The notes under the pieces: generated by a model
What the model was told of the DNA's origin: nothing
What the model saw: the letters and a program-made list of their open reading frames with translations, nothing else
The model's database searches: none
Position numbers and translations under genes: made by a program
In this document: positions 1-64,000 of the stretch, one piece after another
Position numbering within the stretch: position 1 is the stretch's first letter
Layout: each line of letters starts with the position of its first letter
Assembly: GCF_032854445.1 (NCBI RefSeq)
Contig: NC_088303.1
Coordinates: forward strand, 11,787,501-11,851,500
From: Liolophura sinensis
Lineage: Eukaryota; Mollusca; Polyplacophora; Chitonida; Chitonidae
Direction of reading: 5' to 3'
DNA: 64,000 bases

Positions 1-1050
1 TATCACATTACCTGGCGCCGGCAGAGGTATACATAGGCTCGTGAATGCAAAAGCAACAACAGTCTGTGATACCGCTTATGCTTGATTAGGCACATATAGG
101 TTTGTAATTATAAAAATAGTTAATTGTTATGAGAAATATAACCATTTAATTGCACGAGATTAACAAGAAAGAGCCTAACATACAATTCTCGACTCATCGA
201 AGCACTAGTTTTGAATACCGTCAGCTGGTTTCAGTCTGTTAGAACAGGACCCTGCATGTATGTATTTAACCTGTAGTATGTAGGTCTAATCGAATACAAA
301 AGGTGTTGCTTGACAGAATGTTTAATTTTTATACGTAGGCTTAGTCTCGGTGAAGAACATGTATAGAGGTACAAAGGCTACAACACTTCACTGTACTGCT
401 GGAAGTGTAAATGCTTTTTATGATTTAATGCCGGCAACAAACATCAAAAGCAACACTGAATAGAAAGTAGACCTATATGGATGTCCACAACAGGCCATGT
501 CCTTTTAAAACTGAACATTGTAAATATGAATAGTATATCGATGGACTGGACAATTACTCTTCTATAGTAAACCTACCTATACTCGCCCGCTTACACTGCC
601 TTTCTGTCCATCGATATCATCGTATGTGTATGATAGCCCTATCTTGACTGTGGCAAGTATAACATCTGCTAGGAAATGCAATACGAGTCCTTTCTACTGA
701 AAATCGGGTCATATACTGTCGCACACCGCTCGCGTATTCGGGGCTTGTAGCACAATACAACAAAAGTATGTGCAGCTGAAAGTATTGTAATTGCTGTATG
801 ATCGTGCGTCGTCAAATTTCTTTCAACACGCGTTTAAAAAACGAATTTCTTAAGGTCATCTGTCAATATGCCCTCCGATTTAGATGCTTTTTAAGCCTGA
901 CGAGAATGTAAGCCGACTATTGACGCTAAAAATACTTTCACACTTTGGCCTTTTATGTAACTTCTGACTTCGACGTAAACTCATCACGTAGCTTATTCAT
1001 CTTGGAGCACAACTTTTACGTCTACGGTATATTTGAGTTATACTCTATTC
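1..1050. other. intergenic, no gene seen
   Basis: AT-rich sequence with stops in all frames. I see no coding exon, RNA gene or clear repeat here. Confidence 0.6.
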
Positions 1051-1073
1051 ATGCAACATGTATCCTGAATTTC

Positions 1074-1512
1074 ACCTGGTAGGTCATATCTGTCCCTCTG
1101 TAGGTCATATTAATCAACTGGTAGGTCATGTCGCGAGTTAAGTCATCAGTCGCCAAGTAGGTCATATATGTCACCAGATAGGCCATATCAATCAACAAGT
1201 AGGTCATATCAGTCAGCAGGTATGCCACATCAGTCACTAAGTAGGTCATATCAGTCAGCAGGTAAGCCATGTCAGTCACCAGGATAAGTCATATCAGCCG
1301 TCAGGTAGGCCAAATCACGCGCCAGGATGGTCATATCAGTGGCCAGGTAAGTCATATCAGTCTCCAGCTATGTCATATTAATCACCAGGTATGTCATATT
1401 AGTCACCAGGTAGGTCATATCAGTTACCTAGTAAGTCATATTAGTCACCAGGTAGGTCATACCAGTTGCCAGGTTTGTCATATCAGTCACCAGGTTGGTC
1501 ACATCAGTCGCC
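1074..1512. repeat. 21-bp minisatellite, left part
   Basis: About 20 imperfect copies of a 21-bp unit whose core reads GTCATATCAGTCACCAGG. Because 21 is divisible by three, several frames stay open on both strands and give spurious 7-residue-repeat ORFs (for example TDMTYLL on the minus strand). The array continues on the far side of a SINE at about 1,778. Confidence 0.9.
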
Positions 1513-1777
1513 AGGTTGGCCGAGGTGGTTGAAGTGCCAACGCAACGTAGTGACCAAAGAGCATTCCACCAATGCGGTCGCTGTCAGTTCAAGTCCACTC
1601 CGGCTGTACGTAGGAAGGTCTGTAAGCAGCCTGCAGATGACCATCCATCTGCGGTTTCCCCGAGCTCTGTGCGGTTTCCTCCCACCATAATGCTGGCCAT
1701 GGTCTTATAAGTGAAATATTCTTGAGTATGGTGTAAAACATCATCCAAATAAATAAATAAACAAATAAATAAATAAT
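1512..1777 (+). mobile_element. tRNA-derived SINE, full length
   Basis: The head has a good Pol III A box (TGGCCGAGGTGG, about 1,517-1,528) and a B box (AGTTCAAGTCC, about 1,587-1,597), as in a tRNA-Leu/Ser-like promoter. A body follows with 'cctcccaccataatgctggc' and 'aagtgaaatattcttgag', then an AAATAAATAAACAAAT tail. The same body recurs in both orientations at about 15.8, 19.2, 21.5, 30.0, 35.3, 58.5 and 62.8 kb, which shows a dispersed family. It sits inside the 21-bp minisatellite, so the array was already there when it inserted. Confidence 0.85.
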
Positions 1778-1965
1778 CACCTGGAAAGTCATATCAGTCA
1801 CCGGATTGGTCATATCAGTCACCTGATAGGTCATATCAGTCACCAGGCTGGTAATACTAGTCAGTAAGCTGCTCATATCAACCAGTAGGATGGCTATAAC
1901 AGTCACAAAGTTGGTTATATGAGTAACCTAGTAGGTCATTTCAGTCACCATACTGATTATTTCAA
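1778..1965. repeat. 21-bp minisatellite, right part
   Basis: About nine more copies of the same 21-bp unit, continuing the array after the SINE tail and fading into unique sequence near 1,965. Confidence 0.85.
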
Positions 1966-1979
1966 TAAATGCAAACTCA

Positions 1980-2510
1980 GTCCCAAGCCATTGATGAACA
2001 ACTAAATTTACTCATCCATTATGACACAAATGACTCAATTGCAAGCTGAGTAACTGCATTCCCAAAATGACACAGATACAAGCCATTAATGAACAGCCCA
2101 ACCCCTAAACCGGTAAACAAATGAACATCCATAATAACATCCCATCCCATGCCGTTGATGAGCCGAAGCTTGCCAACAAGGACAGTCCAAGATGCCAATT
2201 ATGGTTCATGATGACCCAGTTCCAAGCCACTGATGAACAATGGTTCAGTCCCAGGCGACTGATGAACAACTACATAGCCACAACAGTCCCAAGCCGTCGA
2301 GGAGCAACTAAACACCCAAAATAATCTGGTTATAAGCCCTTGAGGATCAACTACACACCCACAATAACCATCCCATGCCGTTAAGGAGCATCACCGTCAG
2401 AAGCCGTTGAAAAACTGAACATCTATAATAACTCACCCCCAGGCCATCCATAGGCAAAACAACACATCCACAGTTCCAAGACCTTGATGAACAACTGCTT
2501 ATCCAACAAT
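1980..2510. repeat. diverged tandem repeat around 'agccnttgatgaacaac'
   Basis: A phrase close to 'cccaagccattgatgaacaa' recurs at irregular spacing of about 40-60 bp (near 1,982, 2,075, 2,145, 2,225, 2,255, 2,290, 2,335, 2,370, 2,400 and 2,480). It looks like an old, decayed minisatellite. No coding signal. Confidence 0.55.
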
Positions 2511-2739
2511 CACTATGCCCCAACGCAGAATTATGACTTAGTCCCGAAGTGTCAATAATGTGATGGCCAAGTAACTGGCATAAAGCTGAGCAAAACAATT
2601 TATAGTCTTTTGATTTAGTATTCAACACCAGCCTTTGTTTACATCTTGTCACTTCCGTAAACCTTTCTACATACATATATATGTTCTTAAAACAACTGGA
2701 GGGTCTAAAAGGGAGAGGGTTGTAGACAGGAACTGCTTG

Positions 2740-5000
2740 CCGTCACATCCCTACCCCTCCAGAGATCTAAAGACTGAAATCCTCGGAAGAAGTGAAGTGT
2801 CCACTGGTAACAGGGGTTCTCTACCATAGAGTAAATAAAAAGGCCTTTCCTGAATGCTCTCTTGCATGCTTGTTCTGTATGCAAACAGTGCGAATGGTAT
2901 AATACGATCCCAGTCACAGTGATGGTTACTAACATACATGGTCAGCATTGTTGCCAACGTAAGATTAAACCCTCCACGAGCACATGGATCTGCGGATGAT
3001 AGACAGTATTATCTACTTTGGTAGTGTTCATGATTTCGCAAACAACTTTAACAACTTGAACAAGAAGCTCTTTTCTCTGTCTAACAGGAGGATTATGACT
3101 TCAATGACGAGCAACTATTTCTTGAACAAATAGGTTGGCGCATGTACGTGCATCTTGGGACTTTATTGCCAACCCCTTTGGCACTTTTTGTCAAGTAGTC
3201 GCTGAACACAACAACATACCGATAACCTTTATCCGTGTGCTGGATAGGAGCTAACAACTCTACGATCAAATTGTCCTTCCACCGGAAATGGTAAAAGAGG
3301 CGGTGGTGTCCGGTGGTGGAGTTTACTTTTTAAAACAGGAGATACAGGACTTCACTTCATTGAACAGTTGCATAAACAATCGTTTGCTCTTCTTCATCAT
3401 CGAGCTGAGCCAATACAACACCTAGTCCGTGGTTACTGGCGTCTATGTAGGGCACACATGCTAGAGAGAAATATTGTAAAATAGATGTAAAGCAAGCAGC
3501 ATCTCTCAGTCGGTTGAATGCGTTTTCGAAGTCTTGACACCATGAGAATTTTACATCTTTCTTCAAGAGATTATGTAAAGAGAATGCTATGGACGTAAAG
3601 TTACGTATATACTTCCGACAATACGACACAACGTCCAGGAAGCTGCAGAGTTCAGTCACATTGGATGGGTAGGGGAACTTCTTAATGGCACTTACTTTCT
3701 CAGGCTTGCTTCACGGATACGCTGAAGCACTTTACGGAGTTCAGAAATATGATCTTCAAGGTGGCTGAAAAAATGATTATGTCGTCAATGTAGACTAGAC
3801 AGGTTTTCCAATTCAAACCAACCAAGAGTAAGTCCATTCGACGTCGGAAGGTGCTCGGTGCATTTACCAATTCAAAGGCCATAACATTAAACTCAGAATG
3901 ACCACAAAAAGTTGAGAAATCTCCTTGTCCTTTTCGGCTACATCCACCTTCTAGTATCCCGAGAGTAAGTCAAGGGTGGTGAAGTACTTAGCACCTTCAA
4001 AAGCATGGACCATGTCGTCCACTAACGGTATTGGGTACATTAACTTCTTAGTAACTGAGTTTAAGGATCGACAGTCGACACAAACACGACAGGATTTATC
4101 TGGCTTTTGAACCAACACAACAGGAGATGACCAGGGACTATTTGATGGGCGATATAACGCCCTTATCCAGCCTCTTATCTACTTCCCTTTCAGCCATGTC
4201 TCGCTGGCTTGCTGGTGCGCAGTATGGTCGAAGCTTTATTGGATCGTGTCCTTGGGTATTTTACTTCATGTTATATCAAATTGGTTCTACCTAGATCTGC
4301 ATTTTTATCAACTAGAATGTCACTGCATTCATTTAACTTATTTTCCAACACAGTTTTCTCTTCTAACTCCAACTTAGACCCAGTGAGATCGATCTGATCA
4401 ACAAATGGCAACTTTTCTCCAGAAGGTTGGAGGTTAGCTATTACTATAGGCCAATCACATGGACTATGTACCTGTAATACACCCACTCTGATAGATATTC
4501 TCACTTGCACAGGTTTAGAGGATGTTCGAATTGGAACAAACAATTGTTCACTGGTGGCCACCACATGGGCGGGGTAAAGGCTGAACTGTGATACAAGTTC
4601 TTCACAGGGTTTACAACACCAACCAGTCCATCTGGTAACTTATCAATATTTTCCCGCAGTGTGACTCCTGATCGGCCTAGGAGTTGTACTGAATCTAACG
4701 GACAAACAGGCCAGCTGGTTCCTGTAAGATTATCTACATGTAACATAGGTGCAGTGAAATTTAACCAAGTAACAGTGCATTTGTGGAAGTCTATTTTGCA
4801 TTCTATCTGATTCCAGTGAGACAGTCCTAGGGCAATTTTTGAGCCACACAAAACATGACAGACATGACCTTGTCACCAATTGTGAAATTCCCATTCATTT
4901 TCCCTACAAGTTTTATTGATTCCCCAGTAGCTGACACAACAGTTTTATTGTCACTGGGAAGCAAACAGCATGGCTGAAGGCACAAAGGTATTGTTTACTT
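2740..5000 (-). mobile_element. decayed Ty3/gypsy-type LTR retrotransposon, pol region
   Basis: Reading the minus strand from high to low coordinates, the order is: a region upstream of RT with a protease-like stretch (about 5,000-4,270, including CKIDFHKCTVT); reverse transcriptase (about 4,170-3,700, with SPVVLVQKPDKS and the catalytic YIDD box near 3,790); the RT-connection/RNase H start (about 3,660-3,360, with DASNHGLGVVLAQ); and an integrase core and C-terminal part (about 3,290-2,750, with TDKGYRYVVVFSDY and FALFAYRTS). This is the usual protease-RT-RNaseH-integrase order of the Ty3/gypsy class. Frameshifts and stops separate the blocks, so it is dead. I see no gag and no LTR pair. Confidence 0.85.
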
Positions 5001-5184
5001 GTGATAATCAAAACAGACACTGGAATAAGGTCAAGCTTGCCTGCAATGCGTATGCCAGGATTAAAACGGCCAACACAGCATGTTGCAACATGTTGTGTCA
5101 TGAACTCTGTGCTGGATGGACGAATATACGGCCCCGTTTGTCGATTTTGAGCACTATTTTACTTCCGTGTTTGCGGCGGAGGGG
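5001..5184. other. no gene seen
   Basis: Short stretch between the retroelement remnant and the next repeat. The open frames here look like chance or residual retroelement sequence. Confidence 0.4.
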
Positions 5185-5344
5185 CTGACCGACTTGCCGT
5201 GAGCAGACAGCCGTAAGTAGCGCGGACGGACTGACCGACTTGCCGTGAGCAGACACTCGTAGGTGCCATAGACGGCCTGATCAACTTGTCATGAAGCAGA
5301 CAGACGTAAGTGCCCTAGACGGGCTGAGCCACTTGGCGTAAGTG
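5185..5344. repeat. 46-bp tandem repeat, about 3.4 copies
   Basis: Units begin with 'ctgaccgacttgccgtgagc' at about 5,185 and 5,231, with diverged third and partial fourth units near 5,277 and 5,324. GC-rich relative to its surroundings. Not coding as far as I can see. Confidence 0.8.
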
Positions 5345-6950
5345 TAGGATACCGTGGAGGTTGTGGGCGATCTGGCTGATAGTTGGTGGTCGTCGAAGGA
5401 GACTGTTGGAGCGCACGGTGTAGGGAACACCGTCTCTATATGCTAGATAAATTAAAGTAACGGCTCTGCCAATCTGTATCTGTATAGATCTCGATTTGTG
5501 TACGCTCAGTGGGAAACTTGTAATGCAAGTAAATATCTTGTTTGTTTCATTGTAACTACCACTCTCCGTCCTTATTTCAGACTCCCGTTTTCCTACCTCC
5601 TAAATCACGTAGGCCAGGTTGACGCTGGTTTCCTAGATTGGCGTGAGGGAAAAACGCTGCATTCATAATACATAAATCGACCCAAAAGCTGTAAAATGGC
5701 GAACAATATCTGAATCAAAAATTCAATACTTAATGACGTTAAACAGTGTTATTCCGCGCTCAGTAATTGATTCCATGGACCCTTTTGCTCTTGAAAGTTA
5801 ACAATTTGCACTGTATGGTGACAAAAAACATGAGCGAGAAAAACTAAAATGTAGGAGTAGTAATGTGAACGCCGCCACTTTTAGCGCGGACAAATCGGTT
5901 TGCAATCACTACATGTTTCAGACTGTACTCGGCGGAGTTACATCGGAGCATGCTCAGTATGCTTAAACGTGTAAACAAGTTCATCATGTAAGCTCAGCCT
6001 TTAAAAGGAACTAGCCGGTTGTAGTCCAAATGCTCTAGAAGCCCTATTTCAACAATAGTCACTCTTAGGTCTGCATCACAGTTCAAAGACTAATGTGTAA
6101 ACAATGTATGGTGGGGAAAACTACGACTATACGCAGGTTGATGCCAGACCTTTCAGGTACCACCGGAGGAGGCCAGCATAAACTGGGCTTGAAATTACTC
6201 CCGAGTCATAATGCTGAGCGACGGAAGCTCCCACGACACTTGTCAACAGCACCGACAACTGACAGCTGCATATGTATTGTCCACCATAATTTGAAGTTGC
6301 TGTGTTAACTGCATGCACATGTGGATAAGCTGTTTGTTAATTCGTGCCGAAATGAAGAAGAACTAACGACATTCAGATTTGTAGTTGGAGGAGACCGGAT
6401 AGAAACCGGAGGAAACCGGCCGAGGAAACACCACCCTTTACCATGTATGTGACAAATATCCTGACGAATTAGGTAATGAGGAATTTGAATGTCCAAAGTT
6501 TCTCCAACACAGACCCGGAGAACAAGTCCTCATATACATCTCCTCATATTCATATAATGCATATCGTTGCCTGATGACAACCCTGGCCTTTGCAGGATAT
6601 TCAACAGCATGTGACCAATAACACCTCACTAGTTCGCAGTGCTGGGGTTGTGTTATTGAAAGCTTAAATTAAAACGAAGAGAAAATTAACTGAGTCACTT
6701 ATGATAAATGCACCCATTTCATCTGATTAAAACAGCTCGTAACAAGAAACACTTATATCAGCACTTCCTATGATGCCAACAGCTTTTTTTTCAGTCCGAA
6801 CTGAAAAACATTATCAACATGCACCACGAATCTTCAACCCACACAAAAAGCCGCTAAATTCAATAAAAAATATATCTGAACACTGTAATATCACCAAACA
6901 GTGAATACCTTGTGTATGAGCCAACAGACGGTTGGAATTGTTTATAGAGA
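5345..6950. other. intergenic, nothing recognised
   Basis: I find no exon with credible splice signals or family motifs and no RNA gene. The short 'gtagttggaggagaccggat...' stretch near 6,380 resembles fragments of SINE body ('aaaccggaggaaaccgg') but is too short to call. Confidence 0.4.
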
Positions 6951-7380
6951 CGGCCTAAAATTCCATTTTCCGTGCAGGTTTAAATTAATTTCTGGGCAGA
7001 CCGAAATTATTTTGGTGTGGCGTATGGAAATTAATTTTACGGAGGGGTAGAATTATTTTAAGTGAAGGCTAAAATTAATTTCCGGCAGATGTTAAATTAT
7101 ATTCAGGTTGAGTAGAAAATAAGCTGTCAGATTTTATAGAAATGGGAACACTATAATATCGCTAGATGGTGCTTATTTTGTGTATATATGAGCAAACAGA
7201 ACACGAGGGCCGGGTTGAAATTTTATTTTCCGTGCAGGTTAACGTTAATTAAGAGGCGGGCTGAAATTATTTTCATGGTGGTTATAGAAATTTCTTGTAT
7301 GGAGGGTTAAAATTATTTTGTGTCCAGTTTGCAACTTATTTCCGGGGGTGTTAAAATTATTTTCGTATTGGATAGAAATC
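6950..7380. repeat. duplicated AT-rich repeat block
   Basis: Two diverged copies (about 6,950-7,140 and 7,195-7,375) each start with 'tccgtgcaggtt' and consist of a short phrase like 'gggttaaaattattttcg' repeated every 25-35 bp. Structure suggests a minisatellite followed by a block duplication of about 245 bp. Confidence 0.65.
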
Positions 7381-7514
7381 CGTCACCATAATAAAACTGC
7401 ATAATTCAAAAGTATGGTTACCCCTATACATCACATCCTTCATTTGCTCTGAAGTACATTTATTAATCTTTTGTTCAGAAATGGTTAGATCTTTATGTAT
7501 TATAAACATACATT

Positions 7515-7676
7515 AATAAACATACATTATATGAATAATATGTATTTCATGTAAAGTAGTGAATACCAACAACAAATAATCAAAAAATAAGATAAAATAA
7601 ACATACATTATATGAATAATATGTATTTCATGTAAAGTAGTGAATACCAACAACAAATAATCAAAAAATAAGATAA
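7515..7676. repeat. 81-bp perfect tandem duplication
   Basis: Positions 7,515-7,595 and 7,596-7,676 read identically by eye, starting 'aataaacatacattatatga'. Perfect identity in non-coding AT-rich DNA implies a recent duplication, or an assembly artefact. Confidence 0.9.
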
Positions 7677-8251
7677 TCTTGAACGTAAACCTGAGATTTG
7701 ACCCAACCGTTCATAGCACTCAAAACGTAATGTATATATTAAGTAAAATGCAGTGGGGATACAATTCATGCTGATATTCTCCATCCAATATATATGTTTA
7801 TTACACAACATTTTAGGTAAAATAAATATGCCTATGATTATATGAATTAGAGAATGAGTTATGTACGTGAGCCAGTATGTCAGATCGAACAGCAGAGAGG
7901 ATAGGTATGCTTGGGAACAATAGACAGCCCACGACACATGGTGCGATGGCTCGTCCGAGCATAACATGGTAACACCTTGCATATTGTGCTTTTCAAACAT
8001 ACAAAACATTTTCCTAATGTATGCGGAATAACTTCACAATGCCCTCATGACGAGACTTTGATGACATTTAGTCAGAGTCAAACATGGTGAAAGTTGCTCC
8101 GCTGAAGGGCTGACTTATGCTGGAACTGGCCATGAAGAACTCTTGTTGAAGACAACTGTTCATGCTCTGTTTTAACCAGTTACTATGACTTTAATCGGGT
8201 AGGCAACTATAACCAAATGTTAATCGAAGTTTGCACCTGAATTTACCTGAG

Positions 8252-11200
8252 ATGGAGATGTCTGCTGATAAGAATTTTGAGACTCGCCAGAGGTTGGTGG
8301 AGGCCAGACTTCAGGCCGACTCTTCCGATGAGGAAAGACAGTTTCTCGAAGCCGCAGAACTAGGGGATATAGACAAGTTAAAAGAAATTCTAGAATCCGG
8401 GGCTGTCGCTGTTGAAATCGTGAACCTATCAGGGCGCACGGCGTTAGAGCTGGCCGTCGATGCCAATAATGTGGACATCGTGGAATATCTCTTGCCCAAA
8501 TGTTCCAAAGAAACCGTCCACAGGGCTTTACTGTGTGCCGTGCAAGAAGATAGAAACTTTATCTTTGAGCTGATAATTCAGCACCCCCAGTACTCGGAAA
8601 CAGCCGTCCCCTCAGTGACAAGGGATGCGGATGGCGAAAATGAACAACCCTACCAGAATGGCAAAGACACAGGTAGCGTTCCAGAAGCCAAAGGCGATAT
8701 CAATCCCGAAGCAGCAGCACTCCTCAGAGAAGCTCTTGTTTTGGCTGCCATGGAGTGTAACTTCGCAATTGTTCGAACACTTGTCTTGAAAAAGGCCTTC
8801 ATCGAGCCTCCGCACGATTACTTCTGCATGTGTGCGCCGTGCGAGGCACAGAAATCAGAGGATATGATGCAGTACACAAAACAACGACTGAGTACATTCA
8901 AAGCCCTAGCTAGTCCGGCTCACATATGTGTCACGGAAAAAGATCCAGTTATAGCGGCCTTCCTGCTCAGCCATAAGTTCAAGAAGCTCAGCGAGATTGA
9001 AATCGAATACAAGGTACGTTCCACGTCTGCTATCGGGACAAAATCCCATGTTGACTGGGCAAAATTCCATGTTTGATATTCGAACAAAATCCCATGTCTG
9101 ATATCAGGACAAAACCCCGTGTCTGGTATCCGGAAAAAAATCCCATGTTTTGGTATCCGGACAAAATCCCATGTTGACTGGACAAAATCCTATATCTGAT
9201 ATCCAGTCAAAATCCTATATCTGATATCCAGTCCAAATCCCATGGATGTTACCAGGACAAATCCCATGTCTGATAACCGCACAAAATCCTATATCTTATA
9301 TCTGGACAAATTCCATGTCTGATATCCGGACAAAGTCCCAGGTCTGATATCCGAACAAAGTCCCATGACGACTGGATATGGGTACATTACTCTTCAGGGG
9401 AACGTGTAACTTTCTGCTGATCGCTATTTTATGTGTGTGAAATACTCTCAGATTCTGTAGTCACACATGTTTACCACATACACATCTCCGGAAACAAAAG
9501 TACAATATTAATATATTTATGTACGCATTTAGTAAAGTTGACACTTTTCTTGCAGCAAACGTACCTCGACCTGGACCAGCAATGCCAGCAGTTCGCCATC
9601 GACCTGATTGCGGAGTGTAGAAGTTCTGTAGAGGTGTCCACAGTGCTGAGTGGAAGGACGATGGATTTGGACGGGGATTTGGACGAGGCCACGGATGAGG
9701 AGGACGACATACTGCCTCTGCTAAAGGTCGCTATGAGTCTCAATCAGAAGAAGGTAAGGTTCCATCATTACACTATGGACAAATATGAACGAATATATCC
9801 CGTATTCTGAACATTGCTGAGAAAAGTACAACCACACTTCTAAAGATGCCGAGAAGCTGCCTATGATAACGATTCCTTACAATCCACTTTTATCCCTCAA
9901 ATTTCTGTAAACGATTCTTAAATGGAATTCTAAATAATTACCCAAATGATAAAGACTTAACTAATCAGTGTCAAGGTTCTCAAGAATTTTCTCATTAATT
10001 AAATGCATAAAAACGGTATTTAAGGAAAATGTCAAGTAAATACGGATCACGTCCCCTCTCACAACTTGCCTACATCAGTATTACGTTCTTCTAAAGGGTT
10101 CTTCTCGCCTCAGCTGATCGGAGCCTAACCAGTGAGGTCGCAGGTTCGGATCCAGCTCTCGCTGATTCGATTGTGGGTTTACATCAAGAGTATTGTCAAG
10201 TATCTGCCGAAGGATGGCGATTTTCTCTCGGCACTGGTTTCCTGCAATCATATCTACACATTCATAAACGAAAACGTCTCCAGCGTTACACACCAATAAA
10301 AAATAGATAAATACAGAAAGTCTTATTTGAAATGGGGGTTAGAATTAATTGAATCTCCAATATTTCATTTTGTTTTACACTTTATATTGTCTAGCGTTTC
10401 TTATGGTAAGTATTCTTAGAATTTTTTATGAATACTGACAGGAAATTCAGCTTTAAATCTTCAATAGGTGTCGCCACGATATGGCTGAAATATTGCCGAT
10501 GTGGCGTTAAACCATAATCATTCATTCATTCAATATGTGTATTTCGGTGGATTTTTTAAATATTTTATATTTTCATTTTAACAAAAGAAAGTAGTGAACC
10601 GTCATAATAAACTATAGCTAATAAACTATAACTAAAGGTATTATATAAATCCTGCCTTGTCTATCACACCAAACTTCCCCGGTTATTCTACATTATTTTG
10701 ATGTAATACTAATGTCGCTCACCTCAGGGGAGGTTTGGGTGACGATGCGTTGCTCTGCTCAGTTCTATGACGTCGATTTCAGTTTGTCGCTCATCCCAGT
10801 TGTCAGGCACAGGTAGCTCAACTGTGTTTCAGTGGCGTCCCTGTTCTCCACTAGCTGATCAGATTGTTTTGTAGCTCAGCTGTGGTTCTGTGGCGTCCCC
10901 TGTTCTCCGCTACCTGATCAGATTCTCTTACCTGAGAGGAGATTTGGGTTGTGGCACTGCTCAAGTGTATAACGTCTCTTGGTTTCGGTTTTAGTTTGTC
11001 GCTCACCCTAGTTGTTTTGTAGCTCAGCTGTGGTTCTGTGGCGTCCCTGTTCTCCGCTACCTGATCAGATTCTCTTACCTGAGAAGAGGTTTGAGCTGTG
11101 GCACAGCTCAAGTGTATAACGTCTCTTCGTTTCGGTTTCAGTTTGTCGCTCACCCTAGTTGTTTTGTAGCTCAGCTGTGGTTCTGTGGCGTCCCTGTTCT

Positions 11201-14200
11201 CCGCTACCTGATCAGATTCTCTTACCTGAGAGGAGGTTTAGGTTGTGGCGCTGCTCAAGTGTATAACGTCTCTTGATTTCGGTTTCAGTTTGTCGCTCAC
11301 CCCAGCTGTCAGGCACAGGTAGCTCAGCTATGGTTTAGTGGCGTCCCAGTTCTCCGCTACTTGAACAGATTCGGTTACCTGATGGCCGCCATACCAGCCG
11401 GCATTTTCCTCGTTCCGCTGCTCTCTATTGTCTACTTGGTAGCCCCCTGGAGTAAGGTAACCCTAGTAACCTATTATACCAAATGTAATGCATAATTTAT
11501 GCTTCATGAAACAATTAGCAAAATATGCTTTGACCACTTTGTGACCCATCGTCACCTTTCTGTCCACTCAGAATAAAACTCTGCTTGAACTAAAAGCTGT
11601 CAGTACTTTGTCATTTACATGTAACCATGCAAATACTCCAGTACCATACTTTTATTCTTCTTAACATTACGTGCTGTGTCCTTTTTTAAATGTATTTATA
11701 CCTCCTCATCCCCTTTATACCGTCAACAGGTGGCAACGATATTGAACACACCAATCATGCGCTTTGTCAGTTTCACGTGCTCATACCTGACCTTCCTCAT
11801 CTTAGTGATGATAGCAAAGCTCAATCTGGGAATGAGCATGGACGGGATTGGCTGTGACAACATGAGCTCCACACAGCAGTTCACCTTCCTCTTCCTTATG
11901 TTCTGGGTATTAGGTGAGTACTGAATCTAGAAAACAACATGAGCTCCGCACAGCCAGTTCGCCTTCCTCTTGCTCATGTTCTGGGTCTTAGGTGAGTACT
12001 GAATCTAGAAAACAACATGAGCTCCGCACAGCAGTTTACCTTTCTCCTGCTCATATTCTGGGTCTTAGGTGAGTACTGAATCTAGAAGACAACATGAGCT
12101 CCTTACAGCAGTTCGCCTTCCTCTTGCTCATGTTCTGGGCTTTAGGTGAGTACTGAATCTAGAAGACAACATGAGCTCCTTACAGCAGTTCACCTTTCTC
12201 CTGCTCATGTTCTGGGTCTTAGGTGAGTACTGAATCTGGTAGATAACATGCTCTCCTTACAGGAGTTCGCCTTTCTCCTGCTCATGTTCTGGGTCTTAGG
12301 TGAGTTCTGGATCTGGTAGATAACATGATCTCCACACAGCAGTTCGCCTTTCTCCTGCTCATGTTCTGGGTCTTAGGTGAGTACTGAATCTGGTAGATAA
12401 CATGATCTCCTCACAGCAGTTTACCTTCCTCCTGCTCATGTTCTGGGTCTTAGGTGAGTACTGAATCTGGTAGATAACATGATCTCCTCACAGCAGTTCG
12501 CCTTTCTCCTGCTCATGTTCTGGGTCTTAGGTGAGTTCTGGATCTGGTAGATAACATGATCTCCACACAGCAGTTCCCCTTCCTCCTGCTCATGTTCTGG
12601 GTCTTAGGTGAGTACTGAACCTGGTAGAAAACATGATCTCCACACAGCAGTTCGCCTTTCTCCTGCTCATGTTCTGGATCTAAGGTGAGTACAGAATCTG
12701 GTAGAAAACATGATCTCCACACAGCAGTTCCCCTTCCTCCTGCTCATGTTCTGGGTCTTAAGTGAGTACTAATCCTGGTAGATAACATGATCTCCTCACA
12801 GCAGTTTACCTTCCTCCTGCTCATGTTCTGGGTCTTAGGTGAGTACTGAATCTGGTAGATAACATGATCTCCACACAGCAGTTTACCTTTCTCCTGTTCA
12901 TGTTCTGGGTCTTAGGTGAGCACTGAACCTGGTAGATAACATGATCTCCACACAGCAGTTCGCCTTTCTCCTGTTCATGTTCTGGGTCTTAGGTGAGTAC
13001 TGAACCTGGTAGAAAACATGATCTCCTCACAGCAGTTCGCCTTTCTTCTGCTCATGTTCTGGGTCTTAAGTGAGTACTGAACCTGGTAGATAACATGATC
13101 TCCACACAGCAGTTTGCCTTTCTCCTGCTCATGTTCTGGGTCTTAGGTGAGTACTGAATCTGGTAGATAACATGATCTCCTTACAGCAGTTTCCCTTCCT
13201 CCTGCTCATGTTCTGGGTCTTAGGTGAGTACTGAGTCTGGTAGATAACATGATCTCCACACAGCAGTTTCCCTTTCTCTTGCTCATGTTCTGGGTCTTAG
13301 GTGAGCACAGAACCTGGTAGATAACATGATCTCCTCACAGCAGTTCCCCTTACTCCTGCTCATGTTCTGGGTCTTAGGTGAGCACTGAACCTGGTAGATA
13401 ATATGATCTCCTCACAGCAGTTCGCCTTTCTCCTGTTCATGTCCTGGGTCTTAGGTGAGTACTGAATCTGGTAGATAACATGATCTCCACACAGCAGTTT
13501 CCCTTCCTCCTGCTCATGTTCTGGGTCTTATATGAGTACTAAACCTGGTAGATAACATGATCTCCACACAGCAGTTTGCCTTTCTCCTGCTCATGTTCTG
13601 GGTCTTAGGTGAGTACTGAATCTGGTAGATAACATGATCTCCTCACAGCAGTTTCCCTTCCTCCTGCTCATGTTCTGGGTCTTATATGAGTACTAAACCT
13701 GGTAGATAACATGATCTCCTCACAACAGTTTGCCTTTCTCCTGCTCATGTTCTGGGTCTTAGGTGAGTACTGAATCTGGTAGATAACATGATCTCCTCAC
13801 AGCAGTTTCCCTTCCTCCTGCTCATGTCCTGGGTCTTAGGTGAGTACTGAATCTGGTAGATAACATGATCTCCTCACAGCAGTTTCCCTTTCTCTTGCTC
13901 ATGTTCTGGGTCTTAGGTGAGCACAGAACGTGGTAGATAACATGATCTCCTCACAGCAGTTTACCTTCCTCCTGCTCATGTTCTGGGTCTTAGGTGAGCA
14001 CTGAACCTGGTAGATAATATGATCTCCTCACAGCAGTTCGCCTTTCTCCTGTTCATGTTCTGGGTCTTAAGTGAGTACTGAATCTGGTAGATAACATGAT
14101 CTCCACACAGCAGTTTGCCTTTCTCCTGCTCATGTTCTGGGTCTTAGGTGAGTACTGAATCTGGTAGATAACATGATCTCCTCACAGCAGTTTACCTTCC

Positions 14201-17200
14201 TCCTGCTCATGTTCTGGGCCTTATATGAGTACTAAACCTGGTAGATAACATGATCTCCACACAGCAGTTCACCTTTCTCCTGTTCATGTTCTGGGTCAGG
14301 TGAGCACTGAACCTGGTAGATAACATGATCTCCTCACAGCAGTTTACCTTCCTCCTGCTCATGTTCTGGGTCTTAGGTGAGCACTGAACCTGGTAGATAA
14401 CATGATCTCCTCACAGCACTTTACCTTCCTCCTGCTCATGTTCTGGGTCTTAGGTGAGTACAGAATCTGGTAGATAACATGATCTCCTCACAGAAGTTTC
14501 CCTTCCTCCTGCTCATGTTCTGGGTCTTAGGTGAGTACTGAATCTGGTAGATAACATGATCTCCACACAGCAGTTTACCTTCCTCCTGCTCATGTTCTGG
14601 GTCTTAGGTGAGTACTGAATCTGGTAGATAACATGATCTCCTCACAGCAGTTTACCTTCCTCCTGCTCATGTTCTGGGTCTTAGGTGAGCACTGAACCTG
14701 GTAGATAACATCATCTCCACACAGCAGTTTGCCTTTCTCCTGTTCATGTTCTGGGTCTTAGGTGAGTACTGAACATGGTAGAAAACATGATCTCCTCACA
14801 GCAGTTCGCCTTTCTCCTGTTCATGTTCTGGGTCTTAGGTGAGTACTGAACCTGGTAGATAACATGATCTCCACACAGCAGTTTGCCTTTCTCCTGCTCA
14901 TGTTCTGGGTCTTAAGTGAGTTCTGGATCTGGTAGATAACATGATCTCCACACAGCAGTTCACCTTCCTCCTGCTCATGTTCTGGGTCTTAGGTGAGCAC
15001 TGAATCTGGTAGATAACATGATCTCCACACAGCAGTTCGCCTTTCTCCTGCTCATGTTCTGGCTCTTAGGTGAGTACTGGATCTGGTAGATAACATGATC
15101 TCCAAACAGCAGTTCGCCTTTCTCCTGCTCATGTTCTGGGTCTTAGGTGAGCACTGAACCTGGTAGATAACATGATCTCCACACAGCAGTTTGCCTTTCT
15201 CCTGTTCATGTTCTGGGTCTTAGGTGAGTACTGAATCTGGTAGATAACATGATCTCCACACAGCAGTTTACCTTCCTCCTGCTCATGTTCTGGGTCTTAG
15301 GTGAGTACTGAATCTGGTAGATAACATGATCTCCACACAGCAGTTTACCTTCCTCCTGCTCATGTTCTGGGTCTTAGGTGAGTACTGAATCTGGCAGATA
15401 ACATGATCTCCACACAGCAGTTTACCTTCCTCCTGCTCATGTTCTGGGCCTTATATGAGTACTAAACCTGGTAGATAACATGATCTCCACACAGCAGTTT
15501 ACCTTCCTCCTGCTCATGTTCTGGGTCTAAGGTGAGTACTGAATCTGGTAGATAACATGATCTCCACACAGCAGTTTACCTTCCTCCTGTTCATGTTCTG
15601 GGTCTTAGGTGAGTACTGAATCTGGTAGATAACATGATCTCCACACAGCAGTTTACCTTCCTCCTGTTCATGTTCTGGGTCTTAGGTGAGTACTGAATCT
15701 GGTAGATAACATGATTTCCACACAGCAATTCGCCTGCCTCCTGCTTAGGTGTATGTTCTGGATCTTAGATTACCTTTTCCCTCTGTACGTCTTCACATTT
15801 ATTTGCTTATTTGATTGGTGTTTTACGCTGTTCACAAGAATATTTTACATGTATGACGGTGGTCAGCAAACCGGACAGTGCCCAGGGAAACCCATGTCCT
15901 TCCGTAGGTTGCTGGCAGACTTTTCTAAATACGGCCGGAGGAAGCCAGCTTCAGCTGAACTCAAAAGGAAAGAATTGGTGGGAAACTTCTGGGTCATTGC
16001 GCGTACATCTTTATATGATGCGGATATGTACCACGCAAAACTGTCGAGAATGGGCGCTATAACAACGACTAAATAAATAAGTTACACTATCTGTTAATAT
16101 GTTCAAGCACAATTCGAAACACCTATCTATTGAGTACAGCGTAAAACACCAATCAAATAAATAAACAAATAAACAAATAAATAAATAAATAAATAAATAC
16201 ATAAATAAATACATAAATAAATAAATAAATAAATACCTATCAGATAAATTACTAAATGTCCATGATGCCCTTTACAGTTGAATAACAATGGCTTGTATTA
16301 GTTTCTAAAATTTTCTGTGATCCTCTATGTTAAAAAAACGATAGGTCTGATGTGGGAGGAAAGCAAACAGATCTACGACGAAGGAGGCAAGGATTATTTT
16401 TCTTCCTTCTGGAACGTCATGGACACTATAATGTTAGCACTGTTTATGTGTACGTTCTCGCTGGAGGTTGTGGCGCCCAGGGCGCTCAGGAAACTGTACG
16501 ATACGGAGTACCGCCAATCCGGGGAGCCAGGCTACTGCGATCAGCTCAGAGAAGAGTACGCCATATGTGATAGCCCAGTCAAGCTGAAACAACCCACCCG
16601 TGAGTGACACGCTTTACCCGTCACAGTATTATAGTTAATATCAGAAGAAAAGAATTTTGACAAAGGAGCTATTCTGAACACTGTAACGTTCAGTTACAAT
16701 TTACTTGTGTCAGTGTTCACTTTTTGAAATTCTCCGCTCTAAACAAATTGTTTACAAAGACGTCTACCTTGGCGCATGTACAGCAAATATAGCATTAACT
16801 TGAGTTTCAGGATAATTTACATAATCCATGGTAAGTTATTGTTTACATTTTTATTTGCCGCTGTCGATTTATGCTTCTACTTGCCAAGGGAGATTACTCT
16901 AGCTGCAATCAGTTTGGTGTCCAACTGAACACGCCCGTCTACCTTTTCTTTAAAAAAAAAGAAAGAAACTAGAAATTTCACACAGAACATCGGCCAGTTT
17001 TTGACGTTGAAAGGAAAGGAATTTAAGGGTATACTTCAGTATAGTTCTTAAGTAGTTTTATCTGTTTTGGGCATTTGAAATTCCAGAAAGTCATGAGCTT
17101 CTCGTTCAGGGGCCTTTGATCTTACATAGTTTGATAAGCGGAAGGAGCATACCTACCCCACGTGTGTTTACAATTAAATGTCGATACCACTGCAGGATCC

Positions 17201-20200
17201 CAACGCCTCAGATAACGAAGCCTTATACGAATCATAAATATATACATATCCATATTACATCAAAGCGATTGTCTCCATTCTGTCCACTTGCTAAAATAAC
17301 CATGTGTATCAACTTCTTCGTGAAGAGTTGAAATCATTCAACTTTTCCCTACCTGGGAGACATGTTTTAGAGTGTGTACCGTACAACACCTGTATATTTA
17401 AAAAGCAGATTAAATCATAATAAAATAGAAAATGTAACCGCCATATACGAAGAACTATTCCTGAAAGACTAGTTTTGATGTATCTGTCTATGTTGCAGTT
17501 GTGTGGGAACCCACCTGGGTGCCGGACCCATCCCTCCTCTCTGACATCACATTTTCCATCGCCGTCCTCATGAGCATCGGGCGCATCTCCTTCATCATGC
17601 CCTCTAATGAACAGTTTGGGACAATGCTCGTGTCTTTCCGTAGAACCAGTGGAGACATTGTCAAGTTGTGTTCCATGTTCATTCTGATCTTACTGGCGTT
17701 TGCTTGCGGAATGGCCGTGCTTTACGGCGGAGAGTCCTGCCACAACGAACATTTTACCAGGTATACAAGTGTAAATACACCTCGCTTTATACAAACCATC
17801 ACTTAAACACGTGTGATGATTGCAATCACCCCATCGAATATACACGTGCAATGAGTTACTAAATACACATAAACAATCATGTGTAGGTGTGGTGTAAACA
17901 TGTGACAATAAATATCGGTTTGACAAGATAAGACGCACACATATGAAGTTTTAACATGTTTGATCATCTTTGATATTCACAGTTAACAACGGCTTTTTAA
18001 TCTTATCTGGTATACGTTCGTAACAGCAGCCTTTATTTTAAGAGGTTTGATGTACGTAAGGTGCAACCATCGTTCAATAGATATAATATGTAACGACATG
18101 GCTACAGCCAATGTGCTTACACCTGATGTTAGAGCTTAAGTACAACTCTCATTATAACGGGTACCGTTACAGTTATAATCATTCCACCAGATTCATTATG
18201 AGGTCAATCATGATAGCCTACGCCCAGCATCAGGGATCAGTTAAATACTACTAAGCGGTAAACCAGTCATCGTATAAGGTTGATGATACGATACCACAGT
18301 ATTATCTAACCAAACTTTTCGACTATTGTATAATTTTTTATCAGGCCTATTTTTGACCCAAAAATAATGTTACGATGGATTTGATTCAGCTTGGAGCTCT
18401 TTCTAAGCCATCCTGTATCGTTTAGAATCGTGCTTGTGCCCGGTGATTAAATACCACGTGCTTGTGTACTAAAATGTGGTGCATTCCTCTTTCAGCTTGA
18501 CCACAACCAGTAAGACATTAATCTGGGCCATGTTTGGTATGGGGGACAGTGAATACACGAACGTTGAGCATGAAGACGAAAGCGACGCTTACATCTTACG
18601 TTCCGTCATCACAGCTAACATCGGCTCAGTCCTCTTTGGCGTCTTCGTCTTCTCCACTGCAGTGGTTCTTATGAATCTTCTCATCGCCATGATGGCTAAC
18701 ACCTTCCAGGAAATTCAGGTAATAATTCCTTTCTCATTCACCTTTGCAAAGCGATCTTTTCTTTCTTTATTCAAAATGTCAAATATACTATGTAATCTTA
18801 TTTATTATTTGTATTTTGACAATATCATGATTTTCTTTATTTGAATAAGTTTAAGCAATGTTTTTAGCTATAGGCCTTCACAGACCTGTGCATATAACGT
18901 GACGTCGCTCATATAGTCTTATATGACGTCGTGTCTTGTTGCATGACGTAGGAATGTTAAAGCTGACTGAACTTGTATTATGACGTCATTCCGCTATGTT
19001 CGGATTGGAACGTCATAAAATAAAATGTTTTATTTTTTACGTGATGGCGGTGTGTAATAACAACAGTGATATCTAACTAAGCCATTGACATGTCACTTTT
19101 ATCAGTGAAGGAAATCCTGACATTTCACCTTTATATAAATAATAAACTGATAATATTGCATAGTGAGGGTTAAATGTCATAAATATTTTTCGAGTGAGTT
19201 GTGAAAATGACAGTCCAGGATATCCGAACCTTTTTGAGGCTTCACGCTGTGCTCAAGAATATTTCACTTATACAACGGCGGTGGCCATTCCAGAGGAAGC
19301 CAGCATGAGCATTTGTGAATACTTCTGGTATAGTGCTGCGCTAGAAGGCTAACCACTCAGCCACAAAGCCCCTCTACTATGTAATTATGCGTGTCGTGAA
19401 TGAATATTTTCTCTAATCAAACTTGGATGTTTCCATGTTCTAAGATTTCTCTAACGGCGTATATATTGGGCTGGCGGGTGTCATGTAAGATGACTTGATT
19501 CAGTGAGGCAACACTTTGACCCGGTTACTTCATGTTGTGTGTATGTCGTACACAGGATGACCGAGACGTGGAGTGGAAGTTTGGTAGAACAGAATTGTGG
19601 CTGAACTTTATAGATCCCGGCAGCGCAGTGCCGCCACCTTTTAACTTGATCCCCAGCACGAAAAGCGTCATGATGACTTGTGTATGGATGCACGAAAAGT
19701 GTTGCTCAAAAGCTGTGAAAATTGAAGCAAAACGACTGGAAAGGTTTGTCAGAGTAAGTATAAGCTCTGTGTTAAAAAAAAACGGACAAAACCCACGTGA
19801 AATAAATTAAAAATCTTAAGGGATTATAACTTAGTACAATCTACCAATTTCAATCTGGAAATCTAACTTTTTCGCCCAAAGAGCTAACTTTCTAGTCATT
19901 CAACTATCTCGAAACTGAAATCGCTTAGTTTTTGTATCACCGGTATTCTCTATATGGTGGAAAAGGGAGCTTGCATGTTACATGTATGTACGTTTGCATA
20001 ATCATGCCTTATGCAGTGTATAACATTTGTTGACTGATAACATTGTTTAATTTGATTTTCCTGAAATAGCCAGCTGAGTACGAGGGGTTTAATGAAGAAG
20101 ATGACCGACATTCCAGAGTGGTAAGTGCATTTAGTACGAAGACATAGCTTTGTAGCCATCTAACGGTGCAAATACACTTATCTTTTATAACTGGTTTAAC

Positions 20201-21855
20201 GTTGGTTTGGACAAATGAACGAAATGCATCTTCAAATGACCAAAATGATAGGGACGGGCGTGATGGTGTGACAACTGTGACATGGTTTTTCTTTTCTGTC
20301 TTTATGATATCCAGGACGTTTTAACTACCCTAGTGAAGAGATATGTGAGGAAGGTGGAACGAGAGAGAATGGAGCAGGATGAAGGTCAGTACAGAATCTG
20401 TAGAGGCAATGAAAGCAATGAAGCAATCCATGAAAATCAATAGATCGATTAGTCATCTATTCATCTCAATCATCATTAAGCTTTATCGATTATTTCTGGA
20501 AGCATCTGCCATTGTAAAAAATGTAGACGAGCAAATCCATGATAGGCATTTAGAGATTGAGAGACAACCTTCGGAGTTCTTAGCGAGCTTGTGGAGGGCG
20601 GTTGTGAGATAACCATCGGAGTTCTTAGCGAGCTTGTGGAGGGTGGTAGTGAGATAGCCATCGGAGTTCTTAGCGAACTTGTGGAGGGTGGTAGTGAGAT
20701 AGCCATCGGAGTTCTTAGCGAGCTTGTGGAGGGTGGTAGTAAGATAGCCATCGGAGTTCTTAGCGAGCTTTTGGAGGGTGGTAGTGAGATAGCCATCGGA
20801 GTTCTTAGCGAGCTTGTGGAGGGTGGTAGTGAGATAGCCATCGGAGTTCTTAGCGAGCTTGTGGAGGGTGGTAGTGAGATAGCCATCGGAGTTCTTAGCG
20901 AGCTTTTGGAGGGCGGTAGTGAGATAGCAATTGGAGTATTTAGCCAGCCTGTGGCTGCAAATTATGTTCGACAATTTGCCTGTGATGCGCGCAAGTTTGT
21001 TTCAGTGAATCTTCACTTCGCTATCCCAGTCATCCTGAAGTGGTACTGTGTCTTTATGGGGAAATCAGTCGTTTTCATAATGATAACAACCTGCCAATGC
21101 CGGTGGAGTAAGAACAATTATGGGACGTACATGTACATTATTTATGGTAACAATATTGTTACTTTAAGAAAATGAGCTTGCTGAATTTTATTTAGAGATA
21201 ATGTTTAATTGGAGCTTTATTCTGTTAGGCATGTAGGAGCACGGATTTCTTGATATCTGTATTCAGTTTGCTGCACACACCGTACATTTCAAGATTAAAA
21301 CCTTCCAGCATGTGAAACTGCAGACAAAATTAATATCAGACTTGACAATCTCGGTGATCCCATGCCTTATCTTCTCGAAATAAAATAAGCCAAGCATATG
21401 ATTACTCCGGCATTCATTTCCAGGTATTCTCAAGTTACAGCCATTTGTTATTTATTTATTTATTTGACTGGTGCTTTACGCCGTGCTCAAGAATATTAGA
21501 TAGAATCCTCTAGCGCTAGTACGCTAACCAACTGAGCCACAGGAACGCATACAGCAATTCGAGTGGCTCATCTCACTGACTAGTCCCCTCAACTCACCAC
21601 TCAATCATTCATTTTAACACCGTAAACACCTGTGGTATATTCTCTGCCCATCCAGATTCCACAAAGGACGAAATGCTAAGGCGAGCTCTGGACCGGGTGA
21701 CGTCTAAGCTGGAGAAGAGGCTCGACTACCTGGATGACGAGATGTCGGCGGTGATCAAAGGTCTGTCCGGTGTGCAAGGCCTTCAAGGGACACTGCGGGA
21801 GGATTTCCAGAGGTTAAGCGCAGAGAAGGAGGCAGGGCAGTCAGCACCACCTTAG
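8252..21855 (+). CDS. TRPC-type cation channel, 11 coding exons
   Basis: Short transient receptor potential (TRPC) channel, a plasma-membrane tetrameric Ca2+-permeable cation channel usually gated downstream of phospholipase C. Coding exons: 8252-9013, 9556-9753, 11289-11456, 11730-11913, 16345-16599, 17499-17760, 18496-18718, 19556-19753, 20070-20120, 20315-20384, 21656-21855. All have GT-AG borders, all phases join, and they give 856 residues, normal for the family. Residues about 25-110 are ankyrin-like. HDYFCMCAPC (188-197) has the His/Cys spacing of the TRPC zinc site. FVAHPSC opens exon 3, followed by a hydrophobic pre-S1 helix; S1-S2 lie in exon 4, S3 in exon 5, S4-S5 in exon 6, and the pore and S6 (NLLIAMMANTFQEIQ) in exon 7. 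EWKFGR in exon 8 is the TRP box; RYVRK in exon 10 fits the calmodulin/IP3-receptor binding region; a coiled coil ends the protein. An in-frame stop at 8,210 and a fair Kozak context support ATG 8252. Confidence 0.93.
9021..9378. repeat. about 25-bp minisatellite in TRPC intron 1
   Basis: Roughly 13 imperfect copies of a unit around 'atatccggacaaaatcccat', starting within about 10 bp of the exon 1 donor (GTACGT at 9,014). Open frames through it are an effect of repetition, so I end exon 1 at 9,013. Confidence 0.85.
10085..10315 (+). mobile_element. second SINE-like family in TRPC intron 2
   Basis: A B-box-like 'aggttcggatcc' lies at about 10,141, after a tRNA-like head ('gcctaaccagtgaggtcg'). 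A body ends in 'gcgttacacaccaataaa' and an A/T-rich tail. The body differs from the main SINE family of this window. Confidence 0.6.
10465..10545 (+). mobile_element. SINE tail fragment (ATTC-repeat tail)
   Basis: The phrase 'atatggctgaaatattgccg' followed by 'atgtggcgttaaaccataa' and a (TCAT)n-like tail is the 3' end of a SINE type that I recognise from molluscs. The 5' part is missing. Confidence 0.6.
10700..11288 (+). repeat. 147-bp array copying the 3' end of intron 2 and start of TRPC exon 3
   Basis: Acceptor-like 'tttcag|TTTGTCGCTCA' junctions occur at 10,783, 10,995 (as ttttag), 11,142 and at the true exon 3 start, 11,289. The last three are spaced exactly 147 bp apart, and an extra partial copy lies near 10,866. 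Each copy carries about 90 bp homologous to exon 3, translating to FVAHPSC..AQLW..GVPVLRYL. The copies diverge before the hydrophobic helix and lack a donor. The later copies lack about 10 bp present in the true exon. These are exon-edge duplicates, not extra coding exons, since only 11,289 continues into the pre-S1 helix and a donor. Confidence 0.85.
11859..15770 (+). repeat. 77-bp array, about 50 copies of the TRPC exon 4 / intron 4 donor junction
   Basis: The unit is the last 53 nt or so of exon 4 plus the first 24 nt of intron 4. Each copy contains an acceptor-like 'ctccacacag' or 'ctcctcacag', a pyrimidine-rich stretch still translating to about QFTFLLLMFWVLG, and 'cttag|GTGAGTACTG'. The first donor is at 11,914 and the last good one at 15,686: 3,772 bp, or 49 periods of 77. 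Most copies keep GTGAGT or GTGAGC; a minority read TATGAGT or AAGTGAG. Reading on from exon 4 into the array meets a TGA almost at once, so 11,913 is the functional exon end. Confidence 0.92.
15795..16005 (-). mobile_element. SINE, minus orientation
   Basis: Same family as 1,512-1,777 in reverse: 'tttatttgcttatttgattg', 'gtgttttacgctgttcacaa', then 'gacagtgcccagggaaaccc', 'ggttgctggcagac' and 'ggaggaagccagc', ending in tRNA-like 'ctgggtcattgcgc'. It lies directly downstream of the 77-bp array. Confidence 0.85.
16130..16236 (+). mobile_element. SINE 3' tail with long (AAAT)n
   Basis: 'gagtacagcgtaaaacacca' followed by about 85 bp of AAATAAATAAAC-type repeat. A 5'-truncated SINE copy in opposite orientation to its neighbour. 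Confidence 0.8.
19225..19375 (-). mobile_element. SINE, internally deleted, minus orientation
   Basis: 'gtgctcaagaatatttcact', 'tatacaacggcggtggccat', 'gaggaagccagcatgagc' and the tRNA-like end 'ggctaaccactcagccacaa' identify a reversed SINE with an internal deletion, in TRPC intron 7. Confidence 0.8.
20575..20945. repeat. 45-bp minisatellite in TRPC intron 10, about 8 copies
   Basis: The unit starts 'gttcttagcgagcttgtgga'. With a 45-bp period, one plus-strand and two minus-strand frames stay open and translate to 15-residue repeats (for example GVLSELVEGGSEIAI). The array lies wholly inside intron 10 (20,385-21,655), which is fixed by matching exon phases on each side. Confidence 0.9.
21452..21547 (-). 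mobile_element. short SINE, internally deleted, minus orientation
   Basis: A (TTTA)n head, 'tgactggtgctttacgccgt', 'gctcaagaatatta', then directly the tRNA-like end 'cgctaaccaactgagccac'. It lies in TRPC intron 10, about 110 bp before exon 11. Confidence 0.85.
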
Positions 21856-24470
21856 AGGCATGCACGGTTGTCCGTGCTTCAACAAGATCCATGCTCGGTT
21901 TGAAATTGCGCACATTTTTTTCCAAGTGTTTAAAAAAAATGTCTGGAATGTATGTTTGTGTTTCTGAACAACTCTGCTGATATTCGGAAGCCACCGCACC
22001 ACAATATGTAACGGAAATAAACAAGACTTAGGAAACGACATCACAACGCGGGAGAACTGAATTTGGATCATAACTGAACTTTAAGATTCCAACGTTTAAC
22101 GAATTACTTAGTGCGAGTAAATTCTTAAAAATGGAAACTTAGACATACATAAGTTCCATATACACCATGAAAAGATACATCATATAACTTTAATTATCGC
22201 ATTGTCCTTCCTTACCTACAGTCAACGGTTGTAGTATTGGGTTAAAGAGTTTGTGCTTTAACGAATTAGGGTGTATATTATTTTACTAGAGAATTTGCAT
22301 ATCTTAACCTCCAAGCTTTCCCCACAGACAAGCTAACCAATCAGTGGCGGCAATTTGCTGAACCCCAAATGCAATGCCATGAACTAGTGACGATTTGATC
22401 TGTTTACCAACACACTTTGATGATATCTTGTAATTAGATGCCTTGACCACCTGCCCGCCCTACCATACAGGCACCACAACCCGTACAATTTAATATATCT
22501 TAAACAAATGCCTGTGATCTGCGTGTTGATATGTGATAGTTAATAAAATAGTGATTTGCTGCAATCCATATGCAGTGTACATGTGGAGACAATCCTTAAA
22601 CCGTTTGAACTGTGAGGCAATCATGATACTGTTTGCACTTTGAGACAGTCATTGAACCGATCAGCTATCAGGCAATGATAACCAATTGAAATGTGATACA
22701 CTGGAGATACTGTATCAACTGTCAGGCAATCGGTGTACCACTATGGATGTGGCGAAATCAGTATACTATTCGAAGCGTAAAGGCAATCATTATACCGCAC
22801 AACTATTAGGCGATCTGCCAAGTATTTGATTAAGCTCTGGGTGTAATTATGAATTTCCACAATGTTTCGTATGTTGACGGGATGCATGTTTTCTTAACAA
22901 CTATATATGTGTACGCGCGTGTGCGCCACTACACACTGTGTGGTCCCGCCATTTTTGTAAGTGCAAAGTGTTCACTAGATTGCTCCAAATAAACTTCTTC
23001 AACACTGATGATGGGCATTCTTTCATCACTACACCGGTCTCATGCCGGCGGTTAGTTTGTTCAGTTTAATCTCCGTCACACAAGTGAAAGTATTCTTATG
23101 CACGACTTATTGCAGTCTCTGAATAAATACAAGCACATTTTTATGACGAAACGAGAAATACCCCGAATAGTTATTGTACATATTATTGGTACCTGCTCCA
23201 GTTAAACCATTGTATTGTACAGGTAGAAACTTTTCGCTGGAAAGACGTGTATGAACGGCCTGTAATATGGCCAGTGGATATTGTTGGTCATAGCATTATT
23301 GAATTTTCATCAATGTGATTTCGAAATCCAATACAAGCCCATCAGTTCAGACTTGTGTTTTTACAGATACATGTATAAATACCGATAGCCTAGTGTGTTT
23401 TTTGGATATAGGATTAGGTGATTTCTAAAGTACATGTAATCAGTAAGACCACAGAAAGGCAACTGTGCAGGAAGCATCAGTACTCCGCTGTTAAGCCTTT
23501 GCTATAAAGGTTTTAACTAGAAAAATAATCTCTCACATAAATATAACGAAAGGCTTCCAACAGAGAGTAAAACGCCTAGCAGCGAAATATAAATTCCACG
23601 TTGAGGAGAATTGTTAGCATTCTTCGCTGTAGTGTAAAAAAACGTGTGTCAATTAAACTCAAATAAAATACAAAACTAAACTGTAAGATGATGATAAGAT
23701 AGACAGACCTTCTGGAGTTTTTTGAGAATCTATGTTTGTTGGGTGCTTCATTGCATGTCTCAGACATAATGACCTCAGTGTATGTACATACAGCTTTTAA
23801 CAGGACGAACGTACTTCCGACATGAATAGAACTGAACAAAGTTACACCTACTCGGAATGTACATACGTTCAATGAACTTGAAAAATACTTCAACCGTATT
23901 TGACCGCATCACTTATTTCGTGAAAGATTTGTCAAACAGTAATGGTAATGTAAAGTTTTATACCAGTAAATTAGGACAACGAGCATTGCCAAATATTATG
24001 AACTTTATCTCCAGCACTCTTCGTGTCACACATACTACATTTCCCAGTTAGCAGTCTATGGTTAGTGGTTCTAAGTCTAGTTAATAATTTACGGCATTTA
24101 CATCACATTATACAGAGATAATTTACATACATGTACTGTACAAAAATCAGATTGACATTATGCCAACGTAACACTCTTACATATCCCGTCTCATTACATT
24201 GTAGCAATTAGCTTTAAATGGGGGTTTGAGAAAGGTTTCTGCTTTTTGAAACTATTCCTAAATATTTAAAATCATTTGCATTTTCTATATCTTTTCCACT
24301 TAAATTATATGCATGTATTCCTTGAGCTCTAGAAGTGATAATTTTTGTTTTGTCGTTATTCACCTGTAATTTCCAGGCACTGCTGTACCCCGGCTAAGAC
24401 ATAGGGGTTGTTTGTAAATAGTCTGTGCCAAGAGAAACCTGTAAACACCACTCAAAAATATAGACAGCTT
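21856..24470. other. intergenic between TRPC and the peroxidase cluster
   Basis: Beyond the TRPC 3' UTR I see no gene. At 22,590-22,810 a loose phrase 'aactgtnaggcaatcatgata' recurs about every 30-40 bp, probably a worn minisatellite. A 105-codon minus-strand frame at 23,576-23,893 has no family motif and I do not call it. Confidence 0.5.
22016..22021 (+). terminator. probable poly(A) signal of the TRPC gene
   Basis: AATAAA lies 161 nt after the TRPC stop codon (21,853-21,855). This is the first canonical hexamer downstream, a reasonable 3'-UTR length. Confidence 0.6.
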
Positions 24471-24835
24471 ACCAGATATGAAAAACAAAATGTTAACTTT
24501 GTTAGTTTTTATCCAGAATGTATGTCCCAGGGTCAGTCGAGATGAATTATCCCCTTGCCTCACGCAATTTTTAAAGTGAAGTAATAACCCGCATTTAAGA
24601 TATGCATGATTGATATGAAATCACGAGAATAAAGCACGACCGTGAACTACTAAGGCGCCTTGGTTCATTCATCCCTTCTTTTATTTCACTCCTGCCACCA
24701 AAAGATGGCACCGCAGGCGAACACGTAAATTTACATTGATAACGGAAAAGAATAGCAAGTATGACACATTGTAGATAGAAATTCCTTCATCAATAAACCA
24801 AAATACATTATATAATTTAGTAATTAAGTAATTTA

Positions 24836-24836
24836 G

Positions 24837-24866
<30 letters not shown>
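24836..24866. repeat. (TA)n microsatellite
   Basis: About 14 TA dinucleotides. The run and its flanks are absent from the matching places in units B and C. Confidence 0.95.
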
Positions 24867-24867
<1 letters not shown>

Positions 24868-27393
24868 GTCTCTGTCTTTTATTTTTGGGGATGTATTTCT
24901 TGTGGAAATTATGTAGTTTAGGGCAAATCTTTGGACTTTGGATATTCCTCCCCAAACGCTGTTGGCTTCGCAATTTTTAGTTAACCGCTCACGTCTATCC
25001 TATTTGAACCATCTTTCTCGCTGAATAGTTAAGTGGTGTGTATTAGTTCTAAGTTTGGATAATAGATTACGTTCTTTTGAGCCAAAATTCGACAAATAGA
25101 ACTCAAATTCAAAATTTATTTTCCATACTTTGTAAAATCATTAGATGATAAGCATATATTGACGTGCCAGTTTTTTGTCGAAACATTCGTCGTAGAGGTT
25201 ACCTGCTGGTGGTTTGGGGTGGGTAGGGTAACAATGTCAGCGGGTTATGGCGGAATACCTTAGAATATATCCGCGAGCAGGTAGGGGGTTAACGATGTCA
25301 GTCAGTGACTTGCAGAAGGCCTCTCAGGCAAGGTTATAATCCCACTGATTAACAACATTGTAATCAGGAAAGTCCTGCGGTGATTACCCGGTGTCTAAAT
25401 CTAATCCTTTATGGAAATGCTCCGTGTCAGCGGTTCAAATCCCCTAAGTAAACTCTTTTGTCAAGAGGATTGTATTCGTAAACTTTTCGAACCTTTCCCG
25501 GGTGGACACGTAATCTAGTTAAACGAGTACAGTCAGCACCTTGTAACTAACAATGCGTTTACCACTTAATAAATTTTAAATAAATAAATATATGGGCCTA
25601 CTGTACAATAACAAGTACATATGTTTTACAAAACGCTTCCTCAACCATCTCTTCCTTATAGTTTCATTAACAAATCAACAAGGTTGAAAATTTATTCAAC
25701 CTAGTTTTTGTCTCAAACTTGATATAGTTTAAATGGAAATCACGAAAACAAAACAGCAATTAATTATTAAGAGTAACGTAAACCAAACATTAATCAATGT
25801 AAATTTAACAGAATTTATTACGTTATGAAACAAATAACAAGTGTTCATTTTTAATGCAAAAAAGAGAAGACTCGCAATGTCAGTATGTTATGGTTCTTTA
25901 ACACATGCACTTTAAAGAAAAGTCCATTTGTCAATAATAACTATTAAAGTATCTAAACGATATCAAAGTCTCACTTTAACCCAAACAAATATACCCATAA
26001 TTGTTTTCTACACACCATCATATTTGCAAAATAGCACAATAAATAACATAAATAACATAATAAAGAAGTCATGCGTTAACAAAAATAAAAAAGTGTTTCG
26101 AGAAAGTCATGAAAGTGCTATTTATTAACCACGTGGATCTCAAAGCAATAGGTGAGGCAAGGAAAAACAGTTTATTGCTATCCTACATACAAGGTTTCAA
26201 TATGAAAGAGAACACAGTTCTATGAAGTAATAGTTCAAATGACTTTTGTAGATTGTTATTTGCCATGGTGATGAATGAGTGACCGGTATCTTTCTTCATA
26301 ATTGGAATTATTCAGCATTTTTCAGTTGTAATCGTTTTATACAAGTCTGGCTGCTTCATTCTCTTATCCACAGTCGCTATGAAAACAACTTTAGCTTATG
26401 CACATCTTGTGGAACTAGTATGTTGGCTGTGGTGGCTAATTATGTGTAAGTCAGTGGAGTACAAGCAGATATAAAACTTATAAGACCTATTATATGAACA
26501 GAGCTGAGCAAATTCGTTCCTTAATATTAATGTTTTCTGTGTTTCACTCTATTCTTCTAAGAGCTAATTCTTTAAGAGATTTTTATAGAGAAAGTCCTGC
26601 TGATAAATACCAGTGAACATGTTTAACCACAGGTATATGTTCTAGTCCTACTTAAGTGCGTTTAAACTCTTTTAGAGGGAAAATCCTCTTTAAAAGAATT
26701 CAGGTATATGAAAGAAAATGATTGAAGTGACTGAAGTGGAAGAAAAGAAGCAATAATATTTTTGTTGCAAAGAGGATAATCCGCTTGTAGTCAGGAGTAA
26801 TTGGTTAGATCTAGTTAAAGGTAAACCCTTGACATTTGAGGAATGAAATGAGAATCGGAGGGTGGGGTGGTGGAGTAGAAGGGACAGGGGTAGTGGGTGA
26901 GATGTTACATATGTCAAGAGACGCACACACGTTTCCTATTTTAAAATATGTTACTGACTGATTATAAAAATGGTCATAGATATTAGTATAGGTCTTCCCC
27001 ATTTTTAATTCCAATACAAACAGACAATATACATTTAACTTTTTCTATAGTTTAACTTCAAACTAGAAGAAAAAGACTCATTATTTTTATTAAAATTGAT
27101 ACAGTAACTGTGTGGCTTACCATTTGAATGGATTAGTATGCATTTGAAGGGTTTGTTAATACTAATCTCAGACCACTAGCCCAAATCTTAGATTATTTTA
27201 CTAATTACAGTAATTCAGTTTAATACCAAATATATTTCTTGAAAATGTAACCAATAGATTATCACTCAATAATCCATGTAATACCTGAACTCGACAATAA
27301 GTGTTTGGCAAGTAAAATGGGAACTCTCACTGACCCCTCCCGCCGCCCGCTCTTCCCCTACCCACTAATCCCTACCCCCAAGGGCACATCCTG

Positions 27394-27423
27394 TGACGTC
27401 ACCTCAGGTGAGAGGATATATAA
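27394..27423 (+). promoter_or_regulatory. core promoter of peroxidase A: CRE-like site, palindrome, TATA box
   Basis: TGACGTCA (27,394-27,401) is a perfect CRE/ATF palindrome. It is followed at once by CACCTCAGGTG (27,400-27,410) and by TATATAA (27,417-27,423), 104 nt before the ATG. The whole block is conserved in units B and C. The implied start of transcription is near 27,447. Confidence 0.75.
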
Positions 27424-27520
27424 CCTTCCTGTTCTGCTGATATTTCACATCACCTCTCACAATTTGAACGGAGAACACCACCAGCGATATTTAGCAAGGG
27501 ATAGAGAGCAGCCACCGAAA

Positions 27521-30500
27521 ATGAGGTAAGTGATCATTTTGGGTCAACTCGACATAAATCTTTGCTAAGTTAATAAGTCAAACCATATAAAAAGTGTGCT
27601 TACGTTTTGGCACATTTTTAAGGCTTTCTAAAGCAGCATTTCATTGTACATATGTTTGTTTCATTGTACATATGTTAAGATTATATACATGAACCGCATT
27701 CCTGTGTTAAATGCCGATCCACCGGAAGCCAAAGGGTTTTCCATCTGGTTACGCAAGGTTGATTACCCTGCTCAACATGGTAGGGGTCAGTTAAAAGGGA
27801 TAGAATATAAATTGACCTGTTTCTTACTTCACGTGTACCATATCTTGTTTTGTTCCAGGTTCCCAGCTGTGTGTCTGATCAGTGTCGTTTGCGGATTGCT
27901 TACGGTAAGATTTAATGTCTACATCTGAATCTGTAACAAATTATACCAGAAAGAACTGCCCCTATTTATGAAATGCCATCGACTCGGGGTCACAATAATA
28001 GAAGGGCTCTAGGGAAAGCACTGATATTAGAGACGAGGCTCTAATATCAGTTAGAGCCGAGAATTTGTTAATACCGCAACGGTTTTCGAACCAGCGACCT
28101 ATTTATTCGTCATAGGAATTGCACAACAGTAATAGTGTTGTCCTGATTTAGGATTGTAATAACTGGGAATAGCTCATGTCCAAGTGCTCAGAATTAAGCA
28201 GGACCACTCCTGGGCCCAGTTTCACAAAGCGTACGACATTTTTTTTAATCGTATATTTGTCGTACGATATTTTGTACGTTACAATTACTGTACCATCTTT
28301 GTAAAACTGGGCACTGGTTCCGAACCTGAACACAGGTCATTTCTGTCTGAGGCACTAGATGATACAGTATTATTCGATGTCGTAAGGGAACTGCATTATG
28401 CAATGGCACTTACAATAGTTTAACACATTTTGGAGAGTTACTTATCCTCTCCAGGCAACGTCTTGTACTTTTACTCAACCACGCTATCCCGTCCCTAACG
28501 GGAATGAAACGACCTTAGGTGAGATTGGGTGCGTACACAGCGAGTGTGATTACGCGACTTAGTCTTTTTCAACAGAATATTGTTTATAGTTTCGAAGCCG
28601 TAAACAAAAACACTTATTGCAGAGATGCCAGGCTGTGAACTTCGGGACGACCAAGAGGCTTATCGACATTGCCAGAAGAACGTCTGCCAAAGAAGACGCT
28701 TTATACCAGCTCAGATTCCAAAACGGTATGTGACCTTGGCAGATGATGTCACTGATTTGTCGTCCATGTGAGGTTTATTTACAACCAGGGAATGAAACTG
28801 TTTTTCTCATCAGAGATACTTCATTTATATTGAATAATGCCTTTGTCTTTCTTCTCTTCTATGACGTGTTTTCTCCTAAAATTTTATTCATGAAACCAAA
28901 ACGTCTATCTGAGTAGAGATTGAACACAGGCACTGTGTTAAACTGTATTCAGTGGCTCGTTTCCAATTTCTCTTCCAGTTTTTTCGACTACAGTTATAAT
29001 TAATAATAATTGGCAGAGGATTTTAGAAACATTTGTGAGACGTATGGTGTCTCAGATCTTTCTGCCAATTATATTTATCTTGGCTGATTTTCGCTGAGCG
29101 CTAGGATTTGAAAAACCCGCCTTAGCGCAAAATGCAGATTGTATTACTAAGTTGGATATTTCATTGGCAGGAGTTGATAAGAGGACTGAGGATTTCAAAA
29201 CCATAGAAGCAGCAATGTTTGAAGAGACACCGGAACATGCTTTGGAGATCAACAGACAGAGTAGACTGGTTAACTGGATATCTTTTCTAATCAGGTACTC
29301 AAGGTGATCAGGTCGTTAAGGTCTTGATATGCATCCAGAAATGTGAGGAATAAAAATCAGCTCGCATTTTTCAAGATGCAAAAATATTTTTTTTGAAATC
29401 TAAGGTTTATGCTGTATCTTCACACTTGGTATGGTTGGGGCAATAACACAATAACATAAATGTGTGCACAACCAGTGTCAAGACTGACAGCTATGCTTGG
29501 TTTCACTTTTCTTTTGCGTATAAATGTAAGTTCTGAAAAGGTATTGTAATGTTACATAACACTTCATCATCAACCACACGCTCTGGATTTCTACATGCAA
29601 ATAACTATCGACATAATAATTAGAAGTTACAAATACAATTTTGCAGGAGGGAGAAAGTCAATGCCACGGTGAGAGAGATCATTGACTTTGCCAAACTTCC
29701 CAAACACTTGGACACTGTTTACTGCCCATATGAGTTTTCCGAGAAATGTACGAGATCCAAATACCGGTCTGTGGACGGAAGCTGCAACAATCTGCAGCAG
29801 CCGCTGCGAGGAGCAAGCTTTACTCCATTCGCCAGAGAGATGCTTGCCGAATACGAAACAAGTAAGCATATGTATTTCACGGGCAGCAGTATGAGCCAGG
29901 AGCGCTGTAGTTCCAATCAAATAATTGTGTTGTTTTCTTTGGCCCCACAACAAGTGTATATTATTTGACTGGTTTACGCTGTATTCAAAATTTTTCAATT
30001 ATACATCGCCGGCTCAGATTATGGTGGGAGAAAGATACACCCACAAAGTTAGTTACGTTCTCGCCTAAGGCGAAACCATCGACTTTATCTGGTTCTGTCT
30101 CGTCAAATAGTTCGTGTCGCCAATAGATTACAGAAGTATGCCATTGTTGTAAGACACTGTGCAATTCGACTTCGAAAATAGAGAGGTATGGCAGAGACTT
30201 CCATTTGCATTAGAACTTTACCGTGAACTTTTCTCTTGTTTCATGCCAGCTGTCGCTCAAATTTCTGTTCAGATTTAACTGACAGAAACTTTGTCATACT
30301 CTCTGTCTGTGGTTTATTAACGTTTCCGGCCTACATTTGTCAGGTGTTGACGGCATGGACGACCAGCCCCGTCAGCATGGTAAGACCGGGAGGTTACCCA
30401 GCGCTAGGGCTGTCAGCCGGGCAGTCCATCAAGGGAACTTTGCGGAGAAGACGGACCGGGATATCAGCTCCATCTTCACATTCTGGGGCCAGTTCATGGC

Positions 30501-33500
30501 ACACATGATTTCTGACAGAGCCGTCGCTACAGGTAACTCGCCGTTGACGCTTGAAAACCGTTCCACAAGAGCATTCCATATTCTGTAGAACAATAATGTT
30601 ATCCTTTTAGATAACTTTGACGTGTTTTATGTGAATACGTGAAATAAAAAGAAGTGAACGCATGTGTTATCATTTATGAGGGTGGCTCCAATTCGCTGTC
30701 TGTATGATGTCAAGTAACTTGTAACACGAATTGTAAGTGAGTGAGTGAGTGAGTACTCAGGGTTTAACGTCGTTTGACAAATTGTAAAGATTATAGACCT
30801 TTAATTTAGAAGTTACCAGCTAAAGGTGTGTGATGTAGCTATGTGCACCTGGATGCCCATGGAGGGACAGACAGTTAGGAAAACATGAAAACACTTACAC
30901 GGTGTAACGCAAATACGCACCGTACATCCATACTAAGCCACTGCTCATTATTATAGTCAGCCCATGTAACCATCCATTATTGAACTTATTTGGTTTACTG
31001 TGAAAGTAGGAGTTCATTTATAGTTTCTGAGAAAGATGTTTAATGTCACATTTCCATCTGATAGGATACAACAGCACCAGGGTGGACTGCTGCTCGCAAG
31101 ATGTCCCCACGTAAGTGTCATTGCTGTTTCTCTGAGGATTTCTACACTTACATCCATTTGCCTTTTCTGTGTAAGGAACTCATGTCGTGTACAGAAACTC
31201 GATTGCTTCAGACGTGTACTCAAATTAGTTTAATATTTCCACTTGGCTCCCCAAAATCGTTAGAGGGCGACATGATAGAAGGAGAGAATGCATCTCAGCT
31301 TGTCGTTAGAGAATTTCTATGTATGGTTGCACGTTGTATGCCAAGAATTTGTTCATTTTTATCTGTATTTTTGCAGACCTCGTTCTGAATGTTTCAACAT
31401 CGACATTCCGGAAGGGGACCCGTTCAGAAAGGATGGGCGGACCTGTTTGGGATTTTTGAGGTCTATGGAAACAACGACTATGGGATGTGTGACCGGTACA
31501 AACTTTTGACTTTCTCCTTTACATGTAAAACACTAGTTCATTTTACTCTTGTGGAAGATGCACTTTCGACATGGGTACGGCATTCTTCTTTTTCCACCAA
31601 CTACTAATTACACAGATAATTTATGTGACGCTACGGCCGAAAATATTGTTCACTGATAACTGTAACTTTGGCCTACATCTAATTTTCAATGGACCAATTG
31701 AAACATTGTCGGTGGCTGAGTGATACTTTAAACAAACCAAACCCAGGCTAATCGACAAACTAATGTGTTTAGAATGAATCATTACCAGCACTTAAATATA
31801 TTTAGCAGTACATAACTGATTGTATGATGCACAGGTAAAAGAGAGCAGCTGAATCTCGCATCTTCCTACATTGACGGTAGCGCGGTGTACGGGTCACACA
31901 ACGAAAAGGTGGAATATCTGAGAAGGCATCACGGTGGTAAGCTGTTTTATCAAACCACAGTTAAAAAGCCACATATATGATATAAATATATATGAATATC
32001 CATTGATACTTACGTCAAAATGAATACGACAAAATATTCGCCAAGTTTAATAATAACAGCATTCAGCTTTCCAGAGAAATAATCAGAAATGCACCTCGCT
32101 TGAAGAACCTGGCTTTAAGACACACCATGTATACGGTTTTTGATCAATGGTTTAAACGTACTTTGAGCACCTCCTCTACCCAGCGTTGTGTTATTACATA
32201 ATATGCAGGCGAGCTGTGGACGTCTGAACCGAATGAGCTTCCACATAAGTCCCATCCCAATGCGATCGCCGAAAAGATGGGATTGGCCTTTGCACGAGCA
32301 GGTAAGTCAACAAAACTCTTTTACTTCAGAGGAAATAGTGTTTAATTGTTTTCCAGCACCCTTAAAAATTCGTTGGATAAAAATTCGTCTGCGTATAATA
32401 CTGGATATCGTTTTATCCCAATGTTACGTTTTACAAGTGGGCACTTAATCAGTTAGGGCCATCTAACTACTAATTTACGAAAATGGCAACTCATTAAACA
32501 GTCTAAAGAGACGCTTGAGAGTACTTTATTGTACTTTTCTACAAACAGGTGATCCTAGAGCACCGGAAGTAGCCATGCTGACAGGAATCCACACGATATG
32601 GCTGAGAGAACACAACCGTATTGCTCGTGAGCTGGCCGTTATCAACCGGTTTTGGGATGACGAAAAGCTGTACCAGGAGGCGAGGAGAATCGTCGTGGCT
32701 TTAATCCAGCACATCACCTACAGCGAGTGGTTGCCAGTTCTGCTAGGCCCAGCCATAGTTAAGGACTACGATCTTCTCCCACGGGTCTCTGGATTCTACA
32801 CAGAGTATGATCCCGCAGTGGACGCCTCCACCACTAACGTCGTATCCACTGCAGCGTTCCGCTTCGGTCATTCACTGGTCACCTCCACCTTTCCTTTATG
32901 TAAAAAAGACTTCACACAAGGTAGCTCTCCTGCCTTGAAGCTAGGAGATATATTCTTCCAGTCTAACCAATACCTGCTGCATGAACAGGGCCTAATGAGA
33001 GGGCTGTTGACAAAGCCCGCGGCTTCCATGGATGCCATCGTCACCAACGATCTAACCAACAAACTGTTCAAAACTCATCAGGGAAACGGTGGTGATCTGG
33101 TAGCGTTCAATATCCAGAGAGGCAGAGATCACGGACTTCCCTCGTACAACTCTTGGAGGACTTTCACTGGTCTGCCCTCGGCGTCTTCCTTTACAGGGGC
33201 GGGCGGATTTGTGGACATCCCCGAAGACACCGTCCAGGCTCTGGCCAGTGTTTATAGGTGAGTCTCCAGGGTGGAATGTTAAAATGGTTTGTGGTAACGC
33301 TGGAAGCTTTTAAATCAATCATTCATGTTCCGTTGGAAAGTAAATCAGAATAACACGAATGGGGCTTAGAACAGTATTTTAGTAACTCATTACTAATAAG
33401 TTACTAAAAGACCGGGCCTAAAAATTACTAATGAGCTACTTAAAGTTTGCTACTGTCGTTCTATCCTTTTTACTTCAAGAACTAAATTCGAAAAGATTCG

Positions 33501-34638
33501 CTTCAGCGGTTGTTTTAAAGTGGATGTAATATATTTTCAGTCACCCTGATGACGTGGACATCTGGACGGGGGGTGTCTCGGAGAGGCCTGTACCAGGAGG
33601 TTTGTTAGGCCCGGTGTTTTCACACCTTCTGGCCCGTCAGTTCAGCCGTTACCGGCAGGGGGATAGGTTTTGGTATGAGACGTCGGAGGAGCCCCAAGGT
33701 TTTACAGCCGGTGAGTTACTATACTACTTTTACCATGTATGCGACCGTTTGTGAATATTTTTAATTCCTGTAGTTAGTCAGTTTGTTATGGTTTTAGTTG
33801 AAGGTTCTGTTTGTAAGCTGCATTTGAATTATTAATGTAACGATGTTATGGTTAAAGGATTGGTTTCGCATACCAAGCGTAGATTTCTAGCCCCGAGTCT
33901 CAAGTCGTTCTGACCGTGTATTGTACACGAATGATTGGCGTCAGCTTTGTTGTAGACCTTTAAAACGGAGGGCTCTGAGATTTGCACTGTCAAGTAATTG
34001 TTATCCCAGTAATATAACGTTCATGTCATCTTAATCCTTACTCTTATCTAACCCAAGAAGCATAGCACCAGTAATAAGAAATGTGTTTTTTTTTCTTTTC
34101 GTGTTTTCAGCTCAGCTGAAGCAGATTCGGATGATGACCTTTGCCCGTATTATGTGCAACAGCTTTGACGTTGACACGGTCCAGCCACAGGCATTCCGCA
34201 TGGCATCAACTAAAGGGTAAATACCTGATTTAATTAGGTGTTTTACGACCTACTCAAGAATATTTCTCTGAAACACTTTGAAGAAACCATGAATCTATTA
34301 GTCTGCTATGAGTCTGTATTTGTGGCGTGTAATATTGGACAATTATGCGAAAACAAATACTCCAAGCCAAATATGGTTTCGACTTTTCGTAATTGTTCTA
34401 TATATATTTTTTCTGATAACAATGCCCACATTCTGGTGGTGCGAAATTACCACATAGGTCCTGATGTGCCTGTTTTTTTTCTAAATCTACGAATCACAGG
34501 GAAAGTAACAGAAGGCCATTCTTTAGAACAGAATTAGAGTAGTCTTCTTGCGAAAATCTTAACAATGATTTTGTTTCTTTCAGAAATGAAAGGATGTCTT
34601 GTTTAGATCTTCCACAACTGGACCTGTCACTTTGGTGA
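27521..34638 (+). CDS. secreted animal haem peroxidase, copy A (14 exons, intact)
   Basis: Animal haem peroxidase (peroxinectin/chorion/myeloperoxidase superfamily): an extracellular enzyme oxidising substrates with H2O2. Exons: 27521-27525, 27859-27904, 28623-28725, 29171-29294, 29647-29861, 30344-30532, 31065-31110, 31377-31495, 31835-31936, 32209-32301, 32549-33257, 33541-33710, 34111-34216, 34584-34638. Phases all join: 693 residues. MRFPAVCLISVVCGLLT is a signal peptide split across exons 1-2. KYRSVDGSCNN and GASFTPF in exon 5 are family hallmarks. Distal site WGQFMAH: Gln214, His218, but Ala217 where Asp is usual. Ca loop SYIDGSAVYGS in exon 9. GDPRAPE gives distal Arg351 and haem-linking Glu354. 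FRFGHSL holds proximal His455; FNIQRGRDHG holds Asn535. The last exon ends LPQLDLSLW, the usual family C-terminus, so the in-frame TAA at 34,218 is intronic, just after the GTAAAT donor. Confidence 0.92.
28018..28066. repeat. inverted repeat (hairpin) in peroxidase intron 2
   Basis: 'tgatattagag' and 'ctctaatatca' are 11-bp perfect arms around a 6-bp loop at about 28,021-28,048. Copy C keeps the same arms (about 48,965); copy B has a changed left arm ('tgatattaaag'). Confidence 0.7.
29961..30040 (-). mobile_element. old SINE fragment in peroxidase intron 5 (copy A)
   Basis: 'ttatttgactggtttacgct', 'gtattcaaaatttttcaatt' and 'gattatggtgggag' match the reversed SINE body. The same fragment is at about 40,222-40,297 (B) and 50,908-50,985 (C), so it predates the triplication. 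Confidence 0.7.
30736..30775 (-). mobile_element. (GTGA)n SINE-tail remnant in intron 6 (copy A)
   Basis: 'gtgagtgagtgagtgagtac' then 'tcagggtttaacgtcgtt' is the reverse of the ACTCACTC tail and 'acgacgttaaaccc' core of the element at 54,976. Counterparts lie near 40,986 and 51,686 with fewer GTGA units. Confidence 0.7.
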
Positions 34639-35059
34639 GATTTGATGTCATGGTCCTTTAGGAGCTGTGATCGCTTTGAACACTGGACTGTGAAGGAGAG
34701 AATCACACGTATACCGAATAACACATTACACATCGTACGTGTAAATATCACATCTGAACGACTGTTTCTGTGAAACTGTTTTTCCATCAGATCATCTTAA
34801 CTTCACGCCTCTTCGCTTTAACGTTGACTCATTGTGAACCCAGCTAATATGCCAAACAGTGACTGCTTTAGTGTTAGTATTAGTATTTGCTGTCTTATTG
34901 TCTAAACTAGCTGTAATCACATACTGTGATGATATGTGGGTGTTTGATTAGAGATTTAAAGGACACTATGTAAATATTGTATATATGTTTACTAAAATGT
35001 TCACAGTAGTGATGGAATTGTATATAGAGAGAATATGGTGCATCTAAATTATATGTATG

Positions 35060-35080
35060 TTTGATCATTAAATCATGTTT
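35060..35080 (+). terminator. candidate poly(A) signal of peroxidase A
   Basis: ATTAAA within 'gatcattaaatcatg' lies about 430 nt after the stop and is kept in all three copies. It is a common variant signal; a canonical AATAAA occurs nearby only in copy B (45,362). Confidence 0.4.
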
Positions 35081-35269
35081 TATACAAATTTGATACATTT
35101 TAAAATATACAGTAAATATGAAATACTGGCATTTTGTTTCTTGTTATACTTTGCGATAGAGAGCGCCTAGAGAGATGACACACGCAGCACTGAAAACACT
35201 AGCGACGTCAGTGACTTCACCTTGTTGTCTGGTTGAGTCTTTTGTGGTCATTTCCCCTCGATCTCACGA

Positions 35270-35465
35270 ATGTGGTTGCCATGACTTTCACCTCCTTCTC
35301 ATGCTGGTTTCCGTTCTGGTCGTAACTTGGAAGGTCTGTCAGCAACCCACGGATGTCCATGGGCTTTCTCTGTGCATTGTTAGGCTTCCTCCCACTACAA
35401 TGCTGGCCGTCGTTGTTTAAGTGAAATATTCTTGAGCAGGGCGTAAAAGACAAATAAATATTTAA
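35270..35465 (+). mobile_element. SINE copy downstream of peroxidase A
   Basis: 'ggaaggtctgtcagcaaccc', 'cttcctcccactacaatgct', 'aagtgaaatattcttgagca' and an A/T tail match the main SINE family. Orthologous insertions follow genes B (about 45,530-45,710) and C (about 56,420-56,575), so it predates the triplication. Confidence 0.8.
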
Positions 35466-38000
35466 AAATACGAATGCCGCTTTAACTAAAAAACAATTTC
35501 GTGTTAAGACGTTATGGCTTTTACCTCGTTTTTTTTACGCTTCAAGGGTGCAGCGTACAGTTTGGAATGGGGATGACCGGGTTTGGCAAGAGTACCGACT
35601 ATACATATCCCTAAAATGGCAGAAATCTGACATACAATCCTCAGGTATCTGACCAGAAAACAAAATGATATCTGTTAGTTTTTATCCAGTATGTATGTCC
35701 CAGGGTCAGTCGGGAATAGAGAAAATGACAATGCAGATAAATTATACCCTTACCTAATGAATTTTTTACAGTGAAGTAATAACCCGCATTTAGCATAAAA
35801 GATATGCATGATTGATATGAAATCACGAGAATAACGCACCACCGTGAACTCCTAAGGCGCCTTTGTTCATTCATTCTGTCTTTTATTTCACTCCTGCCAC
35901 CAAAGATGGCACCACAGGTGAACACGTAAATTTACATTGATAACTGAAAAGAATAGCAAATATGACACATTATCTTTGGCAAATCCTTGCACTTTGGATA
36001 TTCATCCCCAAATGCTGTTGGTTTCGCAATTTTTAGTTAACCGCTCACGCCTATCCTATTTGAACCATCTTTCCTACTGACTTGGTAAGTGGTGTTTACT
36101 GGCTCTAAGTTTGGATAATAATTTACGTTCTGTTGTACCAAAATTCGACAAATAGAACTCAAATTCAAAATTTATTTTCAATATTTTGTAACATCATTAG
36201 ATATATTGACGTGTCAGTTTTGTCGAAACATTCGCAGTAGGGGTTACCTGCTGGTGGTTTGGGGTGGGTAGGGTAACAATGTCAGCGGGATATGGCGGAA
36301 TACCTGGGAACATATCCGCGAGCAGGTAGGGGTTAACGATGTCACTCAGTGACTTGCAGAAGGCCTCTCAGACAAGGTTATAATCCCACTGATTAACAAA
36401 TTGTAATCAGGAAAGTCCTGCAGTGATTATCCGGTGTCTAAATCTAATCCTTTATGGAAATACTCCTGGTCAGGGGTTCACATTTTCTAAATAAACTCTA
36501 TTAACAAAAGGATTATATTCATAACCTTTTCGAACCTTTCCCGGGTGGACACGTAATCTAGTTAAACGAGTACAGTCAGCACGTTGTAACTAACAATGCG
36601 TTTATCACTTAATAAATATGAAATAAATTAATATATAGGCCTACTGTACAATAACAAGTACATATGTTTCACAAAACGCTTCCACAAACATCTCTTCCCT
36701 ATAATTTCATTAACAAATCAACAAGGTTGAAAATTTATTCAACCTAGTTTTTGTCTCAAACTTGATATAGTTTAAATGGAAATCACGAAAACAAAACAGC
36801 AATGAATTATGAAGAGTAACGTAAACCAAACATTAATCAATGTAAATTTAACAGAATCGTGATGAAACAAATAACAAGTGTTATTAATAAAAAGAACTGA
36901 TAAGACTCGTATTGTCAATATGTTATAGTTCTTTAACACATGCACTTTAGCGATAAATACATTTGCCTATATTAACCAGTAAAGCATTCAAACGATATCA
37001 AAATTTAACTTTAACTCAAACAAATATACCCATAATTGTTTTTTACACACCACGATATTTGCAAAATAACACAATAAATAACATAAATAACATAATAAAT
37101 AAGTCATGCGTTAACAAAAAATAAAGAAGTGTTTCGAGAAAGTCATGAAAGTGCTATATATTAACCACGTGGATCTCAAAGCAATAGGTGAGGCAAGGAA
37201 AACCAGTTTATTACTATCCTACATACAAGGTTTCAATATGAAAGAGAACACAGTTCTATGAAGTAAAAGTTCAAATGACTTTTGTAGATTGTTATTTGCT
37301 GTGGTGATGAATGAGTGACCGGTGTCTTTCTTCATAACTGGAATTATTCAGCATTTTTCAGTTGTAATCGTTTTATACAATTCTGGCTGCTTCATTCTCT
37401 TATCCACAGTCGCTATGAAAACAACTTTAGCTTATGCACATCTTGTGGAACTAGTATGTTGGCTGTGGTGCCTAATTATGTGTAAGTCAGTGGAGTACAA
37501 GCAGATATTAAAAATATAAGACCTATTATATGAATAGAGCTGAGCAAATTCGTTCCTTAATATTAATGTTTTCTATTTTTCACGCTATTCTTCTAAAAGC
37601 TAATTATTTAAGAGATTTTTTATAGAGAAAGTCCTGCTGATAAATGCCAGTTAACATGTATAACCACAGGTATATGTTCTAGTCCTACATAAGTGCGATT
37701 AAACTCTTTTGAATGCATTAGTATGCATTTGAAGGGTTTGTTAATACTGATCTCAGACCACTAGCCAAAATCTTGGATTATTTTACTAATTACAATAATT
37801 CAGTTTATACCAAATATATTTCTTGAAAATGTAACCAATGGATTATCACTCAGTTATTCATTTAATGCCTAAACTCGATAATAAGTGTTTGGCAAGTAAA
37901 ATGGGAACTCTCACTGACCCCTCCCGCCGCCCGCTCTACCCCTACTCACTAATCCCTACCCTCAAGGGCATATCTTGGGACGTCACCTCAGGTGAGAGGA

Positions 38001-38007
38001 TATATAA
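38001..38007 (+). promoter_or_regulatory. TATA box of peroxidase B, CRE damaged
   Basis: TATATAA and the CACCTCAGGTG palindrome are intact, but the CRE-like site reads GGACGTCA at about 37,978 instead of TGACGTCA. Confidence 0.65.
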
Positions 38008-38097
38008 CCTTCCAGTTCTGCTGATATTTCACATCACCTCCCACAATTTGAACACCACCAGCGATATTTAGCAAGGGATAGAGAGCAGCCACCGAAA

Positions 38098-41000
38098 ATG
38101 AAATAAGTGATCATTTTGGGTCAACTTCACATAAATCTTTGCTAAGTTAATAAGTCAAACCATATATAAATTGTGCTTACCTTTTGGCACATTTTTAAGG
38201 CTTTCTAAAGCAGCATTTTATTGTACATATGTTTGTTTCATTGTACATATGTTAAGATTATATACATGAGCCGCATTCCTGTGTTAAATGCCGTTCCACC
38301 GGAAGCCAAAGGGTTTTCTTCTGGTTATGCAAGGTTGAATACCCTGCTCAACATGTAAGACGTCAGTGAGAAAGGATAGAATATAAATTCACCTGTTTCT
38401 TACTCCATGTATACCATATCTTGTTTTGTTCCAGGTTCCCAGTTGTGTGTCTGATGAGTATCGTTTGCGGATTGCTTACGGTAAAATTTAATGTCTACAT
38501 CTGACTCTGTAACAAATTATACCAGAAAGAACTGCCCCTATTAATGAAATCCCATCGATTAGGAGTCACGATAATAGAAGGACTCTAGGGAAAGCACTGA
38601 TATTAAAGCCGAGGCTCTAATATCAGTTAGAGCCGAGAATTTGCTAATACCCCAAAGGTTTTCGAACCAGCGACCGATTTATTCGTCACAGGAATTGCAC
38701 AACAGTAATAGTGTTGTCCTGATTTAGGATTGTAAGAACTGGGAATAGCTCATGTCCAAGTGCTCAGAATTAAGCAGGACCACTCCTGGGTCCAGTTTCA
38801 CAAAGCGTACGACATTTTTTTAATCGTATATTTGTTGTACGATATTTTGTACGTTACAATTACCATCTTTGTAAAACTTGGCACTGGTTCCGCACCTGAA
38901 CACAGGTCCTTTCTGTCTGAGGCACAAAACGATACAGTATTATTCGATGGCGAGTCGTAATAATATAACGTATTACTTTGTACCAGCTCAGGTTCCAAAA
39001 CGGTATGTGACCTTGGCAGATGATGTCACTGATTTGTCGTCCATGTGAGGTTTATTTACAACCAGGGAATGAAACTGTTTTTCTCAACAGCGATACTCCA
39101 TTTACATTTAATAATACCTTCGCCTTTCTTCTCTTCTATGACGTGTTTTCCCCCAAAATTTTATTCATGGAACCAAAACGTCTATCTGAGTAGAGGTTGC
39201 CCACAGGCACTGTGTTAAACTGTATTCAATGGCTCGTTTCCGATTTCTCTTCCAGTTTTTTTGGATTACAATTATTATTAGTATTAGTTGGCAGAGGATT
39301 TTAGAAACATTTGTGAGACGTATGGTGTCTAAGATCTTTCTGCCAATTATATTTATCTTGGCTGATTTGCGCTGAGCGCTAGGATTTGAAAAACCCGCCT
39401 TAGCGCAAAATGCAGAATGTATTACTAAGTTGGATATTTCATTGGCAGGAGTTGATAAGAGGACTGAGGATTTCAAAACCATAGAAGCAGCAATGTTTGA
39501 AGAGACACCGGAACATGCTTTGGAGATCAACAGACAGAGTAGACTGGTTAACTGGATATCTTTTCTAATCAGGTACTCAAGGTGATCAGGTCGTTAAGGT
39601 CTTGATATGCATCCAGAAATGTGAGGAATAAAAATCAGCTCGCATTTTTCAAGATGCATAAATATTTTTTTTTAAACCTAAGGTTTATGCTGTATCTTCA
39701 CACGTGGTATGGTTGGGGCAATAACACAATAACATAATTGTGTGCACAACCAGTATCAAGACTGACAGCTATGCTTGGTTTTACTTTCATTTTTGTATAA
39801 TTGTACATTCTGAAAAGGTATTGTAATGGGACATAACACTTCTTCATCAACTTCAGGTTCTGGATTTCTTCATGCAAATAACTATCGACATAATAATTAG
39901 AAGTTACAAATACAATTTTTGCAGGAGGGAGAAAGTCAACGCCACGGTGAGAGAGATCATTGACTTTGCTAAACTTCCCAAACACTTGGACACTGTTTAC
40001 TGCCCATATGAGTTTTCCGAGAAATGTACGAGATCCAAATACCGGTTGCAACAATCTGCAGCAGCCGCTGCGAGGAGCAAGCTTTACTCCATTCGCCAGA
40101 GAGATGCTAGCCGAATACGAAACAAGTAAGCATATGTATTTCACGGGTAACAGTACGAGCCAGGAGCGTTGAAGTTCCAGTCAAAATATTGTGTTGTTTT
40201 CTGTGGCCCACAACAAGTGTATATTATTTGACTGGTTTACGATCTATTCAAAATTTTTCAATTATACATCGCCGGCTCAGATTATGGTGGGAGAAAGATA
40301 TACCACAAAGTTAGTTACGTTCTCGTCTAAGGCGAAACCATCGACTTTGTCTGGTTCTGTCTCGTCAAATAGTTCGTGTCGCAACAGAAGTATGCCATTG
40401 ATGTAAGACACTGCAATTCGACTTGCGAAAATAGAGAGGTATGGCAGAGACTTCCATTTGCATTAGGCGTACAGTGAACTTTTCTCTTGTTTCATGCCAG
40501 CTGTCGCTCAAATTTCTGTTCAGATTTAACTGACAGAAACTTTGTCAAACTCTATGTCTGTGGTTTATTAACGTTTTCGGCCTACATTTGTCAGGTGTTG
40601 ATGGCATGGACGACCAGCCCCGTCAGCAAGGTAAGACCGGGAGGTTACCCAGCGCTAGGGCTGTCAGCCGGGCAGTCCATCAAGGGAACTTTGCGGAGAA
40701 GACGGACCGGGATATCAGCTCCATCTTCACATTCTGGGGCCAGTTCATGGCACACATGATTTCTGACAGAGCCGTCGCTACAGGTAACTCGCCGTTGAAG
40801 CTTGAAAACCGTTCCACATGAGCATTCCATATTCTGTAGAACAATAATGTTATCCTTTTAGATAACATTGACGTTTTTTATGTGAATACGTGAAATAAAA
40901 AGAAGTGAACGCATGTGTTATCATTTATGAGGGTGGCTGCAATTCGCTGTCTTCATGATGTCAAATAACTTGTAACACGAATTGTAAGTGAGTGAGTGAG

Positions 41001-44000
41001 TACTCAGGGTTTAACGTCGTTTAACAAATTGTAAAGATTAGAGACCTTTAATTTAGAAGTTACCAGCTAAAGGTGTGTGATGTAGCTATGTGCACCTGGA
41101 AACCCATGCAGGGAAAGACACTCAGGATAACATGAGAACATTTACACGGTGTAACGCAAATGCGCAATGTACATTCATACTAAGACACTGCTCATTGTTA
41201 TAGTCAGCCCATGTAACCATCCATTATTGAACTTATCTGGTTTGTTGTGAAAGGAGGTGTTCATTTATGGTTTCTGAGAAAGATATTTATTGTCACGTTT
41301 CCATCTGATAGGATACAACAGTACCAGGGTGGACTGCTGCTCGCAAGATGTCCCCACGTAAGTGTCATTGCAGTTTCTCTGAGAATTTCTACACTTACAT
41401 CCATTTGCCTTTTCTGTGTAAGAAACTCATGTCGTGTACAGAAACTCGATTGCTTCAGACTTGTACTCACATTAGTTTAATTCTTCCACTTGGCTCGCCA
41501 AATTCGTTAGAGGGCGACATGATAGAAGGAGAGAATACGTCTCAGCTTGTCGTTAGAGAATTTCTATTTATAGTTGCACGTTGTATGCAAAGAGTTTGTT
41601 CATTTGTATCCGTATTTTGCAGACCGCGTTCTGAATGTTTCAACATCGACATTCCGGAAGGGGACCCGTTCAGAAAGGATGGGCGGACCTGTTTGGGATT
41701 TTTGAGGTCTATGGAAACAACGACTATGGGATGTGTGACCGGTACAAACTTTTGACTTTCTTCTTTTTCCACCAACTACTAATTACACAGATAATTTATG
41801 TGACGCTACGGCCGAAAATATTGTTCACTGGTAACTATAACTTTGGCCTACATCTAATTTTCAATGGACCAATTGAAACATTGTCGGTGGCTGAGTGATA
41901 CTTTAAACAAACCAAACCCAGGTTAATCGACAAAGTAATGTGTTGAAATTAAATCATTAATCAGCACTTAAATATATTTAGCAGTACATAACTGATTGTA
42001 TGATGCACAGGTCAAAGGGAGCAGCTGAATCTCGCATCTTCCTACATTGACGGTAGTGCGGTGTACGGGTCAGACAAAGAAAAGGTGGAATATCTGAGAA
42101 GGCATCACGGTGGTAAGCTGTTTTATCAAACCACAGTTAAAAAGCGACATATATGATATAAATATATATGAATAGCCATTGATACTTACGTCAAAATGAA
42201 AACGACAAAATATTCGCCAAGTTTAATAATAACAGCATTCAGCTTTCGAGAGAAATAATCAGAAATGTATCTTGCTTGAAGAACCTGGCACACTATGGAT
42301 ACGGTTGTTGATCAATGGTTTAAATATATTTTGAGCACCTCCTCTACCCAGTGTTGTGTTATTACATAATATGCGCCACCTGGCTTACATTATGCAGGCG
42401 AGCTGTGGACGTCTGAACCGAATGAGCTTCCACATAAGTCCCATCCCAATGCGATCGCCGAAAAGATGGGATTGGCCTTTGCACGAGCAGGTAAGTCAAC
42501 AAACCTCTTTTACATCACAGGAAGCTATGTTTATATGTTTTCCAGCACCATTAAAAATTCGTTGGACAAAAATTCGTCTGCGTATAATACTGGATATCGT
42601 TTTTTCCCAATGTTACGTTTTACAAGTGGGCACTTAATCAGTTAGGGCCATCTAACTACTAATTTACGAAAATGGTAACTCATTAAACGGTCTAAAGAGA
42701 CGCTTGAGAGTACTATATTGTACTTTTCTACAAACAGGTGACCCTAGAGCACCGGAAGTACCCATGCTGACAGGAATCCACACGATATGGCTGAGAGAAC
42801 ACAACCGTATTGCTCGTGAGCTGGCCGTTATCAACCGGTTCTGGGATGACGAAAAGCTGTATCAGGAGTCGAGGAGAATTGCCGTGGCTTTAATCCAGCA
42901 CATCACCTACAGCGAGTGGTTGCCAGTTCTGCTAGGCCCAGCCATAGTCAAGGACTACGATCTTCTCCCACGGGTCTCTGGATTCTACACAGAGTATGAT
43001 CCCGCAGTGGACGCCTCCACCACTAACGTCGTATCCACTGCAGCGTTCCGCTTCGGTCATTCACTGGTCACCGCCTCCTTTCCTTTATGTAAAAAGGACT
43101 TCACACAAGGTAGCTCTCCTGCCTTGAAGCTAGGGGATATGTTCTTCCGGTCTAACCAATACCTGCTGCATGAACAGGGCCTAATGAGAGGGCTGTTGAC
43201 AAAGCCCGTGGCTTCCATGGATGCCATCGTCACCAACGATCTAACCAACAAACTGTTCAAAACTCATCAGGGAAACGGTGGTGATCTGGTAGCGTTCAAT
43301 ATCCAGAGAGGCAGAGATCACGGACTTCCCTCGTACAACTCTTGGAGGACTTTCACTGGTCTGCCCTCGGCGTCTTCCTTTACAGGGGCGGGCGGATTTG
43401 TGGACATCCCCGAGGACACCGTTCAGGCGCTGGCCAGTGTTTATGGGTGAGTCTCCAGGGTGGAATGTTAAACGTTCTGTGGTAATCAATCATACATGTT
43501 CCGTTGGAAAGTAAATCAGAATAATACGAATGAGGCTTAGAACAGTATTTTAGTAACTCATTACTAATAAATTACTAAAAACACCGGGCCTAACAATTAC
43601 TAATGAGCTACTTAAAGTTTGCTACGGTCGTTCTATCCTTTTTACTTCAAGAACTAAATTCGAAAAGATTCGCTTTAGCGGTTGTTTTAAAGTGGATGTA
43701 ATATATTTTCAGTCACCCCGATGACGTGGACATCTGGACGGGGGGTGTCTCGGAGAGGCCTGTGCCAGGAGGTTTGTTAGGTCCGGCGTTTTCACACCTT
43801 CTGGCCCGTCAATTCAGCCGTTACCGACAGGGGGATAGGTTTTGGTATGAGACGTCGGAGGAGCCCCAAGGTTTTACAGCCGGTGAGTTACCATACTACT
43901 TTTACCATGTATGCGACCGTTTGTGAATATTTTTAATTCATGTAGTTAGTCAGTTTGTTATGGTTTTAGTTAAAGGTTTTGTTTGTAAGCTGCATTTGAA

Positions 44001-44878
44001 TTATTAATGTAACGATGTTATGGTTAAAGGATTGGTTTTGCATACCAAGCGGGTGAGTTACCATACTACTTGTACCATGTATGCGACCGTTTGTGAAATT
44101 AGACAGAATGTTATGGTTTTAGTTGAAGGCTCTGTTTGTAAGCTGCATTTGAATTATTAGAATAACGATGTTATGGTTAAAGTATTGGTGTAAGAATATC
44201 AGCATCGATTTGCAGCCTTGAGTCGTTTTGACCGTTGATATATTGTACACGAATGAGCAGCGTTACCTTAGGGGCAGACCCTTAAAACGGGAGCTCTGAG
44301 ATTTGCACTGTCAAGTAATTATTAACACAGTAATATAACGTTCATGTCATCTTATTCCTTACTCTCATCTAATCCAAGAAGCATAGCACCAGTAATAAAA
44401 AATGTGTTTTTTTTCGTGTTTTCAGCTCAGCTGAAGCAGATCCGCATGATGACCTTTGCCCGTATTATGTGCAACAGCTTTGACGTGGACATGATCCAGC
44501 CACAGGCATTCCGCATGGCATCAGCTAAAGGGTAAACACCTTTGATTTTATAGGTGCTCAAAAACATTTCACTAAAACCCTTTGAAGAAACCAGCATTTT
44601 ATTAGTCTGCTATGAGTCTGTATTTATGGCATGTAATATTGGTCAGTGGTTCGATAACAAATACTCCAAGCCAAATATGGTTTTGGCTTTTCATAACTGT
44701 TCAATGTGTATTGGATCTGATAATAATGCCCACATTCTGGTGGTGCGAAATTACCACATAGGACCCGATGTGCTTGTTTTTTTTTCTAAATCTCCGAATC
44801 ACAGGGAAAGTAACCGAAGAACATTCGTTGGAATAGAGTTGTTCAGATCTTCCACAACTGGACCTGTCACTTTGGTGA
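38098..44878 (+). pseudogene. animal haem peroxidase, copy B (pseudogene)
   Basis: Same gene as copies A and C but broken in at least four places. (1) Exon 1 reads ATG AAA TAA: two G-to-A changes remove the GT donor (AT at 38,103) and bring a stop to codon 3. (2) Most of exon 3 and its acceptor are deleted; only about 25 nt before the donor at 39,003 remain. (3) Exon 5 (39,925-40,125) is 14 nt short at about 40,045, losing the SVDGS part of the family hallmark and shifting frame. (4) The exon 14 acceptor and first nucleotides are deleted; the LDLSLW end (44,836-44,878) abuts intron. Other exons keep borders and lengths: 38435-38480, 39449-39572, 40595-40783, 41312-41357, 41623-41741, 42011-42112, 42398-42490, 42738-43446, 43713-43882, 44426-44531. 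Exon 11 is still fully open and close to copy C (shared PMLTG, QESRR, MFFRS), so inactivation is recent. Confidence 0.9.
43883..44210. repeat. 170-bp tandem duplication in intron 12 of copy B
   Basis: Two successive blocks start with the donor phrase 'gtgagttaccatactact' (43,883 and 44,053). The first resembles intron 12 of copy A ('gtgaatatttttaattc', 'cataccaagc'), the second that of copy C ('gtgaaattagacagaat', 'aatatcagcatcgatttgca'). Confidence 0.85.
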
Positions 44879-47800
44879 TATTAGATGTCAATGGTCCTTT
44901 AAGAAATGTAATGGCTTTGAACACTGGACTGTAAAGGAGAGAATCACACGTATACCGAATAACACATTACACATCGTACGTGTAAATATCACATCTGAAC
45001 GACTGTTTCTGTGAAACTGTTTTTCCTTCAGGTCATCTTAACTTCACGCCTCTTCGCTTTAACGTTGACTCATTGTGAACCCAGCTAGTATGCCAAACAG
45101 TGACTGTTTTAGTATTTGTATTAGTATTTGCTGTCTTATTGTCTAAACTAGCTGTAATCACATACTGTGATGATATGTGGGTGTTTGATTAGACATTTAA
45201 AGAAAACTATGTAAATATTGTATATATGTTTACTAAAATGTTTACAGTAGTGATAAAATTGTATATAGAGAGAATATGGTGCATCTAAATTATATGTATG
45301 TTTGATCATTAAATCATGTTTTATACAAATTTGTTACATTTTGATACATTTTAAAATATAGAATAAATATGAAATACTGGCATTTTGTTTCTTGTTATAC
45401 TGTGCCAAAGAGAGCGCCTAGAGAGATGACACACGCTGCACTGAAAACACCAGCGACGTCAGTGACTTCACCTTGTTGTCTGGTTGAGTCTTTTGTGGTC
45501 ATTTCCCCTCGATCTCACGAATGTGGTTGCCATGACTTCACCTCCTTCTCATGCTGGTTTCCGTTCTGGTCGTAACTTGGAAGGTCTGTCAGCAACCCAC
45601 GGATGTCCGTGGGCTTCCCCTGTGCATTGTTAGGCTCCCTCCCACTGGCCGTCGTTGTTTAAGTGAAATATTCTTGAGCAGGGCGTAAAAGACGAATAAA
45701 TATTTAAAAATACGAATGCCGCTTTAACTAAAAAACAATTTCGTGTTAAGACGTTATGGCTTTTACCTCGTTTTTTTTACGCTTCAAGGGTGCAGCGTAC
45801 AGTTTGGAATGGGGATGACCGGGTTTGGCAAGAGTACCGACTATACATATCCCTAAAATGGCAGAAATCTGACATACAATCCTCAGGTATCTGACCAGAA
45901 CACAAAATGATATCTGTTAGTTTTTATCCAGTATGTATGTCCCAGGGTCAGTCAGGAATAGAGAAAATTACAATGCAGATAAATTACCCTTACCTAACGA
46001 ATGTTTTACAGTGAAGTAATAACCCGCATTTAGGCATAAAAGATATGCATGATTGATATGAAATCACGAGAATAACGCACCACCGTGAACTCCTAAAGCG
46101 CCTTTGTTCATTCATTCCTTCTTTTATTTCACTCCTGCCACCCAAGATGGCACCACAGGTGAACACGTAAATTTACATTGATAACGGAAAAGAATAGCAA
46201 ATATGACACATTATCTTTGGCAAATCCTTGCACTTTGGATATTCATCCCCAAATGCTGTTGGTTTCGCAATTTTTAGTTAACCGCTCACGCCTATCCTAT
46301 TTGAACCATCTTTCCTACTGACTTGGTAAGTGGTGTTTACTGGCTCTGTTTGGATAATAGATTACGTTCATTTGAGACAAAATTCGACAAATAGAACTCA
46401 AATTCAAAATTTATTTTCAATATTTTGTAACATCATTAGATATATTGACGTGTCAGTTTTGTCGAAACATTCGCAGTAGGGGTTACCTGCTGGTGGTTTG
46501 GGGTGGGTAGGGTAACAATGTCAGCGGGTTATGGCGGAATACCTGAGAACATATCCGCGAGCAGGTAGGGGTTAACGATGTCACTCAGTGACTTGCAGAA
46601 GGCCTCTCAGACAAGGTTATAATCCCACTGATTAACAAATTGTAATCAGGAAAGTCCTGCAGTGATTATCCGGTGTCTAAATCTAATCCTTTATGGAAAT
46701 ACTCCTGGTCAGGGGTTCACATTTTCTAAATAAACTCTATTAACAAGAGGATTGTATTAATAAACTTTTCCGGGTGGACACGTAACCTAGTTAAACGAGT
46801 ACAGTCAGCACGTTGTCACTAACAATGCGCTTATCACTTAATAAATATGAAATAAATTAATATATAGGCCTTCTGTACAATAACAAGTACATATGTTTTA
46901 CAAAACGCTTCCACAAACATGTCTTCCCTATAATTTCATTAACAAATCAACAAGTTTGAAAATATATGCAACCTAGTTTTTGTCTCAAACTTGATATAGT
47001 TTAAATGGAAATCACGGAAACAAAACAGTCATGAAAGTCATGAAAGTGCTATTTATTAACCACGTGGATCTCAAAGCAATAGGTGAGGCAAGGAAAACTA
47101 GTTTATTACTATCCTACATACAAGGTTTCAATATGAAAGAGAACACAGTTCTATGAAGTAATAGTTCAAATGACTTTTGTAGATTGTTATTTGCTGTGGT
47201 GATGAATGAGTGACCGGTGTCTTTCTTCATAATTGGAATTATTCAGCATTTTTCAGTTGTAATCGTTTTATACAATTCTGGCTGCTTCATTCTCTTATCC
47301 ACAGTCGCTATGAAAACAACTTTAGCTTATGCACATCTTGTGGAACTAGTATGTTGGCTGTGGTGCCTAATTATGTGTAAGTCAGTGGAGTACAAGCAGA
47401 TATTAAAAATATAAGGCCTATTATATGAACAGAGCTGAGCAAATTCGTTCCTTAATATTAATGTTTTCTATATTTCACTGTATTCTTCTAAGAGCTAATT
47501 CTTTAAGAGATTTTTTTATAGAGAAAGTCCTGCTGATAAATGCCAGTTAACATGTATAACCACAGGTATATGTTCTAGTCCTACTTAAATGCGATTAAAC
47601 TCTTTTAGAGGGAAAATCCTCTTTAAAAGAATTCAGGTATATGAAAGAAAATGATTGAAGTGACTGAAGTGGAAGAAAAGAAGCAATAATATTTTTGTTG
47701 CAAAGAGGATAATCCGCTCGTAGTCAGGAGTAATTGGTTAGATCTAGTTAAAGGTAAACCCTTGACATTTGAGGAATGAAATGAGAATCGGAGGGTGGGG

Positions 47801-48344
47801 TGGTGGAGTAGAAGGGACAGGGGTAGTGGGTGAGATGTTACATATGTCAAAAGACTCACACACGTTTCCCATTTTAAAATATGTTAAGAAATTACTGTCT
47901 AATTATACAAATGGTCATAGATATTAGTATAGGTCGACCGCATTTTTAATTCCAGTACAAACAGACAATACACATTTAACTGTAGTTATATACTTCTATA
48001 GTTTAGCTTTAAGCTAGAAGAAAAAGACTCATTATTTTTATTAAAATTGATACAGTAACTGTGTGGCTTACCATTTGAATGGATTAGTATGCATTTGAAG
48101 GGTTTGTTAATACTGATCTCAGACCACTAGCCAAAATCTTGGATTATTTTACTAATTACAGTAATTCAGTTTTATACCAAATATATTTCTTGAAAATGTA
48201 ACCAATGGATTATCACTCAATAATCCATGTATTGCCTGAACTCGACAATAAGTGTATGGCAAGTAAAATGGGAACTCTCACTGACCCCTCCCGCCGCCCG
48301 CTCTTCCCCTACCTACAAATCCCTACCCCCAAGGGCACATCCTG

Positions 48345-48374
48345 TGACGTCACCTCAGGTGAGAGGATATATAA
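48345..48374 (+). promoter_or_regulatory. core promoter of peroxidase C
   Basis: TGACGTCA (48,345-48,352), CACCTCAGGTG and TATATAA (48,368-48,374), 105 nt before the ATG, all as in copy A. Confidence 0.75.
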
Positions 48375-48472
48375 CCTTCCAGTTCTGCTGATATTCCACA
48401 TCACCTCCCACAATTTGAACGGAGAACACCACCAGCGATATTTAGCAAGGGATAGAGAAGCAGCGACCGAAA

Positions 48473-51400
48473 ATGAGGTAAGTGATCATTTTGGGTCAAC
48501 TCGACATAAATCTTTGCTAAGTTAATAAGTAAAACCATGGATGAATTGTGCTTACGTTTTGGCACATTTTTAAGGCTTTCTAAAGCAGCATTTCATTGTA
48601 CATATGTTTGTTTCATTGTACATATGTTAAGATGAACCGCATTCCTGTGTTAAATGCCGATCCACCGGAAACCAAAGGGTTTTCCATCTGGTTACGCAAG
48701 GTCGATTACCCTGCTCAACATGGTAGACGTCAGTGAAAAGGGATAGAATATAAATTCACCTGTTTCTTACTTCATGTGTACCATCTCTTGTTTTGTTCCA
48801 GGTTCCCAGTTGTGTGTCTGATCAGTATCGTTTGTGGATTGCTTACGGTAAAATTTAATGTCTACATCTGAATCTGTAACAAATTATACCAGAAAGAACT
48901 GTCCCTATTTATGAAATGCCATTGACTCGGGGTCACGATAATAGAAGGACTCTAGGGAAAGCACTGATATTAGAGACGAGGCTCTAATATCAGTTAGAGC
49001 CGAGAATTTGTTAATACCGCAACGGTTTTCGAACCAGCCACCTATTTATTCGTCACAGGAATTGCACAACAGTAATAGTGTTGTCCTGATTTAGGATTGT
49101 AATAACTGGGAATAGCTCATGTCCAAGTGCTCAGAATTAAGCAGGACCACTCCTGGGCCCAGTTTCACAAAGCGTACGACATTTTTTTAATCGTATATTT
49201 GTTGTACGATATTTTGTACGTAACAATTACTGTACCATCTTTGTAAAACTGGGCACTTGTTCCGAACCTGAACACAGGTCATTTCTGTCTGAGGCACTAG
49301 ATGATACAGTATTATTCGATGGCGAGTCATAATAAGATAACTGCATTATGCAATGGCACTTACAATAGTTTAACACATTTTGGAGAGTTACTTATCCTCT
49401 CCAGACACCATCTTGTACTTTTACTCAACCACGCTATCCCGTCCCTAACGAAAATGAAACGACCTTAGGTGAGATTGGGTGTGTACACAGCGAGTGTGAT
49501 TACGCGACTTAGTCCTTTTCAACAGAATATTGTTTATAGTTTCGAAGCCGTAAACAAAAACGCTTATTGCAGAGATGCCAGGCTGTGAACTTCGGGACGA
49601 CCAAGAGGCTTATCGACATTGCCAGAAGAACGTCTGCCAAAGAAGACGCTTTATACCAGCTCAGATTCCAAAACGGTATGTGACCTTGGCAGATGATGTC
49701 ACTGATTTGTCGTCCATGTGAGGTTTATTTACAACCAGGGAATGAAACTGTTTTTCTCAACAGCGATACTCCATTTATATTGAATAATGCCTTTGTCTTT
49801 CTTCTCTTCTATGACGTGTTTTGCCCTAAAATTTTATTCATGGAACCAAAACGTCTATCTGAGTAGAGATTGCCCACAGACACTGTGTTAAACTGTATTC
49901 AATGGCTCGTTTCCGATTTCTCTTCCAGTTTTTTTGACTACAATTATAATTAGTATTAGTTAGCAGAAGATTTTAGAAACATTTGTGAGACGTATGGTGT
50001 CTAAGATCTTTCTGCCAATTATATTTATCTTGGCTGATTTTCGCTGAGCACTAGGATTTGAAAAACCCGCCTTAGCGCAAAATGCAGATTGTATTACTAA
50101 GTTGGATATTTCATTCGCAGGAGTTGATAAGAGGACTGAGGATTTCAAAACCATAGAAGCAGCAATGTTTGAAGAGACACCGGAACATGCTTTGGAGATC
50201 AACAGACAGAGCAGACTGGTTAACTGGATATCTTTTCTAATCAGGTACTCAAGGTGATCAGGTCGTTAAGGTCTTGATATGCATCCAGAAATGTGAGGAA
50301 TAAAAATCAGCTCGCATTTTTCAAGATGCAAAAATATTTTTTTGAAATCTAAGGTTTATGCTGTATCTTCACACGTGGTATGGTTGCTGCAATAACACAA
50401 TAACATAATAGTGTGCACAACCAGTATCAAGACTGACAGCTATGCTTGGCTTCACTTTTCATTTGCGTATAAATGTAAGTTCTCAAAAGGTATTGTAATG
50501 TTACATAACACTTCATCATCAACCACACGCTCTTGATTTCTACATGCAAATAACTATCGACCTAATAATTAGAAGTTACAAATACAATTTTGCAGGAGGG
50601 AGAAAGTCAACGCCACGGTGAGAGAGATCATTGACTTTGCCAAACTTCCCAAACACTTGGACACTGTTTACTGCCCATATGAGTTTTCCGAGAAATGTAC
50701 GAGATCCAAATACCGGTCTGTGGACGGAAGCTGCAACAATCTGCAGCAGCCGCTGCGAGGAGCAAGCTTTACTCCATTCGCCAGAGAGATGCTTGCCGAA
50801 TACGAAACAAGTAAGCATATGTATTTCACGGGCAGCAGTATGAGCCAGGAGTGCTGTAGTTCCAATCAAATAATTGTGTTGTTTTCTTTGGCCCCACAAC
50901 AAGTGTATATTATTTGACTGGTTTACGCTGTATTCAAAATTTTTCAATTATACATCGCCGGCTCAGATTATGGTGGGAGAAAGATATACCCACAAAGTTA
51001 GTTACGTTCTCGTCTAAGGCGAAACCATCGACTTTATCTGGTTCTGTCTCGTCAAATAGTTCGTGTCGCCAACGGATTACAGAAGTATGCCATTGTTGTA
51101 AGACACTGTGCAATTCGACTTGCGAAAATAGAGAGGTATGCCAGAGACTTCCATTTGCATTAGAACTTTACAGTGAACTTTTCTCTTGTTTCATGCCAGC
51201 TGTCGCTCAAATTTCTGTTCAGATTTAACTGACAGAAACTTTGTCAAACTCTCTGTCTGTGGGTTATTAACGTTTCCGGCCTACATTTGTCAGGTGTTGA
51301 TGGCATGGACGACCAGCCCCGTCAGCAAGGTAAGACCGGGAGGTTACCCAGCGCCAGGGCTGTCAGCCGGGCAGTCCATCAAGGGAACTCTGCGGAGAAG

Positions 51401-54400
51401 ACGGACCGGGATATCAGCTCCATCTTCACATTCTGGGGTCAGTTCATGGCACACATGATTTCTGACAGAGCCGTCGCTACAGGTAACTCGCCGTTGAAGC
51501 TTGAAAACCGTTCCACATGAGCATTCCATATTCTGTAGAACAATAATGTTATCCTTTTAGATAACATTGACGTGTTTTATGTGAATACGTGAAATAAAAA
51601 GAAGTGAACGCATGTGTTATCATTTATGAGGGTGGCTGCAATTCGCTGTCTTTATGATGTCAAGTAACTTGTAACACGAATTGTAAGTGAGTGAGTGAGT
51701 ACTCAGGGTTTAACGTCGTTTAACAAATTGTAAAGATTAGAGACCTTTAATTTAGAAGTTACCAGCTAAAGGTGTGTGATGTAGCTATGTGCACCTGGAT
51801 GCCCATGGAGGGACAGACAGTTAGGAAAACATGAAAACACTTACACGGTGTAACGCAAATACGCAGAGTACATCCATGCTAAGACACTGCTCATTGTTAT
51901 AGTCAGCCCATGTAACCATCCATTATTGAACTTATTTGGTTTATTGTCAAAGTAGGAGTTCAGTCATAGTTTCTGAGAAAGATGTTTAATGTCACATTTC
52001 CATCTGATAGGATACAACAGTACCAGGGTGGACTGCTGCTCGCAAGATGTCCCCACGTAAGTGTCATTGCAGTTTCTCTGAGGATTTCTACACTTACATC
52101 CATTTGCCTTTTCTGTGTAAGGAACTCATGTCGTGTACAGAAACTCGATTGCTTCAGACTTGTACTCAAATTAGTTTAATATTTCCACTTGGCTCCCCAA
52201 AATCGTTAGAGGGCGACATGATAGAAGGAGAGAATGCATCTCAGCTTGTCGTTAGAGAATTTCTATGTATAGTTGCACGTTGTATGCAAAGAGTTTGTTC
52301 ATTTTTATCTGTATTTTTGCAGACCTCGTTCTGAATGTTTCAACATCGACATTCCGGAAGGGGACCCGTTCAGAAAGGATGGGCGGACCTGTTTGGGATT
52401 TTTGAGGTCTATGGAAACAACGACTATGGGATGTGTGACCGGTACAAACTTTTGACTTTCTTTTTTACAAGTATAACACTAGTTCATTTTACTCTTGTGG
52501 AAGATGCACTTTCGATATGGGTACGGCATTCTTCTTTTTCCACCAACTACTAATTACACAGATAATTTATGTGACGCTACGGCCGAAAATATTGTTCACT
52601 GGTATCTATAACTTTGGCCTACATCTAATTTTCAATGGACCAATTGAAACAATGTCAGTGGCTGAGTGATACTTTAAACAAACCAAACCCAGGCTAATCG
52701 ACAAAGTAATGTGTTTAGAATGAATCATTAATCAGCACTTAAATATATTTAGCAGTACATAACTGATTGTATGATGCACAGGTCAAAGGGAGCAGCTGAA
52801 TCTCGCATCTTCCTACATTGACGGTAGTGCGGTGTACGGGTCAGACAAAGAAAAGGTGGAATATCTGAGAAGGCATCACGGTGGTAAGCTGTTTTATCAA
52901 ACCACAGTTAAAAAGCGACATATATGATATAAATATATATGAATAGCCATTGATACTTACGTCAAAATGAAAACGACAAAATATTCGCCAAGTTTAATAA
53001 TAACAGCATTCAGCTTTCGAGAGAAATAATCAGAAATGTATCTTGCTTGAAGAACCTGGCACACTATGGATACGGTTGTTGATCAATGGTTTAAATATAT
53101 TTTGAGCACCTCCTCTACCCAGTGTTGTGTTATTACATAATATGCGCCACCTGGCTTACATTATGCAGGCGAGCTGTGGACGTCTGAACCGAATGAGCTT
53201 CCACATAAGTCCCATCCCAATGCGATCGCCGAAAAGATGGGATTGGCCTTTGCACGAGCAGGTAAGTCAACAAACCTCTTTTACATCACAGGAAGCTATG
53301 TTTATATGTTTTCCAGCACCATTAAAAATTTGTTGGACAAAACTTCGTCTGCGTATAATACTGGATATCGTTTTTTCCCAATGTTACGTTTTACAAGTGG
53401 GCACTTAATCAGTTAGGGCCATCTAACTACTAATTTACGAAAATGGTAACTCGTTAAACGGTCTAAAGAGACGCTTGAGAGTACTATATTGTACTTTTCT
53501 ACAAACAGGTGATCCTAGAGCACCGGAAGTACCCATGCTGACAGGAATCCACACGATATGGCTGAGAGAACACAACCGTATTGCTCGTGAGCTGGCCGTT
53601 ATCAACCGGTTCTGGGATGACGAAAAGCTGTATCAGGAGTCGAGGAGAATCGTCGCGGCTTTAATCCAGCACATCACCTACAGCGAGTGGTTGCCAGTTC
53701 TGCTTGGCCCAGCCATAGTCAAGGACTACGATCTTCTCCCACGGGTCTCTGGATTCTACACAGAGTATGATCCCGCAGTGGACGCCTCCACCACTAACGT
53801 CGTATCCACTGCAGCGTTCCGCTTCGGTCATTCACTCATCACCGCCTCCTTTCCTTTATGTAAAAAGGACTTCACACAAGGTAGCTCTCCTGCCTTGAAG
53901 CTAGGGGATATGTTCTTCCGGTCTAACCAATACCTGTTGCATGAACAGGGCCTAATGAGAGGGCTGTTGACAAAGCCCGCGGCTTCCATGGATGCCATCG
54001 TCACCAACGATCTAACCAACAAACTATTCAAAACTCATCAGGGAAACGGTGGTGATCTGGTAGCGTTCAATATCCAGAGAGGCAGAGATCACGGACTTCC
54101 CTCGTACAACTCTTGGAGGACTTTCACTGGTCTGCCCTCGGCGTCTTCCTTTACAGGGGCGAGCGGATTTGTGGACATCCCCGAGGACACCGTTCAGGCG
54201 CTGGCCAGTGTTTATGGGTGAGTCTCCAGGGTGGAATGTTAAACGTTCTGTGGTAATCAATCATACATGTTCCGTTGGAAAGTAAATCAGATTAACACGA
54301 ATGGGGCTTAGAACAGTATTTTAGTAACTCATTACTAATAAGTTACTAAAAACACCGGGCCTAACAATTACTAATGAGCTACTTAAAGTTTGCTACGGTC

Positions 54401-55757
54401 GTTCTATCCTTTTTACTTCAAGAAGTAAATTCGAAAAGATTCGCTTCAGCGGTTGTTTTAAAGTGGATGTAATATATTTTCAGTCACCCCGATGACGTGG
54501 ACATCTGGACGGGGGGTGTCTCGGAGAGGCCTGTGCCAGGAGGTTTGTTAGGCCCGGTGTTTTCACACCTTCTGGCCCGTCAGTTCAGCCGTTACCGACA
54601 GGGGGATAGGTTTTGGTATGAGACATCGGAGGAGCCCCAAGGTTTTACAGCCGGTGAGTTACCATACTACTTTTACCATGTATACGACCGTTTGTGAAAT
54701 TAGACAGAATATTATGGTTTTAGTTGAAGGCTCTGTTTGTAAGCTGCATTTGAATTATTAGAATAACGATGTTATGGTTAAAGTATTGGTGTTAGAATAT
54801 CAGCATCGATTTGCAGCCTTGAGTCGTTTTGACCATTGATATATTGTACACGAATGAGGGGCGTTAGCGTAGTTGTAGACCCTTTAAACGGAGGGCTCTG
54901 AGATTTGCACTGTCAAGTAATTATTTTCCCAGCAGTATAACATTCATGTCATCTTAACCCTTACCCTCATCTAATCTTCGGGACCGGTAGATCCAAGATC
55001 AATCCTTGATTGAGTCACACCTAAGACTTTAAAAGAGGAAGTTGTAACTTCCTCGCCTGGCGTTTAGCATAAAGGGGATAGTGCAGCGACTGGTTGACCC
55101 GTATCAGTATAATGTCTCGGGCGGGGCAACTTACTTGCCTTCGGTAAGTCGTCTCAGTGAAGCAGCGCTAAATAAAAGAGCGGTGGAAATCCGTCCTGCA
55201 ACAAGGAGGCACATTACACGTACATGCACCCTAATGATTCCTTCGTCGTCATATGACTGAAAAATTGTTGAGTACGACGTTAAACCCCAAGCACTCACTC
55301 ACTCACTCATCTAATCCAAGAAGCATAGCACCAGTAATAAAAAAATATGTTTTTTTTTTCCTGTTTTTAGCTCAGCTGAAGCAGATCCGCATGATGACCT
55401 TTGCCCGTATTATGTGCAACAGCTTTGACGTGGACATGATCCAGTCACAGGCATTCCGCATGGCATCAACTAAAGGGTAAATGAAAGAATATTTCACTTA
55501 AACAAATAATTGTTCAATGTGTATTGGATCTGATAATAATGCCCATATTCTGGTGGTACGAAATTACCACATAGGACCTAATGTGCTTGTATTTTTTTTC
55601 TAAATCTCCGAATCACAGGGAAAGTAACAGAAGACCATTCTTTAGAACAGAATTAGAGTAGTCTTCTTGCGAAAATCTTAACAATGATTTTGTTTCTTTC
55701 AGAAATGAAAGGATGTCTTGTTCAGATCTTCCACAACTGGACCTGTCACTTTGGTGA
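48473..55757 (+). CDS. secreted animal haem peroxidase, copy C (14 exons, intact)
   Basis: Full-length paralogue of copy A. Exons: 48473-48477, 48802-48847, 49573-49675, 50121-50244, 50596-50810, 51294-51482, 52011-52056, 52323-52441, 52782-52883, 53169-53261, 53509-54217, 54484-54653, 55371-55476, 55703-55757. Every exon has the same length as in copy A and the phases close: 693 residues. Signal peptide MRFPVVCLISIVCGLLT. All catalytic residues named for copy A are kept, including the Ala before the distal His. In exon 11 it differs from A by about nine residues of 236 (A/P, A/S, V/A, V/I, S/A, T/S, I/M, Q/R, G/S), none in the haem motifs; the exon 11-12 junction codon is Gly instead of Ser. 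It shares most of these with pseudogene B, so B and C split last. Its exon 13 acceptor sits only 65 bp after a SINE. Confidence 0.92.
54976..55305 (+). mobile_element. about 330-bp SINE-like insertion unique to copy C, with target-site duplication
   Basis: Starts 'cttcgggaccggtag', includes 'gcctggcgtttagcataaag' and 'gtataatgtctcgggcgggg', ends 'acgacgttaaaccccaagca' then (CTCA)n. CTCATCTAAT occurs on both sides (54,966-54,975 and 55,306-55,315) and only once at the empty site in copy B (about 44,362-44,373), so insert and duplication are directly readable. The element type appears in other molluscs as far as I recall. Confidence 0.9.
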
Positions 55758-56778
55758 GATCTGATGTCAAGGTTCCTTTAGGAAATGTGATCGCTTTGAA
55801 CACTGGACTGTGAAGGAGAGAATCACACGTATACCGAATAACACATTACACATCGTACGTGTAATTTTCACATCTGAACGACTGTTTCTGTGAAACTGTT
55901 TTTCCATCAGATGATCTTAACTTCACGCCTCTTCGCTTTAACGTTGACTCATTGTGAACCCAGCTAGTATTCCAAACAGTGACTGTTTTAGTATTTGTAT
56001 TAGTATTTGCTGTCTTATTGTCTAAACTAGCTGTTATCACATACTGTGATTATATGTGGGTGTTTGATTAGACATTTAAAGGAAACTATGTAAATATTGT
56101 ATATATGTTTACTAAAATGTTCACAGTAGTAATGGAATTGTATATAGAGAGAATATGGTGCATCTAAATTATATTTATGTTTGATCATTAAATCATGTTT
56201 TATACAAATTTGTTAAATTTTGATACATTTTAAAATATAGAGTAAATATGAAATACTGGCATTTTGTTTCTGGTTATACTGTGCGATGGAGAGCGCCAAG
56301 AGAGATGACACACGCAGCACTGAAAACACCAGCGACGTCAGTGACTTCACCGTGTCGTCTGATTGAGTCTTTTGTGGTCATTTCCCCTCGATCTCACGAA
56401 TGTGGTTGCCGTGACTTCACCTGCTTCTCATGCTGGTTTCCGTTCTGATCGTAACTTGGAAGGTCTGTCAGCACTGTTAGGCTTCCTCCGACAACAGTGC
56501 TGGTCGTCGTTGTTTAAGTGAAATATTCTTGAGCAGGACGTAAAAGGCTAATCAGATAAATAAAAATTGAAAAATAAGGATATTCCTTCAAAGAATGCCG
56601 CTTTAACGAAAAAACAATTTCGTGTTTTAAGACGTTAAGGCTTTTACCTCGTTTTTGTACGCTTCAAGGGTGCAGCGTACAATTTGGAATGGGGATAATC
56701 GGGTTTGGCAAGGGTACCGACTATACATATCCCTAAAATGGCAGAAATCTGATACACAACCCTCAGGTATCTGACCAA

Positions 56779-57561
56779 TTATAGTGAAAATCTAGCACTT
56801 AGTTGCTAAAATGATCTCGTGCAACAGTTTCGCCATTTTTAATTCTTGTCAACGTGCACAATGTGTGCAGAGGCCAAAAGCTAATCCAGAATATCTCAGT
56901 ATAGACACTAATCCCTCTTTCTGGTCCAGTCCAAGACGAACGTAAAAGTGAATCTGATCAAATTGTGTTTTTGCGGGCTAAATGACGGACTAACTTGATG
57001 TGGCCCTTTAAAACATTCACAGTAATAGTGACCTACTTGTAATTTGGCGTTCAGTGGTGTGTCAAAATATGTTGCCTACTGTATTTGTTTTCTATTATGT
57101 GATATGGGTACCTCTAATTTTTGATTCTTCCGTTGTGTTTTCTTCACGTATTCTGTATTTTAATGTAAATCGCTAGAAGACGATAGTACATGTACCAACC
57201 TCAGGCACATTCAACACTCTATGGGCTGCACAATCACATTTTGTGACACCTGTCTTACTGTACGTCTCGAAGCATTATATCTAGGCTTGACATAATTTTA
57301 GTGAGATTAGTGTAAGTTACCGATGATAGACAGACTAATGATCTTAATGTGAAGTGTAAGTTACCGATGACGGACAGGGTGGTGATCTCATTGTGAACTG
57401 CGAAGGGCAAATCTCATGTTCAGTTGATGTTTTATGAGCCACTTTGAAGGATTCTAGTCACAGTTGCTTTTACAAATCCTGGGTAAGGGTCACTGGACCC
57501 TCACGCTTGTCTGGACCATAGCCATAGTATCACCAGCATGAAGCCACAGACACTAACACAG
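56779..57561. other. intergenic upstream of peroxidase D
   Basis: Unique sequence with a two-copy repeat of about 50 bp ('gtaagttaccgatgatagac' near 57,312 and 57,356). I see no TATA box like that of copies A-C before gene D. Confidence 0.5.
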
Positions 57562-60500
57562 ATGAGGTAAGACATTAATGTATATTCTTATTATCCGTTA
57601 ATTGTATATGTTTATAGCTCAGCTGAAAACATTTTTTTAAGCGTCCCACCTGATGCACATCCTTCCAGAAAAGTCTACCCGATGAGAAATGTTTTCACGT
57701 TGTTGAATTCCTCTCTCGCTGGGTAACGACTGTGACATGTCAGGTGGTTCATCAAATGCCCACAGAGCTGCATGCATTAATTTTCTCTCCAGTCTTCTTG
57801 CTGTCATCTAACTGTAAACCAGGCTATCTTAGCATCAGTGAAAAATCACGAGTTTCCCCGAAACATCAATACAACGGGTCAAATAATTTCTAGCCTGATT
57901 GAATAGGTTAAAAGTGAGCTTTGGGTTTCCTACTTTAGAAGAACTTATTGGATAAATATATATTTCTGCATTCAAAGGGCTTTGCCAGTTGTTTCGTTTT
58001 CATATTTGTGCAAAACGTTAGGGTCTTTTATGTCTTCAGTTACTATCAGTTCTACTATAAATTACTGGTCAGCTCCAATAGACCGGATTCTGCATGAAGA
58101 CGGTCCACATCGGAGACTCGCTCACATCGCACAATATAGAAATGAGACCCAGCTCGGTGTTTCCCAACAAACAGCTCTGCGCATCACTGTGAACAACTCT
58201 GTGTATCACGGTAAACAATTCTGAACAACTCTAAGTAGCCTATCATGGTAAGCAACTCTGAGTATCCCAGTAAACAACTCTGCGAACAACGGTAAACAAC
58301 ATTCAATATCGCAGTAAACAACCCTGAATGTCACAGTAAACAATTCAGAGTATCGCAGTGAAAAAGAAGAAGCATCTTAACCGCTCGACTATACGCCCTC
58401 ATGTCCATAGTACAACAATTGTGGTAGCAAGAAACATGAACTATCACAGAGAAGAAGAATAGCACAGTTTAAACAGTCATTTCTCTGGGAACATTAGCCA
58501 CATCTAAATTGATTTATTTATTTATTTATTTGATTGGTGTTTTACGCCGTACTCAGGAATAATTCATTTATACGACGGCGGCCAGCATTATGGTGGGCGT
58601 AAACCGGGCATAGGCCGGGGAAACACTCGACCATCCGCATGTTCGTCTAAAATGAGAGTCAACCTATTGGGTACTCCATGAATAAGTCGTAGATACAATT
58701 CCCCCCGTTTGTCGCTTTGTCGTGAAATTCAAAACAAACTTTCTTGTAATTAACAAGACGGATGTCGTAAGATTCCGCATGTGCGATGACCTCTTAGGCC
58801 AAGAGCCTGGCAGTCAAGACAAACATGGTAGTGTAAAGCCTGCAACTTTATTGGCCATTCACACACCTCAACTGATCAAGATACAACTGAATATGTGCTA
58901 GAATACTTAATGTAATAGCACAGATGTACAGTTGTAACATCGGATACACGTTGTTAGATACATTACACATTGATACATAACTGCAATGCAGTTTTATCAG
59001 CTAGTGGCCAGCATGCAATGTTTGAATTTAAAGGTAAAATTTCAGAAGCACAAACAGTTCCACAATGACCTAAGTGAGTGTCTCTGCCCACTGGTACAAA
59101 CTGACACGGATGGTTAAGGTATCATTCAAACCCCATTGATCATCACGCGTTTGGTAAGTATTGTTAAATATCATTTGCTTGATTATGTTATCCGTGTGTT
59201 TGTCTTGTCCAGACATTGCCACCCAGTAGGGAAACATAGGTGAAATGAATGCCCTTACTACAAGTGAAAGAGATATGCTACACCTGTTTACTCTTGTGAT
59301 TTGTAGTAATTTGAGTTACAAATCTCTCTACCCTTTTCTTTTCTTGTTTGGCAAGGTGTTTAACAACTCGTATGTTAGTACAGTTAGTCGTGCTTGGGGA
59401 AATGAGCACCGAGTGTTAAATCTTGCGAAGATTTAGGAACACGACGTGCTGAATTGATGAGAGCGTCGGTATACAACAGGCCTTTGTCGGTGTTAATACA
59501 TCACAGTATGTCGACGACGTGTTGAATTTGATATAGATGAATGAAATCTTTGTTTAAATATCTAGGTATCCTGTACAATTTGCTCTCTCCAAAGGCTCTC
59601 TGTAACAATGTACAAAGAAGTAATGACAGTGTATGCAACAGCATTTTAAAGTATGAAGAAAGTTAATAATACTTTGTTATAAACATCAGATGCAATTAAT
59701 AAATGGAAAGATGGATTAATTATAGTGTTGGTTGGAATAATAATGTCAGTTAAATGCAGCACAATTAAGACTGTGTTTGTCAATGTGAAGACTGTTAAAA
59801 GTTGATAAACGAACTCCTTTGTTTTGAATAAATCACTTCTTTAGATATGGTGGTGGTTTGTCAGACAGTCATTAAAATTATATGCATGGGACTGCACATT
59901 GGAGTTCAGTGGAACTGGGAGTAACTGGAGACAAATCTCCCATATTGAATTACAATTACATCGCAAAAAGTAGCCAGGAAATACGTTTTTCTTTTCTTCA
60001 AATTCACGTAAGTCTTGTTTTGTCTTACAATTCCAAGAAATTTTAGTCTCCTTACTGTATTAATATAATAGATACTTTCTTTAAATTCCAGGTGGTTTGT
60101 TCTGTTTGTGTGGATTACGCCAATGGTACGTCACACATTATTCCGATAAGATACATTTGTTTAAAGGTTAAAAGTTTGGCATGATTTGCACGATGTGGTC
60201 AGAAGGCAAGTTTTACAAACAGCGTCCTGGGTTGAAAAATTGTAAGTACACTGATACAATGATATGTTGACCGGACAAAAGAAAAACAAATACCAAGACC
60301 CTAAATGAAAAACTGAAACCACTTCAAGATATGCAAACACATTAATCAGTGCACGAAGGAATTATGGAAAAGGTTTTATTTATTAACAAAGCGTATTTTT
60401 CGGTATAGTGGAATACTAAATATTGATATACATAATTATTATAGTACCAGCGTTTTCACTCGGACCTAATAGACTTCGTTAATTGTAATGTTTTAGTTGA

Positions 60501-63500
60501 CCTCAGGCCAAGACACCGCAAACGTCATTGGCAGTCTTATTCAACAGGCCGAGGACCACGTCGCCGCTGAAGATGTCTTGCTGGCAGAAAGATTCAGAAA
60601 AGGTACGGTAGTAATCGATCTGACTTTTTACAGAAACTTAATGAGGTATTATACTGATTTAATATGACAGTTGAATAGTTTTGGACGGCATCCGAGCTTG
60701 GATATTTTGCCATTTTCTGCAGGATACCAACTAGCTTCTAAGCGTCATCAGCCGCAAAACCATCAGGTGGACCTAAAGGACAACCGGCGCAAAACTGTTA
60801 TCAGAGACATAAACCGTCAGACCAACGGGTAGAGTAAGCGAAGAAAAACTCTCATCAGAGACACAAACCATCAGTCGAACGTATGGGACAAGCGACCCAA
60901 AACTCTTATCAGAAAAAAACAAATCATCAGACGAACTTTTGGGATAAGGGACGCAAAACTCTCATCAGGGACACAAACCATCAGGTGATGGTGTAGGACA
61001 CGCGACGCAAGGCTGTAATCAGCGGTAAACCGTCCGGCGAACGTGTAGGACGACCGGCGAACAACTGTCATTAGAGACACAAAACGTCAGACGAACGTGT
61101 AGAACAATCGACGCAAAACTGACACCAGAGACACAAATCATCTGACGAACATGCAGGACAAGCGACGCAAAACTGTCATGAATAGGTTGTTTAGAGGTAC
61201 TACTGAACTACAGTAAGAAGCGATGCATTCTCTGAGTGCCTTCTATACTTGTGGCGAATATTCAACCGCATACAGTTTGTTCGTTCTGTGTTAATACTTT
61301 AAGCTTTCTAACGTTAACGCTGTTTTGTGGCGGGGAGGGGGGGCAGCTTTTTTTTATTTTTCATGAGGGGTGGATGGGGTAACGACACCCCATTTCAGAA
61401 AGTGAATTTAGAGAAATGTCCATTGTAACTATCTGTATACATCATGATTGTAGCTAAAAGTCCTTAAGACGCATCATCTGCTGAAGAAGATCTTCTAGGT
61501 GAGTTTTAATGCGATTAGTCTTCGATTTCTAATTTAGATCTAATTTAGATAAACATGGTTGGCGATTGCGTTTACTTCAGTGTGTTTCGATTTTACATGA
61601 AATTTCGTGTCGTTAGGCGTGGACAAGCGTGCGGAGGACTTCATGTCCGTGGAGTCCGTCATGTTTGAGGACACCGCTGAGAAGGCACAGGAGATAGAGA
61701 CGGCCAGCAGACTTATCAACTGGATAGCATTTTTGATCAGGTCTGTGATAGCACAGTGACACTGTGCAAGATTAGCAGTACAAATTGTTAGAGTTCTGGT
61801 GTTAAATGTACCTCACAAAATACAGTATCCTTCCCTACTGCACCTACATAAACGTTAAATCTAAGAGCCGATATGGAATGTTCCAAGTCGATATTAAAGA
61901 CCGAAGATATGTTTACAGACAATCATGCAGTTTTACACGCTTTGTGATTTTCTTGTGTTTTAGTTCAAGTTGTAACTAAGATGTCCATGTTCTGTTAGAC
62001 AATAGAACCCATCGTTTCGTTTATTACTGCCACATCTGCCTCAGTTTCATGCTTCATCATAAGGTAGATGTCGTAAATTTTATATGCCCCTGCCCATACT
62101 TTGTTCAAAGGTTCATCAGTTCTAGACAAGAACAACACAATTAGCAAATGAATTTATCATGCTAAGACTTGCATAGACGTAGAACAGCATTCGTTATGGT
62201 CGTATCATGAAGCACTTTCACTTAATGCTGAAGTTAAAGACCTTCCATTAATTTCTATGAGTAGTGCTAAGGTAGAAAAGCTATCATGGTTGACAGGAGG
62301 GACAACTTGACCATCAGTCTTCAGGATGTCCTGGGGTACCCAGACTCTCCCGTGTCCTGTCCCTTCATTCCACCACCAGAGTGTGAGCCGTCCAAATACC
62401 GATCCATAGATGGCACGTGTAACAACATGAGGAATCCTCTACAAGGTGCTTCCTTCACACCATTTGTCAGGGACTTAGATCCGGTATATGAATCAGGTCA
62501 GAGCCAGTATTTTTTAGAGAGCTGATTTATTATTTTTATCACACTATATTTATTTTATTCTATTTATGAAAGAAAGAAATGCAAAATATGAGAAACATAA
62601 TTGACCGACAACTGTGATTGGATGTGATGTTTTGTTCCCTTATTGTTACTGTCTTGACAAATCATGGAGGTGTGACCTTCTAGCCCGACGGTTCCAGAGT
62701 CGATCCAAACTTATATAATGCGCTCTCAATGGCACAGCATCCTGTTTGTCCGTTCTCTGCTCTAGATATAGCGGGTCGATCGCCTAGTGGAGAGACCACT
62801 AGGTCTGAATTGATTATTCGCAGCCTGATGGGTCGTGGGTTCCCTCTGGGCTTTGCCGTCGTGTAAGTGAAATACTCTTGAGTATACATTGAAATACACA
62901 CAGTGAAATCAGTAACCAGTATTTCTCCTTTTTTGTCCGTTATATAGTGACATTAGACGGATCGGAAGTACTTGCCGACATTATGCTTGGCGAATCCTAC
63001 CCAAATTTATAAACTTCGTGTGTACAAGCAATGGTAGAATACAAGAAAACATTGTTCATTAGTAATTTATACCCTGAAAGAAGGAAAAGAAAACTTGCAG
63101 ATTATTTCTACCCATTCTGAACAACATCTTCAAGAATTCGTGTTCATCATGAATGCCTAAAATCGTGGTTTTAAATATTTCCATAATGCTTCAGTATTAG
63201 AACTGCAGATTGTTGTTAGTAGAAGAACTGAATACCAGATTCGTTATAAAATATGAAACTGGTCAGGAGCTTTCACACTCAAGGCTTGAAATGAAACGGC
63301 ATACATTTTTATTACTTTTAGCTCCAAACCACGCCGATATTGACGACCAGCCGCGGACTAAGGGGAAATTCGGAGATCTGCCAGGTGCCCGTACCGTCAG
63401 CAGGATGATTCATCAACAAGGCACCCTGGCGAAGACAGATGGCGCCATGAGTTTCTTCTTCACGGCGTGGGGCCAGTTCTTGGCACATACCGTCACAGAT

Positions 63501-64000
63501 CGGGCAGTCCCTTCCGGTACGAATGCAATGTTCATAACCACCTAACCATCATGACCATCAGCGCATCTTCTGGCAGATTTTTTTATTTGTAACCGTTGTT
63601 TCGTATTATAAACTCGCATGGAAATATTTGCATGTTATAGAATTAGAAATGAATGATAGCTAACCTAGTTTCTAAAACTGATGAAGTGAATTAGGAGACT
63701 GTTCAGATCTCAAGCATTAAGCCAGGTTCAGGAAAGCCCATCACGATGGCACCCTCTGGTCGTGGAAGAAATAGTATCCATCCTGGTCTACGTAAATAAT
63801 GCATTTTAGTGTTCTACGCAAAAGGCCAGTTAGTACTTAAATCGTCTATCAATTATGTTAGTGTACATTTTGGGAAATTATCACAACAACATAATACTTG
63901 GACTATGGGACCCTAAATGATGATGACAAAATTAAACTTTTTCAGTCTGGAATATAGCTGTGGTTATGAATATCTCCGTCTGCATTTTGCTTCACAGGGT
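57562..64000 (+). CDS. animal haem peroxidase D, diverged paralogue, 3' end outside window
   Basis: Exons seen: 57562-57566, 60092-60125, 60497-60602, 61617-61740, 62297-62496, 63322-63516, and a probable acceptor at 63,997 opening exon 7. Intron phases equal those of copies A-C at every junction (exon 1 is again ATGAG, exon 4 again 124 nt). The start encodes a signal peptide, MRWFVLFVWITPM. Exon 3 gives a helical stretch (LIQQAEDHVAAEDVLLAERF); exon 4 GVDKRAEDFMSVESVMFEDT, clearly homologous to A. Exon 5 has KYRSIDGTCNN and GASFTPF. Exon 6 has the distal motif WGQFLAH, again with Ala for Asp. No break is visible in about 240 codons. I chose 60,496 as the exon 3 acceptor over 60,511 because only it keeps the homologous frame. 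The first two exons are the least certain, resting on phase and signal-peptide logic. Confidence 0.82.
58160..58365. repeat. short tandem repeat in intron 1 of peroxidase D
   Basis: About seven loose copies of a 23-28-bp phrase like 'cagtaaacaactctgagtat'. Confidence 0.75.
58510..58655 (-). mobile_element. SINE fragment in intron 1 of peroxidase D, minus orientation
   Basis: (TTTA)n, 'tgattggtgttttacgccgt', 'tacgacggcggccagcatta' and 'ggggaaacactcgaccatcc' match the main SINE family; the tRNA-like end is missing. Confidence 0.88.
60743..61190. repeat. about 54-bp minisatellite in intron 3 of peroxidase D
   Basis: Around eight imperfect units containing 'cagagacacaaaccatcaga' and 'cgaacgtgtaggacaagcga'. 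Non-coding: exon 3 ends at 60,602 and exon 4 begins at 61,617. Confidence 0.85.
62755..62900 (+). mobile_element. degenerate SINE in intron 5 of peroxidase D
   Basis: A tRNA-like head ('gatcgcctagtggagagacc', then 'gggtcgtgggttcc' as a B-box-like stretch) is followed by 'gccgtcgtgtaagtgaaata' and 'ctcttgagtat', a shortened copy of the SINE body. Confidence 0.65.

What the first reader, a model, noticed from the sequence alone, without database searches (positions are those of the whole stretch)
11859..15770. About 50 tandem splice-donor sites inside one TRPC intron, each also shaped like a ratchet (recursive) splice point
The exon 4 / intron 4 junction of the TRPC gene has been amplified about 50-fold in 77-bp steps. 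In each unit a pyrimidine-rich stretch ends in AG directly followed by GTGAGT ('tgggtcttag|gtgagt'). This is the layout of a zero-length recursive splice site, where an acceptor regenerates a donor. The pyrimidine tract exists because the copied codons (F, L, M) encode a hydrophobic transmembrane helix (S2). Stepwise removal would leave the mRNA unchanged, while use of a downstream donor with its mini-exon (37 nt from 'cacacag|CAG' to 'TTAG') would shift the frame. An intron with dozens of competing donors could tune channel output by splicing fidelity. The array is directly seen; the splicing role is inference.
Basis: partly seen in the sequence, partly recalled or inferred. Interest (0 to 1): 0.82.

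Follow-up and report, generated by a model that had tools for sequence, protein, structure and literature searches.

The report
Splice-donor minisatellite in chiton TRPC gene
In a chiton's ion-channel gene, the point where one coding block ends has been copied about 50 times into the following intron; many other genes of this animal carry the same kind of array, so it looks like repeat growth that splicing ignores rather than a built splicing ratchet, and it offers a natural test of how cells choose among identical splice sites.

Summary
The array is real. Window 11,859-15,768 holds 50 full and one broken 77-bp unit, each copying the last 55 nt of TRPC exon 4 and the first 22 nt of intron 4. 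GT survives in 46 of 50 units, AG|GT in 42. The gene is intact (11 exons, 856 codons). The assembly matches the published Liolophura sinensis genome.

The ratchet reading is not supported. AG|GT columns are no more conserved than the rest of the unit. A TRPC paralogue shares the intron position without an array. The intron is 4.4 kb, far shorter than those where recursive splicing is known.

Nor is the array unique. Of 31 donor-bearing arrays read on chromosome 1, ten begin at homology-confirmed exon ends (SUFU, raptor, LST8, BTAF1 twice, prominin, fucosidase, KATNIP, antistasin, ankyrin). LST8 and KATNIP exons do not end in AG, so the AG|GT layout is not required. Across 13 such arrays GT is neither preserved nor purged, and reading past the first donor always meets a stop before the array ends.

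Best reading: neutral minisatellites founded on exon-intron junctions, with the first donor presumably used. No RNA was available; donor choice is inferred.

The parts
8252..21855 (+). TRPC channel gene, coding span, 11 exons: 8252-9013, 9556-9753, 11289-11456, 11730-11913, 16345-16599, 17499-17760, 18496-18718, 19556-19753, 20070-20120, 20315-20384, 21656-21855; 856 codons, no internal stop
   Evidence: joined translation; 430-aa core matches TRPC6/TRPC3 structures, E about 1e-59
11730..11913 (+). exon 4 (S1 and start of S2); ends phase 1 in TTAG, true donor 11913|11914
11859..15768 (+). 77-bp array: 50 full units and a broken 51st; first unit is the exon 4 end (55 exonic nt) plus 22 intronic nt
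11914..16344 (+). intron 4, 4431 bp, most of it the array
11914..11923 (+). start of intron 4; reading on from the first donor gives G-E-Y-stop (TGA 8 nt on), so use of any later donor truncates the protein
16345..16599 (+). exon 5; its own acceptor is pyrimidine-poor (0.35)
10783..11382 (+). second boundary array of the same gene: 147-bp period, four copies of the intron 2/exon 3 acceptor (first exon bases 10783, 10995, 11142 and the true 11289)

Best explanation
The array is a minisatellite founded by tandem duplication of a 77-bp stretch that happened to straddle the exon 4/intron 4 junction of a chiton TRPC gene. It then grew inside the intron to 51 copies by slippage or unequal exchange. 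It is one of a genome-wide class in this species: minisatellites founded on exon ends, each carrying a string of donor copies into the intron. Normal mRNA is most likely made by joining the first, exon-proximal donor (11913|11914) to 16344|16345; the later copies are decoys that drift neutrally. The AG before GT and the pyrimidines before it come from the S2 codons and are incidental. Shown: the array, its founder junction, the intact gene, the other exon-end arrays, the lack of site-specific conservation. Inferred: which donor is used, and the duplication mechanism.
For: Array and founder unit; intact TRPC gene; paralogue with the same intron position and phase, a 1.3-kb intron and no array. 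AGGTGAGT three times at 60-90 bp spacing: 2004 hits against 655 for the dinucleotide-matched AGTGAGGT and 541 for the reversed motif, while single AGGTGAGT is only 1.30 times the reversed motif. AGGTAAGT 1091 against 481; arrays on C1 23 against 11, and 14 against 3 in C1:0-6.95 Mb (my count from the lists). Of 31 donor-bearing arrays read on C1, 10 start at exon ends confirmed by homology. In 13 exon-end arrays GT columns have mid-rank 0.53 of the unit, Wilcoxon p=0.59, and every read-through meets an in-frame stop before the array ends. The exonic share of the unit is compatible with random founder placement (KS p=0.30).
Against: No RNA data, so use of the first donor is not shown. Reports on pairs of competing donors show that regulators such as SRSF1 can favour the intron-proximal one (PMC5585400), which would predict use of late copies. 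The conservation test has modest power, since units are related by recent duplication and the other arrays were picked for holding three intact motifs. The sampled arrays all come from the first 6 Mb of one chromosome.
Confidence: 0.76

Rival explanations
1. Recursive (ratchet) splicing: the intron is removed in 77-nt steps, each TTAG acting as acceptor and regenerating GTGAGT as donor, leaving the mRNA unchanged.
For: 42 of 50 units have AG|GT; pyrimidine content before the AG equals that of the gene's real acceptors and exceeds exon 5's own; 30 array donors pair with U1 as well as the true one (-10.1 kcal/mol). Any such step would be silent, so some use is possible.
Against: AG|GT not conserved within the array; intron far shorter than those of fly ratchet points; exon-end arrays exist at TTG|GT and GTG|GT exons, so the layout is not what lets arrays persist; equal donors 77 nt apart would often retain a 77-nt block, and unit 1's intronic part carries a stop.
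Confidence: 0.09
2. Poison-splicing regulator: use of later donors or of 37-nt mini-exons yields stops, and the copy number tunes TRPC mRNA through decay.
For: Extension of exon 4 ends in a stop after 8 nt; one mini-exon shifts the frame and two or three give stops; many strong decoy donors are present.
Against: No conservation of decoy sites; the same arrays occur at exons of unrelated housekeeping genes; no RNA evidence.
Confidence: 0.1
3. [quoted passage not shown]
For: AGGTRAGT arrays are more enriched over their reversed control (3260 against 1152) than TGGTRAGT arrays (2246 against 1834), though donors with AG are also commoner.
Against: Non-AG exon-end arrays are found at about the rate expected from donor composition: two homology-confirmed purely non-AG (LST8, KATNIP) plus antistasin, whose first junction is ATG|GT, in 6 Mb against seven AG ones in 5.3 Mb.
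Confidence: 0.05

Closest known systems
Minisatellites / VNTRs
   Same: Head-to-tail 77-bp units, 92% alike, diverged outer units and mixed inner ones, many other arrays in the same window
   Different: The founder unit straddles a coding exon's donor, so each copy carries a strong 5' splice site; the class recurs at many exon ends of this genome
Drosophila ratchet points / zero-length recursive splice sites (PMC6110457, PMC5126111)
   Same: Juxtaposed acceptor and donor around AG|GT, preceded by pyrimidines
   Different: 4.4-kb intron instead of very long introns; tens of sites at 77-nt spacing; no conservation signal; no splicing evidence
Vertebrate and fly recursive-splice exons (PMC8605326)
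   Same: Each AG|GT is followed 77 nt on by a competing donor
   Different: Competing donors are equally strong copies; no evidence of use
[quoted passage not shown] potato RdRp case PMC4974935, where the duplication crosses an intron-exon boundary)
   Same: Duplication across an exon-intron boundary copies splice signals
   Different: An old intron, shared with the paralogue, is enlarged; no new intron; about 50 copies instead of two

Membership tests
[quoted passage not shown]
   42 of 50 units AG|GT; pyrimidine fraction 0.65, U1 pairing -10.1 kcal/mol
Recursive (ratchet) splice sites | Lies in a very long intron (commonly over 40 kb in flies, PMC6110457) | tested here: not met
   intron 4 is 4431 bp
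Recursive (ratchet) splice sites | Site conserved above control AGGT motifs (PMC6110457) | tested here: not met
   tested within the array only: AGGTGAGT columns 0.096 diversity against 0.087 elsewhere; over 13 arrays GT mid-rank 0.53. No other chiton genome was at hand
Recursive (ratchet) splice sites | Ratchet junction reads, lariats or saw-tooth nascent coverage | not testable with these tools
   no RNA data at hand
Minisatellite / VNTR | Head-to-tail array of 10-100 bp units with high identity | tested here: met
   period 77, 50.5 copies, 92% matches
Minisatellite / VNTR | Copy number varies between individuals | not testable with these tools
   one assembly only
[quoted passage not shown]
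   the paralogue has the intron at the same position and phase
TRPC channel | Sequence match over the membrane core to TRPC proteins | tested here: met
   TRPC6 E=2.5e-59, TRPC3 3.2e-59

The most novel reading that the evidence does not exclude
In this chiton lineage many genes carry strings of 5 to 60 near-identical donor sites just inside the intron, and splicing still picks the exon-proximal first copy: a first-donor rule that overrides donor strength and number, so that exon-end minisatellites are neutral.
Probability: 0.35. Interest if true: 0.75.

Novelty: new variant of a known kind. Interest (0 to 1): 0.58.

Why it matters
How the spliceosome chooses among equal 5' splice sites has mostly been studied with two or three competing sites in constructs. 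Here are natural genes, including conserved ones such as raptor, LST8, SUFU and BTAF1, in which the true donor is followed by tens of equal copies at fixed spacing. Public RNA-seq of the same species can show which copy is used, at what error rate and at what cost in decay. It also shows that tandem repeats founded on exon ends can spread through a genome without visible purging of the decoy sites.

Tried and rejected
Assembly artefact: units differ from one another, the scaffold is chromosome-sized, and the published HiFi reads average 8.35 kb (PMC11068029), longer than the 3.9-kb array; reads themselves could not be checked. Dispersed element: the unit was found only here. Selection on splice sites: none seen. 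Higher-order repeat: only a weak dip at lag 23. Literature: searches for tandem or minisatellite donor arrays returned nothing matching. TGGATGAR as a control motif gave 2278 hits and its reverse 479: single 8-mer controls vary widely, so I lean on dinucleotide-matched motifs and homology-confirmed exon ends. A first assembly of the exons used a wrong exon 8 start (19555); corrected to 19556.

Full report
What the window is. The window is G000:C9:11787501-11851500 of an assembly of 609,464,459 bases in 632 contigs, with C9 37,343,639 bases long. These figures match the published chiton assembly GCA_032854445.1 (609.5 Mb, 632 scaffolds, N50 37.34 Mb), first named Liolophura japonica and corrected to L. 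sinensis (PMC11068029, PMC12441733). The identification rests on these numbers, not on a sequence comparison.

The gene. Eleven exons from 8252 to 21855 on the + strand join into an open frame of 856 codons, and the 430-aa core matches TRPC6 and TRPC3 over its full length (E about 1e-59). Intron 4 runs from 11914 to 16344, phase 1. A second TRPC gene on the same chromosome (C9:14.51 Mb, minus strand) has an intron at the same place and phase, about 1.3 kb long and without a long array. The intron is therefore older than the array, which grew in one of the two genes or was lost from the other.

The array. TRF gives 11859-15745, period 77, 50.5 copies; a broken last copy ends at a TTAG near 15768. 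The first unit is the coding end of exon 4 (55 nt) plus 22 nt of intron. GT survives in 46 of 50 full units, AG|GT in 42, and the CACAG acceptor-like site in 49. By U1 pairing, 30 copies equal the true donor (-10.1 kcal/mol), which is among the two strongest of the gene; pyrimidine content before TTAG is 0.65, like the gene's real acceptors and above exon 5's own 0.35.

Is it maintained? If the sites mattered one by one, their columns should vary less than the rest of the unit. They do not: 0.096 mean diversity for AGGTGAGT against 0.087 elsewhere, and sliding windows place it at the 62nd percentile. Four units have lost the AG and four both AG and GT. The test has limited power because units are related by recent duplication.

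Is it alone? No. A scan of the own genome for AGGTRAGT three times at 60-90 bp spacing gave 3260 hits, against 1152 for the reversed motif. Dinucleotide-matched controls agree: AGGTGAGT 2004 against AGTGAGGT 655; AGGTAAGT 1091 against AGTAAGGT 481. Single AGGTGAGT is only 1.30 times its reversed control (24,497 against 18,845). Hits are not arrays. Counting arrays from the printed lists gives 23 against 11 on chromosome 1 for the AAGT pair, and 14 against 3 in its first 6.95 Mb for the GAGT pair.

What are the others? I read 31 distinct donor-bearing arrays from the first 6 Mb of C1. Ten begin at the end of an exon confirmed by homology: SUFU, raptor, BTAF1/Mot1 at two exons, alpha-L-fucosidase, prominin, ankyrin, KATNIP (DUF4457) and antistasin, LST8. 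Three more (L044, L063, L064) sit behind open frames without a named match. So exon-end minisatellites are a class in this genome, and the TRPC array is one of its larger members.

Does the AG|GT layout matter? LST8 ends TTG|GT and KATNIP GTG|GT, and the first antistasin junction is ATG|GT. At such junctions no zero-length acceptor-donor site can form, yet the arrays exist. Pyrimidine content before the junction is also not special across the class (0.35-0.76). The ratchet-like look of the TRPC unit is best read as a by-product of its S2 codons.

What must splicing do? In 13 exon-end arrays (TRPC, the ten above, and the open-frame cases L044 and L063), reading on past the first donor meets an in-frame stop before the array ends, 5 to 734 nt on. 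Use of the last donor would thus never give the normal protein. Either the first donor is chosen, or later choices are repaired by further splicing or lost to decay. Across these arrays the GT is neither kept nor purged relative to the rest of the unit (mean mid-rank 0.53, Wilcoxon p=0.59). Neutral drift of decoys next to a reliably chosen first donor explains this most simply. The choice itself is inferred, since no RNA could be read here.

One point in favour of the ratchet idea remains: a unit ending in AG|GT can be spliced in any order without changing the mRNA, so occasional recursive steps would be invisible in mature RNA. I therefore leave it a probability of about 0.09 rather than nil.

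The same gene carries a second boundary array: a 147-bp repeat with four copies of the intron 2/exon 3 acceptor. Arrays thus arise on acceptor sides too, as expected if founder duplications fall at random. The exonic share of the unit in the 13 donor arrays is compatible with random placement (KS p=0.30).

Literature. Recursive sites in flies are reported as restricted to very long introns, commonly over 40 kb, and more conserved than control AGGT motifs (PMC6110457). Donor competition decides whether recursive exons are kept (PMC8605326). Intron gain by duplication of AGGT segments is established (PMC3443670), including a case crossing an intron-exon boundary (PMC4974935). I found no paper describing arrays of exon-end donors in molluscs or elsewhere; the library holds open-licence papers only.

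Noticed in passing
window 10783-11382: 147-bp array with four copies of the intron 2/exon 3 acceptor of the same TRPC gene, the acceptor-side counterpart of the donor array.
   Followed up: partly
L055 and L056 (C1:4189800-4201500, minus strand): Two different exons matching BTAF1/Mot1, about 8 kb apart on one strand and probably of one gene, each followed by its own donor array (33-bp and 66-bp units).
   Followed up: partly
C1:0-6 Mb of G000: Donor-bearing arrays cluster near the start of chromosome 1: 8 of the 23 AGGTAAGT arrays listed on C1 lie in the first 5.3 of 93 Mb.
   Followed up: no
window 9019-9367: 25-bp minisatellite starting 5 nt after the exon 1 donor of the TRPC gene; it does not include the donor.
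   Followed up: no
window 20571-20954: 45-bp array (8.5 copies) in the last intron of the TRPC gene, open in several frames.
   Followed up: no
window 15797-16235: Right after the array, copies of a short mollusc-type repeat (TTATTTGATTGGTGTTTTACGC) in both orientations with an AAAT run.
   Followed up: no
window about 26000-58000: Direct repeats at about 10.5-kb spacing (the same 20-bp repeat at 27639, 38216 and 48591), one copy holding what looks by eye like a haem-peroxidase-like open frame (32467-33261).
   Followed up: no
window 2751-4639 minus strand: Broken open frames that look, by eye, like parts of a retrotransposon polyprotein (reverse transcriptase and integrase).
   Followed up: no
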